The notes under the pieces were generated by a model that searched no databases, had not been told where the DNA came from, and saw nothing but the letters and a program-made list of their open reading frames with translations. The position numbers and the translations under genes are program-made. 64,000 bases of DNA from Clostridium sp. Cult3 (GTDB lineage Bacteria > Bacillota > Clostridia > Tissierellales > Tepidimicrobiaceae), in assembly GCF_021655115.1 (NCBI RefSeq), contig NZ_PPXY01000009.1:1-64000 (forward strand). The letters run 5' to 3'. Below, in pieces: positions 1 through 64,000 of this stretch (positions are counted from its first letter, which is position 1; every line of letters starts with the position of its first letter).

Positions 1-1245
1 TAAATAAGCAAGACCATAGGCAACAGGTACACGGATGACAACTGTGGTAATCAGTGAAATCCACATAGGAGTAATAGTATCACCTGCACCACGCATAACT
101 CCAGACAAACATTGGGTTATAGCCATTGCAATATAGCCCAAGGCAAGAATTCTCATCATATGCATACTTAGGTCAACCAATTCTTTTGTATTGGTAAAAA
201 CACCCATAAGATGTTTGCCAAAGATTAAGATCAATATCGTTATAGTAGTAGAAACTCCAACAGCAATTTTAATGCCATCTTTAGTTCCCTTTTCTACTCT
301 ATCAAATTTTTTAGCTCCTACATTTTGTCCAGTATAGGTGGTCATTGCACTTCCAAAAGAAAAGTTTGGCATCATAGCAAATCCATCTACCCGCATGATA
401 ATTACATTTGCAGCGATAACCATTTCTCCAAAACTATTAGTTAGAGATTGTACAACGATCATTGCAAGGGAAAATATAGCTTGAGTTAAGCCTGAAGGCA
501 GTCCTAGCTTTATAAGTTTATAAGAATATTCTTTTTTTAATTTTAGCATTTCCCAGTTTAAAGTAAAGTTACTTTTCATATTGAGCAATTTCATAATACA
601 AAGTATTGCTGATATTGATTGTGCTATAACAGTTGCTAAGGCAACGCCTGGAACTCCCATATTAAATCTTGCAACAAACAAAATATCAAGTCCTACATTT
701 AAAGCTGTAGAAATTAGTAGAAAAATAAGCGCTGATAAAGAATCTCCAAGGCCTCTCAAAACACCAGCTAAAATATTATAATAAGCAAGACCAGCAATCC
801 CAACAAAATATATAATAAGGTAATCTGTACACCAGTCTATAATAGAGCTCGGTGTGTTAAGAAAAGAGAGTAATGGGCGAGTGACAGTAGGCCCGATAAT
901 CATTATAATTGCTGATGAAATAGCAGTAAGTGTAATACATGTACCGATGGTACGGGAAAGTTTTTCCTTATCTTTAGCTCCAAAGTATTGGGATACCATT
1001 ATACCAGCACCTACAGAAATTCCTACAAATAATACGAGTAATAGATTTAATATAGGACCTGCACTGCCAACTGCAGCAAGAGCATTATCTCCTATATACT
1101 TCCCAACAATAATTGAATCTGCAGTATTATAGAGTTGTTGAGCAATATTACCAATCAACATAGGTATTGCAAATTCAACAATACGTTTCCAAGGTGGCCC
1201 CTCAGTTAAATCCTTGGGAGCAAATAGTTCTTTAAATTTTGCCAT
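1..1245 (-). CDS. MATE family efflux transporter (3' end missing)
   Basis: Reading the minus strand from the ATG at 1245 gives about 415 residues with no stop before the window edge, so roughly the last 35-40 residues of a typical 450-residue MATE protein are missing. The start shows the family pattern: a charged head followed by EFAIPMLIGNIAQQLYNTAD, then repeated hydrophobic helices separated by short loops, including GVLRGLGDS in the first half and SGVMRGAGDT in the second, the pseudo-symmetric halves of MATE. MATE proteins export cationic drugs or metabolites in exchange for Na+ or H+. A second in-frame ATG lies 6 nt upstream, but AGGGGG is correctly spaced only for the one chosen. Substrate unknown. 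Confidence 0.85.
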   Translation of the reverse strand, partial: MAKFKELFAPKDLTEGPPWKRIVEFAIPMLIGNIAQQLYNTADSIIVGKYIGDNALAAVGSAGPILNLLLVLFVGISVGAGIMVSQYFGAKDKEKLSRTIGTCITLTAISSAIIMIIGPTVTRPLLSFLNTPSSIIDWCTDYLIIYFVGIAGLAYYNILAGVLRGLGDSLSALIFLLISTALNVGLDILFVARFNMGVPGVALATVIAQSISAILCIMKLLNMKSNFTLNWEMLKLKKEYSYKLIKLGLPSGLTQAIFSLAMIVVQSLTNSFGEMVIAANVIIMRVDGFAMMPNFSFGSAMTTYTGQNVGAKKFDRVEKGTKDGIKIAVGVSTTITILILIFGKHLMGVFTNTKELVDLSMHMMRILALGYIAMAITQCLSGVMRGAGDTITPMWISLITTVVIRVPVAYGLAYL

Positions 1246-1374
1246 AAACATTCCCCCTAAATAATTTAATATTTTGTATAATTTAAATATGCTCATACCT
1301 ATATATTGTACTCTTTAAGAAGAAACTAATCAAGATTAAAAGATATATAGTAAGAATAGGTAATAGTTTACATA

Positions 1375-1403
1375 TGGGACAAAAGACCTATGTGTGATAT
1401 AAT
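1375..1403 (+). promoter_or_regulatory. Probable promoter of the diguanylate cyclase gene
   Basis: A perfect -10 hexamer TATAAT (1398-1403) is preceded at 17 nt by TGGGAC (1375-1380), a moderate -35. Loosely inverted sequence (ACATATGG ... CCTATGTG) surrounds the -35 and could be an operator. The remainder of the 1246-1438 divergent gap holds nothing else that I recognise. Confidence 0.35.
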
Positions 1404-1438
1404 ATTAGGTACATAGATGCTATAAGGAAGGTGCAAAT

Positions 1439-2884
1439 ATGCCTTTATCAAAAGTAGGTTATTCTGAAAACAATAAAACAGATAGGCTGTCTAATGCTAA
1501 TGATCATCCCGTAGAAATATTAACAGATGAACAATTGAAATCATTTGAAAAGTTTATTGACATCCCAATGATTCTTTTCAATGAAAAAGAGATACTATAT
1601 TTGAATGATTTTTGCAAGAGGATGTTGGGTTATGAAGAACTATTAAAAGGTAAAACCTTAGATATATTCGACAGTTTTGAGAAAGAATTTATCGAGAATA
1701 CACATCATATTTTAGAGGATGGTACGTATCGTATAAGGGATGAAATTTCTATACTTAATAAAGATAATGAAAAGTTGTGGGTTGAACTTATAGGAAGGAC
1801 TGTTATATATAATTGCCAAAAATGTATTTTTGCAAGTCTAAAGGATATTTCTGATGTAAAACAACTTAAATCAAATCTATCCAGAATTACTAAAGTTAGG
1901 GCTTTGATGTTAGAAACTACTAGGTTTGCATTGAAGATAGAAGATATAAGTGAATTATTTCAACTTATTTTAAGAAATGCATTATATTCCATTGAAAATG
2001 GGACAATAGGAACAATATTAATAAAAAAGGGCGACTATTTTACTGTGGCTTCCCAAATAGGATTTTCTAGGGATATTAAAGATTTTCAATTGCCAATTGA
2101 AGAGGCATTTCTATATAGAGCAACTAATGGCAGAATGGATGAAATTGCAAATATTCCAGATTTGGTGCCCTATAGAAGATATTATCCCATTGAAACAAAG
2201 CATGGAGAAAAAAAGTATATTAAATCAACCCTTACAGCTCCAATCTATATAAATGGCAGTTTGTTCGGCATGATTAATATAGATTCCATTGAAACTAACG
2301 CTTTTGATGGAGAAGATGTTAAATCTATGGAATTTATACGAAATTATATTGAAATAATAATAACTAATTATCTACTATATGAAGAGAAATCTCACCTAGC
2401 AAGGTATGATCAATTAACTAATGTTTGCAATCGATCTTATTTTGAAGATCAAGTCAAAAATATAATAGATAAAGCTTTATGCTATAAAGAAACCTTTAAT
2501 TTAGTTATTTGGGATATAAATAATTTAAAGACTATTAACGATTCTTTTGGACATTTAACGGGAGATGAGGTTATTAAAAAATTTATTTATGAACTTAAAA
2601 ACAATATTAGAAAGACCGATATTATTGGAAGATATGGTGGGGATGAATTTGTAGGTGTTTTTTTTGAAAGTGATATGAAGAGTCTTGATAAAAGATTTCA
2701 GAATCTCCTTCTACATATGGAAAACAATCCACTACGTATCAATGGGAAAGAAATAATATGTGGGTTTAGCTATGGTATAGCAAGTTTTCCTAAAGAGGGA
2801 ATTTGTCTTAAAGATTTGGTTAGAGTTGCAGATGAAAGAATGTATATTTTCAAGAAAAATTATAAAAAACGAATAGGTAAATAA
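1439..2884 (+). CDS. PAS-GAF-GGDEF diguanylate cyclase
   Basis: A 481-residue soluble protein. A PAS-like domain (about residues 33-145) is followed by a GAF-like domain (about 155-310) and a GGDEF domain (about 320-481). The active-site signature GGDEF is intact at 400-404, and the upstream RKTD at 391-394, five residues before it, matches the RxxD inhibitory I-site, so an active cyclase with product feedback is likely. It would make cyclic di-GMP from two GTP under control of the PAS/GAF sensors, whose ligands cannot be read. No transmembrane segment or EAL domain is present. It is a single-gene unit with its own promoter and terminator. Confidence 0.9.
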   Translation: MPLSKVGYSENNKTDRLSNANDHPVEILTDEQLKSFEKFIDIPMILFNEKEILYLNDFCKRMLGYEELLKGKTLDIFDSFEKEFIENTHHILEDGTYRIRDEISILNKDNEKLWVELIGRTVIYNCQKCIFASLKDISDVKQLKSNLSRITKVRALMLETTRFALKIEDISELFQLILRNALYSIENGTIGTILIKKGDYFTVASQIGFSRDIKDFQLPIEEAFLYRATNGRMDEIANIPDLVPYRRYYPIETKHGEKKYIKSTLTAPIYINGSLFGMINIDSIETNAFDGEDVKSMEFIRNYIEIIITNYLLYEEKSHLARYDQLTNVCNRSYFEDQVKNIIDKALCYKETFNLVIWDINNLKTINDSFGHLTGDEVIKKFIYELKNNIRKTDIIGRYGGDEFVGVFFESDMKSLDKRFQNLLLHMENNPLRINGKEIICGFSYGIASFPKEGICLKDLVRVADERMYIFKKNYKKRIGK

Positions 2885-2926
2885 TGAAAAAGGATGACTA
2901 GTCTAGGCCAATCATCCTTTTTCATT
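2883..2926. terminator. Bidirectional terminator
   Basis: Perfect 15-bp inverted repeat (2883-2897 with 2912-2926), arms AATGAAAAAGGATGA / TCATCCTTTTTCATT. It gives an A-tract/stem/T-tract on either strand and serves both the GGDEF gene and the convergent DUF308 gene. Confidence 0.85.
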
Positions 2927-2927
2927 A

Positions 2928-3467
2928 TTATTTAAAGTAAGATGAAATTTTGTATATCATGAATATATCGCTGATGCCGCTTAAAATCATCCCTAAACCA
3001 ATAACTATGGAAAAGGCTGGAGATATGGCAGAAGGATTCATTACTCCATAAAACCCAAATCCAATGGCTATAATTCCAAATATAGCAGATACCCACCATT
3101 TTTTGTAGTCCATACCCTTTAAGTTAAATGCGTGTTGGAAATTAATTGCTCCATGGAAGAATAGGAAGAATCCTAATATAGCACCGAGTATAGATACTAT
3201 GGTTTCTGGTTTTATTAAAAAGAACAATCCAATTAATAAAGTGATGATACCCGTTCCAAGATCGAATCTCTCAATTCGTTGAGAGGTTTCGGATTTTATA
3301 TGAGCGAGTATTTTAGAAATGCCAAATAGAGCTATAATTATACCCAAGATAATAACTATTAGTCTATTGGTGGTATCAGGGCGAATCATAAACATAAGGC
3401 CAAATACAATGTATATTATCGCCATGATGATAAAATTTAATTTAGCTTGTTTTAGTATACTATTCAT
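2928..3467 (-). CDS. DUF308 (HdeD-like) membrane protein
   Basis: A 179-residue, almost wholly hydrophobic protein with about six predicted membrane helices arranged as repeated pairs (IIMAIIYIVFGLMFMI, LIVIILGIIIALFGI, GIITLLIGLFFLI and others). The repeated two-helix units with G-x-x-x-G-like spacing and proline at helix ends are the pattern of the HdeD/DUF308 family. E. coli HdeD is linked to acid resistance, but the Firmicute members have no settled role. ATG start with a GGGGG ribosome binding site. It is transcribed alone and convergent with the GGDEF gene. Confidence 0.75.
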   Translation of the reverse strand: MNSILKQAKLNFIIMAIIYIVFGLMFMIRPDTTNRLIVIILGIIIALFGISKILAHIKSETSQRIERFDLGTGIITLLIGLFFLIKPETIVSILGAILGFFLFFHGAINFQHAFNLKGMDYKKWWVSAIFGIIAIGFGFYGVMNPSAISPAFSIVIGLGMILSGISDIFMIYKISSYFK

Positions 3468-3653
3468 AGCATGACCCCCTACTTATATTATCTTATACTT
3501 ATATATTATAAATACCCATTTATCTATCATAAATCTACAAATAATAAATAAGTATTTATCGAATAAAATAATAAATCACTTAAATTGTTTTTTGAATAAA
3601 TATATTTGTGCTATACTAAGCTAGTAGAACAAAAAATTTGGAGGATATGTATA

Positions 3654-3779
3654 ATGAATAATAAAAAAGATGACAGTTTATCCATAGGAATAGGGGTGGG
3701 ATTGGCTTTAGGTACAGTATTTGGTATTTTAACGAATAATATTGGTACAGGGGTAGGTATTGGATTAGCTATTGTATAG
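3654..3779 (+). pseudogene. Small glycine-rich peptide, apparently frameshifted near its end
   Basis: A good ribosome binding site (GGAGG) precedes an ATG and 41 codons encoding a charged head (MNNKKDDSLSIG) and a glycine-rich, membrane-like body. The frame ends at TAG 3777-3779. The next frame continues without a break from that point as IAMGSSSGNNN and stops at 3809-3811. The extension has the composition expected of the tail of such small Gly-zipper-like proteins, so I infer a recent small indel around 3774-3779. Alternatively the short form is the true product. Function unknown. The rest of 3468-3861 shows no other gene. Confidence 0.45.
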
Positions 3780-3861
3780 CTATGGGAAGTAGTTCAGGCA
3801 ACAATAATTAGAGAGAAAGATAGTAGCATGAAATTAAATAATATTAGGAGGCGAAGTTTGT

Positions 3862-5451
3862 ATGAAAGAAGAAGAAAAGAAAGTAAACTTTTCTAAAGTT
3901 GTGAGAGTACTATCAATACCTTTATTAGCTTTTATTTTGTGGTATATATTTTTACCAGCGATCAACTTACATTCTTTTGAATTTTGGATTTATTTGATAA
4001 TTAATCTATTATTTACAGTAGTTATACTAATTACCTTTGATAAGAAGTATTATAAATTATTTATAGTACCGGGGATTTTATTGGCATTACTAATTGTGTT
4101 AAAATTGTCATCAACAGTGATATTTCATTCAACAAAGTATGCAAATTTAATAAATAGGGAAAATAGTTCTTTTGAAGAAGATATAAAGGAAGCCTCCTTT
4201 GAGCAAGTCCCTACAGTTGATAGGGATACAGCCCAAAGATTAGGTAGTAGAAAGATGGGAGAAATGTTGGATTTAGTCTCTCAATACAATGTATCTGATG
4301 CTTATACTCAAATTAACTACAATGATAAGCCGGTAAGAGTTACACCTCTTGAATACAATGGATTTTTAAAGTGGATAGGCAACAAAAATGAAGGTATACC
4401 TAATTATATTATAGTGGATATGATAGATGGAAAAGTAGAGCTAACCAAACTTGAAAACAATATTAAGTATTCTAAGTCAGATAAATTTTCAAGGGATATC
4501 TATAGACATTTAAGGCTAAAATATCCTAGGGATATGTTTTTTGAAGTTAACTTTGAAATTGATGAGGAGGGAGTTCCTTATTGGGTGGCACCAGTATATC
4601 ACAATACCATTGGCTGGTTTGGTGGATTTGATGTAAAGGAAGTAATACTAACCAATGCAACAAATGGTGAAACGAAAAAATACGGTATAGAAGATGTGCC
4701 AAAATGGGTTGACAGGATCTATGATGCAGAGGAAATAATCAGGCAGCTTAATTGGAATGGTGGACTTCAATCGGGATTTTTCAACTCTTTATTTGCTCAA
4801 AAAGGTGTGTTGCAAACAACAGAAGGGTACAATTATTTAGCTATAGATGATGATGTTTATCTGTATACAGGTATGACCTCTGTAGGTGCTGATGAATCTA
4901 ATGTTGGATTTGTACTCGTAAACATGAGAACAAAGGGTACTAAATTTTACAAGATGTCATCGGCGGAAGAATTTTCAGCTATGGAAAGTGCTGAGGGAGC
5001 GGTGCAAGAAAAAGGATATATATCAACTTTCCCAATTCTATTAAATATAGGTAATAAACCAACTTATTTTATGTCCTTAAAAGATGAGGCAGGGCTAGTT
5101 AAAATGTATGCATTAGTTGATGCTGGGAATTATCAGCAGGTGTCAATTGGTACAACGGTAAACAATGTGGTTAGTACTCATTTAGGCAAGGATGTAAGCA
5201 ATCTTCCAGCTGAAGAAGAGGAAGAACCAACGGAGTTATTAAATATAGAGGGAAAAATCATGGGTATTGAATCCGTGGTTATAGATGGAGATACTCATTA
5301 CTACTTCCTATTAGATAATAGGGATAAAATATTTATAGCTAATATTGGAGTATCGGAAAAGTTGCCATTTATAAAGATTGATGATGAAGTTAGTATTGAA
5401 TACTATGAGAAAAACAATTTAAATCAAGTAACGAAAATAGAATTAAGATAA
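3862..5451 (+). CDS. Conserved membrane-anchored protein of unknown function
   Basis: A 529-residue protein with three hydrophobic helices near the N-terminus (about residues 13-33, 38-57 and 66-83). A large soluble region of about 440 residues follows and should lie outside the membrane on the side fixed by the odd helix number. The soluble part contains segments such as EGVPYWVAPVYHNTIGWFGG and ends in a roughly 75-residue, OB-fold-like tail (LNIEGKIMGIESVVIDGDTHYYFLLDN). I do not recognise a catalytic motif. Similar long proteins occur in Clostridia, sometimes labelled CvpA-like, but that label is not supported by anything visible here. ATG start with AGGAGG; monocistronic. Confidence 0.7.
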   Translation: MKEEEKKVNFSKVVRVLSIPLLAFILWYIFLPAINLHSFEFWIYLIINLLFTVVILITFDKKYYKLFIVPGILLALLIVLKLSSTVIFHSTKYANLINRENSSFEEDIKEASFEQVPTVDRDTAQRLGSRKMGEMLDLVSQYNVSDAYTQINYNDKPVRVTPLEYNGFLKWIGNKNEGIPNYIIVDMIDGKVELTKLENNIKYSKSDKFSRDIYRHLRLKYPRDMFFEVNFEIDEEGVPYWVAPVYHNTIGWFGGFDVKEVILTNATNGETKKYGIEDVPKWVDRIYDAEEIIRQLNWNGGLQSGFFNSLFAQKGVLQTTEGYNYLAIDDDVYLYTGMTSVGADESNVGFVLVNMRTKGTKFYKMSSAEEFSAMESAEGAVQEKGYISTFPILLNIGNKPTYFMSLKDEAGLVKMYALVDAGNYQQVSIGTTVNNVVSTHLGKDVSNLPAEEEEEPTELLNIEGKIMGIESVVIDGDTHYYFLLDNRDKIFIANIGVSEKLPFIKIDDEVSIEYYEKNNLNQVTKIELR

Positions 5452-5453
5452 AT

Positions 5454-5499
5454 AGGTTTGCCTCAAAGTGATTATCAATAATCATTTTGAGGCAAACCT
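5454..5499. terminator. Terminator shared by convergent genes
   Basis: Arms 5454-5472 and 5481-5499 (AGGTTTGCCTCAAA ... TTTGAGGCAAACCT) pair over 19 positions with a single G-U. It lies between the unknown membrane protein and the end of the hydroxylase operon. Confidence 0.7.
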
Positions 5500-5512
5500 T
5501 AATAAGGATAAT

Positions 5513-5980
5513 TTAGTTTAATTTTAATATAGATCTTACTGCGTCGTGAATTTCCTGATAGCTGGTGCATCTACATAGATTAGACTGTAGCCATTCTTCA
5601 ATAGTATACTCATCTGCATCGGGATGATGTATGGAAAGACTGTGGCATACCATGATAAATCCTGATGTACAATACCCACATTGAAAACCCCAGTTTTCTA
5701 CAAAAGCCTTTTGAATGGGGGTATTATTTAGTCCTTCTATGGTGGTGATTTTTTTACCTATGGTTTCTACTGTAAGCATAAGACAGGATTTAACAGGCCA
5801 ATCATCTATTAAGACAGTACAGGCACCACAGTCTCCATTTTCACAGCCAGGTTTTGCACCAGTTAATCCTAAGCCATTTCTAAGGGTATATAATAATGTG
5901 TCTGAAGGCTTGACAACAACCTCTCTATCTTCTCCATTGATATTTAAAACTAAAGTAGTATTGCCTGAAATATTGAGCAT
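5513..5980 (-). CDS. Molybdenum hydroxylase, [2Fe-2S] subunit
   Basis: A 155-residue protein with two Fe-S motifs of the xanthine dehydrogenase small-subunit family. The plant-type ferredoxin cluster is CENGDCGACTVLIDDWPVKSC and the C-terminal helical-bundle cluster is CGYC plus NLCRC. It passes electrons from the Mo-pterin site to FAD. It is the last gene of a three-gene operon: its ATG follows directly on the stop codon of the FAD subunit gene, and its ribosome binding site GGAGG lies inside that gene's last codons. No separate regulation is visible. The family assignment is firm; the substrate of the complex is not. Confidence 0.9.
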   Translation of the reverse strand: MLNISGNTTLVLNINGEDREVVVKPSDTLLYTLRNGLGLTGAKPGCENGDCGACTVLIDDWPVKSCLMLTVETIGKKITTIEGLNNTPIQKAFVENWGFQCGYCTSGFIMVCHSLSIHHPDADEYTIEEWLQSNLCRCTSYQEIHDAVRSILKLN

Positions 5981-6817
5981 TTATATGACCTCCTGAAAAT
6001 TTTCTAAGGTTTCATTTAGCATAGTGTGGAGCAGAAATTTTCTATATTCAGACGAACCTCCCAGGTCATCTAATATTTCATAGGGAATATTTTTAATAAG
6101 CTTTTTAATCCTTTCGTCCTTGGGAAGGGATTTATCATTTAGGATATCTTCTAGTATATTAGATCTAAAGGGAAATTCACATAGACCACTAAAGGCTATA
6201 TTAATTTTACCTTGATCTACCAGTGCTACTAAGGTAATTAGTGGATAATCTATTTTTTCGTTTTTAGTCCTTTTCACATGTATCGATGGAAGATTTAAGT
6301 ATTTTTCATCAATAATGGCTTGAACTATCAATTCCTCCTTGGAAATTTTCAATTCCTTAAAAAACACATCCATTATGGGAATTGTTCTACTGCCCTTTAT
6401 TCCTTCTAGAACTATATTCGCATTGGCCACCATAAGGGGGAGCATTGCCTCCTTGTATATGATGGTTCCTGCTAAATTTCCTCCTAGGGTGATTTTGTCC
6501 TGTATAGTATGGTCAGAAATTCTATTAACTGCTAGGCTAAGTAGGGGAAATTGGTTTTGGGTAGCAATATGGGTAAGGGTTAGGGCAGAGCCAATGGTCA
6601 GTTTATTGTTTTCCAATACATGGATATTACATTCTGGAATAGCCTTTATGTCTATCACAGCTTCAGCGTGGACATTGTGAACTCTTGCCATACTGATAAA
6701 TTCAGTACCACCACCATAGTAGATAGGGGATTTTCCTAAGGAATCCAATTGGGCATATAAACTAACTGCTTCAGCTAAAGTATTTGGTTTATAATAATCA
6801 AAATCAAAGGGAATCAT
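5981..6817 (-). CDS. Molybdenum hydroxylase, FAD-binding subunit
   Basis: A 278-residue protein of the CO dehydrogenase/xanthine dehydrogenase medium-subunit type. FAD-binding signatures are YYGGGTEF near residue 35 and TLGGNLAG near residue 110. The frame is open further upstream, but the real start is the ATG at 6817, five bases after GGAGG and beginning MIPFDFDYYKP, the usual family N-terminus. The upstream extension reads as antisense-like sequence. The start overlaps the end of the catalytic subunit gene by 14 nt, indicating translational coupling. FAD would pass electrons to NAD or another acceptor. Confidence 0.9.
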   Translation of the reverse strand: MIPFDFDYYKPNTLAEAVSLYAQLDSLGKSPIYYGGGTEFISMARVHNVHAEAVIDIKAIPECNIHVLENNKLTIGSALTLTHIATQNQFPLLSLAVNRISDHTIQDKITLGGNLAGTIIYKEAMLPLMVANANIVLEGIKGSRTIPIMDVFFKELKISKEELIVQAIIDEKYLNLPSIHVKRTKNEKIDYPLITLVALVDQGKINIAFSGLCEFPFRSNILEDILNDKSLPKDERIKKLIKNIPYEILDDLGGSSEYRKFLLHTMLNETLENFQEVI

Positions 6818-9149
6818 ACTTACCTCCAGTTTTAGTTTTCCATATGGTTTCAGGGGATATGGGTAGTATATCAAGATCAGCCTGGGAAGCAATAGATATT
6901 GCATTGGCAAAGGCTGCTGGTATTCCAATAATCCCATGTTCTGCTAAACCTCGAGCTCCAAAGGGGGCATCTATTTGTTCTGTTTCTAGAAATTCTACTA
7001 GATATTCTGGTTGTTCTCCAAAATGGATTAGTTTATAAGTTCTAAGGGAGGAGTTTTCCAATTTACCTTGGGAATTGTAAAGGAATTCTTCTCTAGTGGC
7101 TAAACCTAATCCCATGCTCATGCCACCCATCAGTAATCCCCTTGCTGCACAAGGATTGATTAATTTCCCTACATCTACAACAGTAGCTGCTTTCAATAAT
7201 CTATAATCGTATTTTACTGGATCATATTCTATTTCTACAGCTTGAGCCCCTACGGTTATGGATGGTCCTGTTCTCCCTTGACCAGTTTCTGGGTTTAAGG
7301 GGATTAAATGTTTCATTATGTAATTGCCATGGCCTATAATCTCCCCGCCAATGGAAGGGCCATCGGGGTATTTATATCCATGAGCTATATCCTTAAAATG
7401 GATAAATATACTAGGATCATCCCTAAAAAATACTTTTTGATTTGCCACTTCTAAATCATCAGGAGCACATCTAAGCACTATAGAACCTATGGATTTAATC
7501 TGTTTTATAATGGAATTACAAGCTCTTATGGCAGCAGTTCCTGCCATAAAGGTTGTCATACTGGCCACGGTTTTCCAATGTTTTGGACTAACTTGAGTAT
7601 TCACCTCCATTAAGGGGTGCACCTTGTTTATATCCATCTTCATCTTCTCTGCTACTATTTGACATATGGTGGTTTTCATTCCAGGACCAATTTCTACTGC
7701 ACCAAAGTTTACATCTACACCACCATCGGAGTTTAATTTTAATATTACTCCAGACATAGCATCTGGTGCAGAATTAGAGGTTTTCCAAAAACAAGCCATA
7801 CCTTTAGCTTTTATGGTGCCATCGATATTTTGTATTATTTGACCTTCTTCCCAATTGATGAGGGTTTTTAGCTTATTTATACAGTTTGATATATTCCCAG
7901 TATTGCTGAAAGTCACTTTAGTTTGTGTAGGCGTTGTATTTCCTTCTTTTATGGCATTTTTTAGCCTAAGCTCTAAGGGATCCATATCTAATGCTATTGC
8001 TAGCTTATCTATGGATCTTTCTACAGGAAAGGCAGCAGATACATGGCCAAATCCTCTATAGGAGGTTACATATATATGATTTGTGTATACAGCTAAGGCA
8101 TCGCAGTAAACATTTTCTATATTGTAGGGACCAGTACAGGAACTGGCAATGGCCTTAGCCATACGAGGCCCTGTGTCGGAATAGGCGCCACAATCTACCA
8201 AGTAAGTGGCTTCTAATGCTTTTATTATTCCATCCTTAGTAGCTCCTATCTTAATCTTTGCGTCTACACCTATTTTAGATGGAGAACTAAATATATCCTG
8301 TTCTCTGGTATTGGCAATTCTAACCTTGCGACCACCTACAGCTAAAGAGGCAATATAGGCTATAAATTCTAGTTGAACTGTAGCTTTACCACCAAAGGCG
8401 CCACCTACCAAGGGAGTTCGTACTATTATTTTACTTTTAGAAATCCCAAATACTTTACTTAACTCTTCTTTTACTGCAAAGGGGGCTTGGGATGAAGTAT
8501 TTATTATAACTTCTCCGCTAGGTAGTATTTCTGCTGTGGCATTTCTAGTTTCCATAGCTATATGGTCCGATTGGGGTAGGGAATAACTATGTTCTAAAAC
8601 TATATAGGATCCACTAAAGGCTTTATCAACATCTCCTTTTCTGATTTTAGTGGAACCTGCAATATTAGTGTTCAGTTGTGGATTAGCTTCTACACTGGGA
8701 TGATGATATTGGCTTAATTTTTCGTGTACCAATATTGAATCTTCTCTTAAAGCATCTTGAACAGAATTAACAACTGGTAATGGATCATATATTACATCAA
8801 TTAGTTTTGTAGCATAGGCTGCTTCCTGCTCTGTATTTGCAATAACTACAGCCACAGGTTCACCGAAATACCTTACCTTATCTTTTGCAATAGGAGGTCT
8901 ATCTTCTATAATAGAACCAGTTAATATGGGGAGAAATTCTCCAGTAATTATTGCCTGGACTCCACTATACCTTTCTGCTTTTCTTGTATCAATGGATTTT
9001 ATGATTGCATGGGCATGGGTACTAGTTAATATCTTTGCATGTAAAGTATCTACTGTAATATGATCTCCATTATATTTTGCACGTCCAGTAACCTTATTCC
9101 AGGATTCTTTTTTAGGTATGCTTACTCCAATTTGTGGTACATAGTCCAT
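6804..9149 (-). CDS. Molybdenum hydroxylase, molybdopterin-binding catalytic subunit
   Basis: A 781-residue large subunit of the xanthine oxidase family. The N-terminal a/b hammerhead domain begins VTGRAKYNGD. The cofactor-binding loop GGAFGGK is intact, SYRGFGHVSAAF matches the substrate-channel loop, and GLAEHGIIGIPAAFANAI carries the expected catalytic glutamate. Such enzymes hydroxylate purines, nicotinate or other N-heterocycles or aldehydes. The loop residues do not let me choose among them, and it lacks the CO dehydrogenase cysteine loop. The start at 9149 is chosen because TTGGAGGAA sits just upstream; the 14 extra upstream codons have no binding site. No XdhC-type maturation or molybdopterin synthesis gene is nearby. 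Confidence 0.9.
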   Translation of the reverse strand: MDYVPQIGVSIPKKESWNKVTGRAKYNGDHITVDTLHAKILTSTHAHAIIKSIDTRKAERYSGVQAIITGEFLPILTGSIIEDRPPIAKDKVRYFGEPVAVVIANTEQEAAYATKLIDVIYDPLPVVNSVQDALREDSILVHEKLSQYHHPSVEANPQLNTNIAGSTKIRKGDVDKAFSGSYIVLEHSYSLPQSDHIAMETRNATAEILPSGEVIINTSSQAPFAVKEELSKVFGISKSKIIVRTPLVGGAFGGKATVQLEFIAYIASLAVGGRKVRIANTREQDIFSSPSKIGVDAKIKIGATKDGIIKALEATYLVDCGAYSDTGPRMAKAIASSCTGPYNIENVYCDALAVYTNHIYVTSYRGFGHVSAAFPVERSIDKLAIALDMDPLELRLKNAIKEGNTTPTQTKVTFSNTGNISNCINKLKTLINWEEGQIIQNIDGTIKAKGMACFWKTSNSAPDAMSGVILKLNSDGGVDVNFGAVEIGPGMKTTICQIVAEKMKMDINKVHPLMEVNTQVSPKHWKTVASMTTFMAGTAAIRACNSIIKQIKSIGSIVLRCAPDDLEVANQKVFFRDDPSIFIHFKDIAHGYKYPDGPSIGGEIIGHGNYIMKHLIPLNPETGQGRTGPSITVGAQAVEIEYDPVKYDYRLLKAATVVDVGKLINPCAARGLLMGGMSMGLGLATREEFLYNSQGKLENSSLRTYKLIHFGEQPEYLVEFLETEQIDAPFGARGLAEHGIIGIPAAFANAISIASQADLDILPISPETIWKTKTGGKYDSL

Positions 9150-9196
9150 AAAAATTCCTCCAATACATTTGATTAAAGATAGTTTGCCCAAAGGAA

Positions 9197-9212
9197 ATTT
9201 GATTAATCAAAT
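9197..9212. promoter_or_regulatory. 16-bp palindrome upstream of the hydroxylase operon
   Basis: ATTTGATTAATCAAAT is a perfect dyad about 50 nt before the catalytic subunit start. A further half-site-like TAATCAAAT occurs between it and the gene. It is a candidate operator for an unknown repressor; no regulator gene adjoins it. Confidence 0.35.
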
Positions 9213-9225
9213 AAATTCTTCATAA

Positions 9226-9261
9226 AAATAACCATAGCTTATTCTATTAATAAACTATGGT
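9226..9261 (-). terminator. Terminator of the SRAP gene
   Basis: Arms ACCATAG (9231-9237) and CTATGGT (9255-9261), extended inward by TTATT/AATAA, form a hairpin overlapping the SRAP stop codon. A TATTTTTAT run follows on the minus strand. Confidence 0.5.
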
Positions 9262-9823
9262 CGAAAGGTTTTAGTAATTCTTTTAGTATTATTGGATTTT
9301 TAATGTTTTTATCCAGCCACAATTCTTCCTTATCCCTAGGTAATATTACAGGCATCCTATGATGGATGGATTTCATCTCTATATTGGCTTCTGTTGTAAG
9401 TATGGTAAAAGCATGGTATCTAACTCCATTATCATCAGTAAATATATCATATAGTCCAGCTATTGAAAAGATATCCTCCCCTTTGAGGGAGATTTTTCTC
9501 TTTATCTTATCTTCTCCTACCTTTTCCCATTCGAAAAAACTTGTTGCTGGTATTAGACATCTCCTATTATAGAATGGGTATTGAAAGGTAGGCTTTATAT
9601 CTACCGTTTCGCTTCTTGCGTTTATTATAGGCTTTTTTGTAAAGCTCGGCATAAATCCCCATTTTACCATTCTGAGTTCTTTATTTTTCCTATTTATGAT
9701 TATTGGAGATAGATCTGTTGGGAAGATTTCATCTTTGGGATTGAATGTATCTATTCCTTTTATTGCCTTATATCTATCTAGTAAACTATCTATATCCATA
9801 TCCAATGAAAATCTACCGCACAT
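9239..9823 (-). CDS. SOS response-associated peptidase (SRAP/HMCES/YedK family)
   Basis: A 194-residue protein of the family that covalently traps abasic sites in single-stranded DNA. The frame is open three codons further upstream (MKT), but the family requires Cys as residue 2, exposed after Met removal. The ATG at 9823, giving MCGRF, must therefore be the start, and it also has the better spacing from AAAGGA. The catalytic set is present: Cys2, Asn68 in INARSET, Glu98 in FFEWE and His155 in HHRMPV. The protein forms a thiazolidine with abasic DNA and shields it. It lies just upstream of the hydroxylase operon but has its own terminator. Confidence 0.92.
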   Translation of the reverse strand: MCGRFSLDMDIDSLLDRYKAIKGIDTFNPKDEIFPTDLSPIIINRKNKELRMVKWGFMPSFTKKPIINARSETVDIKPTFQYPFYNRRCLIPATSFFEWEKVGEDKIKRKISLKGEDIFSIAGLYDIFTDDNGVRYHAFTILTTEANIEMKSIHHRMPVILPRDKEELWLDKNIKNPIILKELLKPFDHSLLIE

Positions 9824-9992
9824 AGTTTTCATCCTTTCATCATTTAGTTATACATCTTGTATAAATATATTATATAATGATGATAGATTGTTTGCTAGTA
9901 CAATATGGTAGTATATGTGAAGATGGAGGATATAATTAATGGTATAGGTTCCCAGATGGGAAAGGTAAAGGAGACAATTGGAAGGTGATAAA

Positions 9993-10592
9993 ATGAATAT
10001 GAAGAAAATTTTAGCTTTGATGGGTAGTTCGAGGATCAACAAAAACACCGATAGATTATTAGATCTAACGCTTAAAGGTGCTGAGGATAAGGGACATAAA
10101 ATAAATAAGGTGTATATTTCTAGAGAAAATATTTCTCCCTGTACTGGATGTAACTACTGTGGCAGCAAAGGTAAATGTGTCATAAAAGATGATATGGTAG
10201 AAATATATGATTATATCGATAATAGCGATATTTTTATATTGGCATCGCCTTTATACTTTAATACCGTAAATGGGATTACCAAAAATCTAATTGATAGATG
10301 CCAGAGATACTGGTCTATTAAGTATCAATTGGGAAAGGACTATAAAAGGCAATCTAAAAGGGTGGGTATATTTCTAGCTGTTGGAGGGGCTAGCTATTCC
10401 CAGGAGCATTTTCAGGCTACTGTCCCCACTATTGATCTATTTTTTAAGGCTATAAATGCAGAATACAAGGGTAATTATTTTATTTCGGGAACGGATGATA
10501 CTCCTATATGGGAGAGGGAAGATATAAGAGAAGAATTATATGAAATAGGTTTCAATATAGATAATCTTAAGAATTTTTATATCCATAGATAG
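9993..10592 (+). CDS. NAD(P)H-dependent flavodoxin-fold oxidoreductase
   Basis: A 199-residue flavoprotein. ILALMGSSRINKNTD at the N-terminus is the FMN phosphate-binding loop of the NADPH-dependent FMN reductase family. CTGCNYCGSKGKCVIKDDM is the cysteine-rich segment seen in the iron-sulfur flavoprotein-like branch, and LASPLYFNTVNG contacts the flavin. It probably reduces quinones, nitro compounds or a metal/sulfur centre with an FMN cofactor. The TTG at 9978 is in frame, but GGAAGGTGAT directs initiation at the ATG at 9993. It stands just before the aldo/keto reductase on the same strand; an 84-nt gap leaves co-transcription open. Confidence 0.8.
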   Translation: MNMKKILALMGSSRINKNTDRLLDLTLKGAEDKGHKINKVYISRENISPCTGCNYCGSKGKCVIKDDMVEIYDYIDNSDIFILASPLYFNTVNGITKNLIDRCQRYWSIKYQLGKDYKRQSKRVGIFLAVGGASYSQEHFQATVPTIDLFFKAINAEYKGNYFISGTDDTPIWEREDIREELYEIGFNIDNLKNFYIHR

Positions 10593-10676
10593 AATTTCTT
10601 TTCCTACATAGGAAGGAAAAACATAATATTTGTAGAATATTTTATATATAGTAATAAATTTATAAGGGGGAATTTT

Positions 10677-11810
10677 ATGCAATATAGGAATTTTACCAAA
10701 GATAATATTAAAGTATCAGCTCTTGGTTTTGGGTGTATGCGCTTTCCCATACTAGATAATGATTCTAGCAAGATAGATGAATACAAAGCCATAGAAATGC
10801 TTAGATATGCCATAGATAATGGTGTGAACTATATTGACACAGCTTACCCTTACCATCAAGGAAATAGTGAATACTTAGTAGGTAAAGCTTTAAAGGATGG
10901 ATATAGGGAGAAAGTACATCTTGCTACAAAGCTACCGGTTTGGTTGACTGATAGCTATGAGGATTTCAATAAATATTTAGATGAGCAATTAGAAAAACTT
11001 GATACCGACCATATCGATTTCTATTTACTACACGGATTAAATAAGGAACGTTGGGACAAGATTAAAGGTCTAGAGATTTTGAAATTTGCTGATGAAGCTA
11101 AAAAAAGTGGCAGGATTAAATACATTGGGTTCTCCTTTCATGATGAGCTAGAAGTGTTTAAGGGGATTATCGATTCCTATGATTGGGATTTTTGTCAGAT
11201 ACAATTAAACTATATAGATAGGGATTATCAAGCTGGAGAAAAAGGTTTGAGATATGCTTATGAAAAGGGTATATCTGTAGTCATAATGGAGCCAATAAAA
11301 GGTGGAAAGTTATCAAACCCATCTGATGAAATTCAATCCATATGGGATTTAAGTGATGTGAAGAGAACTCCTTCTGAATGGGCTCTTAGATGGGTGTTAA
11401 ATCACGAGGAAGTGTCAGTTTTACTAAGCGGTATGACTACCCTTGATCAAGTTAAGGAAAATATAAAAACTGTTTCTGATGCTAGGGCTAATTCTTTAAG
11501 CAAAGAAGAGATGCAACTAATAGATAGGGTTACAGATATTTATAATGAAAAGATAAAAGTTGGATGTACTGGCTGTGAATATTGTCTTCCTTGTGAACAA
11601 GATGTTAGGATTCCAGATATCTTTCAAATATACAATGATCTACACGTATTTGGAACAGAAGAGAATTCCAAAAGGATATATAGATCTTTTATAGAAAAGG
11701 AAGTAGATGCTTCTAGATGTATAGAATGTGGGAAATGTGAATCCGCCTGTCCACAAAACATTGAAATAAGAGAATACCTAAAGGAAGCTCATAAAGCTTT
11801 AACTAAGTGA
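10677..11810 (+). CDS. Aldo/keto reductase with C-terminal 4Fe-4S domain
   Basis: A 377-residue protein. Residues 1 to about 280 form the AKR TIM barrel: GFGCMRFP near the start, [12 protein letters not shown] containing the conserved Asp and catalytic Tyr, LLHGLNKE, and [10 protein letters not shown]-terminal region carries two cysteine clusters, [10 protein letters not shown] and [12 protein letters not shown], the latter a classical 4Fe-4S ferredoxin motif. This architecture is common in anaerobes and suggests ferredoxin- or cluster-linked reduction of a carbonyl, but no substrate can be named. Start at ATG after AAGGGGG. Confidence 0.88.
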
Positions 11811-11901
11811 GATTAGGAATAGTATTTAGGGATTCAAGTAAAGGAATATACGGTGTAGAAGAGATAGTTAAACCCCTTTGGAAGTGTTTTTCACCCTATT
11901 A

Positions 11902-11929
11902 TGTTCAAATTAATATAATATATTGAACA
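11902..11929. promoter_or_regulatory. Inverted repeat in the peroxiredoxin promoter region
   Basis: TGTTCAA (11902-11908) and TTGAACA (11923-11929) are perfect 7-bp arms separated by a 14-bp A/T spacer that contains -10-like TATAAT sequence. The gap from 11811 to 11952 has no other gene. A repressor, perhaps peroxide-responsive, could bind here, although the sequence is not a standard PerR box. Confidence 0.4.
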
Positions 11930-11952
11930 ATATAATAATGGTGGTGAAAAGC

Positions 11953-12594
11953 ATGAATGAAAATAGATGTTTGACTTTAGGGATGAGAGCGCCAGATTTT
12001 CAAGCCCAGTCTACCTTTGGTCCTTTGAGATTATCTGATTATATGGGAAAGTGGGTGGTGCTTTTTTCTCATCCAGGAGATTTTACTCCTGTGTGAACTA
12101 CTGAGTTTATTGCTTTTGCAGAGCAATATAATTCTTTCGTTGAAAGAAACACTCAACTGATAGGTATAAGTTTAGATAGCAATTCCTCACATCTAGCTTG
12201 GGTTTACAATATATATCAAAACACTGGGATTCATATTCCTTTTCCAATTGTAGCAGATAAGGATATGAGTATAGCCAATATGTATGGTATGATTGCCCCA
12301 GATATTAGTACCAATACTACGGTGAGAAATGTATTTATCCTAGATGAGAGGCAGATCATAAGGGCTATTCTTGTATATCCATTGTCTACTGGAAGATACA
12401 TTCCAGAGATAATTAGACTGCTTACTGCATTGCAGACTGTAGATAGGGAAAGAGTGGCTACACCAGCAGATTGGTTCCCAGGAGATCCAGTAGTAGTACC
12501 AGCACCACAAACCTACGAAGAACTTTTACGAAGAGTAAGTGGTGAAGAAGGTTATTGTTGTATAGATTGGTATTTATGTTATAAAAACATATAG
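11953..12594 (+). CDS. prxU: Selenocysteine-containing peroxiredoxin (Prx6/AhpC-type)
   Basis: A 213-residue peroxiredoxin read through an in-frame TGA at 12094-12096. The sequence before the TGA ([20 protein letters not shown], then [11 protein letters not shown]) and after it ([11 protein letters not shown]) is continuous peroxiredoxin. The TGA is exactly the peroxidatic cysteine codon of the PxxxTxxC motif, giving T-P-V-Sec48. A selenocysteine at this site is known for PrxU of Eubacterium acidaminophilum and relatives. A SECIS-like hairpin follows the TGA. The enzyme reduces peroxides to alcohols or water, probably with thioredoxin. The C-terminus carries extra cysteines ([11 protein letters not shown]). 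Automated calling would likely annotate only the last 109 residues. Confidence 0.9.
12094..12130 (+). promoter_or_regulatory. SECIS-like element and selenocysteine TGA codon
   Basis: Twelve nucleotides after the TGA, ATTGCT (12109-12114) pairs perfectly with AGCAAT (12122-12127) around the 7-nt loop TTTGCAG. The stem extends by a T-A pair, a mismatch and another pair. Position and size resemble bacterial SECIS hairpins that recruit SelB within the coding region. The loop has G and U residues but does not exactly match the E. coli fdhF loop, as is normal between species. Confidence 0.7.
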
Positions 12595-12608
12595 TCTTTA
12601 TATTTTCT

Positions 12609-12632
12609 AAACACCTTTAAAAGGTGTTTTTT
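12609..12632 (+). terminator. Terminator of the peroxiredoxin gene
   Basis: AAACACC (12609-12615) pairs with GGTGTTT (12623-12629), and the arm runs into a T tract. Confidence 0.7.
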
Positions 12633-12655
12633 CTTTGTAAATAGAGGTCTCTTTA

Positions 12656-13354
12656 TTACACTATATTAGGTAGTATATCAGCTAATGATATACCCCTAGG
12701 GTTCCAGTATCTATGTTTAAAATCCAATACTTTATAGGGTTTATTGAAACTATCTATTAATTGAAAGAAATTATGATCTAACCAAGGTGGCGTCCAAGCT
12801 CCAGAACGGGCAATGTGTATAATGGAAATATTAGGTGGGTTACATATTTTATCTGTATCTATATATCTTATATCAAATTTGTCGTTTATTTCTTTAAATT
12901 GGCTGCTATTTTCAAAGGAAAAAGGGCTTAAAAGAATGTAGGCTGTTTTTATAATGGAATCGTCTAAAAGCTTCCCTAACCAGTTGGCGCAATTTACTTC
13001 AAATTGGAGGGACATTATTCCTCCATAGCCTAGATCAGTGTGGGCATCAAAAGAGTAGATAGTATCACATGAAAATTTTTTTGCTATATAATAGCTGAAT
13101 TTATGGGAATCAGATACATATAGTTTAGCATTTTTTTGTATATGAAATTTTAAGGATAAGGTTGCTAGAAAACGTTGCATAAGTTCAACATCCATTATTA
13201 TGGAGGATTCTAAATCCTCTCCTTTTTCCTTATATTGAAAATATCTTTGATACCATATGAAATCCTTATTTCTACTATTTTCAATATAGGAGCCAGACCA
13301 ATCCTTTTTTAAAGGTACAAAATAGTCCCAGTCAATACTCAAGATATTGACCAT
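12656..13354 (-). CDS. Uncharacterised protein, possibly arginase-fold (UPF0489-like)
   Basis: A 232-residue protein starting MVNILSIDWDYF at an ATG after AGGAGGG. The segments SIDWDYF, SDSHKF and YSFDAHTDLGYGG are acidic and histidine-rich, and DAHTDL recalls the DxHxD metal-binding motif of arginase/deacetylase-fold proteins and UPF0489. I infer a metal-dependent hydrolase-like fold but cannot see a full set of arginase ligands. There is no signal peptide or membrane helix. It is transcribed alone, convergent with the peroxiredoxin gene. Substrate and role are unknown. Confidence 0.55.
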   Translation of the reverse strand: MVNILSIDWDYFVPLKKDWSGSYIENSRNKDFIWYQRYFQYKEKGEDLESSIIMDVELMQRFLATLSLKFHIQKNAKLYVSDSHKFSYYIAKKFSCDTIYSFDAHTDLGYGGIMSLQFEVNCANWLGKLLDDSIIKTAYILLSPFSFENSSQFKEINDKFDIRYIDTDKICNPPNISIIHIARSGAWTPPWLDHNFFQLIDSFNKPYKVLDFKHRYWNPRGISLADILPNIV

Positions 13355-13449
13355 CTATAATCCCTCCTATAATCCTATTATATCACTAAAGTATTAAACA
13401 AAAGAAGGGAAAAGCAAATTTTTGTAGAATGTTAGAATATAAGGAGTAT

Positions 13450-13572
13450 ATGAAATCATGAATAGATTTCAGATTCATTCAGAATAAAATAGGACATATA
13501 CCTGAAGGATTAATAAGAAATACCAGGCTTGGTGGTGAATATTATTATGACAAAAATGATAAAACTAAATAG
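13450..13572 (+). pseudogene. Possible remnant of a small gene
   Basis: After AAGGAG, an ATG opens a frame that meets TGA after three codons and then stays open for 37 codons, including FIQNKIGHIPEGLIRNTRLG and a YYYDKND tail, before TAG. The residue mix looks protein-like but I recognise no family. The first TGA is unlikely to be selenocysteine, since no catalytic motif or hairpin was noticed. The rest of 13355-13648 holds nothing else evident. Confidence 0.2.
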
Positions 13573-13648
13573 GATTTAATAAGATGAAATATTTTGTTAA
13601 TCTTATTTATTGATTCTACAAATAAAAGATATGGAAAGAAGGGAAATC

Positions 13649-14110
13649 ATGTATAGTCCAACTTATGGTAAGGTAACATATGAGGAAATGATAGATATAA
13701 TTAAAAATTTTATAAATAAAGCTCCTCAAAGTACCTACAATATTTCCGTAGGTACCGATAGCCAAAACTTTGATTATACAAAGATAGTAGTAGTTGTAGC
13801 AATCCATAGAATAGGCAACGGAGGGATATTTTTTTATGATATAAAAAATGTCAAAAGGATAACCAATATTAGTCAAAAGCTATTTTATGAGACTAGCAAC
13901 AGTTTATCCGTAGCTATGAGGTTATCGGAGGCATTGGAAAAGGAAGGTATAGATTTTGGTATAAGTATCCACGTAGATGCTGGGAAGAATGGCCAATCAT
14001 CTAAGCTAATACCAGAAATAGTAGGATGGATAAAGGCCTGTGGATTTGGTTGTGAAACCAAGCCAAATTCTTATGCTGCCTCATCTATAGCAGATAAGTA
14101 TACAAAGTAG
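13649..14110 (+). CDS. RNase H-like protein of the YkuK (DUF458) family
   Basis: A 153-residue protein. SVGTDSQNFDYTKIVVVVAI gives the Asp-containing first strand of an RNase H-like fold, and SIHVDAGKNGQSSKLIPEIV supplies a second conserved Asp. KPNSYAASSIADKYTK at the end matches the YkuK C-terminus. The family is conserved in spore formers and is of unknown biochemical function. The ATG at 13649 gives MYSPTYGKVTYEEM, the normal family start, with AGAAGGGAAA upstream. The longer in-frame extension is less likely. Confidence 0.75.
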   Translation: MYSPTYGKVTYEEMIDIIKNFINKAPQSTYNISVGTDSQNFDYTKIVVVVAIHRIGNGGIFFYDIKNVKRITNISQKLFYETSNSLSVAMRLSEALEKEGIDFGISIHVDAGKNGQSSKLIPEIVGWIKACGFGCETKPNSYAASSIADKYTK

Positions 14111-14229
14111 GAAAAATTGTCTACTATGCCTAAAATATTCATGCAAAGCTATCAAAAAGGTGTTAAAATATTATTTATTAGTGCCATATTATCTAAGACT
14201 AAATATAACAACTATTGGAGGAGATATAT

Positions 14230-16308
14230 GTGAAAAAAATTAGCACTAGAATCATAATAATAGTTTTAATCTGTTCTATATCCATGGCTGGAATAGTGGG
14301 GGCCACTAGCATGTATAGGAGTATGAAGGTTATAGAACATGAAGCTAAAGAGAATCTTGTTGAGAAGGCGCAAGTATATGGTGGAAATATAGATAATAGA
14401 CTAGTTATATATGAGTCCACGAACAATAGTATTTACCAGTTAGTTGATGCAATTATCGATGTAAACAAGCTAGGGGAAGAGGATTATTTGGAGTATTATA
14501 TTGATAATATCTTGGATCCTACCATTAGAAGAACTATCACAGAAGTTGAAGATTGTATCGGAATTTCTGTAGCTTTTGATCATCGATTTACAGGAAAAAC
14601 CGAGGGTGCTTGGTGGAAGGTGAATGAAAAGGGACATATAGAGCGTACAGCACAAAGCGATGTATCTAAGAAGGACAAGGATGATCCATCGGCAAAATGG
14701 TATTATGATGCCCAAAAGGCAAAGGGAGGAACTTGGAGTGATCCTTATATAAATGATGCAGGGTTAAATGTAATTACTTATTCAACACCTTTATTAATCA
14801 ATTCTATCTCCATTGGAGTAGTAGGAATAGATCTAAATGTAGAAGGAATTAAAAGGGATGTTGAAAATGTAAAATTATATGACACAGGCTATGCTTTCTT
14901 ACTTAGTAAGGATTTTGATTATCTAATCCATCCCACATTGGATAGCAGTAGTAATTTCAAAACCATAAACGATGGAAAGTATAATGAAATAGCAGAAAAA
15001 ATACAAAAAGAACACTCAGGTATAATTGAGACGGATTTTGGTGGAGAAAAAAAGCTCATGGCTTTTGAAAAATTAATGGATGGAAAGATTTTAATCTTAA
15101 CTGTTCCAAAACCAGAGATATTAAAGAATATGTACAACACCATATATATTATCCTTTTGGTTATGGCTATAGCAGCTATAATATCTATATTTGCTTCTTT
15201 GACGGCTGGCAGAAGAATTTCTAAACCTATAAGTATGGTCACTGATATACTAAACACTACAGCTAAATTAGATTTAAGGGATATAGAGGAGACAGGGGAG
15301 ATAAAGCATATATTAAACAGAGGAGATGAGATAGGTTCAATTTTGAGAGCAACGGCTATGGTGAGGGAAGAGCTGAGGCTTATGATCAAAACCATAGAAG
15401 AAGCCACTTTAAATGTTGTAGAAAATACAAATCATCTAAATCAGGCAACTACTGAGACTAGTCAATCCATCAACGATGTAGCTCGAACTGTAGAGGAATT
15501 GGCTCAGGCTACTATGGGACAAGCGGAAGATGCGGAAAATGGTGCCACTAAATTGATAAAATTGGCTAAGGAAATAGCTAATGCAGTAGCTAATGGAGAA
15601 ATAGCTACAGATAATTCTATGGAAGCGGGAAGGATGACGAGAGAGGGAAGTAAGGCTTTAAATAATATGGCAGAAAGAATCAGTATAACAGATAAATCTA
15701 CTGCTATTGTATCTGAAAACATCAATTCCTTACTGGATAAGTCTAAATCTATAGGCAATATATTGAATTCCATAAAGGATATTTCTGAACAAACGAATCT
15801 ATTAGCGTTAAATGCAGCTATTGAAGCAGCTAGGGCAGGAGAGGCTGGTAGTGGATTTGCGGTGGTAGCAGAGGAGATTAGGAAACTATCGGAACAAACA
15901 GGACATGCTACTGAAAACATAGAGGATATATTAAAATCTATTCAACATGAGATTGAAATAACTAAGGAAAATATGGATGTTTCAGAAGATGCTATGAAAG
16001 ATGTAAACAATTCTTTACAAATTTCTAACAAAGCTTTTGAGGATATATATTCTACTACTATGAAGGCCATCAAGGCTATAAAGGAATTAAGTGAAGGATT
16101 AGAACAAATAGATGAGGATAAAGAAGGCGTAATAATGTCTATAGAAAGTATATCTTCTGTAACAGAAGAAACAGCTGCATCAACGGAGGAATTATCTGCT
16201 TCTATGGAGGAACAGGCAGCTACTATGGAAACCATATCTAACAATACGGATAATTTAGTTAAGACTATAAATAATTTGAATGAATTGATAGATAGATTTA
16301 AAATATAA
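14230..16308 (+). CDS. Methyl-accepting chemotaxis protein with extracellular dCache sensor
   Basis: A 692-residue receptor: one membrane helix near residues 5-25, an extracellular dCache-type sensor to about 290 ([39 protein letters not shown]), a second helix ([20 protein letters not shown]), a HAMP linker and a long coiled-coil signalling domain. The hairpin tip [20 protein letters not shown] and EIRKLSEQT are the CheA/CheW-binding signature. It senses a small ligand (amino acid- or organic acid-like by family) and controls flagellar signalling. GTG start, six bases after GGAGGAG. No chemotaxis genes adjoin it. Confidence 0.93.
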
Positions 16309-16336
16309 ATAAACCAGGGCTTAAGCCCTGGTTTAT
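16309..16336. terminator. Perfectly palindromic bidirectional terminator
   Basis: A 28-bp perfect palindrome with half-site ATAAACCAGGGCTT. It separates the chemotaxis gene from the convergent phosphoesterase gene and contains the latter's stop codon. Confidence 0.8.
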
Positions 16337-16926
16337 GCAAATGCAATAGCATATCGCCTGTTCAAGGTGGAATATTTTATCTGATCTAATATATGGAATT
16401 TATCGATACTCTTTTCTCCAAATTTATCCTTTACTATTTCCTCAATGGATACAGGTTCATAGTCATTATGATCTACGGCTACGTTAAAGTATTTCTGTTT
16501 TTGATACTTTGAAGGTATTAGTTTTCTATGGTGATGACCGTGAATATTTATAGTATCTTCTGGTATCTTCTTAATTGGCTTGTGGGTTAATAGAAAACGA
16601 TGGTTATCTAAGAAGAATTCCATTTTATTATATATTTTTACTCCTTTTTCTTCTAATAGTTTTTTATATCTAAATTTGAAATCATGATTTCCTTTGATTA
16701 ATATTTTTTCTCCGTTCAAATTTTTCAATAGAAATCTCAGAAATAATCGACTCCCTGCAAAAAAATCTCCTAATATAATTACTAGATCATCATTTTTTAT
16801 TCTGTTGTTCCAGTTGGAGATCAGAGCCTCGTTCATATCTTTAATATTTTCAAAAGGTCTGTTCCAGAACCATACTGCAAACCAATGGCCAAAGTGGGTG
16901 TCTGATATAAAGAAAATATTTTGCAA
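16333..16926 (-). CDS. Calcineurin-like metallophosphoesterase
   Basis: A 197-residue protein with the metallophosphoesterase motifs in order: ISDTHFGH near residue 8, ILGDFFAG near 50, IKGNHDFK near 77, LTHKP near 113 and HGHHH near 130. These supply the two-metal centre. The family cuts phosphodiesters or phosphomonoesters of nucleotides or nucleic acids; this short single-domain form gives no substrate hint. The start is the TTG at 16926, nine bases after GGAGG; no ATG is better placed. Its stop codon lies inside the palindromic terminator. Confidence 0.85.
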   Translation of the reverse strand: MQNIFFISDTHFGHWFAVWFWNRPFENIKDMNEALISNWNNRIKNDDLVIILGDFFAGSRLFLRFLLKNLNGEKILIKGNHDFKFRYKKLLEEKGVKIYNKMEFFLDNHRFLLTHKPIKKIPEDTINIHGHHHRKLIPSKYQKQKYFNVAVDHNDYEPVSIEEIVKDKFGEKSIDKFHILDQIKYSTLNRRYAIAFA

Positions 16927-17118
16927 TTTATTAAAACCTCCCTTAAATATAACGTTTTAATATTATAAACTAATTGATAATCATTTTCAAGGCTTTCTTA
17001 AAATTATTTATATCAAATAAACTATTAAATTTCTAAAGAAATTCAAAAAGAAAAGAGGATTATTAAATCTAATGTAGAAAACTGTATAATAGGGACAATT
17101 ATTAAAGGAGGGGTGGGT

Positions 17119-17664
17119 TTGCAAAGTCTCGTGATGGTTTTCCTACTTATTATACTTATGTTTGTCATTGATTATCCCAAAGTATTTATCCCAATTTTAT
17201 TAATAATAGGTAGCATATTATTTATTAAGATAAAATTGGATAGGGACCAAATATTGAAAGAAGAAAGAGAAATAGCTCAGGCAAAAGACAGAGCATGGGA
17301 AAAATATTTTAATATTAAATCCAAAATAACTTTTCCAGTTGAAACCCATATCGTCCAATATAGAGGAGGAGATGCCAACATAGTAAAGGGAAATCTTCAG
17401 ATGTGGGTACAGGAAGGTAAGCTATGCTTCTTTCCTTTTATTACTGCAATAAACGAATCTATGGATATACAAGATGTTGGGCTATTTAAGATACTAATTG
17501 ATGATATTGAGCATTATTTTATGAATCCAGATCAAGAGACTGTTCTAAACTATTATCATGAAGGTAAAAACTATTCCATGATTTTTGCAAATAGGGATTA
17601 CAAAATATTTAAAAAGCTACTACCAGAAAAAGCCTATTCTTCTGGGGAAGGGGAGATATTATGA
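17119..17664 (+). CDS. Membrane-anchored protein of unknown function
   Basis: About 181 residues. The N-terminus has two adjacent hydrophobic helices (VFLLIILMFVI, FIPILLIIGSILFI), followed by a charged linker (REEREIAQAKDRAW) and a cytoplasmic region of about 120 residues with alternating short strands (THIVQYRGGDANIVKGNLQM, ELKLCFFPF-like). The soluble part may be PH- or GRAM-like by its strand pattern and GNLQMWVQEGKLCFFPF, but that is an inference. The frame opens at GTG 17113, which touches the ribosome binding site; TTG 17119, correctly spaced after GGAGG, is the better start. A 90-nt gap to the PfkB gene follows. Confidence 0.65.
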   Translation: MQSLVMVFLLIILMFVIDYPKVFIPILLIIGSILFIKIKLDRDQILKEEREIAQAKDRAWEKYFNIKSKITFPVETHIVQYRGGDANIVKGNLQMWVQEGKLCFFPFITAINESMDIQDVGLFKILIDDIEHYFMNPDQETVLNYYHEGKNYSMIFANRDYKIFKKLLPEKAYSSGEGEIL

Positions 17665-17753
17665 AACGGTTTTGACATAAAACAGTTGTTGAAGTTTAAT
17701 AAGGGTATGTTAGGGAATATATAGTTTATAGTTATGTAAAGGGGTGGATGGAA

Positions 17754-18689
17754 TTGATTTTAATCATAGCCTTAAACCCTTCAATTGACAGGAGGTATTT
17801 TATCAACGATTTTGAGGCAGGCAAAAGTTATTCTGCTTATGAGGTGGAATATACGCCTGGAGGGAATGGATTAAATACGGCAAAGATTATCAAATCCTTC
17901 AATGAACCCATAAAAGTAACGGGCTTTTGTGGAGGTAGAAGCGGTGAATATGTGAAAGAAACCTTAGATCATATGGGTATAGAACACGATTTTATTACCA
18001 TTAATGATGAGACTAGAAGTCGTATTGCTGTTCTATCGGATTATGGGGTACAGACGGAGATCGTAGAGAAAAGTCCCTCCATATCTGGGGAAGAGGTGCT
18101 CAAGCTTTATGAATTGTATAAGAATATGATACAAGATGCAGAAATAATCTGTGCCTCGGGAGAATTACCTAGGGGTCTGCCGGTAGATATTTATAGGGAT
18201 TTAATATTGATGGCTAAGGATCAAGGTAAGAAGTTTATTTTAGATACTAGTGGGGAGGCTTTGAAGCTTGGTATAAAAGCATCACCTTTTTTGATAAAGC
18301 CCAGCAGGAATGAATTGGAAGAGTTGATGGGTTTTATAATGACTTCTGAGGCAGAAATGGTTAAGGCAGCAAGATATATTACGGAAAACGGTGTAGAAAT
18401 AGCAGTTATTTCCTTAGGAAAAAATGGAGCCATTGTCCTCTATGGAGATTATTATTATAGGGTTAATGTTCCAAGTATTAAAGCTGTAAATCCAGCGGGA
18501 GCTGGAGATGCTATGATGGCAGGCCTTGCTGTTTCTCTGTTTAGGGATTACGATTTTGAATATGTGTTAAGGATAGGGGCTGCTTGTGGTGCTGCCAACG
18601 CTATGGAATCGGAGATGGGAAAAATTGATATGGCCCTTATGAAAAGTATAATGAATGAAATAGAAATTGAAAAAAGGTTGATATGGTAG
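17754..18689 (+). CDS. PfkB-family sugar kinase (1-phosphofructokinase/tagatose-6-phosphate kinase type)
   Basis: About 311 residues. ALNPSIDRRYF at the N-terminus and GGNGLNTAKIIKSF are the FruK/LacC pattern: residues that bind a phosphosugar, with GGNGxNxA as the first signature. NPAGAGDAMMAGLAVSL near residue 250 is PfkB signature 2 with the catalytic Asp of GAGD. It phosphorylates fructose 1-phosphate or tagatose 6-phosphate with ATP. No fru PTS or lac gene is next to it, so the substrate is not settled. ATG 17748 abuts the ribosome binding site; TTG 17754 gives the family-like MILIIALNP start and better spacing. Confidence 0.85.
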   Translation: MILIIALNPSIDRRYFINDFEAGKSYSAYEVEYTPGGNGLNTAKIIKSFNEPIKVTGFCGGRSGEYVKETLDHMGIEHDFITINDETRSRIAVLSDYGVQTEIVEKSPSISGEEVLKLYELYKNMIQDAEIICASGELPRGLPVDIYRDLILMAKDQGKKFILDTSGEALKLGIKASPFLIKPSRNELEELMGFIMTSEAEMVKAARYITENGVEIAVISLGKNGAIVLYGDYYYRVNVPSIKAVNPAGAGDAMMAGLAVSLFRDYDFEYVLRIGAACGAANAMESEMGKIDMALMKSIMNEIEIEKRLIW

Positions 18690-18722
18690 AATCCAAATTT
18701 TAAGATTAAAATTTGGATTCTA
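18687..18722. terminator. Bidirectional terminator
   Basis: Perfect 15-bp arms TAGAATCCAAATTTT (18687-18701) and AAAATTTGGATTCTA (18708-18722). It overlaps the end of the convergent fusion gene and ends both transcripts. Confidence 0.75.
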
Positions 18723-19995
18723 TTGATATAATATAGGATTTTTTTATATTTTTAAATACATATTCACCATGTTCTGCTATTAAAAATTCCTTAAGGAATT
18801 CTTTCAAGATTACCTTTTCCTCTTGAACATCTATATGGAATCTATCCATGAAAAAAGTTAATGCTTCATCAAAACTTAAGAAGTACTGAGAAAATTCGTA
18901 TTCAATCTCCTTATAGTCATAAATGTATTCTAAATAATCTAACATTCTTAATGTATCAGCTAATGTACCCTTATGGGTTCTCTGTTTATGGATAGGTCTA
19001 TCCAACCTTTTATATAGAATATCTCTTTTAAAATTTTCATCTTGATTCTCGAAAGAAGATATAATGAAACAATATTCATTGGTCAAATCCTTCATCTTTG
19101 CAATGCCTTCTATGGTTTTGGTACTGCCACCGCTAAATGCGGATATGGATATATCATGTCTATTGGTTTTTGCCCTATGGAAAGGGGAAATAATACAGTT
19201 TAGATTTTCTAACCCGTACTCTTGAGTTTTATCTACTAGAGAATGGATCATATGAAAAGAAGAATCTATAGCTGTTACATGAGCTCCTTCTTTCAATAAA
19301 GGTATGGCAAAAGCTCCTGTACCTGCCCCTATATCCAATGTTTTTTTACCCGCTAGGCTTCCTGTATACTTTTTTATTTCTTTTAAAAAGGCATAAGGGT
19401 AAGCGTTCTTTGGATGTTCCAAAGCATCATTATACCAATCTATTCTATCTTTGCTCCAGCTAAAGCTAGTAGTTTTTTTAAAAGGTACACCAAAGTCTTT
19501 AAGCATATCTATTATTTCCTGGTAAATATAATTCCTATTTTTCTCAGTAATCTCTATGACTAAAACATCATCCCTAGCTCTAATACTATTTAAAAAATGA
19601 CAATCATAATCTTTTAAAACCCCTAATATTATTTTGTTGCTATCTAGTAGTTCAAATACCTTTGAAGTAAAGGGGTCTATATCCTGTTCCATGAAGCCTA
19701 ACTCATCCATCACTATTAAATCCCTATTTTTCAAGCTTTTATCTAGAGTAGATGTAATGCCATATTTGAAATTATCTATAAATATCTCTTTTGAGAAGGT
19801 TCGTCTATCTACTTTGGCAATAGGATATTTTTCTATATAGTTGTATAGTGATCTTATGGTAAAGGTTTTTATGTGTTCTTCAATCCTCTTTTCTGTAATA
19901 TACCCTCCTATGGAAAGATCAATTTCTTCAAGTATCTTCTTTAAAAGAGTAGATTTTCCTACACCAATTTTTCCTGTTAAGAAAAGATTATTCAT
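18706..19995 (-). CDS. Fusion of THEP1-like NTPase and class I SAM methyltransferase
   Basis: A 429-residue two-domain protein. Residues 1 to about 170 form a small P-loop NTPase of the nucleoside-triphosphatase (THEP1, NTPase_1) type: Walker A GKIGVGKST (8-16), GGYIT, and Walker B LIVMDELG with Asp97-Glu98. Residues about 185-429 form a Rossmann methyltransferase: motif I DIGAGTG (221-227), with VTAIDSS as the acidic end of strand 2. The two frames are joined without a break, so this is a true fusion. I do not recognise a named member; the methyl acceptor is unknown, and the NTPase part may gate or power the transferase. ATG start, monocistronic, antisense to its neighbours. Confidence 0.8.
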   Translation of the reverse strand: MNNLFLTGKIGVGKSTLLKKILEEIDLSIGGYITEKRIEEHIKTFTIRSLYNYIEKYPIAKVDRRTFSKEIFIDNFKYGITSTLDKSLKNRDLIVMDELGFMEQDIDPFTSKVFELLDSNKIILGVLKDYDCHFLNSIRARDDVLVIEITEKNRNYIYQEIIDMLKDFGVPFKKTTSFSWSKDRIDWYNDALEHPKNAYPYAFLKEIKKYTGSLAGKKTLDIGAGTGAFAIPLLKEGAHVTAIDSSFHMIHSLVDKTQEYGLENLNCIISPFHRAKTNRHDISISAFSGGSTKTIEGIAKMKDLTNEYCFIISSFENQDENFKRDILYKRLDRPIHKQRTHKGTLADTLRMLDYLEYIYDYKEIEYEFSQYFLSFDEALTFFMDRFHIDVQEEKVILKEFLKEFLIAEHGEYVFKNIKKSYIISIESKF

Positions 19996-20010
19996 ATTTT
20001 ACCACCCTTC

Positions 20011-20041
20011 TGGGACAGCAGGGACTGTTTTCCCTGTCCCA
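20011..20041. repeat. G/C-rich inverted repeat
   Basis: TGGGACAG (20011-20018) and CTGTCCCA (20034-20041) are perfect arms, with an alternative internal CAGGGA/TCCCTG pairing. It is GC-rich against an AT-rich background and looks like a dispersed palindromic or IS-derived scrap. The remainder of 19996-20274 shows only an AT-rich promoter region. Confidence 0.45.
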
Positions 20042-20274
20042 AAATTTAAATATTATAGTATATTTCTTTTATATCATATTCTATTCAAAAAATCACCTCC
20101 CCATAAGGAATAGCCTGCTTAAAATCCCCTAGATTGTAAATAACGTTTTGAAAGTAATCAATATCACACAAGGATGAAAGCTAATAATGGTAAGAAAATG
20201 AATTAAATGTTATAATTGTATGTAGTAAATTTTTAATTGCTATAGAAGGAAATATAGGAAAAGAGGCGATAAAT

Positions 20275-21030
20275 ATGCAAATAGTAAAATGCATATCAAC
20301 CATAGAAGAATTTTCACCAGTGGAATTTGAAACCTTAAATATAGGTGTAGAGATACAGGAGTTTGTTGAACCAAATTTAAAAGATGATGAAATAGAAAAT
20401 TTAGTATATGAATACGAAAAGCTACTAAAAAATTTTTCCCATACAAAATCTTTACATGGACCCTTTTTAGATCTAAAGCCAGCTAGTCCAGATAGGGATA
20501 TTAGAAATATAAGTTACAAAAAATATCTTAGAACTTTAGAAATAGCTAGGGAATTAGATATGGATTATGTAATATTTCATAGTCAAATAAATCCATGGCT
20601 TAATGAACCCTATATTAAATCTTTAAATAATAATCAAAACAAGGATTTTTGGCATCATATATTAGAAGATATAAAAGGATTTAAAGGGCAGATCGTACTG
20701 GAAAATATATTTGAGGACGATCCGTTGATTTTAAAAGAACTTATAGAAACTATAGATTTTCCCAATATAAGGGTTTGTTTAGACATAGGCCATGCTAAGC
20801 TTAGAACCAGTAAGCCTTTAGAAAAATGGGTAAAAGAATTAGGTCAATATGTAGAATATGTTCATCTTCACTGGAACGAAGGATTATATGATGAGCATGT
20901 AAGACCAGAGGATGAGGATATTAGCTATGTTAAAGAATTGTTATCAAAATACAATACAAATCCTATAGTAGCATTGGAATATAAGGTAAATGATCTCAAA
21001 AGAGAAACTCAACGAATAAACAGATTATAA
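20275..21030 (+). CDS. Xylose isomerase-like TIM-barrel protein
   Basis: A 251-residue protein of the AP endonuclease 2/sugar phosphate isomerase-epimerase fold. The barrel-strand ends carry the usual metal and substrate residues: SLHGPF, YVIFHSQINPW, IVLENIFEDDP, VCLDIGHAKL and YVHLHWNEGLYDEH. These HxE-E-D-H positions fit a single divalent metal site. The superfamily includes endonuclease IV, sugar isomerases and inosose dehydratases; at 251 residues and without endonuclease IV hallmarks, a sugar-like substrate is more likely. ATG start after AGAGGCGAT. Monocistronic; neighbours give no pathway clue. Confidence 0.75.
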   Translation: MQIVKCISTIEEFSPVEFETLNIGVEIQEFVEPNLKDDEIENLVYEYEKLLKNFSHTKSLHGPFLDLKPASPDRDIRNISYKKYLRTLEIARELDMDYVIFHSQINPWLNEPYIKSLNNNQNKDFWHHILEDIKGFKGQIVLENIFEDDPLILKELIETIDFPNIRVCLDIGHAKLRTSKPLEKWVKELGQYVEYVHLHWNEGLYDEHVRPEDEDISYVKELLSKYNTNPIVALEYKVNDLKRETQRINRL

Positions 21031-21175
21031 TAATTTTTCGGGGAATTAGTATAGTGGAATGAAAGATTTTTATTGTAAGGTTTATAACTATGACGAATAA
21101 TTTTGACTATTTTTTACTATTATAAATTTGTTTTATGATATAATATTAATATCATAGAGGATTGGGGGTATTAGA

Positions 21176-21517
21176 ATGACCAATGAAGAATTCCAAAAAA
21201 TAGTATTAGAAGAAATTAAGGCATTAAGGAAAGACGTCATAGAATTAAAGGAAGGGCAATCGGAATTAGAGCAGGGGCAATCGAAATTAGAGCAGGGGCA
21301 ATCGAAATTAGAGCAAGGGCAATCGAAATTAGAGCAGGGACAAGAAGAGATAAGGAAGGATCTAAAGGCTGTAATCGAACAGACCGCTGATTTGACTGAA
21401 TTTAGACAAGAAGTTAATGAAAAATTAGATACATTGATTGAAGAAAATGATATAATTAAAGAAATAAATGGTAGACATGAAGTAGATATTAGAAGGTTGA
21501 AAAGAAGAATAATATAA
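21176..21517 (+). CDS. Heptad-repeat coiled-coil protein, short paralogue
   Basis: A 113-residue hydrophilic protein. Residues 1-22 (MTNEEFQKIVLEEIKALRKD) form a short helix, five tandem heptads of the type K-L-E-Q-G-Q-S follow, and the tail reads DLKAVIEQTADLTEFRQEVN then a charged helix. It has no signal peptide or membrane helix. The head and tail are nearly identical to the gene at 25389, which has twelve heptads, so the two differ mainly by repeat number. Similar Clostridia proteins have no assigned function; oligomerisation is the only safe inference. A -10 TATAAT lies at 21139-21144. ATG start after GGGGG. Confidence 0.7.
   Translation: MTNEEFQKIVLEEIKALRKDVIELKEGQSELEQGQSKLEQGQSKLEQGQSKLEQGQEEIRKDLKAVIEQTADLTEFRQEVNEKLDTLIEENDIIKEINGRHEVDIRRLKRRII
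21242..21346 (+). repeat. Five tandem 21-bp coding repeats
   Basis: Units of 21 bp encode heptads (K/E)-L-E-Q-G-Q-(S/E). The inner copies are nearly identical at DNA level (AAATTAGAGCAGGGGCAATC type), implying recent slippage or unequal crossing-over. Confidence 0.8.
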
Positions 21518-21653
21518 TTAGATATTATCTAAGTAATTATACAATAGAAAGGAATACAATAATATATGTAAATTTATAAACTGTTGGCTTATATTGAAAT
21601 AATCATAATAATAATGTGTATTGTTTTTCACAATATTTTATATAACGGAAATG

Positions 21654-21684
21654 GAGATGATTGTTGTTAATCATCTCTTTTTTA
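21654..21684 (+). terminator. Rho-independent terminator
   Basis: GAGATGATT (21654-21662) and AATCATCTC (21669-21677) with a 6-nt loop and a following T run. It lies 137 nt past the short repeat gene and is its likely terminator. Confidence 0.75.
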
Positions 21685-21820
21685 CATTAAAAAACAGCAT
21701 GGACAAATATATCCCACTGCTTTTTTGGTAGTTATCTATTTCCTAACAGCCCCTTTATTAAAGCCTTTTTTACTATATAATAAAAATGTACCGACAGTAT
21801 TTACTATAGAGGTGATATTT

Positions 21821-21898
21821 TTGAAAAAAATCTTATTAATTAAGGATGATGAAAATATATCCTTTGGAATAAAGAAAAATGTTGTATTGCTTAAATAA
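21821..21898 (+). pseudogene. Response-regulator gene relic
   Basis: After GAGGTGAT, a TTG start opens 25 codons beginning MKKILLIKDDENISFGIKKN, the first strand and acidic pocket of a receiver domain, then the frame ends. The phospho-acceptor region and the DNA-binding domain are missing, so this is a deletion remnant of an OmpR-type regulator. It lies within the 520-nt gap before the intact VanR-like gene; apart from the terminator at 21654, nothing else is evident there. Confidence 0.6.
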
Positions 21899-22037
21899 TG
21901 ATATAATATTTAATGTAAACTAAAGGATATGTTATTTTTTTAGTTTCCTTTCTTATTGAATGGATTAGATAATAAGTTAAAAATAAGCAGTAGTACGCAA
22001 AATACAAAATTCTAAAAAATAAACAGAGGATGATATT

Positions 22038-22721
22038 ATGGGGAAAATTCTTATTGTAGATGATGAAAATGAAATAGCTGATTTATTAGAATTTTATCTT
22101 TGTAATGAAGGATATGAAGTAACAAAAGCAAATAATGGTAAAGATGCAATTCATATAATAAATAATAGAGATGATATAGACTTAGCTTTACTAGATGTTA
22201 TGCTTCCTGATATTGATGGCTTTACTATTTTAAAAAAAATAAGAAAAGATAGCTACATTCCTGTAATCATGGTAACTGCAAGAGTAGAGGATATTGACAA
22301 AATAAAAGGGCTTACCATTGGTGCAGATGATTATATTACAAAACCATTTAATCCACTGGAGCTAATTGCAAGAGTAAAGGCCCAACTTCGTCGAACAAAA
22401 TCCTATAATAAAACACAGGAATCTGAATCTATAGATATTAATGGATTACATATTGATTTGCCATCTCATAAAGTAAGTGTATATGAAAAAGAAATAGATA
22501 TTACCCCATTAGAATACGATATACTATTATATTTAGCTCAAAATAGAGGCAGGGTGATATCCTCCGAAGAATTGTTCACAAATATTTGGGATGAAAAGTA
22601 TTTAGGAAATAACAATACTGTTATGGCTCATATTGCTAGATTAAGAGAAAAGATGTCAGAGGATGCCAGAAAACCAAAGTTTATTAAAACTGTTTGGGGG
22701 GTAGGCTATATCATTGAGTGA
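22038..22721 (+). CDS. VanR-like OmpR-family response regulator
   Basis: A 227-residue regulator. The receiver domain shows the acidic pair Asp8-Asp9, phospho-acceptor Asp53 in ALLDVMLPD, the conserved Thr in MVTAR and Lys in YITKPF. A winged-helix OmpR effector follows, ending FIKTVWGVGYIIE. Overall pattern, and the sensor and target next to it, suggest the VanR branch, which controls cell-wall genes. It overlaps the kinase gene by 8 nt. Tandem sites like the VanR box lie before the downstream carboxypeptidase gene, which I infer is its target. No vanG/vanA ligase is present in the window, so no resistance phenotype can be claimed. Confidence 0.85.
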   Translation: MGKILIVDDENEIADLLEFYLCNEGYEVTKANNGKDAIHIINNRDDIDLALLDVMLPDIDGFTILKKIRKDSYIPVIMVTARVEDIDKIKGLTIGADDYITKPFNPLELIARVKAQLRRTKSYNKTQESESIDINGLHIDLPSHKVSVYEKEIDITPLEYDILLYLAQNRGRVISSEELFTNIWDEKYLGNNNTVMAHIARLREKMSEDARKPKFIKTVWGVGYIIE

Positions 22722-23787
22722 ACATATGAGAAATAAAATTAAGAAAAGATGCTTTATTTGGTCTATATTATATACTATAGCAATAATATTCATGTTTTTT
22801 GTATTTAAATCAGTATTGGGTACAAGGATTTATTATGGAGATGAATTTTTTTATCCATTTTATCATTGGGCCAATAACAATAAGGCTTTTGTAGTATTTT
22901 TAACTTTAACACTTGGATATTTTACTATAATTTTAATCTATTTTAAAAAGACATTAAAGCATATGGATGAGATTTTAAATGCAATGGAAGAAATATATGC
23001 GAAAGATGATGAGCCAATATTTCTTTCTAGAGATTTAGAAGAAGTAAATGAGTATATGAATAAGATCAAATTTAATTTAAGAGAAAATGAGAGAATAGCC
23101 AGGGAATCAGAAAAAAGAAAAGAAGATTTAATAGTATACTTAGCCCATGATTTAAAGACACCATTGACATCAATTTTAGGCTATTTAAATATTCTTAAAG
23201 ATGAAGATGATCTTAGTGAAAGATTTAAAAAGAAATATCTTCAGATTTGCCATGACAAGGCATTAAGGCTTGAAGAATTAATAAATGAATTTTTTGATAT
23301 TACTCGCTATAATCTTAAGGATATAGTATTAGAAAAAAGTCTAGTAGATTTTAGTTTTATGATGGAACAAATAATATATGAATTTAAACCATTATTAAAA
23401 GAGAAGAATTTAAATATAAATAGTAGTATTGAATCGGAAATCAAATTAACTATTGATCCAAATAAAATTGAGAGAGTTATAGACAATATCATAAGAAATG
23501 CAATTAATTATTCATATGAAGATAGTAATATAGATATAGTAGTAAATAAGGACAAAGAGGATTTCGTAAACATTTTTGTTGCTAACAAAGGAGCTACAAT
23601 ACCAGCTGAAAAACTAGATCATATTTTTGAAGAATTCTTTAGAATAGATCCTTCAAGAGGTAGCAAAACAGGTTCTGCAGGCCTAGGTTTGGCAATTGCA
23701 AAATCCATAGTAGTAGCTCATAATGGAGAAATTGATATAAAAAGTGAAAATGAAACAACAAAAATGCTGGTAAAGCTCCCTATGTAA
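22714..23787 (+). CDS. VanS-like sensor histidine kinase
   Basis: A 357-residue kinase with two membrane helices (about 13-32 and 59-78) enclosing a short outside loop of about 27 residues, then a HAMP-like linker and dimerisation domain with His145 in YLAHDLKTPLTSILGYL. ATP-binding boxes follow: N-box IRNAINYSYED, GLGLAIAKSIV and others. The short extracytoplasmic loop and AHDLKTPLTS motif are those of VanS sensors, which respond to glycopeptides or cell-wall damage. The start is TTG 22714 by spacing from GGGGGGTAGG; ATG 22726 is the alternative. It overlaps the regulator gene, so both are made together. Confidence 0.85.
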   Translation: MSEHMRNKIKKRCFIWSILYTIAIIFMFFVFKSVLGTRIYYGDEFFYPFYHWANNNKAFVVFLTLTLGYFTIILIYFKKTLKHMDEILNAMEEIYAKDDEPIFLSRDLEEVNEYMNKIKFNLRENERIARESEKRKEDLIVYLAHDLKTPLTSILGYLNILKDEDDLSERFKKKYLQICHDKALRLEELINEFFDITRYNLKDIVLEKSLVDFSFMMEQIIYEFKPLLKEKNLNINSSIESEIKLTIDPNKIERVIDNIIRNAINYSYEDSNIDIVVNKDKEDFVNIFVANKGATIPAEKLDHIFEEFFRIDPSRGSKTGSAGLGLAIAKSIVVAHNGEIDIKSENETTKMLVKLPM

Positions 23788-23800
23788 GATTTTAAAAAAA

Positions 23801-23822
23801 TCGTAAGAAAATCGTAAGAATT
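23801..23822 (+). promoter_or_regulatory. Tandem VanR-box-like operator
   Basis: TCGTAAGAAAA is followed immediately by TCGTAAGAATT, an 11-bp direct repeat equal to one helical turn. The first copy with its next base fits the VanR-box consensus TCGTANGAAANT as I recall it from Tn1546-type systems; the second differs by one base. It sits between the kinase gene and the carboxypeptidase gene and is a plausible activator site for the latter. Confidence 0.65.
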
Positions 23823-23841
23823 TCTCTATAAAAAACGAAAG

Positions 23842-23890
23842 AACTATGTTTTAAATCTTGATATCATATTATTAAGATTTAAACATAGTT
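23842..23890 (+). terminator. Hairpin between kinase and carboxypeptidase genes
   Basis: AACTATGTTTTAAATCTT (23842-23859) pairs with AAGATTTAAACATAGTT (23874-23890) with one bulged T, then TTTATTATTT. It could terminate the vanRS-like transcript or act as a leader hairpin if transcription starts at the upstream tandem operator. Confidence 0.55.
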
Positions 23891-23916
23891 TTTATTATTT
23901 ATGGGAGGTAAATTAA

Positions 23917-24792
23917 ATGAAGAAAAAATTTGTTAGATTTATGGTATTTGTAATTATAATAGCTGCTTTTATTATGGATAGAGGCTATTTAGGAGCACTG
24001 CATATAGATGGAATAAGTAATTATTCAAGTAAATATATCTATGTAATGAATAGAGAAAACAAAAATATAGAATATGAAAAGAATTCTAATAGTAGGACAT
24101 ATCCAGCATCCCTAACAAAGATTATGACCACAATTGTGGCTCTTGAACATATCGAGAATTTATCCGATATAGCACCAGTAGATACAGATACATATCAAAC
24201 TATGGTGGCTAAAAATTCATCTATGGCAGGCTTTTATGGCAAAGAAGCAGTAACATATAGAGATTTACTCTATGGTACCATGTTACCATCAGGAGGTGAG
24301 GCTGCCAATTCTCTTGCTATTCATGTGGCAGGAAGTATAGAGGCTTTTATTAAACTAATGAATGAAAAGGCTTTGGAGCTAGGAATGGAGAATACCCACT
24401 TTACCAATGTAGAAGGCCTGGACGATGATAAACAATATACTTCTGCACAGGATATGGCTAAATTATTGGATTATGCATTAGGAAACGGAGATTTTAGGGC
24501 AATTTTCACTAAAAAGGAATTTGTAACTACAAAAACTTTAGATCATCCAAATGGAATAAACTTAAAATCTACAGTATTATCCAAATTGGAGGGTATTCAT
24601 CAAGAGGGGTTTGAAATCATAGGTGGAAAATCAGGAACCACTTCCAAGGCTGGACAATGCTGGGCAACTCTCGGAACAAAGAATAATCAGGAATATATAT
24701 GTATAGTTATGGGTGCACCACTAAATGATATTAGCAATCCAGATATGAAACAGAGGGAAGACACTATTAAGTTATATGAGAGAATTAAATAA
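23917..24792 (+). CDS. Serine D-Ala-D-Ala carboxypeptidase (peptidase S11, DacA type)
   Basis: A 291-residue penicillin-binding protein. An N-terminal hydrophobic signal/anchor (about 7-20) leads to the S11 domain: catalytic SLTK at Ser65-Lys68, second motif SGG at 125-127 where SxN is usual, and KSG at 238-240 where KTG is usual. It lacks the C-terminal domain and amphipathic anchor of large DacA proteins, so it is probably held by the uncleaved N-terminal helix. It would trim the terminal D-Ala from peptidoglycan pentapeptides outside the cell, a role shared by VanY-type accessory enzymes. It lies downstream of the VanRS-like pair with tandem operator sites before it. Confidence 0.85.
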   Translation: MKKKFVRFMVFVIIIAAFIMDRGYLGALHIDGISNYSSKYIYVMNRENKNIEYEKNSNSRTYPASLTKIMTTIVALEHIENLSDIAPVDTDTYQTMVAKNSSMAGFYGKEAVTYRDLLYGTMLPSGGEAANSLAIHVAGSIEAFIKLMNEKALELGMENTHFTNVEGLDDDKQYTSAQDMAKLLDYALGNGDFRAIFTKKEFVTTKTLDHPNGINLKSTVLSKLEGIHQEGFEIIGGKSGTTSKAGQCWATLGTKNNQEYICIVMGAPLNDISNPDMKQREDTIKLYERIK

Positions 24793-25003
24793 TTATAGAT
24801 ATTGAAAAATTTTACAGAATAATTTAGTAGATGGAATAGTTGAGGGATTAGGCAATTATATTAAATAACAGAATTAATATATTATAGAATTTTTAATTAA
24901 GGCTATCTATCATAGCTATTAAGTGAATGATATTTATATATTAGTATTACTAAATTTGTAAAATCAAGAATTTAATATTATTAATTGAAAAACAGGGGTA
25001 GCA

Positions 25004-25312
25004 TTTAAGCCTAGAAAAATGGATCCAAATGTAAGCTTTTCTATGGAATACAAGGGAATACCTAAAGAAGAAGCTAGGGAAAAGGGAAAAAAGTATTGAA
25101 CTCCATTGGAATAGATGAGGACAAACAGTCTAGATATCCATCTAATTTATCAGGTGGAGAACAACAAAGGGCAGCCATAGGCAGAACCTTAGCCACAGGA
25201 GCAAAGGTAATCTTAGCTGATGAGCCTACAGGAAATCTAGATGATGAAAATGGCAGAAGTCTCAGTTCATGTATGGAGAATAAAGGATGGTACTATTGAA
25301 AATGTAAAATAA
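25004..25312 (+). pseudogene. Relic of a MacB/LolD-type ABC transporter ATPase
   Basis: Three frames together read as the C-terminal half of an ABC ATPase: [15 protein letters not shown] in the first, then [17 protein letters not shown] (ABC signature) and [12 protein letters not shown] (Walker B) in the second, and [13 protein letters not shown] in the third. Walker A and the N-terminal half are missing. It lies in the gap between the carboxypeptidase and the long repeat gene. I infer a former exporter partner of this locus, perhaps of the lost response regulator at 21821. The gap from 24793 to 25003 shows nothing recognisable. Confidence 0.8.
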
Positions 25313-25388
25313 AATAAATAATTGCCTGTCTATATTTATATTATGATATAATATTATAACTAGGAAATTGAAGTTGGGGGGTATTAAT

Positions 25389-25874
25389 ATGACCAATGAA
25401 GAATTTCAAAAAATAGTGTTAGAGGAACTTAAAAAATTAAATGAAAAAGTAGACAATTTGGAACAAGGCCAAGCAAAACTAGGGCAGAGCCAAGTAAAAC
25501 TGGAGCAGAGTCAAACAAAACTGGAACAAGGCCAAGCAAAACTAGAGCAGAGTCAAACAAAACTGGAACAAGGGCAAGCAAAACTAGAGCAGAGTCAAAT
25601 AAAACTGGAACAAGGCCAAGCAAAACTGGAACAGAGCCAAACAAAACTAGAACAGGGGCAAGAAAAACTAAAACAAGGGCAAGGTAATTTAGAACAAGGA
25701 CAAGAAGATATAAGAAAAGACCTAAAATCAATAATTGAACAAACTGCAGATTTAACTGAATTTAGGGAAGAGATTAATGCAAAAGTAGATAGAGTAATAG
25801 AGGAGCTAAATACAATTGAAATAGTTACATCAAAAAATTGGAATGATATAGCAAGGCTAAAGTCAATAAAATAG
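25389..25874 (+). CDS. Heptad-repeat coiled-coil protein, long paralogue
   Basis: A 161-residue hydrophilic protein. The head MTNEEFQKIVLEELKKLNEK and tail RKDLKSIIEQTADLTEFREE match the paralogue at 21176 almost residue for residue, but the middle holds twelve heptads (K-L-E-Q-G-Q-A alternating with K-L-E-Q-S-Q-T). This predicts a long parallel coiled coil. It has no signal peptide or catalytic motif. The in-frame upstream extension lacks a binding site; the ATG follows GGGGGG at normal spacing. The -10 TATAAT at 25347-25352 sits in promoter sequence closely resembling that of the paralogue. Function unknown. Confidence 0.7.
   Translation: MTNEEFQKIVLEELKKLNEKVDNLEQGQAKLGQSQVKLEQSQTKLEQGQAKLEQSQTKLEQGQAKLEQSQIKLEQGQAKLEQSQTKLEQGQEKLKQGQGNLEQGQEDIRKDLKSIIEQTADLTEFREEINAKVDRVIEELNTIEIVTSKNWNDIARLKSIK
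25455..25706 (+). repeat. Twelve tandem 21-bp coding repeats
   Basis: Twelve 21-bp units encode heptads. The middle shows a 42-bp higher-order period in which GQA and SQT heptads alternate, as expected from duplication of a two-unit block. It is a candidate length-variable locus between strains. Confidence 0.8.
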
Positions 25875-25882
25875 GTAGTTTG

Positions 25883-25914
25883 AAAAAGAACCCATATTCA
25901 GAGGGTTCTTTTTG
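25883..25914. terminator. Bidirectional terminator
   Basis: AAAAAGAACCC (25883-25893) and GGGTTCTTTTT (25903-25913) pair perfectly between the repeat gene and the convergent superoxide dismutase gene. Confidence 0.8.
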
Positions 25915-25947
25915 TGTTCTACATACTAAATATGGATTGCTTCCTAT

Positions 25948-26427
25948 TCAATAAAGCCTACATATAACTCCACAAGCCATCCTCTTCCCAGCATTTCCAG
26001 CAGGTTGTGTTCTATAATCATCAGGATTCTGATGAATTATTACCGACTTTCCAATAACATCCCTGGGTTTAAACTTATCTGTAAAAAAACTCATTCTAGC
26101 GTAACCATTATTTGAAAATATTACAGGAAAATCTCCTGCGTGGTTTCCATGGGGTTGATTTGTCGGGTTGTAATGCTCCCCAGCAGATTGAAAAGGATTC
26201 TCCGGATCTGTAATTTCACAGATTCCTATCTCATGTATATGGAATCCGAAAGGACCTATAGGTTGTTTTCCATCTTTAGCAGGTTCATATAGGGGTAATC
26301 CCCATACTTCTACATATACTTCAGTACCGCCAGGTACATCATCAAAAAATATATTACCATACAAACTAGGAGCTAGATTGCCTCCTGTGATTTTAGCAAA
26401 AGCAGTAGTTTTAGTTTCATAAGGCAT
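25948..26427 (-). CDS. Cu/Zn superoxide dismutase family protein
   Basis: A 159-residue protein with a full metal-site set. Cu ligands are His63 and His65 in GFHIH, His85 and His132 in VIIHQNPDDY. Zn ligands are the shared His85, His93, His96 and Asp99 in GEHYNPTNQPHGNHAGDF. Cys70 and Cys152 are placed for the family disulfide. It dismutates superoxide. No signal peptide is visible with the chosen ATG (26427, after GGGGGGAT), and the upstream in-frame extension has no binding site, so it seems cytoplasmic, which is unusual for this family. It is monocistronic. Confidence 0.9.
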   Translation of the reverse strand: MPYETKTTAFAKITGGNLAPSLYGNIFFDDVPGGTEVYVEVWGLPLYEPAKDGKQPIGPFGFHIHEIGICEITDPENPFQSAGEHYNPTNQPHGNHAGDFPVIFSNNGYARMSFFTDKFKPRDVIGKSVIIHQNPDDYRTQPAGNAGKRMACGVICRLY

Positions 26428-26523
26428 AGATTTATCCCCCCTCAAATACATATTATGCAAAAAGGGAAAAAAGGTGTAAAATATTTATAGATAATATGTT
26501 AAAATTTATATAGAGGTGATAGT

Positions 26524-27414
26524 ATGAGGAATAATAAGATAGGTCTTGTCCTTGAAGGTGGCGGTATGAGGGGAGCATATACATCAGGGGTTCTTGCTGC
26601 TTTTATGGATGAAAATATTAAATTTCCATACGTAATAGGAGTATCAGCTGGTGCAAACAATGGAGCTAATTTTGTGGCAGAACAACGGGAGAGAAATAAG
26701 AAAGTATTTGTAGACTATGTAAATCACGAAGATTATTCTGGTTTTAAACACTGGGTAGCTGGTAGGAGTTTCTTTAATATGGACTTTCTATTTGACACAT
26801 TGCCAAATGATTTGGTGCCTTTTGATTATGAAACCTTTTCAAAATCTTCAACGACTTTTAAGGTTTGTGTAACAGAATGCATGACGGGTCAGCCAGTGTA
26901 TTTTGAAAAATCCCAGTTTGATGGGGGGGAGTTTATGAGAGATGTGTTGAGAGCATCTAGTAGTTTGCCGATTATATCCCAACCGGTAAGAATAAACGGA
27001 AAACTATATTTTGATGGTGGGATTACAGATTCTATACCATTGGAAAAATCCATAGAAGATGGGAATAAATACAATGTAGTGGTGTTAACTAGAAATGAAG
27101 GTTATCGAAAGGAGCCTCAAACATTAGGTTTATACTCTAGACATTATCTCAAACAATATCCTAAGATTTTGCATGCTATAGAAGCAAGACATATTAAATA
27201 CAATATAACTTTGGAAAAGGTTAAGGATTTAGAAGAAGAAGGATTTGTCTATGCTTTTAGACCAATAGAGGATATATCGGTAGATAGATTAGAAAAGGAT
27301 ACTGAAAAACTAAATGAACTATATGAACAAGGCTATAGGGAAGCTATGGAACAAATGGACAAGTTTAAGAGTTGGTTGGATGGTACAGGCAAAGACAAAA
27401 TAGAAATAATATAG
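26524..27414 (+). CDS. Patatin-like phospholipase (RssA/YjjU type)
   Basis: A 296-residue protein with the patatin motifs: oxyanion loop EGGGMRGAYTSG (11-22), nucleophile Ser41 in GVSAG and catalytic Asp164 in FDGG. These give a Ser-Asp dyad lipid acyl hydrolase. The family includes phospholipases A and esterases; no membrane helix or signal is seen, so it acts in the cytoplasm or at the inner membrane face. ATG after AGAGGTGAT. It is followed after 68 nt by the metallopeptidase gene on the same strand, but no functional link is evident. Confidence 0.88.
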   Translation: MRNNKIGLVLEGGGMRGAYTSGVLAAFMDENIKFPYVIGVSAGANNGANFVAEQRERNKKVFVDYVNHEDYSGFKHWVAGRSFFNMDFLFDTLPNDLVPFDYETFSKSSTTFKVCVTECMTGQPVYFEKSQFDGGEFMRDVLRASSSLPIISQPVRINGKLYFDGGITDSIPLEKSIEDGNKYNVVVLTRNEGYRKEPQTLGLYSRHYLKQYPKILHAIEARHIKYNITLEKVKDLEEEGFVYAFRPIEDISVDRLEKDTEKLNELYEQGYREAMEQMDKFKSWLDGTGKDKIEII

Positions 27415-27482
27415 TTTTAATCATACCCTATTCTTAATAGTCGTATATATTTAATATAGGCTTTAGGAATAGGGGGAAAAAT

Positions 27483-28442
27483 GTGAAATTCAATATAGAA
27501 AGTATAGTAGTTTTAGAAAAACTGTTAAAACAGAATACTTTTGATGAAAAGGAATTCAATAGATTTGTTAGGACGAAGGGGATTAAAGGTTTTTTAGAAC
27601 ATGAACACTCTATGAACAAATATACTAGTATTAACGATGTAAGGAAGGAAATAAAAAGAATAACAAAATCTAAAGAATACAAGGATAGATATGGATTTCA
27701 CAAAATAAAAGATAATATACTCCAACTAAGTGAGGATATCCAGTATATAAAAGAAAAGGAGAAGTTTATAATAGACGAAGCAATAGAAGCAGTATATAAA
27801 ATAGTACCTAGGGATATGTCTATTGATACTAATATATATCTATATGTTGGAGGAGACGATGGAGGTTTTACAGTCAATAGGAACAGGATATATATTAATT
27901 ATGGTAAATATATTGGAAATGTGGATGAATTTATTAAGATTATTAGTCATGAATTATATCATAGTAGAAATATCCAGTTAAGAGACAGATTCATTTTTTT
28001 ACTAGAAACATTGCTAAGCCCTAATGGAATTACCCACGAAATCATGTCAAAGATAATAGAGGAAGGTATTGCCTGTTTAGTACAGCATGGACCTATATTA
28101 AAAGCAGATGATCCTACTGGAACCTTAACTCAAAGAGGCTTGTTGTTATTGAAGGGAGAGTTTGAGTTATTAAATCAGATTATATTGAAGGGACAAGATG
28201 GAATACAGAATAAAAAAAGTATGGAAAGATTGAATATCTATATAATAGGATACCATATTATAACTACTGTTTATAATGGGGAAGGAGTATTAATTTTAGA
28301 TGATTGGACAAGAAAATTAAAATATAGAAGGATTATTGAAACTTATATAGAAATATGTAATAGGAATAGTGTTCCATCTGGTTTTAGCTGTGAAGCTAAA
28401 GACATATTAATAAATACAAGGGAGGGATTTCGTGCTAGATAA
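27483..28442 (+). CDS. Putative zinc metallopeptidase of unknown family
   Basis: A 319-residue cytoplasmic-type protein. ISHELYH at 154-160 is an HExxH zinc motif, and Glu193 or Glu194 in SKIIEEGIACL about 33 residues later fits a gluzincin third ligand. The resemblance is to DUF2268/DUF5700-like putative peptidases, but I cannot name the family. The N-terminal 100 residues are helical and charged. GTG start after AGGGGG. The gene overlaps the following membrane protein gene by 11 nt, so the two are translationally coupled and probably work together. Confidence 0.6.
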   Translation: MKFNIESIVVLEKLLKQNTFDEKEFNRFVRTKGIKGFLEHEHSMNKYTSINDVRKEIKRITKSKEYKDRYGFHKIKDNILQLSEDIQYIKEKEKFIIDEAIEAVYKIVPRDMSIDTNIYLYVGGDDGGFTVNRNRIYINYGKYIGNVDEFIKIISHELYHSRNIQLRDRFIFLLETLLSPNGITHEIMSKIIEEGIACLVQHGPILKADDPTGTLTQRGLLLLKGEFELLNQIILKGQDGIQNKKSMERLNIYIIGYHIITTVYNGEGVLILDDWTRKLKYRRIIETYIEICNRNSVPSGFSCEAKDILINTREGFRAR

Positions 28443-29154
28443 GGTGTTTGAAAAATATAAGGAGAACTTTAAGTATTTTGTTATCTTTTTTATATTATCT
28501 GTAGCTATGGCATTAGTAACGAAAAGCTCTAACATAACCGCCTTACAATCCACTGAATTAGATATAAACTACAATTTTAAGGAATTTCTTAATGCTAAAA
28601 ATATAGTCATGGTGATTGTATTCACTTTGTTAGAGGTATATATAGCTACCTATGGGTTATTGTTGTCTAGAAAAGCCATTAAAGAGGAACCAATACATAT
28701 GAGAGATTCCTTAACTGAGGTATTTTTTTTCTATCCAAGAATTTTAGGCTTGAGCATCATTTTTATTGTTATACTAATACTATCATCCTTACTTATTGGA
28801 GGCTTTATAAGGTTAACAACAAGCTTTGGATTTATAATGTTTAATATGATACTATATCTTATTTTAATAATTTTATTTGGGATATTTACGCATACTATTC
28901 AAAACTATCTAGTATATTATGATGAAAGTATAGGTTCTTCTATTAAAGGAGGTATTATAGTAGGCAAAAGGTATTTCTTTAGAATATTGGGTTTAATAAT
29001 ATTAGCGTCATTAATAGGTCAGTTGCCCAATATGAAATCGGCAAAGGCCAACTGGATGATATACGTTTTGGGAGTTTTCATACTAAGTATATTTAATATG
29101 TTTATTAATTTATATATAACTAATCTATGTAAAGTGAAAGGGCAAAGGGATTGA
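28432..29154 (+). CDS. Polytopic membrane protein of unknown function
   Basis: A 240-residue protein with about six hydrophobic helices (KYFVIFFILSVAMALV, IVMVIVFTLLEVYIATYGLL, ILGLSIIFIVILILSSLL, FIMFNMILYLILIILFGIF and two more near the end). It has no transport or catalytic motif. The frame begins at a GTG after GGAGGG, inside the end of the putative metallopeptidase gene. The pairing suggests a membrane partner or substrate of the peptidase. Downstream is a gap of about 100 nt before the PTS gene. Confidence 0.6.
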   Translation: MLDKVFEKYKENFKYFVIFFILSVAMALVTKSSNITALQSTELDINYNFKEFLNAKNIVMVIVFTLLEVYIATYGLLLSRKAIKEEPIHMRDSLTEVFFFYPRILGLSIIFIVILILSSLLIGGFIRLTTSFGFIMFNMILYLILIILFGIFTHTIQNYLVYYDESIGSSIKGGIIVGKRYFFRILGLIILASLIGQLPNMKSAKANWMIYVLGVFILSIFNMFINLYITNLCKVKGQRD

Positions 29155-29254
29155 AAAAAATTTAACAAAAAGTAATAATAATTAGCTCCAATACTTTCCA
29201 ACACCTATAAATATGTTATAATAGCAATAACAAACAAAAAAAGAGGTGGAGCCT

Positions 29255-29749
29255 ATGATGAGGTTTTTTAAAAGGAACAAACCTGTAGAAATAGTATCTC
29301 CTATGTCGGGAAAGATAGTCCCATTAGAGCAGGTAGAAGACGAAGGTTTTTCTACTAAGCGTTTAGGAGATGGTATTGCCATTGAACCTATAGATGGTAA
29401 GGTAATAGCGCCTTTTGATGGAGAAATAACTAGTACATACAAGTCCAATCATTGTATAGTTATCAGATCAGAAGAAGGCATAGAACTACTTATACATCTG
29501 GGATTAGGAACTATTAAATTAAAGGGTGAAGGTTTTACTCAGCATGTAGCCCTTATGGAAAAGGTAAAAAAAGGAGATGTAATTCTAGAAGCGGATTTAG
29601 ACGCATTAAAGGAAAAAGGCAAATCCCTTATTTCACCAATAGTGATAACTAATATGGGAAGAGTGGAAACCTTAGAAAAAGCTGAAGGAAATGTGGAAAA
29701 AGGCGTTTCAAATATAATGACTGTGACTTTGAAGAAAAGTAAATATTAG
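29255..29749 (+). CDS. PTS glucose-family EIIA component (Crr-like), first copy
   Basis: A 164-residue EIIA domain. Phospho-acceptor His81 in LLIHLGLGTIKL and its partner His66 in SNHCIVI are present, and GDGIAIEPIDGKV and FDGEI give the family's b-sandwich core. It would pass phosphate from HPr to a IIB domain. Its neighbour MurP has IIB and IIC but no IIA, so this and the second EIIA at 34361 are the natural donors. The start is ATG 29255 after AGAGGTGG; the in-frame GTG at 29246 overlaps the binding site. A terminator follows at once. Confidence 0.88.
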   Translation: MMRFFKRNKPVEIVSPMSGKIVPLEQVEDEGFSTKRLGDGIAIEPIDGKVIAPFDGEITSTYKSNHCIVIRSEEGIELLIHLGLGTIKLKGEGFTQHVALMEKVKKGDVILEADLDALKEKGKSLISPIVITNMGRVETLEKAEGNVEKGVSNIMTVTLKKSKY

Positions 29750-29764
29750 TGGGGATGAGGATAG

Positions 29765-29798
29765 GCAGGCCGATAAATACAATGGTCTGCTTTTGTTT
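29765..29798 (+). terminator. Terminator after first EIIA gene
   Basis: GCAGGCC (29765-29771) and GGTCTGC (29784-29790), pairing with one G-U, then TTTTGTTTTG. It separates the EIIA gene from the murR promoter. Confidence 0.65.
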
Positions 29799-29818
29799 TG
29801 CGCAAATTATGTCGGATG

Positions 29819-29866
29819 ATGAAAAAATATTACACAATAACAAATAGATCATGAAAAAATATTACA
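29819..29866 (+). promoter_or_regulatory. Direct repeats in the murR promoter, candidate MurR operator
   Basis: ATGAAAAAATATTACA occurs identically at 29819-29834 and 29851-29866, a spacing of 32 bp (three helical turns). The second copy lies immediately before a -10 TATAAT at 29874-29879, in the -35 region of the promoter. RpiR-type repressors often bind such paired AT-rich sites, so autoregulation by MurR is likely. Confidence 0.6.
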
Positions 29867-29910
29867 ACTATATTATAATGAAATTAACATAATAAACATG
29901 GGGGAGTTAA

Positions 29911-30765
29911 ATGTCAAAATCTATACTAATCAAGATGAAACAGGGAATGAATAGTTTCAGACCTTCGGAACAAAAGATTGCAAAGTATATAATAGATAAC
30001 CCAAAAGAGGCTGGGGAATTATCCGTTATGGAAATGGCAAAAATGAGCGATACTAGTGTAGCTAGTGTAATTAGGCTCTGCAAAACACTAGGGTTAAAAG
30101 GATATCAGGATTTAAAGATTGCCATATCAATTGGTGCAATGGAGGATAGGAAAAAGGACAAGGTTCTTCATGAAGAGATCAATGCTGACGATTCTCCTAA
30201 GATCATATTGGATAAGATGGCAGCTGGAAGTATTCAGGCTATTGAAGAAACTAGGGAGGTTTTAAGTATTCCAAATCTAGAAGCGGCTATAGATGCAATT
30301 GATAAGGCGAATAGCATACATGTATTTAGTGTAGGTGCCTCATCTATTGTTGGATTGGATGCTCAATATAAGTTTTCACGAATCAATATGCCTACCTTTA
30401 TGTATTTTGACCATCATATTCAGATAACATCAGCAGTACATTTAACGAAAAAAGATGTAGCTATAGGAATATCTCACTCTGGTAGAACTAAAGAAGTAAT
30501 AGATGTGTTGAAGATCGCCAAGGATAGAAATGCTACTACTATAGCCATAACCCAATATGGAAAGTCCCCAATTCAGGAGGTGTCGGATATAGTTTTATAT
30601 ACCGCTAGTGTGGAGAACAACTTTAGATCTGGGGCTATGGCCTCTAGGATGGCTCAATTATTAGTTATCGATAGTTTGTTTATTGGGGTTGCATGTAGAC
30701 GATATGATGATGTAATAGGATACTTGGAGTTAACACGAGAAGCCTTAGAAGATAAAAAATATTGA
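29911..30765 (+). CDS. murR: RpiR-family transcriptional regulator of MurNAc catabolism
   Basis: A 284-residue regulator. The N-terminal helix-turn-helix (about 1-77; SVMEMAKMSDTSVASVIRLC) is joined to a SIS phosphosugar-binding domain (about 125-260; VFSVGASSIVGLDAQYKF, GISHSGRTKEVIDVLKIAK). MurR proteins repress MurNAc genes until MurNAc 6-phosphate or a related phosphosugar binds. It is the first gene of a unit with murQ 31 nt behind, and has paired 16-bp direct repeats in its promoter. The name is given from context; the domains alone indicate only RpiR/SIS. Confidence 0.85.
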   Translation: MSKSILIKMKQGMNSFRPSEQKIAKYIIDNPKEAGELSVMEMAKMSDTSVASVIRLCKTLGLKGYQDLKIAISIGAMEDRKKDKVLHEEINADDSPKIILDKMAAGSIQAIEETREVLSIPNLEAAIDAIDKANSIHVFSVGASSIVGLDAQYKFSRINMPTFMYFDHHIQITSAVHLTKKDVAIGISHSGRTKEVIDVLKIAKDRNATTIAITQYGKSPIQEVSDIVLYTASVENNFRSGAMASRMAQLLVIDSLFIGVACRRYDDVIGYLELTREALEDKKY

Positions 30766-30796
30766 TATTAATATAGAGATTGTGGAGGTAATATAG

Positions 30797-31693
30797 GTGA
30801 ACTTAATAACAGAAAAATCTAATGATAGATCTAAGAACATAGATAAGAAATCGACTATTGAAGTATTAAAAATAATGAATGAAGAGGATAAATTGGTAGC
30901 TTATGCAGTAGAAAAGGAAATACCAAGTATTGCAAAGGCTGTAGATGAAATAATTAAATCATTTCAAGATGGTGGTAGATTGATCTATATTGGCGCTGGG
31001 ACTAGTGGTAGGTTAGGAATATTAGACGCATCAGAATGTCCACCTACTTTTAGCACTGAAAAGGATCAAGTTGTAGGCATAATAGCAGGGGGAGAAAAAG
31101 CTTTTACCGAAGCTATAGAAGGTGCTGAGGATGATACCTCTGCAGGTATGAAGGATTTAGAAGATATAAACCTAACTAAATTGGATACAGTCGTAGGAAT
31201 AACTGCTAGTGGGAATACCCCTTATGTATTAGGAGCTATAGAATATGCCAATAAAATAGGTGCAACTACTGTTGGATTGTGTTGTAACGATAATAGTAAA
31301 TTACCTAAATTGGCAAGTATAGCTATAACTCCAATTGTTGGACCTGAAATAATAGCAGGCTCTACTCGGTTAAAATCAGGTACTGCCCAAAAAATGGTGC
31401 TTAATATGCTTTCTACAGCTTCCATGATAGGAATTGGCAAGGTATACAACAATTTAATGGTAGATTTAAACCCCTCTAACAATAAATTAGTAGATAGGTC
31501 TAAGAGAATCATTATGGAAGCTACAGGTGTAAAGGAAGATATAGCAGAGAAATACCTAGAATTATCGAAAAATAAACCTAAAATTGCAATAGTAATGATA
31601 GAGACAAAATGTAGCTATGATGAGGCAGTAGAGCTTCTTGATAAGTATGATGGGTCTATTTATAAAGCTATAAGGTATAAATTGTCTAATTAA
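30797..31693 (+). CDS. murQ: N-acetylmuramic acid 6-phosphate etherase
   Basis: A 298-residue SIS-fold enzyme with the MurQ hallmarks: LTEKSNDRSKNIDK at the start, GGRLIYIGAGTSGRLGILDASECPPTF, IAGGEKAFTEAIEGAEDD, GSTRLKSGTAQKMVLNM and KVYNNLMVDLNPSN. It removes the D-lactyl ether from MurNAc 6-phosphate to give GlcNAc 6-phosphate, which NagA and NagB at 40 and 39 kb then process. GTG start after GGAGGTAAT. It lies in the murR-murQ-murP-mupG order seen in MupG-type recycling loci. Confidence 0.95.
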   Translation: MNLITEKSNDRSKNIDKKSTIEVLKIMNEEDKLVAYAVEKEIPSIAKAVDEIIKSFQDGGRLIYIGAGTSGRLGILDASECPPTFSTEKDQVVGIIAGGEKAFTEAIEGAEDDTSAGMKDLEDINLTKLDTVVGITASGNTPYVLGAIEYANKIGATTVGLCCNDNSKLPKLASIAITPIVGPEIIAGSTRLKSGTAQKMVLNMLSTASMIGIGKVYNNLMVDLNPSNNKLVDRSKRIIMEATGVKEDIAEKYLELSKNKPKIAIVMIETKCSYDEAVELLDKYDGSIYKAIRYKLSN

Positions 31694-31713
31694 TTGAATT
31701 GAAAAAGTTTAAT

Positions 31714-31778
31714 ATCCTTTACTTGCCAATAGGGCACTAATATATATTATCCTATCGATAGATTGGCAGGGGAAGGAT
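31714..31778 (+). promoter_or_regulatory. Long imperfect inverted repeat in the murQ-murP gap
   Basis: ATCCTT and TTGCCAAT on the left pair with ATTGGCAG and AAGGAT on the right, across a spacer containing AATATATATT. The stem lies 70 nt upstream of murP. It lacks a T tract, so it is more likely a leader structure, processing site or operator than a terminator. Confidence 0.35.
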
Positions 31779-31844
31779 TTACATAAAGTTTGAAAGGGGG
31801 GAATTATTAATACAATTTATTATTAAAAGAAGGAGGTAAAAAAG

Positions 31845-33194
31845 ATGAGTAACAAATTTTCAATTCTTGCAGAGGAAATAGTCAAAAATGTTGGCGGTGA
31901 AAGTAATGTCGCTGCTTTCGAAAATTGTATGACACGACTTAGAATTACACTTAAGGACATGTCCAAATTTAAGAAAAATACTTTAGAAAAAGTAGATGGA
32001 GTAATGGGAATTGTAGAGTCAGGTAATCAGATACAAGTAGTTGTTGGACCAGGAGTTGCAAATAAGGTAGCATCAGTGATTAGAGAAACTACAAATATAT
32101 CCGTAGAAGATGTGGTAGACTTTGGAGATGCAGAAGGAGTTAAGGCACAGGTCAAAGAGCAATATAAAGCAGCACCAAGTGATTTTTTAGGCAAAATATC
32201 TAGTATCTTTATTCCTTTAATTCCAGCTTTCATAGGTTCAGGACTAATAATGGGTATTAACAATATCCTTATGAAGACTACAAATATTAATCCAAATATT
32301 ACAGGACTATTAGGGGTGTTTTCTGGAGCTGTATTTGGCTATATGGCCATTATGGTAGGCATGAATGCCGCAAGAGTATTCGGTGCTTCTCCAGCAATTG
32401 GAGGGTTGATGGCAGGGATAACCATATCCCCTGGATTAGCAGGATTAACCATGTTTGGAAGAGAATTAGTACCAGGTCGAGGTGGAATAATAGCTGTATT
32501 ATTAGTTGTTTGGTTTGCATCTATAATTGAAAAATGGCTAAGAAAAGCAATACATGAATCGGTAGAACTAATATTAACGCCATTACTAACAGTATTGATA
32601 TCTGGATTTGTTGCTGTATTAATATTACAACCAATAGGCGGATTTATTTCAGATGCCATTGGAGCAGCAGCTACTGGAGCAATTGAGAAAGGTGGCCTAT
32701 TTACAGGAGCCATACTAGGTGGAACTTTCTTGCCTTTGGTTATGACTGGACTACATCAAGGTCTAACCCCAATCCATGCAGATTTGCTACAAAACACTGG
32801 CGTAACCACCTTGTTACCAATCCTTGCAATGGCAGGGGCTGGGCAAGTAGGAGCAAGTATTGCTGTATTGGTTAAGACAAAGAATGAAAGATTAAAGAAA
32901 ACAGTAAAATCCGCACTACCCGTTGGAATATTAGGAGTAGGAGAACCGCTAATATACGGTGTTACCTTACCATTAGGGAAACCTTTCCTTGGAGCTTGTA
33001 TTGGTGGAGCCGTTGGAGGAGCCATAGTTGCACCTTTTAAAGTAGGGGCTATGGGAATGGGTATATCAGGCCTACCTTTGGCTATTATCATCGATCAAGG
33101 GAATGTAGGATATTATCTATTAGGAATACTAGGAGCCTATATAGGTGGATTTATTGCTACTTATCTAATAGGTTTTGAAGATCCGGTAGAATAA
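31845..33194 (+). CDS. murP: PTS MurNAc transporter, EIIBC
   Basis: A 449-residue permease. The EIIB domain at residues 1 to about 90 contains the phosphocysteine Cys28 in ENCMTRLRITL. The EIIC domain with about ten helices follows (GKISSIFIPLIPAFIGSGLIMG, GGLMAGITISPGLAGL, LGGTFLPLVMTGLHQGLTPIH, GVGEPLIYGVTLPL). There is no EIIA domain, so a separate Crr-like EIIA is required; two such genes flank this locus. It imports and 6-phosphorylates MurNAc or the MurNAc-GlcNAc disaccharide. The second is indicated by mupG next door. ATG after AAGGAGG. Confidence 0.92.
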   Translation: MSNKFSILAEEIVKNVGGESNVAAFENCMTRLRITLKDMSKFKKNTLEKVDGVMGIVESGNQIQVVVGPGVANKVASVIRETTNISVEDVVDFGDAEGVKAQVKEQYKAAPSDFLGKISSIFIPLIPAFIGSGLIMGINNILMKTTNINPNITGLLGVFSGAVFGYMAIMVGMNAARVFGASPAIGGLMAGITISPGLAGLTMFGRELVPGRGGIIAVLLVVWFASIIEKWLRKAIHESVELILTPLLTVLISGFVAVLILQPIGGFISDAIGAAATGAIEKGGLFTGAILGGTFLPLVMTGLHQGLTPIHADLLQNTGVTTLLPILAMAGAGQVGASIAVLVKTKNERLKKTVKSALPVGILGVGEPLIYGVTLPLGKPFLGACIGGAVGGAIVAPFKVGAMGMGISGLPLAIIIDQGNVGYYLLGILGAYIGGFIATYLIGFEDPVE

Positions 33195-33202
33195 AATTAA
33201 TC

Positions 33203-33238
33203 AAAAACTCAAGGTGCACTAGTGTACCTTGAGTTTTT
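33203..33238 (+). terminator. Terminator-like hairpin between murP and mupG
   Basis: AAAAACTCAAGGTGCACT (33203-33220) pairs with AGTGTACCTTGAGTTTTT (33221-33238) with a single G-U and ends in T. It may reduce read-through into mupG. Confidence 0.65.
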
Positions 33239-33257
33239 AAATAAGGGGTGATTTTAA

Positions 33258-34295
33258 ATGATAGGAATTTCTGCTTATGCAGGCTTGGAAATTGATATAG
33301 AAGAAATACTAAAGTATATTGAAGAAGCTCATCATATGGGTATAGATCTACTATTTACATCTGCTCATATACCTGAAGTAGGAGAAAGTTTTGAAGATGA
33401 TTTCGAAAGAATATTGAACTTGTGCAATGAATTAGGTATTACGACTATTGTAGATATTTCAAAGGATTATTTTGAAAGTTTAGATTTAAATAGATATAAA
33501 ATAGACTATATAAGACTAGATTTTGGTTTTACCTTAGAGGAAGCAGCATTGATGACAAAGGAGCAGGGCTATGGTATATCCGTTAATGCTACAACCTTTG
33601 ATGAAGAACAGATAGAAGAGTTTATTAAATATGGTGGTAGATTAGATAAAATAAATGCTTGCCACAATTTTTATCCAAGAAGGGATACAGGCATATCAGA
33701 GGAATTGTTTATAGAAAAAAATCGCATATTTAAAGAGTATGGTATTAAAACCATGGCTTTCATTCCTACAAATTATAAAAGAAGGGGTCCCGTGTATGAA
33801 GGATTGCCCACTCTAGAAGAGCATAGGGATATGAATCCAATAGTATCAGCTCAGCATCTATTAATGCTAGGGGTAGATTTTATAGTAGTAGGAGATGCAA
33901 TGGCTTCTATTGATGAATTGCAGGTTTTATCTTCTATTGAAGAAGATGTTACATTACTACCTGTAGAGCTTAAGGACAATATATCAGAAGTAGAGTTATC
34001 CTTATTAAGGCAAGTTCATACTAACAGAGTGGACCCAGGTGAATACGCAATTCGTTCTCAGGAATCTAGGCTTATAAAAGAAGGTATTATACCACCTAAT
34101 AATAACAATATAATGAGGAAGAAATATTCTATAACAATAGATAACGAAGGATATAATAGATACGAAGGGGAATTGCAAATATTAAAAAAGGATTTGAATG
34201 CAGACCCTAGGGTAAATATAGTAGCAGATGGATACGAAGCTAGAATTCTAATAGAACTATTGCAACCGGGAGAAAAATTCAAATTTTATTTCTAG
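33258..34295 (+). CDS. mupG: 6-phospho-N-acetylmuramidase (DUF871)
   Basis: A 345-residue protein of the DUF871 family, in which S. aureus MupG hydrolyses MurNAc 6-phosphate-GlcNAc inside the cell. The TIM barrel occupies residues 1 to about 235 (ISAYAGLEIDIEEILKYIEE, LLFTSAHIPE, YIRLDFGF, INACHNFYPRRDTGIS, MAFIPTN) and a small C-terminal b-domain the rest. RRGPVYEGLPTLEEHR is a conserved substrate loop. With MurP, MurQ, NagA and NagB it completes disaccharide recycling. ATG after AAGGGGTGAT. Confidence 0.9.
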   Translation: MIGISAYAGLEIDIEEILKYIEEAHHMGIDLLFTSAHIPEVGESFEDDFERILNLCNELGITTIVDISKDYFESLDLNRYKIDYIRLDFGFTLEEAALMTKEQGYGISVNATTFDEEQIEEFIKYGGRLDKINACHNFYPRRDTGISEELFIEKNRIFKEYGIKTMAFIPTNYKRRGPVYEGLPTLEEHRDMNPIVSAQHLLMLGVDFIVVGDAMASIDELQVLSSIEEDVTLLPVELKDNISEVELSLLRQVHTNRVDPGEYAIRSQESRLIKEGIIPPNNNNIMRKKYSITIDNEGYNRYEGELQILKKDLNADPRVNIVADGYEARILIELLQPGEKFKFYF

Positions 34296-34360
34296 ATATA
34301 AAATATATGTTATAATCTTATAAAACAAACTATAATTCTATACACGAGAGGAGAAGGAGC

Positions 34361-34843
34361 ATGCTTAATTTTTTCAAAAAAAATAAAATAATAGAATTGG
34401 TATCACCTATGACAGGAAGGATAATACCAGTGGAAGAAGTGCCAGATAAGGTATTTTCAGATAAGATGATTGGAGATGGAATAGCTATAGAACCATCCGA
34501 TGGAAAAATTGTATCTCCAGTAGATGGAACTGTTACTACTATATTCCCTACAAACCATGCTATTGGTTTAGTTACTAAAGAGGGTTTAGAAATACTTATA
34601 CACATTGGACTGGATACTGTAGAATTAAATGGAGCAGGATTCAACCGATTAACTGAGGTAGATACTAGAGTGAAAAAGGGAGATCCATTGATGGAATTTG
34701 ATCCTAAACTAGTGGTAGAGAAAGGTAAATCTCCGATCACACCTATAATAATCACCAATATGGATAAAGTAAAAAAACTCGAAAAGAATAGTGGAGGAGT
34801 TGAAAGAGGAAATCAAATAATATACACAGTGGAATTAAGCTGA
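34361..34843 (+). CDS. PTS glucose-family EIIA component (Crr-like), second copy
   Basis: A 160-residue EIIA with phospho-acceptor His81 in ILIHIGLDTVEL and partner His66 in PTNHAIGL. Architecture is the same as the copy at 29255: the N-terminus FFKKNKIIELVSPMTGRI aligns without gaps. The pair bracket murRQP-mupG, so one probably arose by duplication, and they may serve MurP and another permease or be expressed differently. ATG after GGAGAAGGAG. It ends in a terminator and begins 65 nt after mupG. Confidence 0.9.
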   Translation: MLNFFKKNKIIELVSPMTGRIIPVEEVPDKVFSDKMIGDGIAIEPSDGKIVSPVDGTVTTIFPTNHAIGLVTKEGLEILIHIGLDTVELNGAGFNRLTEVDTRVKKGDPLMEFDPKLVVEKGKSPITPIIITNMDKVKKLEKNSGGVERGNQIIYTVELS

Positions 34844-34862
34844 TGAAAAATAGATAAAATTT

Positions 34863-34917
34863 AAGTCCTATGGAATGTTAAGAATTGATAACGTTTGCCA
34901 TAGGACTTGTTATTTTT
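34863..34917 (+). terminator. Terminator of the MurNAc locus
   Basis: AAGTCCTATGG (34863-34873) and CCATAGGACTT (34898-34908) are perfect 11-bp arms followed by TATTTTTT. Confidence 0.7.
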
Positions 34918-34975
34918 TAATCCATTAATATGTGATATAATTTTAATGAACTGGATGTAACAAGGGGGTATTAAA

Positions 34976-36073
34976 ATGGTTAAGTTTATCCATACAGGAG
35001 ACTTACACCTTGGATTACAATTTAAAGATGTTTCCTTCCCAAGGGATATAGCAATGAAAAGAAGGGTAGAGCTATGGAATACTTTTCATCGCATAGTAGA
35101 CAAGGCTATCAGTGATAAAGTAGACTTTCTTTTTATAGCAGGTGATCTATATGAGGAAGAATACTTTACCTTAGGGGATATTAAAAGGGTAAGGGATATT
35201 TTAAGCAGAGCGGAAGATGTAGAAATAATAATTGTAGCAGGAAATCATGATCCCCTTAGTAGGAACTCTTTATACAATAGGATTACATGGCCTGAAAATG
35301 TCACTATATTTAATTCTCCATATATAGAAGGCCGAGAATATCCGGATAAAAATGTTTGTGTTTATGGATATAGTTGGGATAGAGGAGAGATTAGAGAACA
35401 AATACTAGAAACAGTAAAAGATATAGATGAGGAAAAGATAAATATACTGCTCATCCATGGAGACATATTTGATAAGGATAGCGTCTATCTCCCCATAGAT
35501 AAAAATCATTTGGAAAGCTTAGGCTTTGATTATATTGGACTAGGGCATATCCACAAACCCAATATCATATCCTCTAGGATGGCTTACTGTGGCAGCCCAG
35601 AGCCTTTGGACTTTGGAGAACAAGGAGAACATGGAATTATTCAAGGAACAATAGATAAGGGGATTGCCAACATAGATTTTATTCCATTTAGCAATAGAAT
35701 GTTCTTGGAAAGGACTTTGAAGATAGATCCTGCCCTTGGATATGAGGATATAGTAAAGGAAATCAGAAATTGTGATGAAAAAATCAATCTTAGAAAAAAT
35801 CTATATCGCATCAAGTTAGAAGGAGTTCTTAATAGAGAAATAGAACTTGATATTGAAGATATGGTAAACAGTTTGGAAGAAGATTTTTATTATATTGAAC
35901 TGACAGATAATACAATATTAGATTATGATTTAGATAGCCTAGAAAGGGAGAACCAAGACAATATCATAGGATACTTCATAAAAGCTATGAAGGAAAAGGA
36001 TTTAGAAGACAAAGTGGTTAGGGAGGCTTTATACGTTGGTTTAGAGGCCTTGATGAAAGGCAAGGTGGGATGA
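34976..36073 (+). CDS. DNA repair exonuclease of the SbcD/YhaO family
   Basis: A 365-residue metallophosphoesterase. HTGDLHLG near residue 6, FIAGDLYEE near 55, IVAGNHDP near 86, LIHGDIF near 163 and GLGHIHKP near 198 are the Mre11/SbcD motifs in order. A C-terminal capping region of about 130 residues follows. With the ATPase that overlaps it by 4 nt (ATGA), it forms a YhaO/YhaN-type nuclease complex thought to act on DNA ends. ATG after AAGGGGG. Confidence 0.88.
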   Translation: MVKFIHTGDLHLGLQFKDVSFPRDIAMKRRVELWNTFHRIVDKAISDKVDFLFIAGDLYEEEYFTLGDIKRVRDILSRAEDVEIIIVAGNHDPLSRNSLYNRITWPENVTIFNSPYIEGREYPDKNVCVYGYSWDRGEIREQILETVKDIDEEKINILLIHGDIFDKDSVYLPIDKNHLESLGFDYIGLGHIHKPNIISSRMAYCGSPEPLDFGEQGEHGIIQGTIDKGIANIDFIPFSNRMFLERTLKIDPALGYEDIVKEIRNCDEKINLRKNLYRIKLEGVLNREIELDIEDMVNSLEEDFYYIELTDNTILDYDLDSLERENQDNIIGYFIKAMKEKDLEDKVVREALYVGLEALMKGKVG

Positions 36074-38505
36074 TGATATTACAGGAATTAAATCTTGTTT
36101 CTTTTGGAAAATTCGAAAAGGAAATAATCCGACTTCAAAAAGGACTAAATATCATATATGGGGACAATGAATCGGGGAAAACTACAATACATAATTTTAT
36201 AGATGGAATGTTCTATGGTTTTTTAAAGCCCTATGCCAAGAGGAGAAATTATCTAGATGAACACGACAAATATAGACCTTGGAATAGGGATGAATATTTA
36301 GGTACACTGAAATTTATCAAAGATGAAAAAATCTATAGAATCCAAAGGGATTTCAACAATGGTGAAGTATGGGTTTACGATGATTTGACAGGCAGAGATG
36401 TAACAGCCGATATAGACAATGGTGAAAAGATAAAAGTCCATCTACCAGGTATTTACTTTTTTGATTTCAACAATCTAGTTTATAAAAACACCATATCCAT
36501 AAAACAATTGGGAAATCAAGTGGATTCTAATCTAGCTACGGAAGTTAAGGATAGATTAGCCAATATTAGTACTAGTTTAGATGATGATATTTCCGTAAAA
36601 AATGCCATAGAGGATTTAGACAAACAACTAGACCAGATTGGGACAATAAGGGCCTATACTAAACCCTATGGTAGAGCTGTAAAGGATTTAGAGAAGCTAA
36701 AAGCGGATAAAAAGGATTTAATATTGAAACAGGAAGAATATCATTCATACATGAGTCAATCTATTACTTTGGACAAGAAAATAGAAGAAGAAAGGGAAAA
36801 TTTAAAAGAACTAAAAAGACTGTTGGAAAAAACTCAGTTATTAGAGAAGAAAACAAATTATGAAGATGGCCTAAAGATAAAAGAGGAATTAGTAAAAATA
36901 GATAAAAAGATAGAAGAACTAAAACCCTATTCAAATCTATCTTTTGACGATTATACCAAGGCATTAAAATTGGAAAGTAATATTGAACATGTATCCAGGG
37001 AAATTCAGGAATTAGGTATATTATTAGACGATATAGACAATGAATTAAAAGCTTTAGAATTAGAGGAACAGGAAGGAATTGTAGATGGCATTACAGCTGA
37101 AAAACTGTATGATGATGTGGAAATATTTGATGAAATGGAAGAGGAAAAAAACAACATTATCATGAACAGCAATCAAAATAGACTAGATATTTTAAATTCT
37201 CAATTAAAGGGTAAAATTGATAAAGATAATAGATTTAATAAAATCATAATCCTTTTAGTAGTTTTAGCTATAGGTGCTTTAGGTATGACATTTATTAATA
37301 TTGTCTTAGCATTTTTGGCAATTCCTTTATTTGGCGTAGCCTTATATGCAAGAACTATTCGAAAAAAAATTCGAGAGGAAATAGATCAATTGGAAGGGGA
37401 AATTGAGAGAATATGTATTCAAGAGAAAGACCAAAATCAAAGGCTTAAAGATATAGAAAACCATCAAAGAGATATACTGTCTATATATAGTTGCAGTTCA
37501 AAATCCCAGTTAAAAAGATTACGGGAAGATATATACTTTAAACAGATGAATCACACCAATAGAGTAGATAAAGTCAATAGACTTAACAAAAACAGAAAAG
37601 ATGCTGTAGTAAAGTTACGAGCAAAGAACAGGGATAAAAAAATTTGGATAGACGATAAGGATTTAATTCTATCTAGAAACAAATCTCAGACTATTGAGGA
37701 ATTTAGCCACGGGTTAGAAAAAAAGGATTATCATGAAACATTGATTAAGGATAAGAAAAATAAGATTGATATTTTAGAAAAAACATTAGGAAACTTTAGT
37801 TTAGAGGAATTAAAGGAGACGGTAGGCGGCTATGAAAGAGAGTATTTTAAAGATGTAGAAGGGATAGATGTGGAAGAACTATCTAACAAGATATTAGAAG
37901 TAGAGGATTCTTTAACCCATCTTTCTAATACTAAGGCACGACTGGAAGAGAGAATTGATAATTTAAATCAACATGTTAAACGATTGATGGTTGTTGAAGA
38001 AGAAATAGCTAGGCTTAATAATTTAATCAAAGACTATGAGGATAGGATAAAGTCCATAGAAATAGCTAAAGATACCATAGACAGTATATCTAAGGAGATA
38101 CATGATCAGTTTGCACCAGCTATTAATAAAAAGGTTAGTAAAATAATGGGGTTTATAACTGATGGCAAATATGATCAGGTAAAGATAAATGATGATTTAA
38201 ATATTACCGTAGAAAACCCAGCTACTAAAGAGATAATAGATATTGGTAGCTTGAGCGGAGGCACTATAGACCAGCTGTATTTTGCTTTAAGGTTTAGCAT
38301 TACATCCTCCATGGAAACTGAGGATCTTCCTTTGATATTGGATGATTGTTTTATTCAATATGATGATACTAGGCTTATAAACATACTAAAATATTTAAGC
38401 GATATAAGCAATAGAAAGCAGATTTTGCTCTTTACCTGCCAAAACAGGGAAAGGGAAATATTAGATGAATTAGGGTTAAAGTATAACTTAATCCAATTGA
38501 CTTAA
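36070..38505 (+). CDS. YhaN/SbcC-like AAA ATPase with membrane hairpin
   Basis: An 811-residue SMC-like protein. The N-terminal half ATPase has Walker A GDNESGKTT near residue 34. Two long coiled-coil stretches (about 185-370 and 440-700) surround a hydrophobic hairpin at about 395-430 (IILLVVLAIGALGMTFINIV, LAFLAIPLFGVALYA). The C-terminal half has signature LSGGTIDQLYFALRF and Walker B PLILDDCF. The YhaN branch differs from SbcC in this membrane segment in place of the zinc hook. It would use ATP to clamp DNA at the membrane for the partner nuclease. It starts within the nuclease gene's stop codon region. Confidence 0.85.
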   Translation: MMILQELNLVSFGKFEKEIIRLQKGLNIIYGDNESGKTTIHNFIDGMFYGFLKPYAKRRNYLDEHDKYRPWNRDEYLGTLKFIKDEKIYRIQRDFNNGEVWVYDDLTGRDVTADIDNGEKIKVHLPGIYFFDFNNLVYKNTISIKQLGNQVDSNLATEVKDRLANISTSLDDDISVKNAIEDLDKQLDQIGTIRAYTKPYGRAVKDLEKLKADKKDLILKQEEYHSYMSQSITLDKKIEEERENLKELKRLLEKTQLLEKKTNYEDGLKIKEELVKIDKKIEELKPYSNLSFDDYTKALKLESNIEHVSREIQELGILLDDIDNELKALELEEQEGIVDGITAEKLYDDVEIFDEMEEEKNNIIMNSNQNRLDILNSQLKGKIDKDNRFNKIIILLVVLAIGALGMTFINIVLAFLAIPLFGVALYARTIRKKIREEIDQLEGEIERICIQEKDQNQRLKDIENHQRDILSIYSCSSKSQLKRLREDIYFKQMNHTNRVDKVNRLNKNRKDAVVKLRAKNRDKKIWIDDKDLILSRNKSQTIEEFSHGLEKKDYHETLIKDKKNKIDILEKTLGNFSLEELKETVGGYEREYFKDVEGIDVEELSNKILEVEDSLTHLSNTKARLEERIDNLNQHVKRLMVVEEEIARLNNLIKDYEDRIKSIEIAKDTIDSISKEIHDQFAPAINKKVSKIMGFITDGKYDQVKINDDLNITVENPATKEIIDIGSLSGGTIDQLYFALRFSITSSMETEDLPLILDDCFIQYDDTRLINILKYLSDISNRKQILLFTCQNREREILDELGLKYNLIQLT

Positions 38506-38588
38506 TCCATTACATTAAGTCTTGTAAAACAGGCTATTAGTCATTAGGACCTTTAAGTTAAACTTTAACATCAATAGAGGTGATGCCT

Positions 38589-39275
38589 TTGATATATGCA
38601 ATAGGAGACTTACATTTGGATTACTCCAAGAAAAAACCCATGGATATATTTGGGGAACAATGGGTTGATCATGAAGAGAAGATATTCAAAAATTGGAATA
38701 GTTTAATTGATGATGAAGATATAGTATTATTGCCTGGGGACATTTCCTGGGCGTTAAAGCTTGATGAAGCTTATGCCGATTTAAGGAGGATAGACCAATT
38801 ACCTGGACAAAAGATAATTACAAAAGGCAATCATGATTACTGGTGGCAAGGACCGAAGAAACTAAAGGAATTGAACTTAGATTCTATAATTTTCTTACAA
38901 AATAGTAGCTTTACTTATGAAAATGTTGGCATTGGCGGAACTAGAGGGTGGATATCTGAAGATGTAGAAGATTTTAGCGAAAAAGATGAAAGGATATTTA
39001 ATAGGGAGTTAAACAGGTTAAAACTATCCTTAGATTCTATTGATAAAAATGTAGATGTAAAAATAGCCATGTTGCATTATCCACCTTTTAATATGGATTC
39101 AACTCCCAATGGATTTGTAAACCTTATGGAAGAGTATCATGTGGATATATGTATATATGGTCATCTCCATGCAGAAGGTCATAACTATGTAATTGAAGAT
39201 ATGGTCCAAGGAATACAGTTTTACTGCGTTTCCAGTGATTATATAGATTTTATCCCAAGAAAAATAATTTTATGA
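38589..39275 (+). CDS. Calcineurin-like metallophosphoesterase
   Basis: About 228 residues. AIGDLHLD near the start, LLPGDISWAL near 50, KGNHDYWW near 80, MLHYPPF near 160 and YGHLHAEGH near 193 supply the two-metal site. This set, including GDISWA and NHDYWW, belongs to a small Firmicute branch of uncharacterised phosphohydrolases. The frame opens at GTG 38580, but TTG 38589 has the better distance from AGAGGTG and gives MIYAIGDLH. It lies 15 nt before nagB on the same strand, so it may be co-transcribed with the nag genes. Confidence 0.82.
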   Translation: MIYAIGDLHLDYSKKKPMDIFGEQWVDHEEKIFKNWNSLIDDEDIVLLPGDISWALKLDEAYADLRRIDQLPGQKIITKGNHDYWWQGPKKLKELNLDSIIFLQNSSFTYENVGIGGTRGWISEDVEDFSEKDERIFNRELNRLKLSLDSIDKNVDVKIAMLHYPPFNMDSTPNGFVNLMEEYHVDICIYGHLHAEGHNYVIEDMVQGIQFYCVSSDYIDFIPRKIIL

Positions 39276-39290
39276 GGAGGGTAATGAAAT

Positions 39291-40016
39291 ATGAGAGTGA
39301 TTGTAAAAAAGGACTATGAAAGCATTAGCAAGGAAGCAGCAAATATAATAAAGGATGAAATGGTTAAAAATCCGAACATAGTATTGGGGCTAGCGACAGG
39401 AAGTACTCCAGTAGGTATGTATCAGGAGTTGATTAGATTTCATAAAGAAGAAGGATTGGATTTTTCTAATGTGACTACTTTTAATCTAGACGAATATGTA
39501 GGAATAGATGATGACCATCCAAATAGTTACCACTATTTTATGAAAGACGTGTTATTTGATCATATAAATATAAATATGGAAAATACCTTTGTGCCCGATG
39601 GAAAAGCTGAGGATCCTGAAAGCTATTGCAGAGAATACGATAGATTAATAGAAGAAAAAGGAGGCATAGATATCCAGATATTAGGCATTGGCGAAAATGG
39701 GCATATTGCCTTTAATGAACCTGATAAAAAATTAAATGTAGGTACTAGTATAGTAGATTTAACTCAGTCAACTATTGAAGCCAATTCCAGATTTTTTGAT
39801 TCCATAGATGAAGTACCAAAAACAGCAATAACCATGGGAATTGGCAGTATTATGAAAGCCAAAAAGATAATTCTATTGGCCAATGGCAAGAAAAAGGCAA
39901 AAGTTATTAAGGAACTGTTAAAAGGCGAAAAAATAACTACAGATCTACCAGCCAGTATGTTGTTATTACATCCAGATGTTACTGTTATAGTTGATGAAGA
40001 AGCTTACAATGGCTAA
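39291..40016 (+). CDS. nagB: Glucosamine-6-phosphate deaminase
   Basis: A 241-residue enzyme with GLATGSTPVGMYQELIR near residue 33, FNLDEYVGI near 64 (catalytic Asp) and LGIGENGHIAFNEPD near 128 (active-site His and Glu). It converts glucosamine 6-phosphate to fructose 6-phosphate and ammonia, linking MurNAc/GlcNAc recycling to glycolysis. It lacks the E. coli enzyme's C-terminal allosteric extension (about 266 residues there), as in B. subtilis. ATG after GAGGAGG. NagA follows in 23 nt. Confidence 0.95.
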   Translation: MRVIVKKDYESISKEAANIIKDEMVKNPNIVLGLATGSTPVGMYQELIRFHKEEGLDFSNVTTFNLDEYVGIDDDHPNSYHYFMKDVLFDHININMENTFVPDGKAEDPESYCREYDRLIEEKGGIDIQILGIGENGHIAFNEPDKKLNVGTSIVDLTQSTIEANSRFFDSIDEVPKTAITMGIGSIMKAKKIILLANGKKKAKVIKELLKGEKITTDLPASMLLLHPDVTVIVDEEAYNG

Positions 40017-40039
40017 ATAGTGGTAAAGAAGGTGATATT

Positions 40040-41200
40040 ATGAGAGTTATAATCAAAGATGTAAATATAATTACCCCTTTTGATATATTGTATGGTGGGG
40101 AAGTATTAATAGAGAATGGAAAGATAGCAGGAATTGGTAAAGATGAGGAACTAAGTGAAGTATCAACCGATAGGGTAATCCATGGAAAAGGACAATATTT
40201 AGCTCCAGGGCTTATAGATATCCATAATCATGGTAATTCTGGTTATGATGTAATGGATAGTACTGAAGAAGCGTTAGATAAGATGGCAGAATTTCATTTA
40301 AGAAATGGAGTAACTTCCTTTTTAGGTACGGTAATTACTTCATCTTATGAAAATATGATCAAGGCTTCTGAAAATATTGTTCAATATAAAAACAAGGAAG
40401 ATAAATCTAAACTATTGGGAATTCATTTGGAGGGACCTTTTTTCTCAATTGATAAGAAGGGAGCACAGCCAGCTGAATATATTAAAACCCCAAATATGAA
40501 AGATATGAAGGAAATAGTCAAAATATCCAAGGGAAATCTTAAGATGGTATCTTTAGCGCCTGAAAAAGAAGGAGCCCTTGAAGTCGTATCTTTCCTAGTT
40601 TCAGAAGGGATAACTGTAGCTATGGCCCATAGCAATGGAACCTTTGATGAAACGAAAGGGGCAATAAATCATGGAGCAACTGTAGCTACCCATCTATACA
40701 ATGGCATGAGAAGTTTTTCCCATAGGGAACCGGGAATCGTAGGGGCAGCCTTAACAGATGATAGAGTTTTTTGTGAGCTTATATATGATAGAATTCATCT
40801 ACATGATGCTGCAGTTAAGATGGCTTTAAAGATGAAAGGAATCGATAAGATTATATTGGTTTCAGATGCTATGAGAGCAGCAGGTTTAGAAAATGGGGAT
40901 TATGAATTAGGAGGCCAAAAGGTAATAGTCAAAGATGGTGCGGCAAGGTTAGAAGGTGGTAGTTTAGCTGGTTCTACCCTTAATTTAAGGGATGCAGTGT
41001 TTAATATGGTGCATTATTTAAATATACCAATTCATCATGCCATTAGAATGGCAAGCTTGACTCCTGCAAAAGCTATAGGAGTTGATAGAAATAAAGGTAG
41101 TATAGAAGTTGGAAAAGATGCAGATTTGATTTTATTAGATGGAAATATAAATATTGCTGCCTCTATAGTGGGAGGTAATCCAATATGGCTAAAGAGATAG
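40040..41200 (+). CDS. nagA: N-acetylglucosamine-6-phosphate deacetylase
   Basis: A 386-residue amidohydrolase with metal and substrate residues in IDIHNHGNSGYD, GIHLEGPFF, MAHSNGTFDE, ATHLYNGMRSFSHREPGIVG and LVSDAMRAAG. It removes the acetyl group of GlcNAc 6-phosphate, the product of MurQ, to give the substrate of NagB. ATG after AAGGTGAT. Its last 16 nt overlap the start of the CYTH-domain gene. Together with nagB it forms an operon outside the murRQP cluster. Confidence 0.95.
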   Translation: MRVIIKDVNIITPFDILYGGEVLIENGKIAGIGKDEELSEVSTDRVIHGKGQYLAPGLIDIHNHGNSGYDVMDSTEEALDKMAEFHLRNGVTSFLGTVITSSYENMIKASENIVQYKNKEDKSKLLGIHLEGPFFSIDKKGAQPAEYIKTPNMKDMKEIVKISKGNLKMVSLAPEKEGALEVVSFLVSEGITVAMAHSNGTFDETKGAINHGATVATHLYNGMRSFSHREPGIVGAALTDDRVFCELIYDRIHLHDAAVKMALKMKGIDKIILVSDAMRAAGLENGDYELGGQKVIVKDGAARLEGGSLAGSTLNLRDAVFNMVHYLNIPIHHAIRMASLTPAKAIGVDRNKGSIEVGKDADLILLDGNINIAASIVGGNPIWLKR

Positions 41201-41721
41201 AGGTAAAGGTTTTAAATATAGATTTAGATGAGATGGAAGATAGACTGATCAAATTAGGGGCTAATTTGATATCTAAAGAATATCAAATTAATACCATATT
41301 TGATTCCAAGGATAATTATATAAATGAAGATTTAAATAGTTATTTGAGGATAAGGGAGATAAAGGATCTATTAACTGAGGAAGTCCACATTAATTTGACT
41401 TTGAAACAAAATATAGGCAGTGAAGCCATTAGACAAAATATAGAAACTACTACAGAAATAGGGGATAAAAAAGCCATGATATCCATCCTTGAAAGTTTAA
41501 GATATGAAATAATAGGTGAAGGCTATAAATATAGAACTTCCTATGTCTACGAAAATATAAGATTTGATTTAGATAGATGGGATGAGAATACCTATCCTTA
41601 TCCCTATATGGAAATAGAAGTAGAAAATGAAGAAGATTTGGAAAAGGCAATAGAACTACTTGAAATTGACAGAAAGAACATTTCTACCAAATCTATAATC
41701 CAGCTTAAAGAAAACTTGTAA
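41185..41721 (+). CDS. CYTH-domain protein (class IV adenylate cyclase/triphosphatase-like)
   Basis: A 178-residue CYTH protein. KEIEVKVLNID holds the ExExK motif; YLRIREIK, LTLKQN, IRFDLDRW and MEIEVENEEDL supply the other tunnel-lining charges. The fold hydrolyses or cyclises triphosphates such as ATP or tripolyphosphate; CyaB-type cyclase or thiamine-triphosphatase activity cannot be told apart by sight. It overlaps the 3' end of nagA, so it is translated from the same message, though no role in aminosugar use is known. Confidence 0.8.
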   Translation: MAKEIEVKVLNIDLDEMEDRLIKLGANLISKEYQINTIFDSKDNYINEDLNSYLRIREIKDLLTEEVHINLTLKQNIGSEAIRQNIETTTEIGDKKAMISILESLRYEIIGEGYKYRTSYVYENIRFDLDRWDENTYPYPYMEIEVENEEDLEKAIELLEIDRKNISTKSIIQLKENL

Positions 41722-41777
41722 CCAAAATCTATATAATGAATAATATATAATAAAGTAGATTTTGAGGAGGTTTTTAG

Positions 41778-41939
41778 ATGTTAAACGATTTATTACAAGG
41801 ATTGACTCAAGGTGGCAGTAGTTCTATATTGTTGATATTTGTTTTGCTTCTACTATTTGGCGGTGGTTTTGATGGTGGGTTTGATGGCAATATACTATTT
41901 ATATTCCTGATTATATTTTTAATAGGTGGGTTTTTCTAG
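41778..41939 (+). CDS. Small glycine-rich membrane peptide
   Basis: A 53-residue peptide with ATG after GAGGAGG. A polar head MLNDLLQGLTQGGSS is followed by LLIFVLLLLFGGGFDGGFDG and a second hydrophobic stretch ILFIFLIIFLIGGFF, so it is probably a two-helix membrane peptide. Similar tiny proteins are typical of spore formers, and I infer a possible spore-associated role, but there is no direct evidence. It ends in a perfect palindromic terminator. Confidence 0.65.
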   Translation: MLNDLLQGLTQGGSSSILLIFVLLLLFGGGFDGGFDGNILFIFLIIFLIGGFF

Positions 41940-41971
41940 CAAATAGATAGCTAATTAGCTATCTATTTGCT
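41938..41971. terminator. Perfectly palindromic terminator
   Basis: A 34-bp palindrome with half-site AGCAAATAGATAGCTAA. It begins within the stop codon of the small peptide and lies before the convergent DUF378 gene. Confidence 0.7.
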
Positions 41972-41986
41972 TTAATAAATTAATAA

Positions 41987-42181
41987 TTAGGAAGTCTTTT
42001 CTCTGTCAGAATAGAACTTAAAAGAATATATTCCTGCCAATCCTACCAATCCGTATATTATTCTACTTAATACAGAACTAGAGCCACCAAAGATAGCAGC
42101 AACTAGATCAAATTGAAATAATCCAATTAATCCCCAATTTATTGCCCCTATTATGACTAAAGTTAATGCTAATGTATCCAT
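41987..42181 (-). CDS. DUF378 membrane protein
   Basis: A 64-residue protein with two hydrophobic helices. ALTLVIIGAINWGLIGLFQF is the DUF378 signature (IGAINWGLxG), and RIIYGLVGLAGIYSF forms the second helix. The family is widespread in bacteria and of unknown function. ATG start after AGGAG. It faces the small peptide gene across a shared terminator. Confidence 0.85.
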   Translation of the reverse strand: MDTLALTLVIIGAINWGLIGLFQFDLVAAIFGGSSSVLSRIIYGLVGLAGIYSFKFYSDREKTS

Positions 42182-42310
42182 GGACTCACTCCTTTTTATA
42201 TTTTAAGAATATTATTCCAAGATAAAAAATAAATATTCAATAAAAGTAACAATAAATAGCCTCCTATCATAATATAAATTGAGAAGATAATCAAGAAGGA
42301 GGTTATTTAG

Positions 42311-42514
42311 ATGGTAGAAGAGGCTAATGTTGCTGGAAGAAGAAATGGTTGTTTTGATGGTGTTTTAGGAGGAATGAATGATGAGTTATTGTTTTTCTTC
42401 CTATTGCTAGTAGTTTTGTTTAACAATGAATGCTGGTTTGACAGAAATGATGACTCACTATTATTTTTCTTCTTATTGCTAGTAATCATATTCTGCAATT
42501 GTGGTGTATTCTAA
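42311..42514 (+). CDS. Small membrane protein with internal duplication
   Basis: A 67-residue protein with ATG after AAGGAGG. A short polar head (MVEEANVAGRRNGCFDG) is followed by two copies of one hydrophobic unit, DELLFFFLLLVVLFNN and DSLLFFFLLLVIIFCN, each preceded by acidic/polar residues. The duplication is also visible in DNA as two similar stretches of about 40 bp about 63 bp apart. Cysteines occur near both helix ends. It is probably a two-helix membrane peptide; similar tiny proteins are frequent in spore formers, function unknown. Confidence 0.6.
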   Translation: MVEEANVAGRRNGCFDGVLGGMNDELLFFFLLLVVLFNNECWFDRNDDSLLFFFLLLVIIFCNCGVF

Positions 42515-42540
42515 TCCCGTATCCATTACGGGATTTTTTC
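42513..42540 (+). terminator. Rho-independent terminator
   Basis: AATCCCGTA (42513-42521) pairs with TACGGGATT (42527-42535), followed by T residues. Confidence 0.85.
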
Positions 42541-42594
42541 TATTTTTAATGGAATAATAAGAATATACCATTTAAAGAGGAGGATAAATAATAG

Positions 42595-43953
42595 ATGAAG
42601 GGATATAAATTTGCATTATTAATTATAGGATTTATATTAATAGCTAGTTCCTGTAGCCCCAAAACTTTAAAGAAACCCAATGTAGTAGAGGATGTTGAGA
42701 ATGAAAAAATTAATGATGATGATTTAGAAACGGAAATCAACAATTCTAGTATCAAAGAAGATGAAAGATTGACGAAAAAAACATTAAAAAGCCCAAATAT
42801 AGATTACATACTTACTGGAAAAGACCAGGAAGAAAAATCTAGCAAAATAAATATGAACTTAAGCAATTTCATAGTAAACAAAAGCTTTAACTCAAAAGAT
42901 AAAAACAATTTTGATACAGACTTAATGTATAAGCGCTATCTTATGCCTGAGGACTATATACTTATTACTAAAGATAAAATAGATATATATATGGAGCCTA
43001 CAACTAATGCTAATGTAGTAGCCTCCGCATACATTTATGAAAAATTAAAAGTGTCAAAGGAAGTAATAGGTCAATATAGAAAAGATGGAAATTCTGACAA
43101 ATGGTATCTAGTCTCCTGGAGCAACAAAGATGGCTACCCTTTTCATGGATTTATCCCAGCAAGTTCAGGGGAATTGAGAAGCTTTAGATTCAGCGAGATG
43201 CATAACCAAATTCTAACTCTTGAAGAGGCTATAGCTACCAATAGGTATGGATATGTATCCAATTATAAGGATGTTAACGGTTCACCACCGTTAATAAATA
43301 ACAAAGCTATGGATCAATATGGGACGCAAGCCTATCAATCAGCCCCTGCATATAGGAATCTAGAGGATAAAAGTCAATTTAGATATGTACCTGATGGGAT
43401 GATGGTTTTTATTAAAGACGAGATCAAGGGATATTATAAAGTCAAAATAATTGACTATGAAGGTCAATACTGGATACCTAAAAAATATATATCATTGGAC
43501 AATAATCTAGATACCCTATCTAAGGTAGTGGTAGTAGATATAAAAAACCAGAACCAAGGAGTATTTGAAAATAGAGGAGATAATTGGACACTGGTATCTT
43601 ATGGATTGGCAACTACGGGAGTAGAGGGAAAAGCTAGCTATGTAACGCCGATAGGAAAGTTTAAGGTGTTGGATAAAAAAGAAAGGTTTTATTATCTTGG
43701 AGAAGGTAGCGATGAAATAGCTGGATATGCTCCTTATGGAGTTAGATTTGCCCAAGGAGCCTATATACATGGAATTCCAGTAGAATATATTAAGGAAAAT
43801 GGAAAAAATATTGATCCAGGGATGAGGGAGTTTTTATTTACTATTGGCACTTTTCCTCGATCTCATAAATGCGTAAGAAACTATACTAGCCATGCAAAAT
43901 TTCTTTTTGACTGGCTGGATGTAAATGATTCTGCTGTAATAGTGTTTAAATAA
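42595..43953 (+). CDS. L,D-transpeptidase (YkuD) lipoprotein with SH3-like domains
   Basis: A 452-residue exported protein. The signal peptide ends in lipobox IASSC with lipidated Cys20. A charged linker of about 90 residues follows, then SH3-like repeats (ILITKDKIDIYMEPTTNANV, DGMMVFIKDEIKGYYKVKI) and a C-terminal YkuD domain with HGIPVEY and catalytic Cys426 in SHKCVR, where SHGCVR is usual. It would form 3-3 cross-links or attach proteins to peptidoglycan. Gly-to-Lys in the catalytic motif is noteworthy but His and Cys are kept. Monocistronic; ATG after AGAGGAGG. Confidence 0.87.
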   Translation: MKGYKFALLIIGFILIASSCSPKTLKKPNVVEDVENEKINDDDLETEINNSSIKEDERLTKKTLKSPNIDYILTGKDQEEKSSKINMNLSNFIVNKSFNSKDKNNFDTDLMYKRYLMPEDYILITKDKIDIYMEPTTNANVVASAYIYEKLKVSKEVIGQYRKDGNSDKWYLVSWSNKDGYPFHGFIPASSGELRSFRFSEMHNQILTLEEAIATNRYGYVSNYKDVNGSPPLINNKAMDQYGTQAYQSAPAYRNLEDKSQFRYVPDGMMVFIKDEIKGYYKVKIIDYEGQYWIPKKYISLDNNLDTLSKVVVVDIKNQNQGVFENRGDNWTLVSYGLATTGVEGKASYVTPIGKFKVLDKKERFYYLGEGSDEIAGYAPYGVRFAQGAYIHGIPVEYIKENGKNIDPGMREFLFTIGTFPRSHKCVRNYTSHAKFLFDWLDVNDSAVIVFK

Positions 43954-43982
43954 ACATCTTAAGGCATGCCTTAAGATGTTTA
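43951..43982. terminator. Perfectly palindromic terminator
   Basis: A 32-bp palindrome with half-site TAAACATCTTAAGGCA, beginning at the transpeptidase stop codon and followed by TTTAAAAAAA. Confidence 0.7.
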
Positions 43983-44013
43983 TTTAAAAAAATTTAAAAA
44001 AATCATTAAAAAG

Positions 44014-44041
44014 TATAGCACATTTAATTAAATGTGCTATA
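44014..44041. promoter_or_regulatory. 28-bp palindrome over the ppsA promoter
   Basis: Perfect dyad with half-site TATAGCACATTTAA. Its right end overlaps the -10 TATAAT at 44038-44043. It is not followed by a T tract, and it lies directly before the gene, so an operator is more likely than a terminator. Confidence 0.5.
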
Positions 44042-44079
44042 ATATATACATACAAACAAGACAATAGGAGGTATAATAT

Positions 44080-46437
44080 ATGGGAGAGTTTAAGTATATC
44101 AAATGGTTTAATCAAATTGACAAAAATGATATACCCATAGTGGGAGGTAAAGGAGCCAATTTAGGAGAGCTTACTCAAAAGGGTCTAGATGTTCCGCCAG
44201 GATTTTGTGTAACTGCTGGGGCATACAACTATTTTATCGATAGTGAGAATTTAGGTAGTGAAATAAGAGCGAGTATTTCTAATCTAGACGTAGAAGATTC
44301 TATTGAGTTACAAAAGGCAAGTTCTCAAATACAAAAGACCATCAATGAAGCTAAAATACCTGAGGATTTAGCTGATGAAATCATATTAGCGTACAAACAT
44401 CTTAACCAGCAAATAGGTGTACAAAATTCGGAAGTAGCTGTTAGATCCTCTGCTACAGCAGAAGATTTACCAGAGGCATCTTTTGCAGGACAACAGGATA
44501 CCTATCTTCATATAAGTGGTGCGGAAGAATTATTAAACCATGTAAGAAAATGTTGGGCCTCCCTTTGGACGGCAAGAGCCATATATTATAGGGAGAATCA
44601 TGGATTTGACCATTTTGAGGTTAGTCTATCGGCTGTAGTACAAAAAATGGTCAATAGTCAAAAGTCCGGTGTAATGTTTACCGCCAATCCAGTTAATAAT
44701 GACACCGATGAAATTATGATAAATGCTAGCTGGGGTTTAGGAGAAGCAGTTGTATCTGGAGCTGTAACTCCTGATGAATATATAGTAAATAAAAAAGATA
44801 AGAAAATTATAGAAAAACATATTGCAGAAAAAACTGTGATGATAGTGAAAAAAGATGAAGGTGTAGGTACAGTTGAAGTAAATGTTGGCGACTTTATAGG
44901 ACCTGAATATATCAATAAACAATGTCTAGAAGAGAAAGAAATATTACTGTTAGCTGAATATGGATTGAAAATTGAAGAATTGTACGGCAGTTTTCAGGAT
45001 ATAGAATGGGGTTTTGATAAGGATACCAATGAACTATATATACTACAATCAAGGCCCATAACTACCTTAAAAGGAGGGACTTCAGTGGAAAAGGTTAAAG
45101 AAGAGAAGGAATTAAAAATGTTGGTTAGAGGACTACCTGCCTCTCCAGGAATAGGTAGTGGAAAGGTGAAAAACATCAAGGATATATCGGAAATATCCAG
45201 GGTAGAAGAAGGAGATATATTGGTTACAGTAATGACCAATCCAGACATGGTTCCAGCTATGAGAAGGGCTAGTGCTGTGGTAACAGATGAAGGCGGTAGG
45301 ACTTGCCATGCTGCGATAGTTTCTAGGGAATTAGGTATCCCATGTATAGTTGGTGCTAAGGAAGCCAGTCAAATGTTAGAAGAAGGTATGGAGATAACGG
45401 TAGATGCAACTAGGGGAGTAGTATATGAAGGTATAGTATTGCAAGAAGAGGAAAAGGAAGATAAAGATGTAGCAGTATCTTCAGGAGTTATAGATGAAAA
45501 TCTTATCCATCAGTTGGCACCGATTACTGCAACCAAAATTTATATGAATTTAGGAGAACCATCTATAATCGGAAGGTATAAGAATTTACCTTTTGATGGA
45601 ATAGGACTTATGAGAACGGAATTTATATTTTCCAACATGATAGGTGCTCACCCTATGTATTTAGTAAAAACTGGGCAAGGGCAACTTCTAATAGATAAGA
45701 TGTCAGAAGGGATTATGATGGTAGCTCAGGAGATATATCCAAGACCTATAGTGGTTAGATTATCGGATTTCAGAACCAATGAGTTTAGAGGACTAAAAGG
45801 TGGAGATGAAGTAGAACCAATTGAAAACAATCCAATGATAGGTTGGAGAGGAGTATCTAGATATATATCTCCAGAATATGAAGAAGGTTTTAGACTAGAA
45901 TGCAGAGCTTTGAAAAAGGTAAGAGAAGAATATGGATTGACTAATGTATGGGCAATGCTTCCATTTGTAAGAACAACTTGGGAACTTGAAAAAGTTAAAA
46001 AAATAATGGCAGAAGAAGGGCTAGTGCAAGACAATAGCTTTAAGATATGGATAATGGCAGAGGTACCGTCAGTAGTATTTGAAGCTGAAGAGTTTGCGCA
46101 AATGGTAGATGGATTTAGTATTGGAAGTAATGACTTAACTCAATTGGTAATGGGAGCAGATAGGGATTCAGGTATTCTAAACAATATGGGATATTTTGAC
46201 GAGAGAAACGAAGCCGTTAAAAGAGCCATATCCATACTTATCAAAGCGGCCCACAAACATGGAAAGACTATATCTATCTGTGGACAAGGACCATCTCAAT
46301 ATCCAGAGTTTGCAGAGTTTTTAGTTCAAGAAGGGATTGATAGTATAAGTGTTAACCCAGATACAGTCGCCTATACGAGGAGATTGGTTGCTACTGTAGA
46401 ACAGAGGATGATATTAAATAAAATAAGAAGCCTGTAA
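44080..46437 (+). CDS. ppsA: Phosphoenolpyruvate synthase
   Basis: A 785-residue three-domain enzyme. The N-terminal nucleotide-binding domain has VGGKGANLGELT and VRSSATAEDLPEASFAGQQDTY. The swivelling phosphohistidine domain has GGRTCHAAIVSRELGIPCIVG. The C-terminal PEP/pyruvate barrel has GIGLMRTEFIF, VRLSDFRTNEF, MAEVPSVVFEAEEF, FSIGSNDLTQLVMGADRDS and SICGQGPSQYP. It converts pyruvate and ATP to PEP, AMP and phosphate for gluconeogenesis. PFOR, which can produce pyruvate, lies next downstream behind a terminator. ATG after AGGAGG; a palindrome covers the promoter. Confidence 0.95.
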   Translation: MGEFKYIKWFNQIDKNDIPIVGGKGANLGELTQKGLDVPPGFCVTAGAYNYFIDSENLGSEIRASISNLDVEDSIELQKASSQIQKTINEAKIPEDLADEIILAYKHLNQQIGVQNSEVAVRSSATAEDLPEASFAGQQDTYLHISGAEELLNHVRKCWASLWTARAIYYRENHGFDHFEVSLSAVVQKMVNSQKSGVMFTANPVNNDTDEIMINASWGLGEAVVSGAVTPDEYIVNKKDKKIIEKHIAEKTVMIVKKDEGVGTVEVNVGDFIGPEYINKQCLEEKEILLLAEYGLKIEELYGSFQDIEWGFDKDTNELYILQSRPITTLKGGTSVEKVKEEKELKMLVRGLPASPGIGSGKVKNIKDISEISRVEEGDILVTVMTNPDMVPAMRRASAVVTDEGGRTCHAAIVSRELGIPCIVGAKEASQMLEEGMEITVDATRGVVYEGIVLQEEEKEDKDVAVSSGVIDENLIHQLAPITATKIYMNLGEPSIIGRYKNLPFDGIGLMRTEFIFSNMIGAHPMYLVKTGQGQLLIDKMSEGIMMVAQEIYPRPIVVRLSDFRTNEFRGLKGGDEVEPIENNPMIGWRGVSRYISPEYEEGFRLECRALKKVREEYGLTNVWAMLPFVRTTWELEKVKKIMAEEGLVQDNSFKIWIMAEVPSVVFEAEEFAQMVDGFSIGSNDLTQLVMGADRDSGILNNMGYFDERNEAVKRAISILIKAAHKHGKTISICGQGPSQYPEFAEFLVQEGIDSISVNPDTVAYTRRLVATVEQRMILNKIRSL

Positions 46438-46460
46438 CCAAAAATTATTAATAGACCTTC

Positions 46461-46498
46461 GAAAAGACCTTTGGAGTATTTCCAAAGGTCTTTTCTTT
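46461..46498 (+). terminator. Terminator of ppsA
   Basis: Perfect 15-bp arms GAAAAGACCTTTGGA (46461-46475) and TCCAAAGGTCTTTTC (46481-46495). Confidence 0.85.
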
Positions 46499-46541
46499 AT
46501 ATTATTGATGGATGATATAAAAAGCTTTATCAATAATATGT

Positions 46542-46585
46542 ATTATTATTCTAATTTGTAAAATACTAAATATCAGAATAATAAT
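46542..46585. promoter_or_regulatory. Inverted repeat upstream of the PFOR gene
   Basis: ATTATTATTCT (46542-46552) and AGAATAATAAT (46575-46585) are perfect 11-bp arms 22 bp apart, close before the start codon. The right arm abuts the ribosome binding site. A transcription factor site or a leader stem is possible. Confidence 0.35.
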
Positions 46586-46598
46586 ATGGAGGTTTGCT

Positions 46599-49500
46599 AT
46601 GACAAGGATAATGAGAACAATGGATGGAAATGAAGCTGCAGCCTATATTTCCTATGCTTTCACCGAGGTAGCAGCTATATACCCAATTACACCTTCTTCA
46701 CCTATGGCAGAATTAGTCGATGCCTGGTCTAGTACTGGTAAAAAAAATATATTTGATCAGGAAGTTAAAGTAATGGAAATGCAATCGGAAGCAGGAGCTT
46801 CGGGCACTGTCCATGGAGCCCTACAGGGGGGAGCATTAACTACCACATATACATCTTCTCAAGGGCTTCTACTTATGATACCAAATATGTATAAGATGGC
46901 AGGTGAACTATTACCAGCTGTATTTCATGTAAGTGCTAGGGCTATTGCTACCCATGCTTTGAGTATTTTTGGTGACCATCAAGATGTAATGGCAACGAGA
47001 CAAACAGGTTTTGCTATGCTCTGTTCCAACAGTGTACAGGAAGTAATGGATTTAGCAGGAGTAGCCCATCTTTCAGCTATAAAGGGAAGAGTACCTTTTC
47101 TACACTTTTTTGATGGATTCAGAACTAGCCATGAAATACAAAAAGTAGAGGTAATAGAATATGATGACTTAATGAAACTATTGGATTTTGATGCAGTAGA
47201 ACAATTTAGAAATAGATCCCTAAACCCTGAGAGGCCTGTACTACGAGGTACAGCCCAAAACCCTGACATATATTTTCAGGGAAGGGAAGTGGCAAATCCC
47301 TTTTTTGAGAGAATACCAGATATAGTTGAAGAGTATATGGAGGAAATCAATAAGATTACCGGTAGGGATTATAAACTATTTAATTACTATGGTCATCCTA
47401 AAGCAGAAAATATCATAGTTGCTATGGGTTCAGTATGTGAAACCATAGAAGAAGTAGTAGATTATCTAATACACAGAGGAGAAAAGGTAGGTTTAATTAA
47501 AGTACATCTTTATAGGCCTTTTTCTAAGAAACATTTCCTACAAGTTCTACCTAGAACCGTAAAAAAGATTGGAGTACTAGACAGGACTAAGGAGCCAGGT
47601 TCCCTAGGAGAACCTCTATATCTAGATGTAAAATCCATATTTTACGATTTAGATATTAATCCTTTAATAGTGGGAGGTAGATATGGATTAGGACTTAAGG
47701 ATACTACTCCTGCTCAGATTGTTGCAGTATTTGAAAATTTAAATAGGCCAAATCCCAAGGACCGATTTACTATAGGTATAGTTGATGATGTATCCCATAC
47801 ATCTTTGGAGTTAAAGGAGAAAATAGATAATTCTCCAAAGGATAATATCAAATGTAAATTCTGGGGATTGGGTTCCGATGGTACAGTAGGGGCAAATAAG
47901 ATGGCCATTAAGATAATAGGTGACAATACGGATCTATATGCTCAAGGGTATTTTTCCTATGATAGTAAAAAATCTGGGGGGACTACGGTCTCTCATTTGC
48001 GATTTGGGAAAACCCCTATCAAATCTTCCTATTTGATATACGATGCAGATTATATTTCCTGTCACAATAAATCCTATATATACCATTATGATATATTGAA
48101 GGGTTTAAAAGATGGAGGAATATTCGTATTAAATTGTCCTTGGAAGGAAGAAGAGTTAGATACACATCTACCTAGTCAGCTAAAAAAACATATTAAAGAA
48201 CACAATGTAGATTTCTATATTATAGATGCCGAAAAGCTTGCTCAGGATATAGGTTTAGGAAAAAGGATTAATATGATAATGCAAACAGCTTTCTTCAAAC
48301 TAGTAGATGTGATGCCAATAGAGGAGGCAGTAGCTCATTTGAAAGAGTTTGTCCTTAAGACTTATGGTAGAAAGGGCGAGGAGATTGTGAAGTTGAACTA
48401 TCAAGCAATTGATAAAGCCCTAGAGGGTTTAGTAAAAGTACATGTACCAGACAGTTGGGGAAATGAAGAATTAGCGGATGTAGAGATAAAAGATGAGCCA
48501 GAATTTATTAAAAGGATCCAAAAACCAATGGCGAGACTAGATGGAGATGATCTTCCAACCTCTGTTTTTGTTGGTATAGAAGATGGGACCTTCCCTCTAG
48601 GAGTTACTGCTTATGAAAAAAGGGGTATAGCAGTAATGGTACCTCAATGGCAAACGGAAAATTGTATTCAATGTAATCAATGTTCTTTTGTATGTCCTCA
48701 TGCTGTAATTAGACCCTTCCTGTTAGATGAAGAGGAAAAGCAAAAGGCTCCTAGTACTTTTGAAACTAAAAGGGCAGTTGGAAAAGGGCTAGAAAACCTA
48801 GAATTTAGAATCCAAGTCAGTCCATTAGATTGTACAGGATGTGGCAATTGTGCTGATATTTGTCCAGCAAAGGATAAAGCCTTGGTAATGGTTGATGCAG
48901 ATAAAGAGATAGAAAGACAGAAAGATAATTGGGAATATGCAGCAAATAATATTACCTACAAGGATAATCTAATGCCTAAAACTACCTTAAAAGGTAGTCA
49001 ATTTGCAAAACCTTTGTTAGAATTCCATGGTGCTTGTGCTGGATGTGGGGAATCTGCATATTTGATATTGGCTACTCAACTATTTGGTGATAGGATGATG
49101 ATTGCTAATGCTACAGGATGTTCATCAATATGGGGCGCTAGTGCACCGAGTATTCCCTATACAAAAAATCATAATGGAAAAGGGCCTAGTTGGGCCAACT
49201 CGCTTTTTGAAGACAATGCGGAATTTGGTCTAGGTATGCATTTGGCAGTAAAGCAGATTCGAGAAAAGCTGAGGGATTTGATGGAGAAAGGCATAAGATC
49301 AAACATTAGTGAGGAATGTAATGAAGTGTTTCAACAATGGATAGAAAATATGGATGATGGAGAAGAGTCAAAAAAGATATCTATTAAACTATTGAATACT
49401 CTAAATAATGATAGATATAAAGATAACGATATAGTAGTTGAAATATTAAAGAGAAAGGACTTTCTAGTTAAGAAAAGCCTATGGATTGTAGGGGGAGATG

Positions 49501-50123
49501 GTTGGGCATATGATATAGGTTATGGTGGATTAGATCATGTTTTGGCCAGTGGTGAAGACGTAAATATTTTAGTATTTGATACGGAAGTCTATTCCAATAC
49601 GGGAGGTCAGTCCTCAAAAGCTACCCCTGCTGGTTCAGCAGCTAAATTTGCTTATTCAGGAAAGAAAACCAAGAAAAAGGATTTGGGCTTGATGGCCGCT
49701 ACTTATGGATATGTATATATAGCTCAAATATCATTAGGCGCCAATATGAATCATACATTAAAAGCATTAGCAGAAGCAGAATCCTACAAAGGGCCTTCAC
49801 TCATAATTGCCTATTCACCTTGTGTAAATCATGGTATAAGATTAGGCATGGGAAAATCCGTTGCAGAAGAGAAAAGAGCCGTAGAATCAGGTTATTGGCA
49901 TCTATATCGATTTGACCCGAGACTAAAAGAGCAAGGAAAAAACCCATTTATATTGGATTCTAAAGAACCAAAGGATTCCTTTAAAGATTTTATCATGGGA
50001 GAGGTAAGATATTCTCAAAACAAAAACACTTTCCCAGAATTAGCTGAAGAATTGTATAAGAAAGCTGAAAAGGACGCAAAGGAACGATATCAACTTTACA
50101 AAAAGCTATCGGAAATGGAATAG
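46599..50123 (+). CDS. nifJ: Pyruvate:ferredoxin (flavodoxin) oxidoreductase
   Basis: A 1174-residue single-chain enzyme. Domains in order: pyruvate-binding AAYISYAFTEVAAIYPITPSSP, the CoA/transketolase-like middle, an EKR linker (TAYEKRGIAVMVP), a two-cluster ferredoxin domain (CIQCNQCSFVCPHAVIRP, CTGCGNCADICPAKDKA), and the thiamine diphosphate domain (CAGCGESAYL, GCSSIWG, GGDGWAYDIGYGGLDH). It oxidises pyruvate to acetyl-CoA and CO2 with reduction of ferredoxin, a hallmark of anaerobic fermentation. Length is normal. Also called por. ATG after GGAGG. Confidence 0.96.
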   Translation: MTRIMRTMDGNEAAAYISYAFTEVAAIYPITPSSPMAELVDAWSSTGKKNIFDQEVKVMEMQSEAGASGTVHGALQGGALTTTYTSSQGLLLMIPNMYKMAGELLPAVFHVSARAIATHALSIFGDHQDVMATRQTGFAMLCSNSVQEVMDLAGVAHLSAIKGRVPFLHFFDGFRTSHEIQKVEVIEYDDLMKLLDFDAVEQFRNRSLNPERPVLRGTAQNPDIYFQGREVANPFFERIPDIVEEYMEEINKITGRDYKLFNYYGHPKAENIIVAMGSVCETIEEVVDYLIHRGEKVGLIKVHLYRPFSKKHFLQVLPRTVKKIGVLDRTKEPGSLGEPLYLDVKSIFYDLDINPLIVGGRYGLGLKDTTPAQIVAVFENLNRPNPKDRFTIGIVDDVSHTSLELKEKIDNSPKDNIKCKFWGLGSDGTVGANKMAIKIIGDNTDLYAQGYFSYDSKKSGGTTVSHLRFGKTPIKSSYLIYDADYISCHNKSYIYHYDILKGLKDGGIFVLNCPWKEEELDTHLPSQLKKHIKEHNVDFYIIDAEKLAQDIGLGKRINMIMQTAFFKLVDVMPIEEAVAHLKEFVLKTYGRKGEEIVKLNYQAIDKALEGLVKVHVPDSWGNEELADVEIKDEPEFIKRIQKPMARLDGDDLPTSVFVGIEDGTFPLGVTAYEKRGIAVMVPQWQTENCIQCNQCSFVCPHAVIRPFLLDEEEKQKAPSTFETKRAVGKGLENLEFRIQVSPLDCTGCGNCADICPAKDKALVMVDADKEIERQKDNWEYAANNITYKDNLMPKTTLKGSQFAKPLLEFHGACAGCGESAYLILATQLFGDRMMIANATGCSSIWGASAPSIPYTKNHNGKGPSWANSLFEDNAEFGLGMHLAVKQIREKLRDLMEKGIRSNISEECNEVFQQWIENMDDGEESKKISIKLLNTLNNDRYKDNDIVVEILKRKDFLVKKSLWIVGGDGWAYDIGYGGLDHVLASGEDVNILVFDTEVYSNTGGQSSKATPAGSAAKFAYSGKKTKKKDLGLMAATYGYVYIAQISLGANMNHTLKALAEAESYKGPSLIIAYSPCVNHGIRLGMGKSVAEEKRAVESGYWHLYRFDPRLKEQGKNPFILDSKEPKDSFKDFIMGEVRYSQNKNTFPELAEELYKKAEKDAKERYQLYKKLSEME

Positions 50124-50143
50124 GAGTAGATATTTCTACTCCT
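50122..50143. terminator. Terminator shared by PFOR and DUF3787 genes
   Basis: AGGAGTAGA (50122-50130) pairs with TCTACTCCT (50135-50143), then ATTTTTGG. It covers the stop of the minus-strand small gene. Confidence 0.7.
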
Positions 50144-50318
50144 ATTTTTGGTTTTCTTCCACCCATTCCTTTGCTCTTACGACCCCTTCTAAGGTTGGAA
50201 TTGGTACTTGGGATTCAGGTTGCAATGTCTCGATATCATAATAAGCAGCATATCTTTGTTCTTCAATTGGAATGGATAGCTTTTTTTGTTTGTATTTGTT
50301 ATCTACTTTTTTATCCAA
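50142..50318 (-). CDS. DUF3787-like small protein
   Basis: A 58-residue protein on the minus strand that is easily missed because it starts with TTG. The binding site is AAGGAGGAGTTCTA, immediately before the TTG. It reads MDKKVDNKYK, then QRYAAYYDIETLQPESQVPI and PTLEGVVRAKEWVEENQK. The pattern A-x-Y-D-I-E-x-L-x-P-x-S-x-V-P-I-P followed by a V-x-x-A-K-E-W-V-E-x-N end fits the DUF3787 family of clostridial small proteins, of unknown role. It fills the gap between PFOR and the HD gene. Confidence 0.75.
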   Translation of the reverse strand: MDKKVDNKYKQKKLSIPIEEQRYAAYYDIETLQPESQVPIPTLEGVVRAKEWVEENQK

Positions 50319-50416
50319 TAGAACTCCTCCTTGTATTTATTATTTACGTAATTGATGAAAATATGATAAACTAATATGGTAATAATATGTTTAATAGATT
50401 ATAGGGAGATGATATT

Positions 50417-51010
50417 TTGAGCAGTGCAAGATTACTAAAAGATATAGAATTTATAGTAGAATTAGACAAGATGAAATCCATCCTTAGGCAGACTTCATTG
50501 ATAGACAAATCTAAAAGGGAAAACGATGCAGAACACTCTTGGCATATATCCGTAATGGCCATGATTTTATCTGAATATGCCAATGAAGAAATAGATGTAT
50601 GTAAGGTAATAAAGATGTTATTAATTCATGATCTAGTAGAGATATATGCTGGAGATACTTTCTGTTATGATGTAGAAGGCAATAAGGATAAAAAAGAAAG
50701 GGAACTGAAGGCTGCCGATAAGATATTTGGTATGCTTGATGAAGACAAAGGCATGGAATTAAGAAAACTTTGGGATGAATTTGAAGAAATGAATACCAAG
50801 GAAGCTTTGTTTGCTGCCTCTATGGATAGATTACAACCTTTTTTTAACAATTATTTTTCTGGCGGAGGAACCTGGAAAAAGTTTGATGTGTCTAAAAAAG
50901 AAATATATAAAAGAATAGCTCCGCTGAAGGAATCTTCCAATGAACTATGGGATTTTACGAAAAATATGATAGAAGATGCTTATGATAGAGGATACATAGT
51001 AAAAGAATAA
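50417..51010 (+). CDS. HD-domain phosphohydrolase (YfbR/HDDC2-like)
   Basis: A 197-residue HD protein. ENDAEHSWHISVMAMIL contributes the first histidine and LLIHDLVEIYAGDTF the HD pair, with a later Asp in AASMDRLQPFF: the H...HD...D metal set of 5'-deoxynucleotidase YfbR and HDDC2. These remove phosphate from deoxynucleoside monophosphates. The start is a TTG after GGGAGATGAT; no ATG is suitable. Monocistronic with a GC-rich hairpin behind it. Confidence 0.82.
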   Translation: MSSARLLKDIEFIVELDKMKSILRQTSLIDKSKRENDAEHSWHISVMAMILSEYANEEIDVCKVIKMLLIHDLVEIYAGDTFCYDVEGNKDKKERELKAADKIFGMLDEDKGMELRKLWDEFEEMNTKEALFAASMDRLQPFFNNYFSGGGTWKKFDVSKKEIYKRIAPLKESSNELWDFTKNMIEDAYDRGYIVKE

Positions 51011-51031
51011 ACTAATATTAATAAAATGAAG

Positions 51032-51050
51032 GGGCGGTATTTAACCGCCC
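51032..51050. terminator. GC-rich hairpin between HD gene and metQ
   Basis: GGGCGGT (51032-51038) and ACCGCCC (51044-51050) form a strong stem between convergent genes; it lacks a clear T tract. Confidence 0.5.
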
Positions 51051-51060
51051 GAACACTTGA

Positions 51061-51861
51061 TTAAAAGGCTGGAATAACTCCACCTTTATATTCTTCTTCG
51101 ATGAATTTATTAACCTTTTCACTTTGTAATGCTTCCATTAATTTTACAAACCTCTCCTGTTTTTCTTCCCCTTCTCTTATAGCAATAATATTTGCATAGG
51201 GGGAATCCTTGTCTTCCAATATTAAGGAATCTTCAGTTGGAACAAGCCCTGCTTCTAAAGCGAAATTACCATTTATGATAGCCCCATCTACGTCTTTTAA
51301 TATCCTTGGTAGGGATGCAGCTTCTAAAGGAGTGAATTTCAAGTTCTTTGGGTTTTGTTCTATATCCTTTTCCGTAGCTAGTATTCCCACCTCATCTTTT
51401 AATTTTATTAGGCCATGTTTTTCCAGTAATAAAAGGGCTCGGCCTCCATTAGTAACATCATTAGGTATAGCAATTTCACTACCATCTTTTAGTTCATCAA
51501 TTGTACTAATTTTTGAAGAATAAAGTCCCATAGGCTCTATATGGACTCCACCAACGGATACTATTTTTATATCTTTTTCTTCTCTAAACTCATTCATATA
51601 GGGTTCGTGTTGGAAGAAGTTAGCATCTAGTTCTCCTTCAGCTAAAGCTAGGTTTGGTTTTATATAGTCAGTGAACTCTACTATTTTAATATTTATACCT
51701 TCCTTTTCTAGATCTTCCTGAATAAGCTCAATAATCTCCTTATGAGGCTTTGGAGACACCCCAATTCTTATTGTATTTAGGTCATTTTTTCCTTTACCAC
51801 AACCAACTAGCAATGAAACAGTTAAGATAGTTATTAATATTAATGATACGATTTTTTTCAA
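51061..51861 (-). CDS. metQ: Methionine ABC transporter, substrate-binding lipoprotein
   Basis: A 266-residue lipoprotein with lipobox LVGC (Cys21) and the NLPA family pattern: IRIGVSPKPHKEIIELIQED, VEFTDYIKPNLALAEGELDANFFQHEPYM, AIPNDVTNGGRALLLLEKHGLI and GAIINGNFALEAGL. It captures methionine outside the membrane for MetNI. TTG start after AAGGGGG. It is the last gene of metN-metI-metQ, expressed from the SAM riboswitch leader. Confidence 0.93.
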   Translation of the reverse strand: MKKIVSLILITILTVSLLVGCGKGKNDLNTIRIGVSPKPHKEIIELIQEDLEKEGINIKIVEFTDYIKPNLALAEGELDANFFQHEPYMNEFREEKDIKIVSVGGVHIEPMGLYSSKISTIDELKDGSEIAIPNDVTNGGRALLLLEKHGLIKLKDEVGILATEKDIEQNPKNLKFTPLEAASLPRILKDVDGAIINGNFALEAGLVPTEDSLILEDKDSPYANIIAIREGEEKQERFVKLMEALQSEKVNKFIEEEYKGGVIPAF

Positions 51862-51884
51862 TTCAATTCCCCCTTGTTTTACTT

Positions 51885-52526
51885 TTATTTTTTATCAACT
51901 TTCATAGCTAATCTATTACCAAAATATTGTATACCTTGGACTAATAGTATTATGATGATTACTGAAACTATCATTATATCCGTTTGGAACCGGTATAGGC
52001 CAAATCTAATGGCTAAATCCCCTAATCCTCCACCGCCTATGGCTCCTGCCATAGCCGAATAACCTATTATATTTATAATGGTTAGAGTTATACCCATGAT
52101 AAGAGATGGCATAGCCTCTGGGATTAGTACTTTAAATATGATCTGAGGTACTGTAGCTCCCATAGATAAGCTTAACTCAATTACTCCTTTATCTACTTCC
52201 TTTAAAGCACTTTCTATAACCCTGGCAACAAAGGGTGCTGCAGCCACGGATAAAGGCACTATAGTTGCAGTAGTACCTATGGTTTTACCTACAATTATTC
52301 TAGACAATGGAAATAATAAAATCATCAATATTAAAAAGGGAAAAGAGCGAAGAATATTGATAATGCTATCCAATATATTATTAAAGGCTGGCTTTTCCCA
52401 TATACCATCCTTTTCAGTAATTACCAGTAAAACACCTAAAGGAAAGCCTAAAGCTAATGAAAATATGGTGGAGAAAACTACCATATACAATGTTTCCAAT
52501 AATGAAGGAATAATCAATTCAGCCAT
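51885..52526 (-). CDS. metI: Methionine ABC transporter, permease
   Basis: A 213-residue permease with about five helices. LGFPLGVLLVITEKDGIWEKP and SIINILRSFPFLILMILLFPLSRIIVG match MetI, and EALKEVDKGVIELSLSMGATVPQIIFKVLIPEAMPSLI is the ABC permease cytoplasmic loop that contacts the ATPase. It pumps D- and L-methionine with MetN and MetQ. Its ATG overlaps the metN stop codon (TAATG), with GGAGGTGAT upstream. Confidence 0.93.
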   Translation of the reverse strand: MAELIIPSLLETLYMVVFSTIFSLALGFPLGVLLVITEKDGIWEKPAFNNILDSIINILRSFPFLILMILLFPLSRIIVGKTIGTTATIVPLSVAAAPFVARVIESALKEVDKGVIELSLSMGATVPQIIFKVLIPEAMPSLIMGITLTIINIIGYSAMAGAIGGGGLGDLAIRFGLYRFQTDIMIVSVIIIILLVQGIQYFGNRLAMKVDKK

Positions 52527-53530
52527 TATATCACCTCCACATTTACATTTTGTTTATTTAGATAATCTATAGCTTTTTGTATTTCTTCATGGTCACCAGA
52601 TAAGCCAAGAATCAAATTCCCTACGCTGGTGTTGACCAAATCATTGATATTGCCAGATAATATATTGACTTCTATATCAAATTGTCTTATCATTCTCGAT
52701 ACTACAGGTTCTCTAGCGCTATCTCCTAAAAAACTCAATCTGATGACTTTACCACCAAAGTCCACTGGCCTTATAAATTCCTCTTTCACATTAGAATTTA
52801 AACTATTGATAAAGGTTTTAGCGGTTTGAGTTTTAGGATGGCTAAACAATTCTAAGGCTGTATTGGTTTCTATGACTTGACCATTTTCCATAATTGCTAC
52901 CTTATCACATATATCTCTAACTACTTCCATCTGATGGGTAATTAAAACTATGGTCAGTCCGAATTCCTTTCTAGTTCGATTTAGTAGTTTTAATATAGAA
53001 TCCGTAGTTTTTGGGTCTAAAGCAGATGTAGCCTCATCGCTTAGTAATACTTTTGGATTATTGACCAGAGCTCGTGCTATGGCCACCCTTTGTTTTTGCC
53101 CACCACTTAACTCTGAAGGATATGAATTTTTTTTATCCGTTAGTTCAACAAAATCCAGCAGCTCGTTTACCCTTGATTCGATCATATGTTTATCCTGTTT
53201 TTCCAATTCTAGAGGAAATGCAATATTATCAAATACGGTTTTTTGGGATAATAAGTTGAAATGTTGAAATATCATACCTATTTCTTTTCTAGAATTACGG
53301 AGTTGATGTTTATTTAAAGTCATTATATCTATGCCGTCTATAATAATTTTACCTTCTGTAGGTTCTTCTAATCTATTTAGGCATCGGATCAAAGTAGACT
53401 TTCCTGCACCGCTTAATCCTATTATTCCAAATATTTCACCCTTATTAATATGTAGGCTAACATCCTTTACTGCCCATATTTCATTTTTTCCTGATATAAA
53501 TTTTTTTGATAGATTCTCGATTGTAATCAA
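52526..53530 (-). CDS. metN: Methionine ABC transporter, ATP-binding protein
   Basis: A 334-residue ATPase. Walker A GLSGAGKST near residue 38, signature LSGGQKQRVAIARAL near 140, Walker B VLLSDEATSALD near 163. A C-terminal NIL domain of about 75 residues (VIRLSFLGDSAREPVVSRMIRQF, EIQKAIDYLNKQNVNVEVI) senses methionine and trans-inhibits transport, as in E. coli MetN. TTG start after AAGGGGGACAG. First gene of metNIQ; the SAM-I riboswitch lies about 50 nt upstream. Confidence 0.95.
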   Translation of the reverse strand: MITIENLSKKFISGKNEIWAVKDVSLHINKGEIFGIIGLSGAGKSTLIRCLNRLEEPTEGKIIIDGIDIMTLNKHQLRNSRKEIGMIFQHFNLLSQKTVFDNIAFPLELEKQDKHMIESRVNELLDFVELTDKKNSYPSELSGGQKQRVAIARALVNNPKVLLSDEATSALDPKTTDSILKLLNRTRKEFGLTIVLITHQMEVVRDICDKVAIMENGQVIETNTALELFSHPKTQTAKTFINSLNSNVKEEFIRPVDFGGKVIRLSFLGDSAREPVVSRMIRQFDIEVNILSGNINDLVNTSVGNLILGLSGDHEEIQKAIDYLNKQNVNVEVI

Positions 53531-53573
53531 TTACTGTCCCCCTTTGTACAGATAATTAGGCAATGTGATACTA

Positions 53574-53605
53574 AAATAAAAAAACCTCTTCAAAAGAAAG
53601 AGGTT
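53574..53605 (-). terminator. Terminator of the SAM riboswitch
   Basis: AACCTCTT (53583-53590) pairs with AAGAGGTT (53598-53605), and a run of T on the minus strand follows. It is the expression platform that ends metNIQ transcription when SAM is bound. Confidence 0.85.
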
Positions 53606-53712
53606 ACAAATCCTCTCTCATCTCTCGGTTTATATACCGCTGGATTTAGCACCTTGCTACAACAGGTTGCCGGGTTTCATAGGGCCAGTCCCTCCACCAC
53701 TCTTGATAAGAG
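53606..53712 (-). ncRNA. SAM-I (S-box) riboswitch upstream of metNIQ
   Basis: On the minus strand the leader reads CTCTTATCAAGAG, then GTGGTGGAGGGACTGGCCC, TATGAAACCCGGCAACC and AGGTGCTAAATCC, the conserved core of the S-box aptamer (P1, the kink-turn and pseudoknot loop, and the GGTGCTAAATCC strand). Above a threshold of SAM, P1 forms and the terminator at 53574-53605 is favoured, switching off methionine uptake. Position and partner genes agree with the family. Confidence 0.95.
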
Positions 53713-53736
53713 CATATTATTTAGATATTGATATCA

Positions 53737-53765
53737 ATTATATTAGTGTTATCTTTTTTTGTCAA
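53737..53765 (-). promoter_or_regulatory. Consensus sigma-A promoter of metNIQ
   Basis: On the minus strand TTGACA, 17 bp, then TATAAT: a perfect match to the vegetative consensus, 25 nt before the riboswitch. The IS element inserted immediately upstream of the -35, whose first base is the last base of the duplicated target. Confidence 0.85.
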
Positions 53766-53790
53766 GGGTAATTTTATAAAACATGTTATT
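53765..53790. repeat. Target site duplication of the IS element, left copy
   Basis: A 26-bp sequence beginning AGGGTAATTTTATAAAACAT is repeated exactly at 55397-55422. Direct repeats of this length are characteristic of IS1202-type insertion. If the IS end is taken at 53785 instead, the duplication would be 20 bp. Confidence 0.8.
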
Positions 53791-53868
53791 ATCTTTTGAT
53801 AATGTCATCTCATAATTATCTTTTGATTATGTCAAAATAATAATATGAAAAAAGAGGTGCATTATTTA

Positions 53869-55191
53869 TTGACTGAAAAACAATTAAATAGGTATAGAAT
53901 CATCCAAAATTTGATTGAGGGAAATCTTAAGCCTTGTGAAGCAGCTAAGGCTTTAGCCTTAAGTGAACGACAAATTTATCGCCTAAAAAAAGGAGTTGAA
54001 AGTGAAGGCGTGTCATTCCTTATCCACAAGAATACTAATAAGAAACCTCTCCATACTTTTGATGATGACTTTAAACAAAAAATAGTTAAACTTAAAAAAA
54101 CTGATAAATACAAGGATGCTAATTTTAAACACTTTCAGGAGCTTCTCCTTGAACATGAAGACATTTCTATTAGCTATAATGCTCTTTATAATCTGCTTAC
54201 CTCTAATGGTATTGTAAGCCCTAAGAAGAGGCGTAAATCTAAAAATCATCATATACGAAAGAGAAAATCTAGAAAGGGAATGTTAATCCAAATTGATGCT
54301 ACTCCTTTTGAATGGTTTGACGATGACAATAAATATTCCCTTCATGGTGCTATTGATGATGCTTCTGGAGAAATTGTCGGGCTCTATATGACTAAAAATG
54401 AATGTCTACATGGATATTTGGAGATAACTAGACAAATGATTTTAAACCATGGTATTCCTGCTTGTGTTTATACAGATAGACATACAATATTTCGCTCCCC
54501 CAATGCTAGTAAAGTTTCTATAGAAGAACAGTTGGATGGCAAAATCATTAATGATACTCAATTCGGTAGAGCTATGAAAGAATTAGGTGTTGCAATCATT
54601 ACTGCACGGTCGCCTCAAGCTAAAGGAAGAGTAGAGAGACTCTGGAACACTTTGCAAAGTAGATTACCTGTTGAATTTAAAATTGCAGGGATTACTAATG
54701 TTGAAGAAGCTAATGAATTTCTTCTTGGGTATATTTCTAAGTTTAATTCTATGTTTGCTGTAGATCCAGAGGAAATTCAATTAGCTTATCGTAAGATACC
54801 TGATGATCTAGTTTTGGATCACATTTTATGTGTTAAACAGACAAGAACCATTGATAATGGCAGTGTTTTTTCAATACACAATAGACATTTTCAGGTATTA
54901 AAAAACCCTGGATTGCCTGAAGTTCCCAAGAAATCAAAGATTACTGTCATAATCAGTACTTCAATAGGAATTAAAGCAGAATACCAGGGTAATGTTTATG
55001 AAGTAATTAACTTCATAAAGCCTAAAAAGAAGCATGAAACCAAGCAAGAATCCGTAAAGTCTAAATATACTCCTCCAGATGACCATTATTTCAAGTATGG
55101 CCACGATAAGTTTAAAAGGATTTATTTCGATGAAAGTTACGAAGAAGTAATTAGTGTCTTAGAAGAAATATTTTTAAGCAAATATGCTTAG
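53869..55191 (+). CDS. DDE transposase, IS1202/ISNCY type
   Basis: About 440 residues. The N-terminal helix-turn-helix (YRIIQNLIEGNLKPCEAAKA, SERQIYRLKKG) is followed by a second DNA-binding region and a DDE integrase core: Asp in LIQIDATPFEW, Asp in CVYTDRHTIF, Glu in KGRVERLWNTL. A C-terminal b-strand domain follows. The acidic triad is complete, so activity is possible. The frame is open from ATG 53845, which has no ribosome binding site; TTG 53869 follows GAGGTG and is preferred, though the longer form cannot be excluded. Confidence 0.88.
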   Translation: MTEKQLNRYRIIQNLIEGNLKPCEAAKALALSERQIYRLKKGVESEGVSFLIHKNTNKKPLHTFDDDFKQKIVKLKKTDKYKDANFKHFQELLLEHEDISISYNALYNLLTSNGIVSPKKRRKSKNHHIRKRKSRKGMLIQIDATPFEWFDDDNKYSLHGAIDDASGEIVGLYMTKNECLHGYLEITRQMILNHGIPACVYTDRHTIFRSPNASKVSIEEQLDGKIINDTQFGRAMKELGVAIITARSPQAKGRVERLWNTLQSRLPVEFKIAGITNVEEANEFLLGYISKFNSMFAVDPEEIQLAYRKIPDDLVLDHILCVKQTRTIDNGSVFSIHNRHFQVLKNPGLPEVPKKSKITVIISTSIGIKAEYQGNVYEVINFIKPKKKHETKQESVKSKYTPPDDHYFKYGHDKFKRIYFDESYEEVISVLEEIFLSKYA

Positions 55192-55240
55192 TTTCTATGT
55201 TTTAACAGCCTTTGGGGCTAATTGGAAAACAAGCTAGTGA

Positions 55241-55287
55241 GATTTTAAATGTCAAGGGTACGTCTCTTGCCCTTGACATTTAAAATC
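55241..55287 (+). terminator. Long hairpin behind the transposase gene
   Basis: Perfect 18-bp arms GATTTTAAATGTCAAGGG (55241-55258) and CCCTTGACATTTAAAATC (55270-55287). A wider arm pair CTTTGGGG/CCCCAAAG (about 55210 and 55306) surrounds it. It probably blocks transcription into or out of the element. Its GTCAAGGG core also occurs next to the left insertion site. Confidence 0.55.
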
Positions 55288-55396
55288 GAACAGCTACAAT
55301 ATCAAAACCCCAAAGATGTTATTATTATATCCTACTACTGACATTTTTAAGCGATAATTAACATAATTTTTACTGACATTTTCAAAAGTTATTGAC

Positions 55397-55422
55397 AGGG
55401 TAATTTTATAAAACATGTTATT
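55397..55422. repeat. Target site duplication of the IS element, right copy
   Basis: Exact 26-bp copy of 53765-53790. It contains the TAA stop codon of the YkuS-like gene on the minus strand, so the gene's end was duplicated but not broken. Confidence 0.8.
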
Positions 55423-55681
55423 CATACCTATTTTCTAGCATACTATGAATCTCCTCAGGAGTATGACCTTTTGCTTCGATTATAGGTACTGGAGGTTTTT
55501 CATAGCTTGCATCCCTAGTACCTAATACATCTAATCCTGAAACTATAATAGCCTTATATTCATCGGAGACAATATTACTTATATTATCATTTCTATACAG
55601 TGTATACACATCGTAACCACAGGATTTTAGATGTTCAATATAGGGCGTTAAGGTATTCTCTACTACGACTTTATTTTTCAA
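55418..55681 (-). CDS. YkuS/UPF0180-like small protein
   Basis: An 87-residue protein. VENTLTPYIEHLKSCGYDVYTL at the start and ISNIVSDEYKAIIVSGLDVLGTRDASYE match the UPF0180 pattern (YkuS of B. subtilis): a small a/b domain of unknown function. The C-terminus KGHTPEEIHSMLENRYE is typical. TTG 55681 after GGGAGGTGAT is preferred to the upstream GTG, which lies inside the binding site. Its stop codon lies in the IS target duplication. Before the insertion it faced directly toward the metNIQ promoter. Confidence 0.78.
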   Translation of the reverse strand: MKNKVVVENTLTPYIEHLKSCGYDVYTLYRNDNISNIVSDEYKAIIVSGLDVLGTRDASYEKPPVPIIEAKGHTPEEIHSMLENRYE

Positions 55682-55818
55682 AATTATCACCTCCCATATA
55701 AAAATAGTATATCCTTATTCATTAAGAATATTTATCAGTTTTTTACCAGGAATAAATCCTGAAAGATAAAGACAAAATATTAACGTAGCCTAAATAATCA
55801 GAGGAAAGGAGATATATT

Positions 55819-56028
55819 ATGGCATTAAAAAATACAGTTAATTTGGGAAATATTAATCAAATGGAGCTACAGTCCTTACGGGAAATAATAGGAGCCCATC
55901 AAACTATGGCAACCAAATTTGATTTCTATGCCAACCAATGTCAAGATCAGCAGATAAAACAGTTATTTAAGCAATCAGGTCAGGACTCAGGGACTACAGC
56001 TACTAATTTAATAAATTCATTAAAATAG
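55819..56028 (+). CDS. Small spore coat-associated protein
   Basis: A 69-residue helical protein beginning MALKNTVNLGNINQMELQSL and ending QDSGTTATNLINSLK. The helical Q-rich pattern with REIIGAHQTMATKFDFYANQ is that of short CotF-like spore coat proteins of Clostridia, usually found next to a longer coat F protein, as here (11 nt apart). ATG after AGGAAAGGAG. It would lie in the spore coat; a sigma-K-type promoter was not located. The next gene is translated from the same message. Confidence 0.75.
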   Translation: MALKNTVNLGNINQMELQSLREIIGAHQTMATKFDFYANQCQDQQIKQLFKQSGQDSGTTATNLINSLK

Positions 56029-56039
56029 GAGGGAAAATT

Positions 56040-56303
56040 ATGCAAGAAAAAGATATGGTAAGTGACATATTAGCTGGGACAAAAGCTAGTATAGATAGCT
56101 ATACAAAGGCTATAACCGAATGTGCAAATCAACAGCTTAGAAATACATTACAACAATTAAGGAATGAAGCAGAACAATTTCAATATCAGCTATTCCAGAT
56201 AGCAGAACAAAAAGGTTATTATACACCAGCACCACCAGCCAATTCCAATGATATACAACAAGTGAAATCTGGATTGACCGGTGGCGGCATGACTATGAGA
56301 TAG
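56040..56303 (+). CDS. CotF-family spore coat protein
   Basis: An 87-residue protein. DMVSDILAGTKASIDSYTKA and ALTECANQQLRNTLQ-like segments are the coat F domain, a two-helix bundle, followed by a QKGYYTPAPPA tail and a glycine-rich end. The coat F domain is a direct sign that the organism forms endospores. ATG after GGAGGGAAA, 11 nt after the shorter partner. Terminator follows. Confidence 0.85.
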   Translation: MQEKDMVSDILAGTKASIDSYTKAITECANQQLRNTLQQLRNEAEQFQYQLFQIAEQKGYYTPAPPANSNDIQQVKSGLTGGGMTMR

Positions 56304-56309
56304 ATAAAT

Positions 56310-56339
56310 GGGACTCTATTTTGGAGTCCTTAATTTTTT
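56310..56339 (+). terminator. Terminator of the coat genes
   Basis: GGACTC (56311-56316) pairs with GAGTCC (56324-56329), then TTAATTTTTT. Confidence 0.75.
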
Positions 56340-56409
56340 GTCATCAAGATTCTAAAAAGTAATTGACACTTCCATTAATATATGGTATTTTTATTATGAC
56401 AATTGGGCA

Positions 56410-56440
56410 CCTTTAAACTGAACCAGAGAGTTCAGAAAGG
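56410..56440 (+). promoter_or_regulatory. PyrR-type binding hairpin 1 (attenuator)
   Basis: Lower stem CCTTT/AAAGG, upper stem CTGAAC/GTTCAG and hexaloop CAGAGA, which fits the CNGNGA loop of PyrR-binding RNA. It precedes the leader terminator, the arrangement of pyr attenuation: PyrR with UMP would stabilise it and let the terminator form. Confidence 0.75.
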
Positions 56441-56463
56441 AAAGCGTAATATATGGAATAGTT

Positions 56464-56491
56464 ATGCCTTCCTTTAGGGAAGGCATTTTTT
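56464..56491 (+). terminator. Pyr leader terminator
   Basis: ATGCCTTCC pairs with GGGAAGGCAT around TTTA, followed by TTTTT. It lies between the two PyrR-type hairpins and upstream of pyrB. Confidence 0.85.
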
Positions 56492-56498
56492 AACGCAA

Positions 56499-56531
56499 TC
56501 CTTTAATTAGGCCCGGAGAGGCTAAAAGGAG
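56499..56531 (+). promoter_or_regulatory. PyrR-type binding hairpin 2 overlapping the pyrB ribosome binding site
   Basis: Lower stem TCCTTT/AAAGGA, inner pairs TA/TA and GCC/GGC, hexaloop CGGAGA, again CNGNGA. The right arm AAAAGGAGG is the ribosome binding site of pyrB, so folding would hide it. This suggests translational repression in addition to attenuation. Confidence 0.65.
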
Positions 56532-56539
56532 GTAATATA

Positions 56540-57463
56540 ATGATAAAATTAAGACATCTATTAGACCCTCAGGATTTTTCCATAGAGGAGCTGGAGAGGA
56601 TATTTTCTCTAGCAGAATTAATAGTTGAAGATGAAGAAAAGTTTACAAATCTATGTGATGGAAAGATTCTTGCTACATTATTTTATGAACCTAGCACTAG
56701 GACTAGATTTAGCTTTGAAGCAGCTATGTTGAGACTTGGCGGTAAGGTAATTGGTTTTTCAGAGCCTGGCTCTAGTTCTGTTATGAAAGGGGAAAGTATC
56801 CCCGATACAATTCGAACGGTAGGATCTTATGTGGATATTATAGCTATGAGACATCCAAAAGAAGGAGCCCCAAGATATGCATCCTATTATTCGCCAGTTC
56901 CTATCATCAATGCAGGAGATGGCGGTCATCAACATCCCACTCAAACTTTAACCGATCTGTTTACCATTAGGGAAACTAAAGGGCAATTTTCCAATTTGAC
57001 TATAGGACTCTGCGGAGACCTAAAATTTGGTCGTACGGTTCACTCTTTGATAAAGGCCATGTCTAGATACGAGAATGTAAAATTTATTCTGATTTCTCCC
57101 AATGAACTAAAAATACCTGAATATATAAAGACGGAAATATTAGATAAGAAGGCTATAGACTATATAGAGGTGGAAAGATTAGAAGAAGTAATACAGGAAT
57201 TAGACATACTATATATGACAAGAGTACAAAAAGAACGATTTTTTAATGAAGCTGATTATATTAGGCTTAAGGATAGCTATATTTTAGATAAGGAAAAGCT
57301 AAAATTAGCAAAAAAGGATTTAGCTATTCTTCATCCACTTCCAAGGGTAAATGAAATAAGCTATGAAGTTGATAAGGATCCAAGGGCAAAATACTTTCAG
57401 CAAGTTAAATATGGAATGTATGTTAGGATGGCTCTTATTTCTAAATTGTTGGGGGTGATGTAA
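56540..57463 (+). CDS. pyrB: Aspartate carbamoyltransferase, catalytic chain
   Basis: A 307-residue transferase with carbamoyl-phosphate loop [15 protein letters not shown] near residue 50, [43 protein letters not shown] and [11 protein letters not shown]. It makes N-carbamoyl-aspartate, the first pyrimidine-specific step. ATG after AAAAGGAGG, which lies in the second PyrR-type hairpin. It is the first gene of pyrBICFKDE. A regulatory subunit follows, as in E. coli-type ATCase. Confidence 0.95.
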
Positions 57464-57892
57464 GTGTTATATATAGATAGTATTGCTAAGGGAATTGTAA
57501 TTGATCATATAAAAGTAGGCTATGGATTTAGTATTTTTAAATATTTGGGATTAGATAAGGCAGACTTTACGGTAGCATTAATTATGAATGCACCTAGCAG
57601 AAAATATGGCAGGAAGGATTTAATAAAAATTGAAAACAATATCGATTTGGATTTAGCTATGTTGGGCTTTATTGATCCAAATATTACAGTAAACGTAATA
57701 GAAGAGGAAAAAATAGTTGAGAAGATAAATTTATCCTTACCGGAAAAAGTTGAAGGAATAATCCAGTGTAAAAACCCAAGATGCATTACATCTGCAGAAA
57801 GAAATATAGTTCATAGATTTGTCCTAATAGACGAGAAAAAAGGTATATACAAATGTGAATACTGTGACCAAATATATTCTTGGGAGGGTTAA
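57464..57892 (+). CDS. pyrI: Aspartate carbamoyltransferase, regulatory chain
   Basis: A 142-residue protein. The N-terminal nucleotide-binding domain [19 protein letters not shown] and a zinc domain with Cys102, Cys107, Cys131 and Cys134 (CKNPRC ... CEYC) are both complete. It links catalytic trimers and carries allosteric control by CTP and ATP. GTG start directly after the pyrB stop. PyrI is common in clostridia but absent from Bacillus, so this locus has both allosteric and PyrR-type RNA control. Confidence 0.93.
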
Positions 57893-57893
57893 G

Positions 57894-59096
57894 ATGGAGA
57901 TTTTGATTAAGAACTGTAGAGTGGTAGATGAGACGAAGGATTTTAAAGGAGATATATATATAACAGAGGGGAAGATTGCTGATTATGGTAAGGACTTAAA
58001 TTATCCTTGCCCAGTTGTAGATGCTAGTAATCTAGTAGTAATGCCTGCATTTATAGATATGCATGCGCACTTCAGAGAACCAGGATATACCTATAAGGAA
58101 GATATATATACAGGTAGCTTGGCAGCGTTAAAGGGAGGTTATACCTTAGTAAATTTAATGGCTAATACCGATCCCATATGTAGTAGTTTAGAAGTAGTGG
58201 ATTATGTATTAAATAAATCAAAGGAAGTGGATCTAATAGATGTTCATCAGACCCTCTCTATAACGAAAGATTTCGATGGGCAAACTTTAGAGCATCTAGA
58301 TAGTATAGATTCTAGGATAAAATTCATATCTGATGATGGGAAAGGAGTACAATCCAATTTAGTCATGTATCAGGTTATGAAAGAGGCCAAAGAAAAGGGT
58401 ATAACCATTATCGCCCATGAAGAAGATGAGGAAATAGTGGATATAGACACAAGGCTTTCAGAAAATTTAATGACCTTAAGGGATATATATCTATCTAAGT
58501 TAACAGGAGCTTCATTGCATTTGGCCCATGTGAGCACCAAGGAGTCCATTGAATTTATTAGGAAAGCTAAAAAGGAGATTTCTAATATTAGTTGTGAAGT
58601 AACTCCTCACCATATTGCCCTTTATGATATGGACTACAAGGTGAATCCTCCAATAAGGAAAAAAACAGATGTTTTAGGGATTATTGAAGGCATAAAAGAT
58701 GGTACCGTGGATGTGATAGCCACAGACCATGCCCCTCATTCAAAAGAGGATAAAGAAAATGGTGCTCCCGGTATATCTGGCTTAGAAACAGCCTTTCCCA
58801 TATGCTACACTCATCTGGTAAGATCAAGAGATATATCCTTAAATAGATTATCTCAAATCATGTCTGCAGTACCAGGGAGATTAATGGGAGCTAATAAGGG
58901 AAAGATCAAGGTAGGCTATGATGGAGATATTGTATTGGTGGATTTAGATAAGGAATTTAGGATAGATGGGATAGAATTTCTATCTAAGGGGAAAAATACC
59001 CCTTTTAACGGAATGAAAGTTTATGGACGGGTAGTAGCTACTCTTAGAAAAGGGGAAATTAAATATAATGGGGGGATAAACATTGATAATAGATAG
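57894..59096 (+). CDS. pyrC: Dihydroorotase
   Basis: A 400-residue amidohydrolase of the class I type: IDMHAHFREPGYTYKEDIYTG near residue 55 with metal histidines, IIAHEEDEE, HLAHVSTKES, CEVTPHHIAL and VIATDHAPHSKEDKE, which holds the catalytic Asp. It cyclises carbamoyl-aspartate to dihydroorotate. ATG 57894 after GGGAGGGTT is chosen; the frame extends upstream into pyrI without a binding site. It overlaps pyrF by 14 nt. Confidence 0.94.
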   Translation: MEILIKNCRVVDETKDFKGDIYITEGKIADYGKDLNYPCPVVDASNLVVMPAFIDMHAHFREPGYTYKEDIYTGSLAALKGGYTLVNLMANTDPICSSLEVVDYVLNKSKEVDLIDVHQTLSITKDFDGQTLEHLDSIDSRIKFISDDGKGVQSNLVMYQVMKEAKEKGITIIAHEEDEEIVDIDTRLSENLMTLRDIYLSKLTGASLHLAHVSTKESIEFIRKAKKEISNISCEVTPHHIALYDMDYKVNPPIRKKTDVLGIIEGIKDGTVDVIATDHAPHSKEDKENGAPGISGLETAFPICYTHLVRSRDISLNRLSQIMSAVPGRLMGANKGKIKVGYDGDIVLVDLDKEFRIDGIEFLSKGKNTPFNGMKVYGRVVATLRKGEIKYNGGINIDNR

Positions 59097-59952
59097 ACTA
59101 TTTAAGGAAGTTGAAAAAAAGGGAAATGTATGTGTAGGATTGGACAGTCATCTAGACCATATACCCAATCATATTAAGGAAAAATATCAGGATATAGATG
59201 AGATACTGTTTCAATTTAACAAGGGTATAATAGATAATACTTTGGATATAGTGCCAGTATATAAATTACAAATAGCCTTCTATGAAGCCTATGGTATTGA
59301 AGGATTGATTGGATACAAAAGGACTATAGAATATATAAAGAGTAATGGGTCCATTATCATAGGGGATATAAAAAGAGGGGATATAGCTTCTACAGCTGAA
59401 ATGTATGCTAAAGCCCATTTTGAAGGGGACTTTCAGGTGGATTTTATCACGTTAAATCCCTATATGGGATTTGATAGCATAACCCCTTACCTAAAATATA
59501 TTGAAACTGGAGAAAAAGGGATGTTTGTATTGCTTAGGACCTCCAATCCAGGGGCAAAGGATATACAGTACTTAAACGTCAATACACAATTAGAAAGACT
59601 TTATTATCATGTAGGGGATAGCTTAAATGAAATAGGGTCAAAATATATAGGAAATTGTGGTTATAGTTCCATAGGAGCTGTAGTAGGGGGAACCCACAGG
59701 GATGAGGCGGAGGAGATTCGGAATAGGTACAAGAACATGTTCTTTCTAATTCCTGGATATGGACATCAAGGAGGAAAGGGTGAAGATGTGGCTTTATATC
59801 TAAAAGATGGTAATGGAGGTATAGTTAATTCCTCTAGAGGGATCATCACCGCATATAATAAATATGAAGATGGCCCAGAAAATTTCGATAAATATGCAAG
59901 AGAGGCAGTATTGGCTATGAAGGAGGATATTAAAAGTGAAGGAAGGGTATAG
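59083..59952 (+). CDS. pyrF: Orotidine 5'-phosphate decarboxylase (long type)
   Basis: A 289-residue enzyme of the longer PyrF branch. VCVGLDSHLDHIP at the start, YKLQIAFYEAYG (active-site Lys), GDIKRGDIASTAEMYAKAHF with the D-x-K-R-x-D catalytic array, and IPGYGHQGG near the C-terminus. It decarboxylates OMP to UMP. TTG start after GGGGGGATAAAC, within pyrC. It overlaps pyrK by 17 nt. Confidence 0.93.
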   Translation: MIIDRLFKEVEKKGNVCVGLDSHLDHIPNHIKEKYQDIDEILFQFNKGIIDNTLDIVPVYKLQIAFYEAYGIEGLIGYKRTIEYIKSNGSIIIGDIKRGDIASTAEMYAKAHFEGDFQVDFITLNPYMGFDSITPYLKYIETGEKGMFVLLRTSNPGAKDIQYLNVNTQLERLYYHVGDSLNEIGSKYIGNCGYSSIGAVVGGTHRDEAEEIRNRYKNMFFLIPGYGHQGGKGEDVALYLKDGNGGIVNSSRGIITAYNKYEDGPENFDKYAREAVLAMKEDIKSEGRV

Positions 59953-60676
59953 AAGGGGAATCATTCATTCCAATACTCAAATAGCAACAAATATATATGA
60001 AATGAAAGTAAATACTGATCTAAATCCTTTAGGAAATCCAGGACAATTTTATATGCTAAGGGGATGGGAAGGATTAGATCCATTTTTACCTCGACCTATT
60101 AGTATATGTGATATTTCTGATAGGATGGTTACCTTTCTATATGAAGTAAAGGGGAAAGGAACTAATATTATTTCTAAATTGAAACCAGGGGAGAGATTAG
60201 AGCTATTAGGACCTTTAGGGAACGGTTTTGACTTAGATGTCAAGGGAAAGATTGCAATAATCTCCGGCGGCATTGGAATAGCTCCTATGATATACACTAT
60301 GAAGCGATTGGACAATCCTATAGACTTTTATTGTGGTTTTAGAAATGAAATTTACTATATAGATGAAATGCAAAAGCATGTAGACAATATATATATTACC
60401 ACAGAAGATGGTTCCTTTGGGCATAAAGGATTTGTTACTGAATTGTTCATACCAGAAAAATATGATGGGGTCATGGTCTGTGGACCTATTCCCATGATGA
60501 AAAGAGTAGTAGATATGTGTAGGGATAAGGTTCCAGTATTTATATCCATGGAAAGTAGAATGGCTTGTGGCATAGGTGCTTGTCTAGGATGTAGCATTAA
60601 AACTAGTTCAGGGATGAAGAGGGTATGTAAGGAAGGACCAATTTTTCCTGGGGAGGAGGTAATCTTTTATGATTGA
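59936..60676 (+). CDS. pyrK: Dihydroorotate dehydrogenase B, electron transfer subunit
   Basis: A 246-residue ferredoxin-reductase-like protein. FAD domain: [25 protein letters not shown] domain: [17 protein letters not shown] and [16 protein letters not shown] [2Fe-2S] cluster in [17 protein letters not shown] and later Cys of RVCKEGPIF. It passes electrons from PyrD to NAD+. GTG start with GGAGGATATT upstream; it overlaps pyrF and pyrD. Confidence 0.94.
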
Positions 60677-61571
60677 TACAAGGGTTAAGATAGGTCAGGT
60701 AGAGTTTAAAAATCCAGTAATAGCAGCTTCAGGGACCTTTGGATTTGGAAGAGAATATGGTGAATACTTTCCCTTGTCAAAATTAGGAGGTATATGTACC
60801 AAGGGCTTGACTTTAAACCAGCGAGAAGGGAATAAAGGCGTAAGGATATATGAAACAACTGGTGGAATTTTAAACAGTATAGGCCTACAAAATCCAGGAA
60901 TTGATAACTTTATTAAAGAGGAGCTACCCTTTATGGAAAAGCAGGATACGGTACTGTTGGCCAATGTAGGTGGTGGTACTATAGAGGAATATATTCAATC
61001 CGTTGAGAAATTAAACGAAACCAGTATTGACATAATAGAATTAAACATATCCTGTCCCAATGTAAAGGAAGGCGGTATGGCTTTTGGAATAAAATCTGAA
61101 ATAGCTTATAAGGTAGTGTCTGAAGTTAGACAGGTATGCAAAAAAAACTTAATAGTCAAACTATCTCCAAATGCTCAGGATATAGCCTATATGGCTCAAT
61201 GCTGTGAAAAAGCAGGGGCAGACGGATTGTCTCTTGTAAATACCTTTAGTGCTATGGCTATAGATATTCATGGGAGAAAGCCCGTATTTAATAATACAGT
61301 GGCAGGACTATCTGGGCCATGCATAAAGCCTATTGCATTGAGAATGGTATATGAGGTATCAAAGGCAGTAGATATACCAGTTATCGGCATAGGGGGAATA
61401 ATGGATTACAAAGATGCCATTGAATTTATTATGGCAGGAGCTTCTGCTATTCAAATAGGCAGTGGTAACTTTACAAATCCTCATATATGTATAGATGTAA
61501 TACAAGGTATAGAAGGGTTTATGAAAGAAGAAGGAATAAAGTCCATAGAAGAGATAAGAGGGGTGGTTTAG
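60669..61571 (+). CDS. pyrD: Dihydroorotate dehydrogenase B, catalytic subunit
   Basis: A 300-residue class 1B enzyme. [68 protein letters not shown] with the catalytic cysteine region, and [26 protein letters not shown] for FMN phosphate binding. It oxidises dihydroorotate to orotate with PyrK. ATG start with GGGGAGGAGG upstream; overlaps pyrK by 8 nt. Confidence 0.95.
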
Positions 61572-61572
61572 T

Positions 61573-62136
61573 ATGTTATTAAAGTTATTAAAGGATACGG
61601 AAGCTTTGATGGAAGGACATTTTTTACTATCTTCGGGGAAACATAGTGATGGTTATGTCCAATGTGCTAAATTAATGATGTATCCAGATCAGGCTGAGAA
61701 AGCAGTTGGTTTAATAGTAAATAAGTTAGAAGATATAGACTTCGACATAGTAGTTGGCCCTGCTATGGGAGGTATAATCGTAAGCTATGAATTAGCTCGT
61801 CAAACGGGAAGACCAAGTATATTTGTGGAAAGAGAAGAGGGACAGATGAAATTAAGGCGAGGCTTTACCATAGAAAAGGGTCAAAGAGTATTAATATCTG
61901 AAGATGTAGTAACTACTGGCAAGTCTTCTTACGAAGCCATTAAGGTGGTAGAAGAACAAGGTGGTGAAGTGGTAGGCATTGCTTGTATTGTAGATAGGAG
62001 TAGTGGAAATATTAAATATCCTCTATATAGTGGTGCTAGACTTAATATAAATACCTATGATGAGGAAGATTGTCCCCTATGTAAAAAAAGTTTACCAATA
62101 ATAAAACCAGGAAGTAGAAAAATAGCTGTCAAATAG
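61573..62136 (+). CDS. pyrE: Orotate phosphoribosyltransferase
   Basis: A 187-residue enzyme. [53 protein letters not shown] and the PRPP loop [14 protein letters not shown]. It joins orotate and PRPP to give OMP, the substrate of PyrF. ATG 61573 follows the pyrD stop after GGGGTGG. It is the last pyr gene in the window. The operon lacks carAB and pyrR, which must lie elsewhere if present. Confidence 0.95.
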
Positions 62137-62149
62137 ACAGCTATTTTTC
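62117..62149. terminator. Bidirectional terminator of pyrE and degV
   Basis: Perfect 14-bp arms GAAAAATAGCTGTC (62117-62130) and GACAGCTATTTTTC (62136-62149). It covers the end of both genes. Confidence 0.85.
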
Positions 62150-62989
62150 GATATATAATATTCCAACGGTTCCCGGACCGCAGTGACTAGAAATAACGCA
62201 ACCAGCATCGGTAATATGTATATCATCAGCATTAATATTTATTGATAATTGCTCTTTTAAATAAGAAACTGATTCTCCTCCCTGGGAATGGGTGATAAAA
62301 ATTCTCGAAGGATCTATATTTTCAGCATTTATTAATGGATCATTAAGCATGTAGTCTACAACTTTACTTTTTCTTCCTCTTACCTTATGGGCTACTGTCA
62401 TCTCACCATCTACCACTTTGATTACTGGTTTTATTCTTAAAGCACTACCAAGTAAATTTTGAAGGGCAGATAATCTACCACCTAGATGGAGATACTCTAA
62501 AGTATCTATTATAAAAGTAGATCTTACCTTAGGGACTAACTGTTGTATATTTTCTGAGATTTCTTCTATGTTCATTCCTTTATCCCGAAAATCACAAGCT
62601 TTCATTACTAAAAGGCCTATACCCGTCGATAGATTGTGAGAATCAATTATACTAATTCTCCCATTGGGGAATTCTTCTTTTGCTATATTCGCATTTTGAA
62701 TAGTAGCTGACATTTTAGAGGATAATCCAATATATATAATATCATCTCCTCTATCGATATGGGGTTTAAAGGCATCAACAAAATCTTGGGGGGATGGGGC
62801 AGATGTCTTTGGAATTTTATTTAGTTCATCAATTTTTCTATAAAGACCTAATTGATCTATGTCCATATTGTCCCTATAGATTTCATCATCAAAAGTTACA
62901 TATAAAGGTATTATGGCTATATGATTTCGATCTATTAATTCTTTAGATAAATCACTAGTACTGTCGGTGAAAATTTTAATATTGTTCAT
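62141..62989 (-). CDS. DegV family fatty acid-binding protein
   Basis: A 282-residue protein. IKIFTDSTSDLSKELID at the start, TSAPSPQDFVDAF near residue 80, YIGLSSKMSATIQNANIAKEE, IIDSHNLSTGIGLLVMKACD, DTLEYLHLGGRLSAL and SHCGPGTVGILYI at the end are the DegV (FakB) signature. The family binds fatty acids and, with FakA kinase, delivers acyl phosphates to lipid synthesis; no fakA is nearby. ATG 62989 after GAGGAGGAT; the longer frame has no binding site. Confidence 0.9.
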   Translation of the reverse strand: MNNIKIFTDSTSDLSKELIDRNHIAIIPLYVTFDDEIYRDNMDIDQLGLYRKIDELNKIPKTSAPSPQDFVDAFKPHIDRGDDIIYIGLSSKMSATIQNANIAKEEFPNGRISIIDSHNLSTGIGLLVMKACDFRDKGMNIEEISENIQQLVPKVRSTFIIDTLEYLHLGGRLSALQNLLGSALRIKPVIKVVDGEMTVAHKVRGRKSKVVDYMLNDPLINAENIDPSRIFITHSQGGESVSYLKEQLSININADDIHITDAGCVISSHCGPGTVGILYIEK

Positions 62990-63084
62990 TTTACATCCTC
63001 CTCTTTGCATACTATTATAAATATATTAGCAATGTTTATTATTATATCAAATAAAAAAGATTTATATGATGTTTTTGTTGAAAC

Positions 63085-63130
63085 CAAAAAGTCTATATAA
63101 GATCAAATTTGATCTTATATAGACTTTTTG
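63085..63130. terminator. Perfectly palindromic terminator
   Basis: A 46-bp palindrome with half-site beginning CAAAAAGTCTATATAAGATC. It lies at the end of the LysM gene (minus strand) with T on either side. Confidence 0.8.
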
Positions 63131-63133
63131 AGT

Positions 63134-63853
63134 TTACTCTACAAAATGTAATGTATTTTTAATTCCTTGAATATGATTTTTTTCTGCCCATATTATCACA
63201 TAATTGTATTCTATTCCATTAATCATTATAGGTTTAGGATATTTTACTATTAAGGCAGCCTGATTATCCATTTCTTTAGTTTGATCCTTTGACGGCATTA
63301 TCAAACATCCTTCTTGGTTATCAACTTTAACGTTCATTATACTTGGTTCTGACCCGTAAGGTTTTAAATTTTGATAAGCTTCTTCTTCACATAATTTACC
63401 TAAAGGTAAATCAGAGTTAATAGCGGAAACTATAAAGTATCCCGTAGGCCCTTCATAATAATCCTCTGCTACCTTTTCCCAGGAGGATGGATATTTAAAA
63501 GAAATCCTATATAACTTACTCTTATAGCTAGACCAATGTATTGGAATACATAAAACTTCTCCAACTATTAAATTATTTGGGTTTACGTTTGGGTTTGATT
63601 TTATCAATAGATTTAATGGAATATCGTATTTCTTTGCAATTAAGTATAAAGTATCTCCTTTTCTAATGGTGTAGGAAGAAGTACCTGGGGGACATTCTTC
63701 CTTAGGACCTAGGGGGATACATATCATTTGACCTATGGTAAGCATATTGGGATTAATTCCTGGATTGGCTTCTATAATAGCTTCCACCGATACATTATAC
63801 ATTTGAGCTAGTTTATAAATGGTATCTCCAGGTTTTACTACGTGATAGTTCAT
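63134..63853 (-). CDS. LysM-repeat peptidoglycan-binding protein
   Basis: A 239-residue protein with two LysM domains: HVVKPGDTIYKLAQMYNVSV (residues 3-46) and YTIRKGDTLYLIAKKYDIPL (about 61-105). A C-terminal domain of about 130 residues follows (LYRISFKYPSSWEKVAEDYY ... YVIIWAEKNHIQGIKNTLHF), PsbP-like by pattern. There is no signal peptide, so it may be deposited on the spore or cortex from the mother cell, a common situation for clostridial LysM proteins; this is an inference. ATG 63853 after AAGGAGAT. Confidence 0.82.
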   Translation of the reverse strand: MNYHVVKPGDTIYKLAQMYNVSVEAIIEANPGINPNMLTIGQMICIPLGPKEECPPGTSSYTIRKGDTLYLIAKKYDIPLNLLIKSNPNVNPNNLIVGEVLCIPIHWSSYKSKLYRISFKYPSSWEKVAEDYYEGPTGYFIVSAINSDLPLGKLCEEEAYQNLKPYGSEPSIMNVKVDNQEGCLIMPSKDQTKEMDNQAALIVKYPKPIMINGIEYNYVIIWAEKNHIQGIKNTLHFVE

Positions 63854-64000
63854 AAACATCTCCTTTCTAAGCATTCTAATATAGTATATTGAAAAGATTC
63901 ATATTTTGTTCATGGTATTCTAAATACCTATCATAATCTTGAGTAGAATGGTGATACTATCTAGGAGTAGATATATAAGGAATGGTAAAATTGATATCAA

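Follow-up and report, generated by a model that had tools for sequence, protein, structure and literature searches.

One gene in the window, the whole stretch of 64,000 nucleotides of DNA that was analysed and that comes from an anaerobic Firmicute, joins a THEP1-type NTPase to a class I SAM methyltransferase in a single protein. On balance, we consider this protein to be the fused form of a two-enzyme accessory module that matures XdhC-dependent molybdenum-cofactor enzymes (molybdenum hydroxylases). The evidence that favours this reading comprises intact motifs, purifying selection, a confident structural model, the operons in which the pair is found, its co-occurrence with XdhC across genomes, a second fusion of THEP1 to a methyltransferase and the molybdenum hydroxylases of the host. 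Archaea, bacteria and humans all have THEP1-type NTPases, a family that, to our knowledge, has no established biological role; the finishing of the cofactors of XdhC-type molybdenum hydroxylases, selenium-dependent ones included, is only partly known.

One reading frame encodes an NTPase and a methyltransferase

The frame of the fusion gene is intact over exactly the span given in Table 1, with 429 amino acids, an ATG start and no internal stops. Its N-terminal half matches the Pfam family NTPase_1 (PF03266) over the whole domain, positions 1-168 of 168, at 103.9 bits against a curated cut-off of 23.9 (E = 1.1e-29), and both the Walker A and the Walker B motifs are intact. Class I methyltransferase profiles match residues 213-276 of the protein, with Methyltransf_25 above its cut-off at residues 220-276 (E = 2.7e-7). 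This half has a Rossmann-like fold, in which motif I shows its GxGxG (LDIGAGTG) and strand 2 ends in an acidic residue (VTAID), and the motif I glycines and the strand-2-end aspartate are invariant or nearly so among 25 aligned members of its family, which is described by profile A2. The protein thus has two predicted catalytic halves, an NTPase and a methyltransferase. The first-pass annotation had described an unbroken frame joining a P-loop NTPase to methyltransferase motif I, which is borne out by the ORF, by Pfam and by full-length relatives; the domain search that it had proposed found NTPase_1 and Methyltransf_25, both above cut-off, in the one frame.

Profile A2 was built from 25 members, and separates true members, which score at least 168 bits across the whole profile, from the other methyltransferases of the same genomes, which score below about 70; the domain in the window scores 254 bits. 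None of the NCBIfam families reached its cut-off for the methyltransferase half. The nearest was CpaM (NF043040), at 37.9 bits against a cut-off of 180 and with a match of only about 50 residues around motif I, and corrinoid methylation was therefore rejected as a candidate function. A search of the literature for THEP1 or NTPase_1 combined with a methyltransferase, XdhC or molybdenum returned nothing relevant, although this does not prove absence. The first-pass remark that the combination was not known as a named enzyme is supported.

The structure of the fusion was predicted with AlphaFold from A3, the smaller alignment, which was chosen by a row-placement test. The model is confident in both domains (mean pLDDT 91.9, pTM 0.89). 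In Foldseek searches of PDB structures the methyltransferase half resembled solved, generic small-molecule methyltransferases, with E values down to 1e-12; only generic methyltransferases were among the matches, none of them pointing to a substrate.

Table 1. Coordinates of the fusion gene, its parts and related features (window positions unless a locus is named).
Feature	Position	Strand	Basis or remark
Fusion gene: THEP1-type NTPase, then class I SAM methyltransferase	18706..19995	-	ORF, Pfam, full-length relatives
NTPase_1 / THEP1 domain, residues 3-162	19510..19989	-	Pfam
Walker A GKIGVGKST, residues 8-16	19948..19974	-	sequence
Walker B LIVMDELG, residues 93-100	19696..19719	-	sequence
Junction VPFKKTTSFSW, residues 170-180	19456..19488	-	comparison with the NTPase-only gene of G003
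Methyltransferase domain, residues 175-429, unnamed family of profile A2	18709..19473	-	profile A2, 254 bits
Methyltransferase motif I LDIGAGTG, residues 220-227	19315..19338	-	sequence; glycines conserved in A2
Bidirectional terminator-like hairpin at the convergent ends of the fusion and PfkB genes	18681..18729	.	-20.6 kcal/mol, z -5.7
Molybdenum hydroxylase 2Fe-2S subunit	5513-5980	-	Fer2_2
Molybdenum hydroxylase FAD subunit	5981-6937	-	FAD_binding_5
Molybdenum hydroxylase Mo-binding subunit	6804-9191	-	MoCoBD_1/2, Ald_Xan_dh_C
Second THEP1-methyltransferase fusion	L140 8944-10155; L141 1203-2408	-	adjoins XdhC, TrsS/DVU_1551-type cluster

Conservation and origin of the fusion

Full-length relatives of the fusion are present in six other genomes, with identities of 71% (G016), 63% (G010), 58% (G020, the first 27 residues lying outside the match) and 36% (G021, G038 and G051); the fusion is thus neither an assembly artefact nor a chance join. 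Comparison of the window with G016 gave a dN/dS of approximately 0.21 overall (0.23 for the NTPase half and 0.19 for the methyltransferase half), and both halves are under purifying selection. In the methyltransferase tree of full domains the seven fused proteins form one clade with a support of 100/100, so that a single origin is the simplest reading. The fusion spans three family-level groups, and most of the methyltransferases that group closest to it without being fused (89/88) belong to molybdenum-hydroxylase operons or loci.

Several close relatives carry THEP1 only. The THEP1 gene of G003 stops directly after VPFK, where the fused protein goes on as VPFKKTTSFSW, and that of G008 (L103) retains the PfkB neighbour that is found in the window; both probably arose by loss of the methyltransferase half.

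Surroundings of the gene in the window and in the host genome

The fusion gene is flanked by a convergent PfkB gene (17748-18689) and by a divergent gene for a TIM-barrel, sugar-isomerase-like protein (20275-21030), and therefore apparently forms a single-gene transcription unit. Further along the window, two genes (21176-21517 and 25368-25874, both +) encode short proteins that consist mostly of LEQGQSK-type heptad repeats and are probably coiled-coil, the second being far more repeat-rich, and a 67-residue remnant with the ABC-ATPase signature LSGGEQQR ... DEPTGNLD (25096-25299, +) apparently derives from a broken transporter gene.

The window also holds a three-gene molybdenum hydroxylase (5513-9191, -), distant from the fusion gene and with no accessory genes beside it, and the organism thus encodes such enzymes. 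Another contig of the host genome (L117) carries the FAD, FeS and Mo subunits of a molybdenum hydroxylase together with YqeC, MocA, YqeB and XdhC, and is a cluster of the selenium-dependent type. The Mo-binding subunit of that cluster is encoded by two consecutive overlapping genes (L117 3597-5926, +), a split that is repeated in L105 and L108.

Separate pairs in molybdenum-enzyme operons and importer loci

The first-pass annotation had called the fusion unusual, but the combination is less singular than that suggests: in many Clostridia the halves are usually separate neighbouring genes, and THEP1 is also fused to a different methyltransferase. The separate methyltransferase gene lies beside the THEP1 gene and often overlaps it (by 74, 31, 71, 4 and 4 nt in several pairs), which places the fusion one small step away. 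The comparison of gene neighbourhoods across Clostridia, suggested at the outset, located these separate pairs in operons of XdhC-dependent molybdenum hydroxylases, or with importers.

Among 40 methyltransferase loci, some of them almost identical to one another, 37 have THEP1 either in the same protein or no more than 8 kb away; the fusion served as query in retrieving many of these loci, which biases the count. In 17/40, a gene for XdhC, MocA or a hydroxylase lies within 8 kb, with whole operons in L105, L135 and L137. Eight loci fetched by the methyltransferase profile alone (L133-L139, L142) provide a fairer sample; here, THEP1 adjoins the methyltransferase in five and is one gene apart in another, and six have genes for a molybdenum enzyme, a FecCD/FecB importer or an ECF-type protein in the vicinity, while a seventh has DUF364.

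Three arrangements recur. In L137 (G108), YqeB, XdhC, MocA, YqeC, the Mo, FeS and FAD subunits, the methyltransferase and the NTPase follow one another on one strand, with similar operons in L135 (G131) and L105/L106 (G026/G042). The second frequent order is FecCD, ATPase, methyltransferase, FecB, XdhC and NTPase (L028, L043, L068 and others). The third, in L100 and L121, combines THEP1, an ECF importer and MobB with two further proteins, one phosphodiesterase-like and the other small, with a sulfite-oxidase-type domain. The pair is therefore found repeatedly in operons with XdhC, MocA or hydroxylase genes, the copy in the window being outside such an operon. The fused gene itself adjoins XdhC-MocA-YqeC in G021 and G051, and in G038 (L102 211-7105, -) it comes immediately downstream of genes that encode a formate-dehydrogenase-like molybdopterin oxidoreductase and, probably, two subunits for electron transfer.

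Some of these loci have further features of their own. The ECF set (L121 11706-16555, L100 13090-18162) consists of an ABC_cobalt S component, CbiQ and two ATPases; together with MobB, the sulfite-oxidase-type domain protein, which is membrane-anchored, and the phosphodiesterase-like protein, which is a lipoprotein, it makes up a candidate uptake system for the molybdenum cofactor or a precursor. In L119 and L120 a divergent THEP1-like protein of 156-162 residues adjoins XdhC and an ABC_cobalt-type membrane protein in a purine-degradation-like cluster. The SAO selenoprotein ABC system, considered because it combines ABC transport with selenium, was rejected, as the substrate-binding and permease proteins of the importers match none of the Sao families.

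A second fusion of THEP1 to a methyltransferase

In two genomes (G108 and G153) THEP1 is fused to a UbiE-like methyltransferase that lies outside A2, scoring 25-30 bits against that profile, and in the NTPase tree both of these fusions stand apart from the window group. The operon of this second fusion includes XdhC, a DVU_1551 NTP transferase, a DVU_1553 ligase, a DVU_1556 methyltransferase and the radical-SAM protein TrsS. A stand-alone relative of its methyltransferase (E = 5e-41) occurs near THEP1 in a FecB-FecCD-ATPase run of Oscillibacter valericigenes (L050). Methyltransferases from two different families occupy an equivalent position, and nothing else suggests as strongly that a defined methylation step accompanies THEP1.

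Co-occurrence with XdhC across genomes

In a sample of 196 genomes of the same class (completeness at least 90%), the methyltransferase family is present in 8, THEP1 in 14, XdhC in 34 and YqeB in 26. All eight methyltransferase genomes contain XdhC (Fisher p = 4e-7) and all eight contain THEP1 (p = 6e-11), and 12 of the 14 THEP1 genomes contain XdhC (p = 8e-9); these p values are optimistic, as the genomes are related and the Fisher test takes no account of phylogeny. Relatedness does not explain all of the co-occurrence, however, because the eight methyltransferase genomes span six families. CpaM was tried as a control family but had no match anywhere and so provided no control. Among 61 close relatives, THEP1 is again associated with XdhC (25/28 vs 18/33, p = 0.004), and the methyltransferase family shows a weak trend (11/12 vs 32/49, p = 0.09), the one module genome without XdhC being G010, which is 78% complete. 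The genomic linkage of the pair to molybdenum enzymes is thus clear.

Within the XdhC-positive genomes of the class sample, THEP1 is present in 7/26 with YqeB and in 5/8 without, and is therefore not enriched with YqeB: the association is with the maturation of molybdenum hydroxylases and not with selenium itself. The module is not restricted to genomes with YqeB: G094 and G137 contain the methyltransferase, THEP1 and XdhC and lack YqeB.

Proposed role and alternative explanations

If the protein is indeed a maturation module, the class I methyltransferase half would use SAM to methylate a small molecule that takes part in cofactor handling; the acceptor might be the pterin-based cofactor, an intermediate that binds metal or a precursor that is imported. 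The THEP1 half would bind an NTP and hydrolyse it, so that the same substrate, or a linked one, is captured, activated or released and can then be passed towards XdhC; we infer that both halves act on one substrate. The earlier suggestion of a cofactor methylation is borne out as far as the involvement of a cofactor system goes: gene neighbourhoods and co-occurrence both indicate that of the molybdenum enzymes. It is conceivable, albeit doubtful, that SAM-dependent methylation gated or powered by the THEP1 NTPase constitutes an undescribed step by which anaerobic bacteria mature or salvage the molybdenum cofactor, and that its importance has led to at least two fusions with methyltransferases of different families. 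Several observations speak against a role in maturation. The fusion in the window lies away from the hydroxylase clusters, between PfkB kinase and sugar-isomerase-like genes; of the 34 XdhC genomes in the class sample, 22 have no THEP1 and 26 no methyltransferase, which means that XdhC-type maturation can proceed without the module; THEP1 is often alone, with the single-contig genome G008 having THEP1 but no methyltransferase, XdhC or YqeB; and the methyltransferase fold is generic.

The main rival, which overlaps partly with the maturation reading and which we consider unlikely but not negligible, is that the pair serves uptake or salvage, processing a metal chelate or cofactor precursor from a FecCD/FecB-type ABC or ECF importer. 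The methyltransferase would then make or modify the chelator and the NTPase would drive its release or phosphorylation, with the supply of molybdenum enzymes as one use. FecCD/FecB genes within 8 kb in 16/40 methyltransferase loci and ECF-type genes in 7/40 argue for this possibility, as do the frequent order FecCD-ATPase-methyltransferase-FecB-(XdhC)-NTPase and the Oscillibacter run that holds the second methyltransferase. DUF364, which a structure paper (PMC2954201) connects with metal transport and pterin-like chelators on the basis of genome context, adjoins the pair in L060, L088 and L133 and is nearby in L135. Nevertheless, pairs occur in hydroxylase operons that have no importer (L105, L137), and the clade nearest to the fusion is mostly of this importer-free kind; in the window, the surroundings of the fused gene contain no importer genes, and the only FecB-type gene that the genome has stands first in an ordinary FecB-FecCD-ATPase set, which contains no methyltransferase.

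The frequency in methyltransferase genomes (6/8 in the class sample, 10/12 among relatives) of YqeB, the marker of selenium-dependent molybdenum hydroxylases, and the YqeB/YqeC neighbours in several operons would also fit a methyltransferase that methylates or protects the labile selenium species on which these hydroxylases rely; this is improbable, given that XdhC is the tighter correlate, that THEP1 is not enriched with YqeB and that both G094 and G137 lack YqeB. A role in purine or nucleotide metabolism is similarly hard to credit. THEP1 would here clear unusual purine nucleotides and the methyltransferase act on a purine, so that the hydroxylase link merely reflects purine-degradation operons, as might be indicated by L119 and L120, where THEP1 lies with XdhC and ABC_cobalt-type genes in what are probably clusters for purine degradation, and by the permease- and amidohydrolase-like neighbours of the host cluster L117. 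The pair, however, also accompanies importers, DUF364 and MobB, a THEP1-methyltransferase fusion is present in a TrsS-type aldehyde-oxidoreductase maturation cluster, and one fused gene adjoins a formate-dehydrogenase-like gene. Finally, the apparent loss of the methyltransferase half in G003 and G008 indicates that the halves are separable, as would be expected of a neutral fusion of two neighbouring genes with no joint function. This is very improbable for a fusion that is kept across three family-level groups with a dN/dS of about 0.2, when THEP1 has been fused to a methyltransferase twice and the co-occurrence of the two is very strong.

A role in maturation, if correct, would be the first for a protein family of unassigned job. 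The two fusions, the overlapping pairs and the strict co-occurrence with XdhC offer a testable candidate both for the role of THEP1 and for the finishing of hydroxylase cofactors, in the form of a two-gene or one-gene module whose removal should alter molybdenum-enzyme activity or cofactor chemistry.

Comparison with known systems

Known THEP1 proteins (NTPase_1, PF03266; NF010248; solved structures of Aquifex AQ_1292, 1ye8, and the human protein, 2i3b) resemble the whole N-terminal half of the fusion, with its intact Walker A and B motifs. The fusion differs from them in the added methyltransferase and in the link to molybdenum enzymes, and falls short of the NF010248 cut-off (94 bits, where 156 are required). 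MobB, a P-loop GTPase adaptor in molybdenum cofactor nucleotide synthesis, is likewise a P-loop NTPase and shares gene clusters with THEP1 (L100, L121, L025), but it belongs to another family (PF03205) and is never the fused part here. CpaM, the corrinoid protein-associated methyltransferase, is the best-scoring named family and shares the class I core; its score is far under the cut-off, and the methyltransferase of the fusion is not a member.

YqeB, YqeC and YgfJ have been defined as accessory proteins of selenium-dependent molybdenum hydroxylases (Haft and Self 2008, PMC2276186), and the passages of that paper that define the accessories name neither THEP1 nor the methyltransferase. This set (YqeB, YqeC, MocA/YgfJ) shares operons and genomes with the pair in many cases, whereas the pair is also found without YqeB. 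The XdhC / DVU_1551-1553-1556 / TrsS cluster (NF045664-NF045667, NF045646), which serves the maturation of aldehyde oxidoreductase, likewise combines a methyltransferase with XdhC and an NTP transferase; its operon in L140 and L141 includes a THEP1-methyltransferase fusion as well, the methyltransferase of which is of another family than that in the window.
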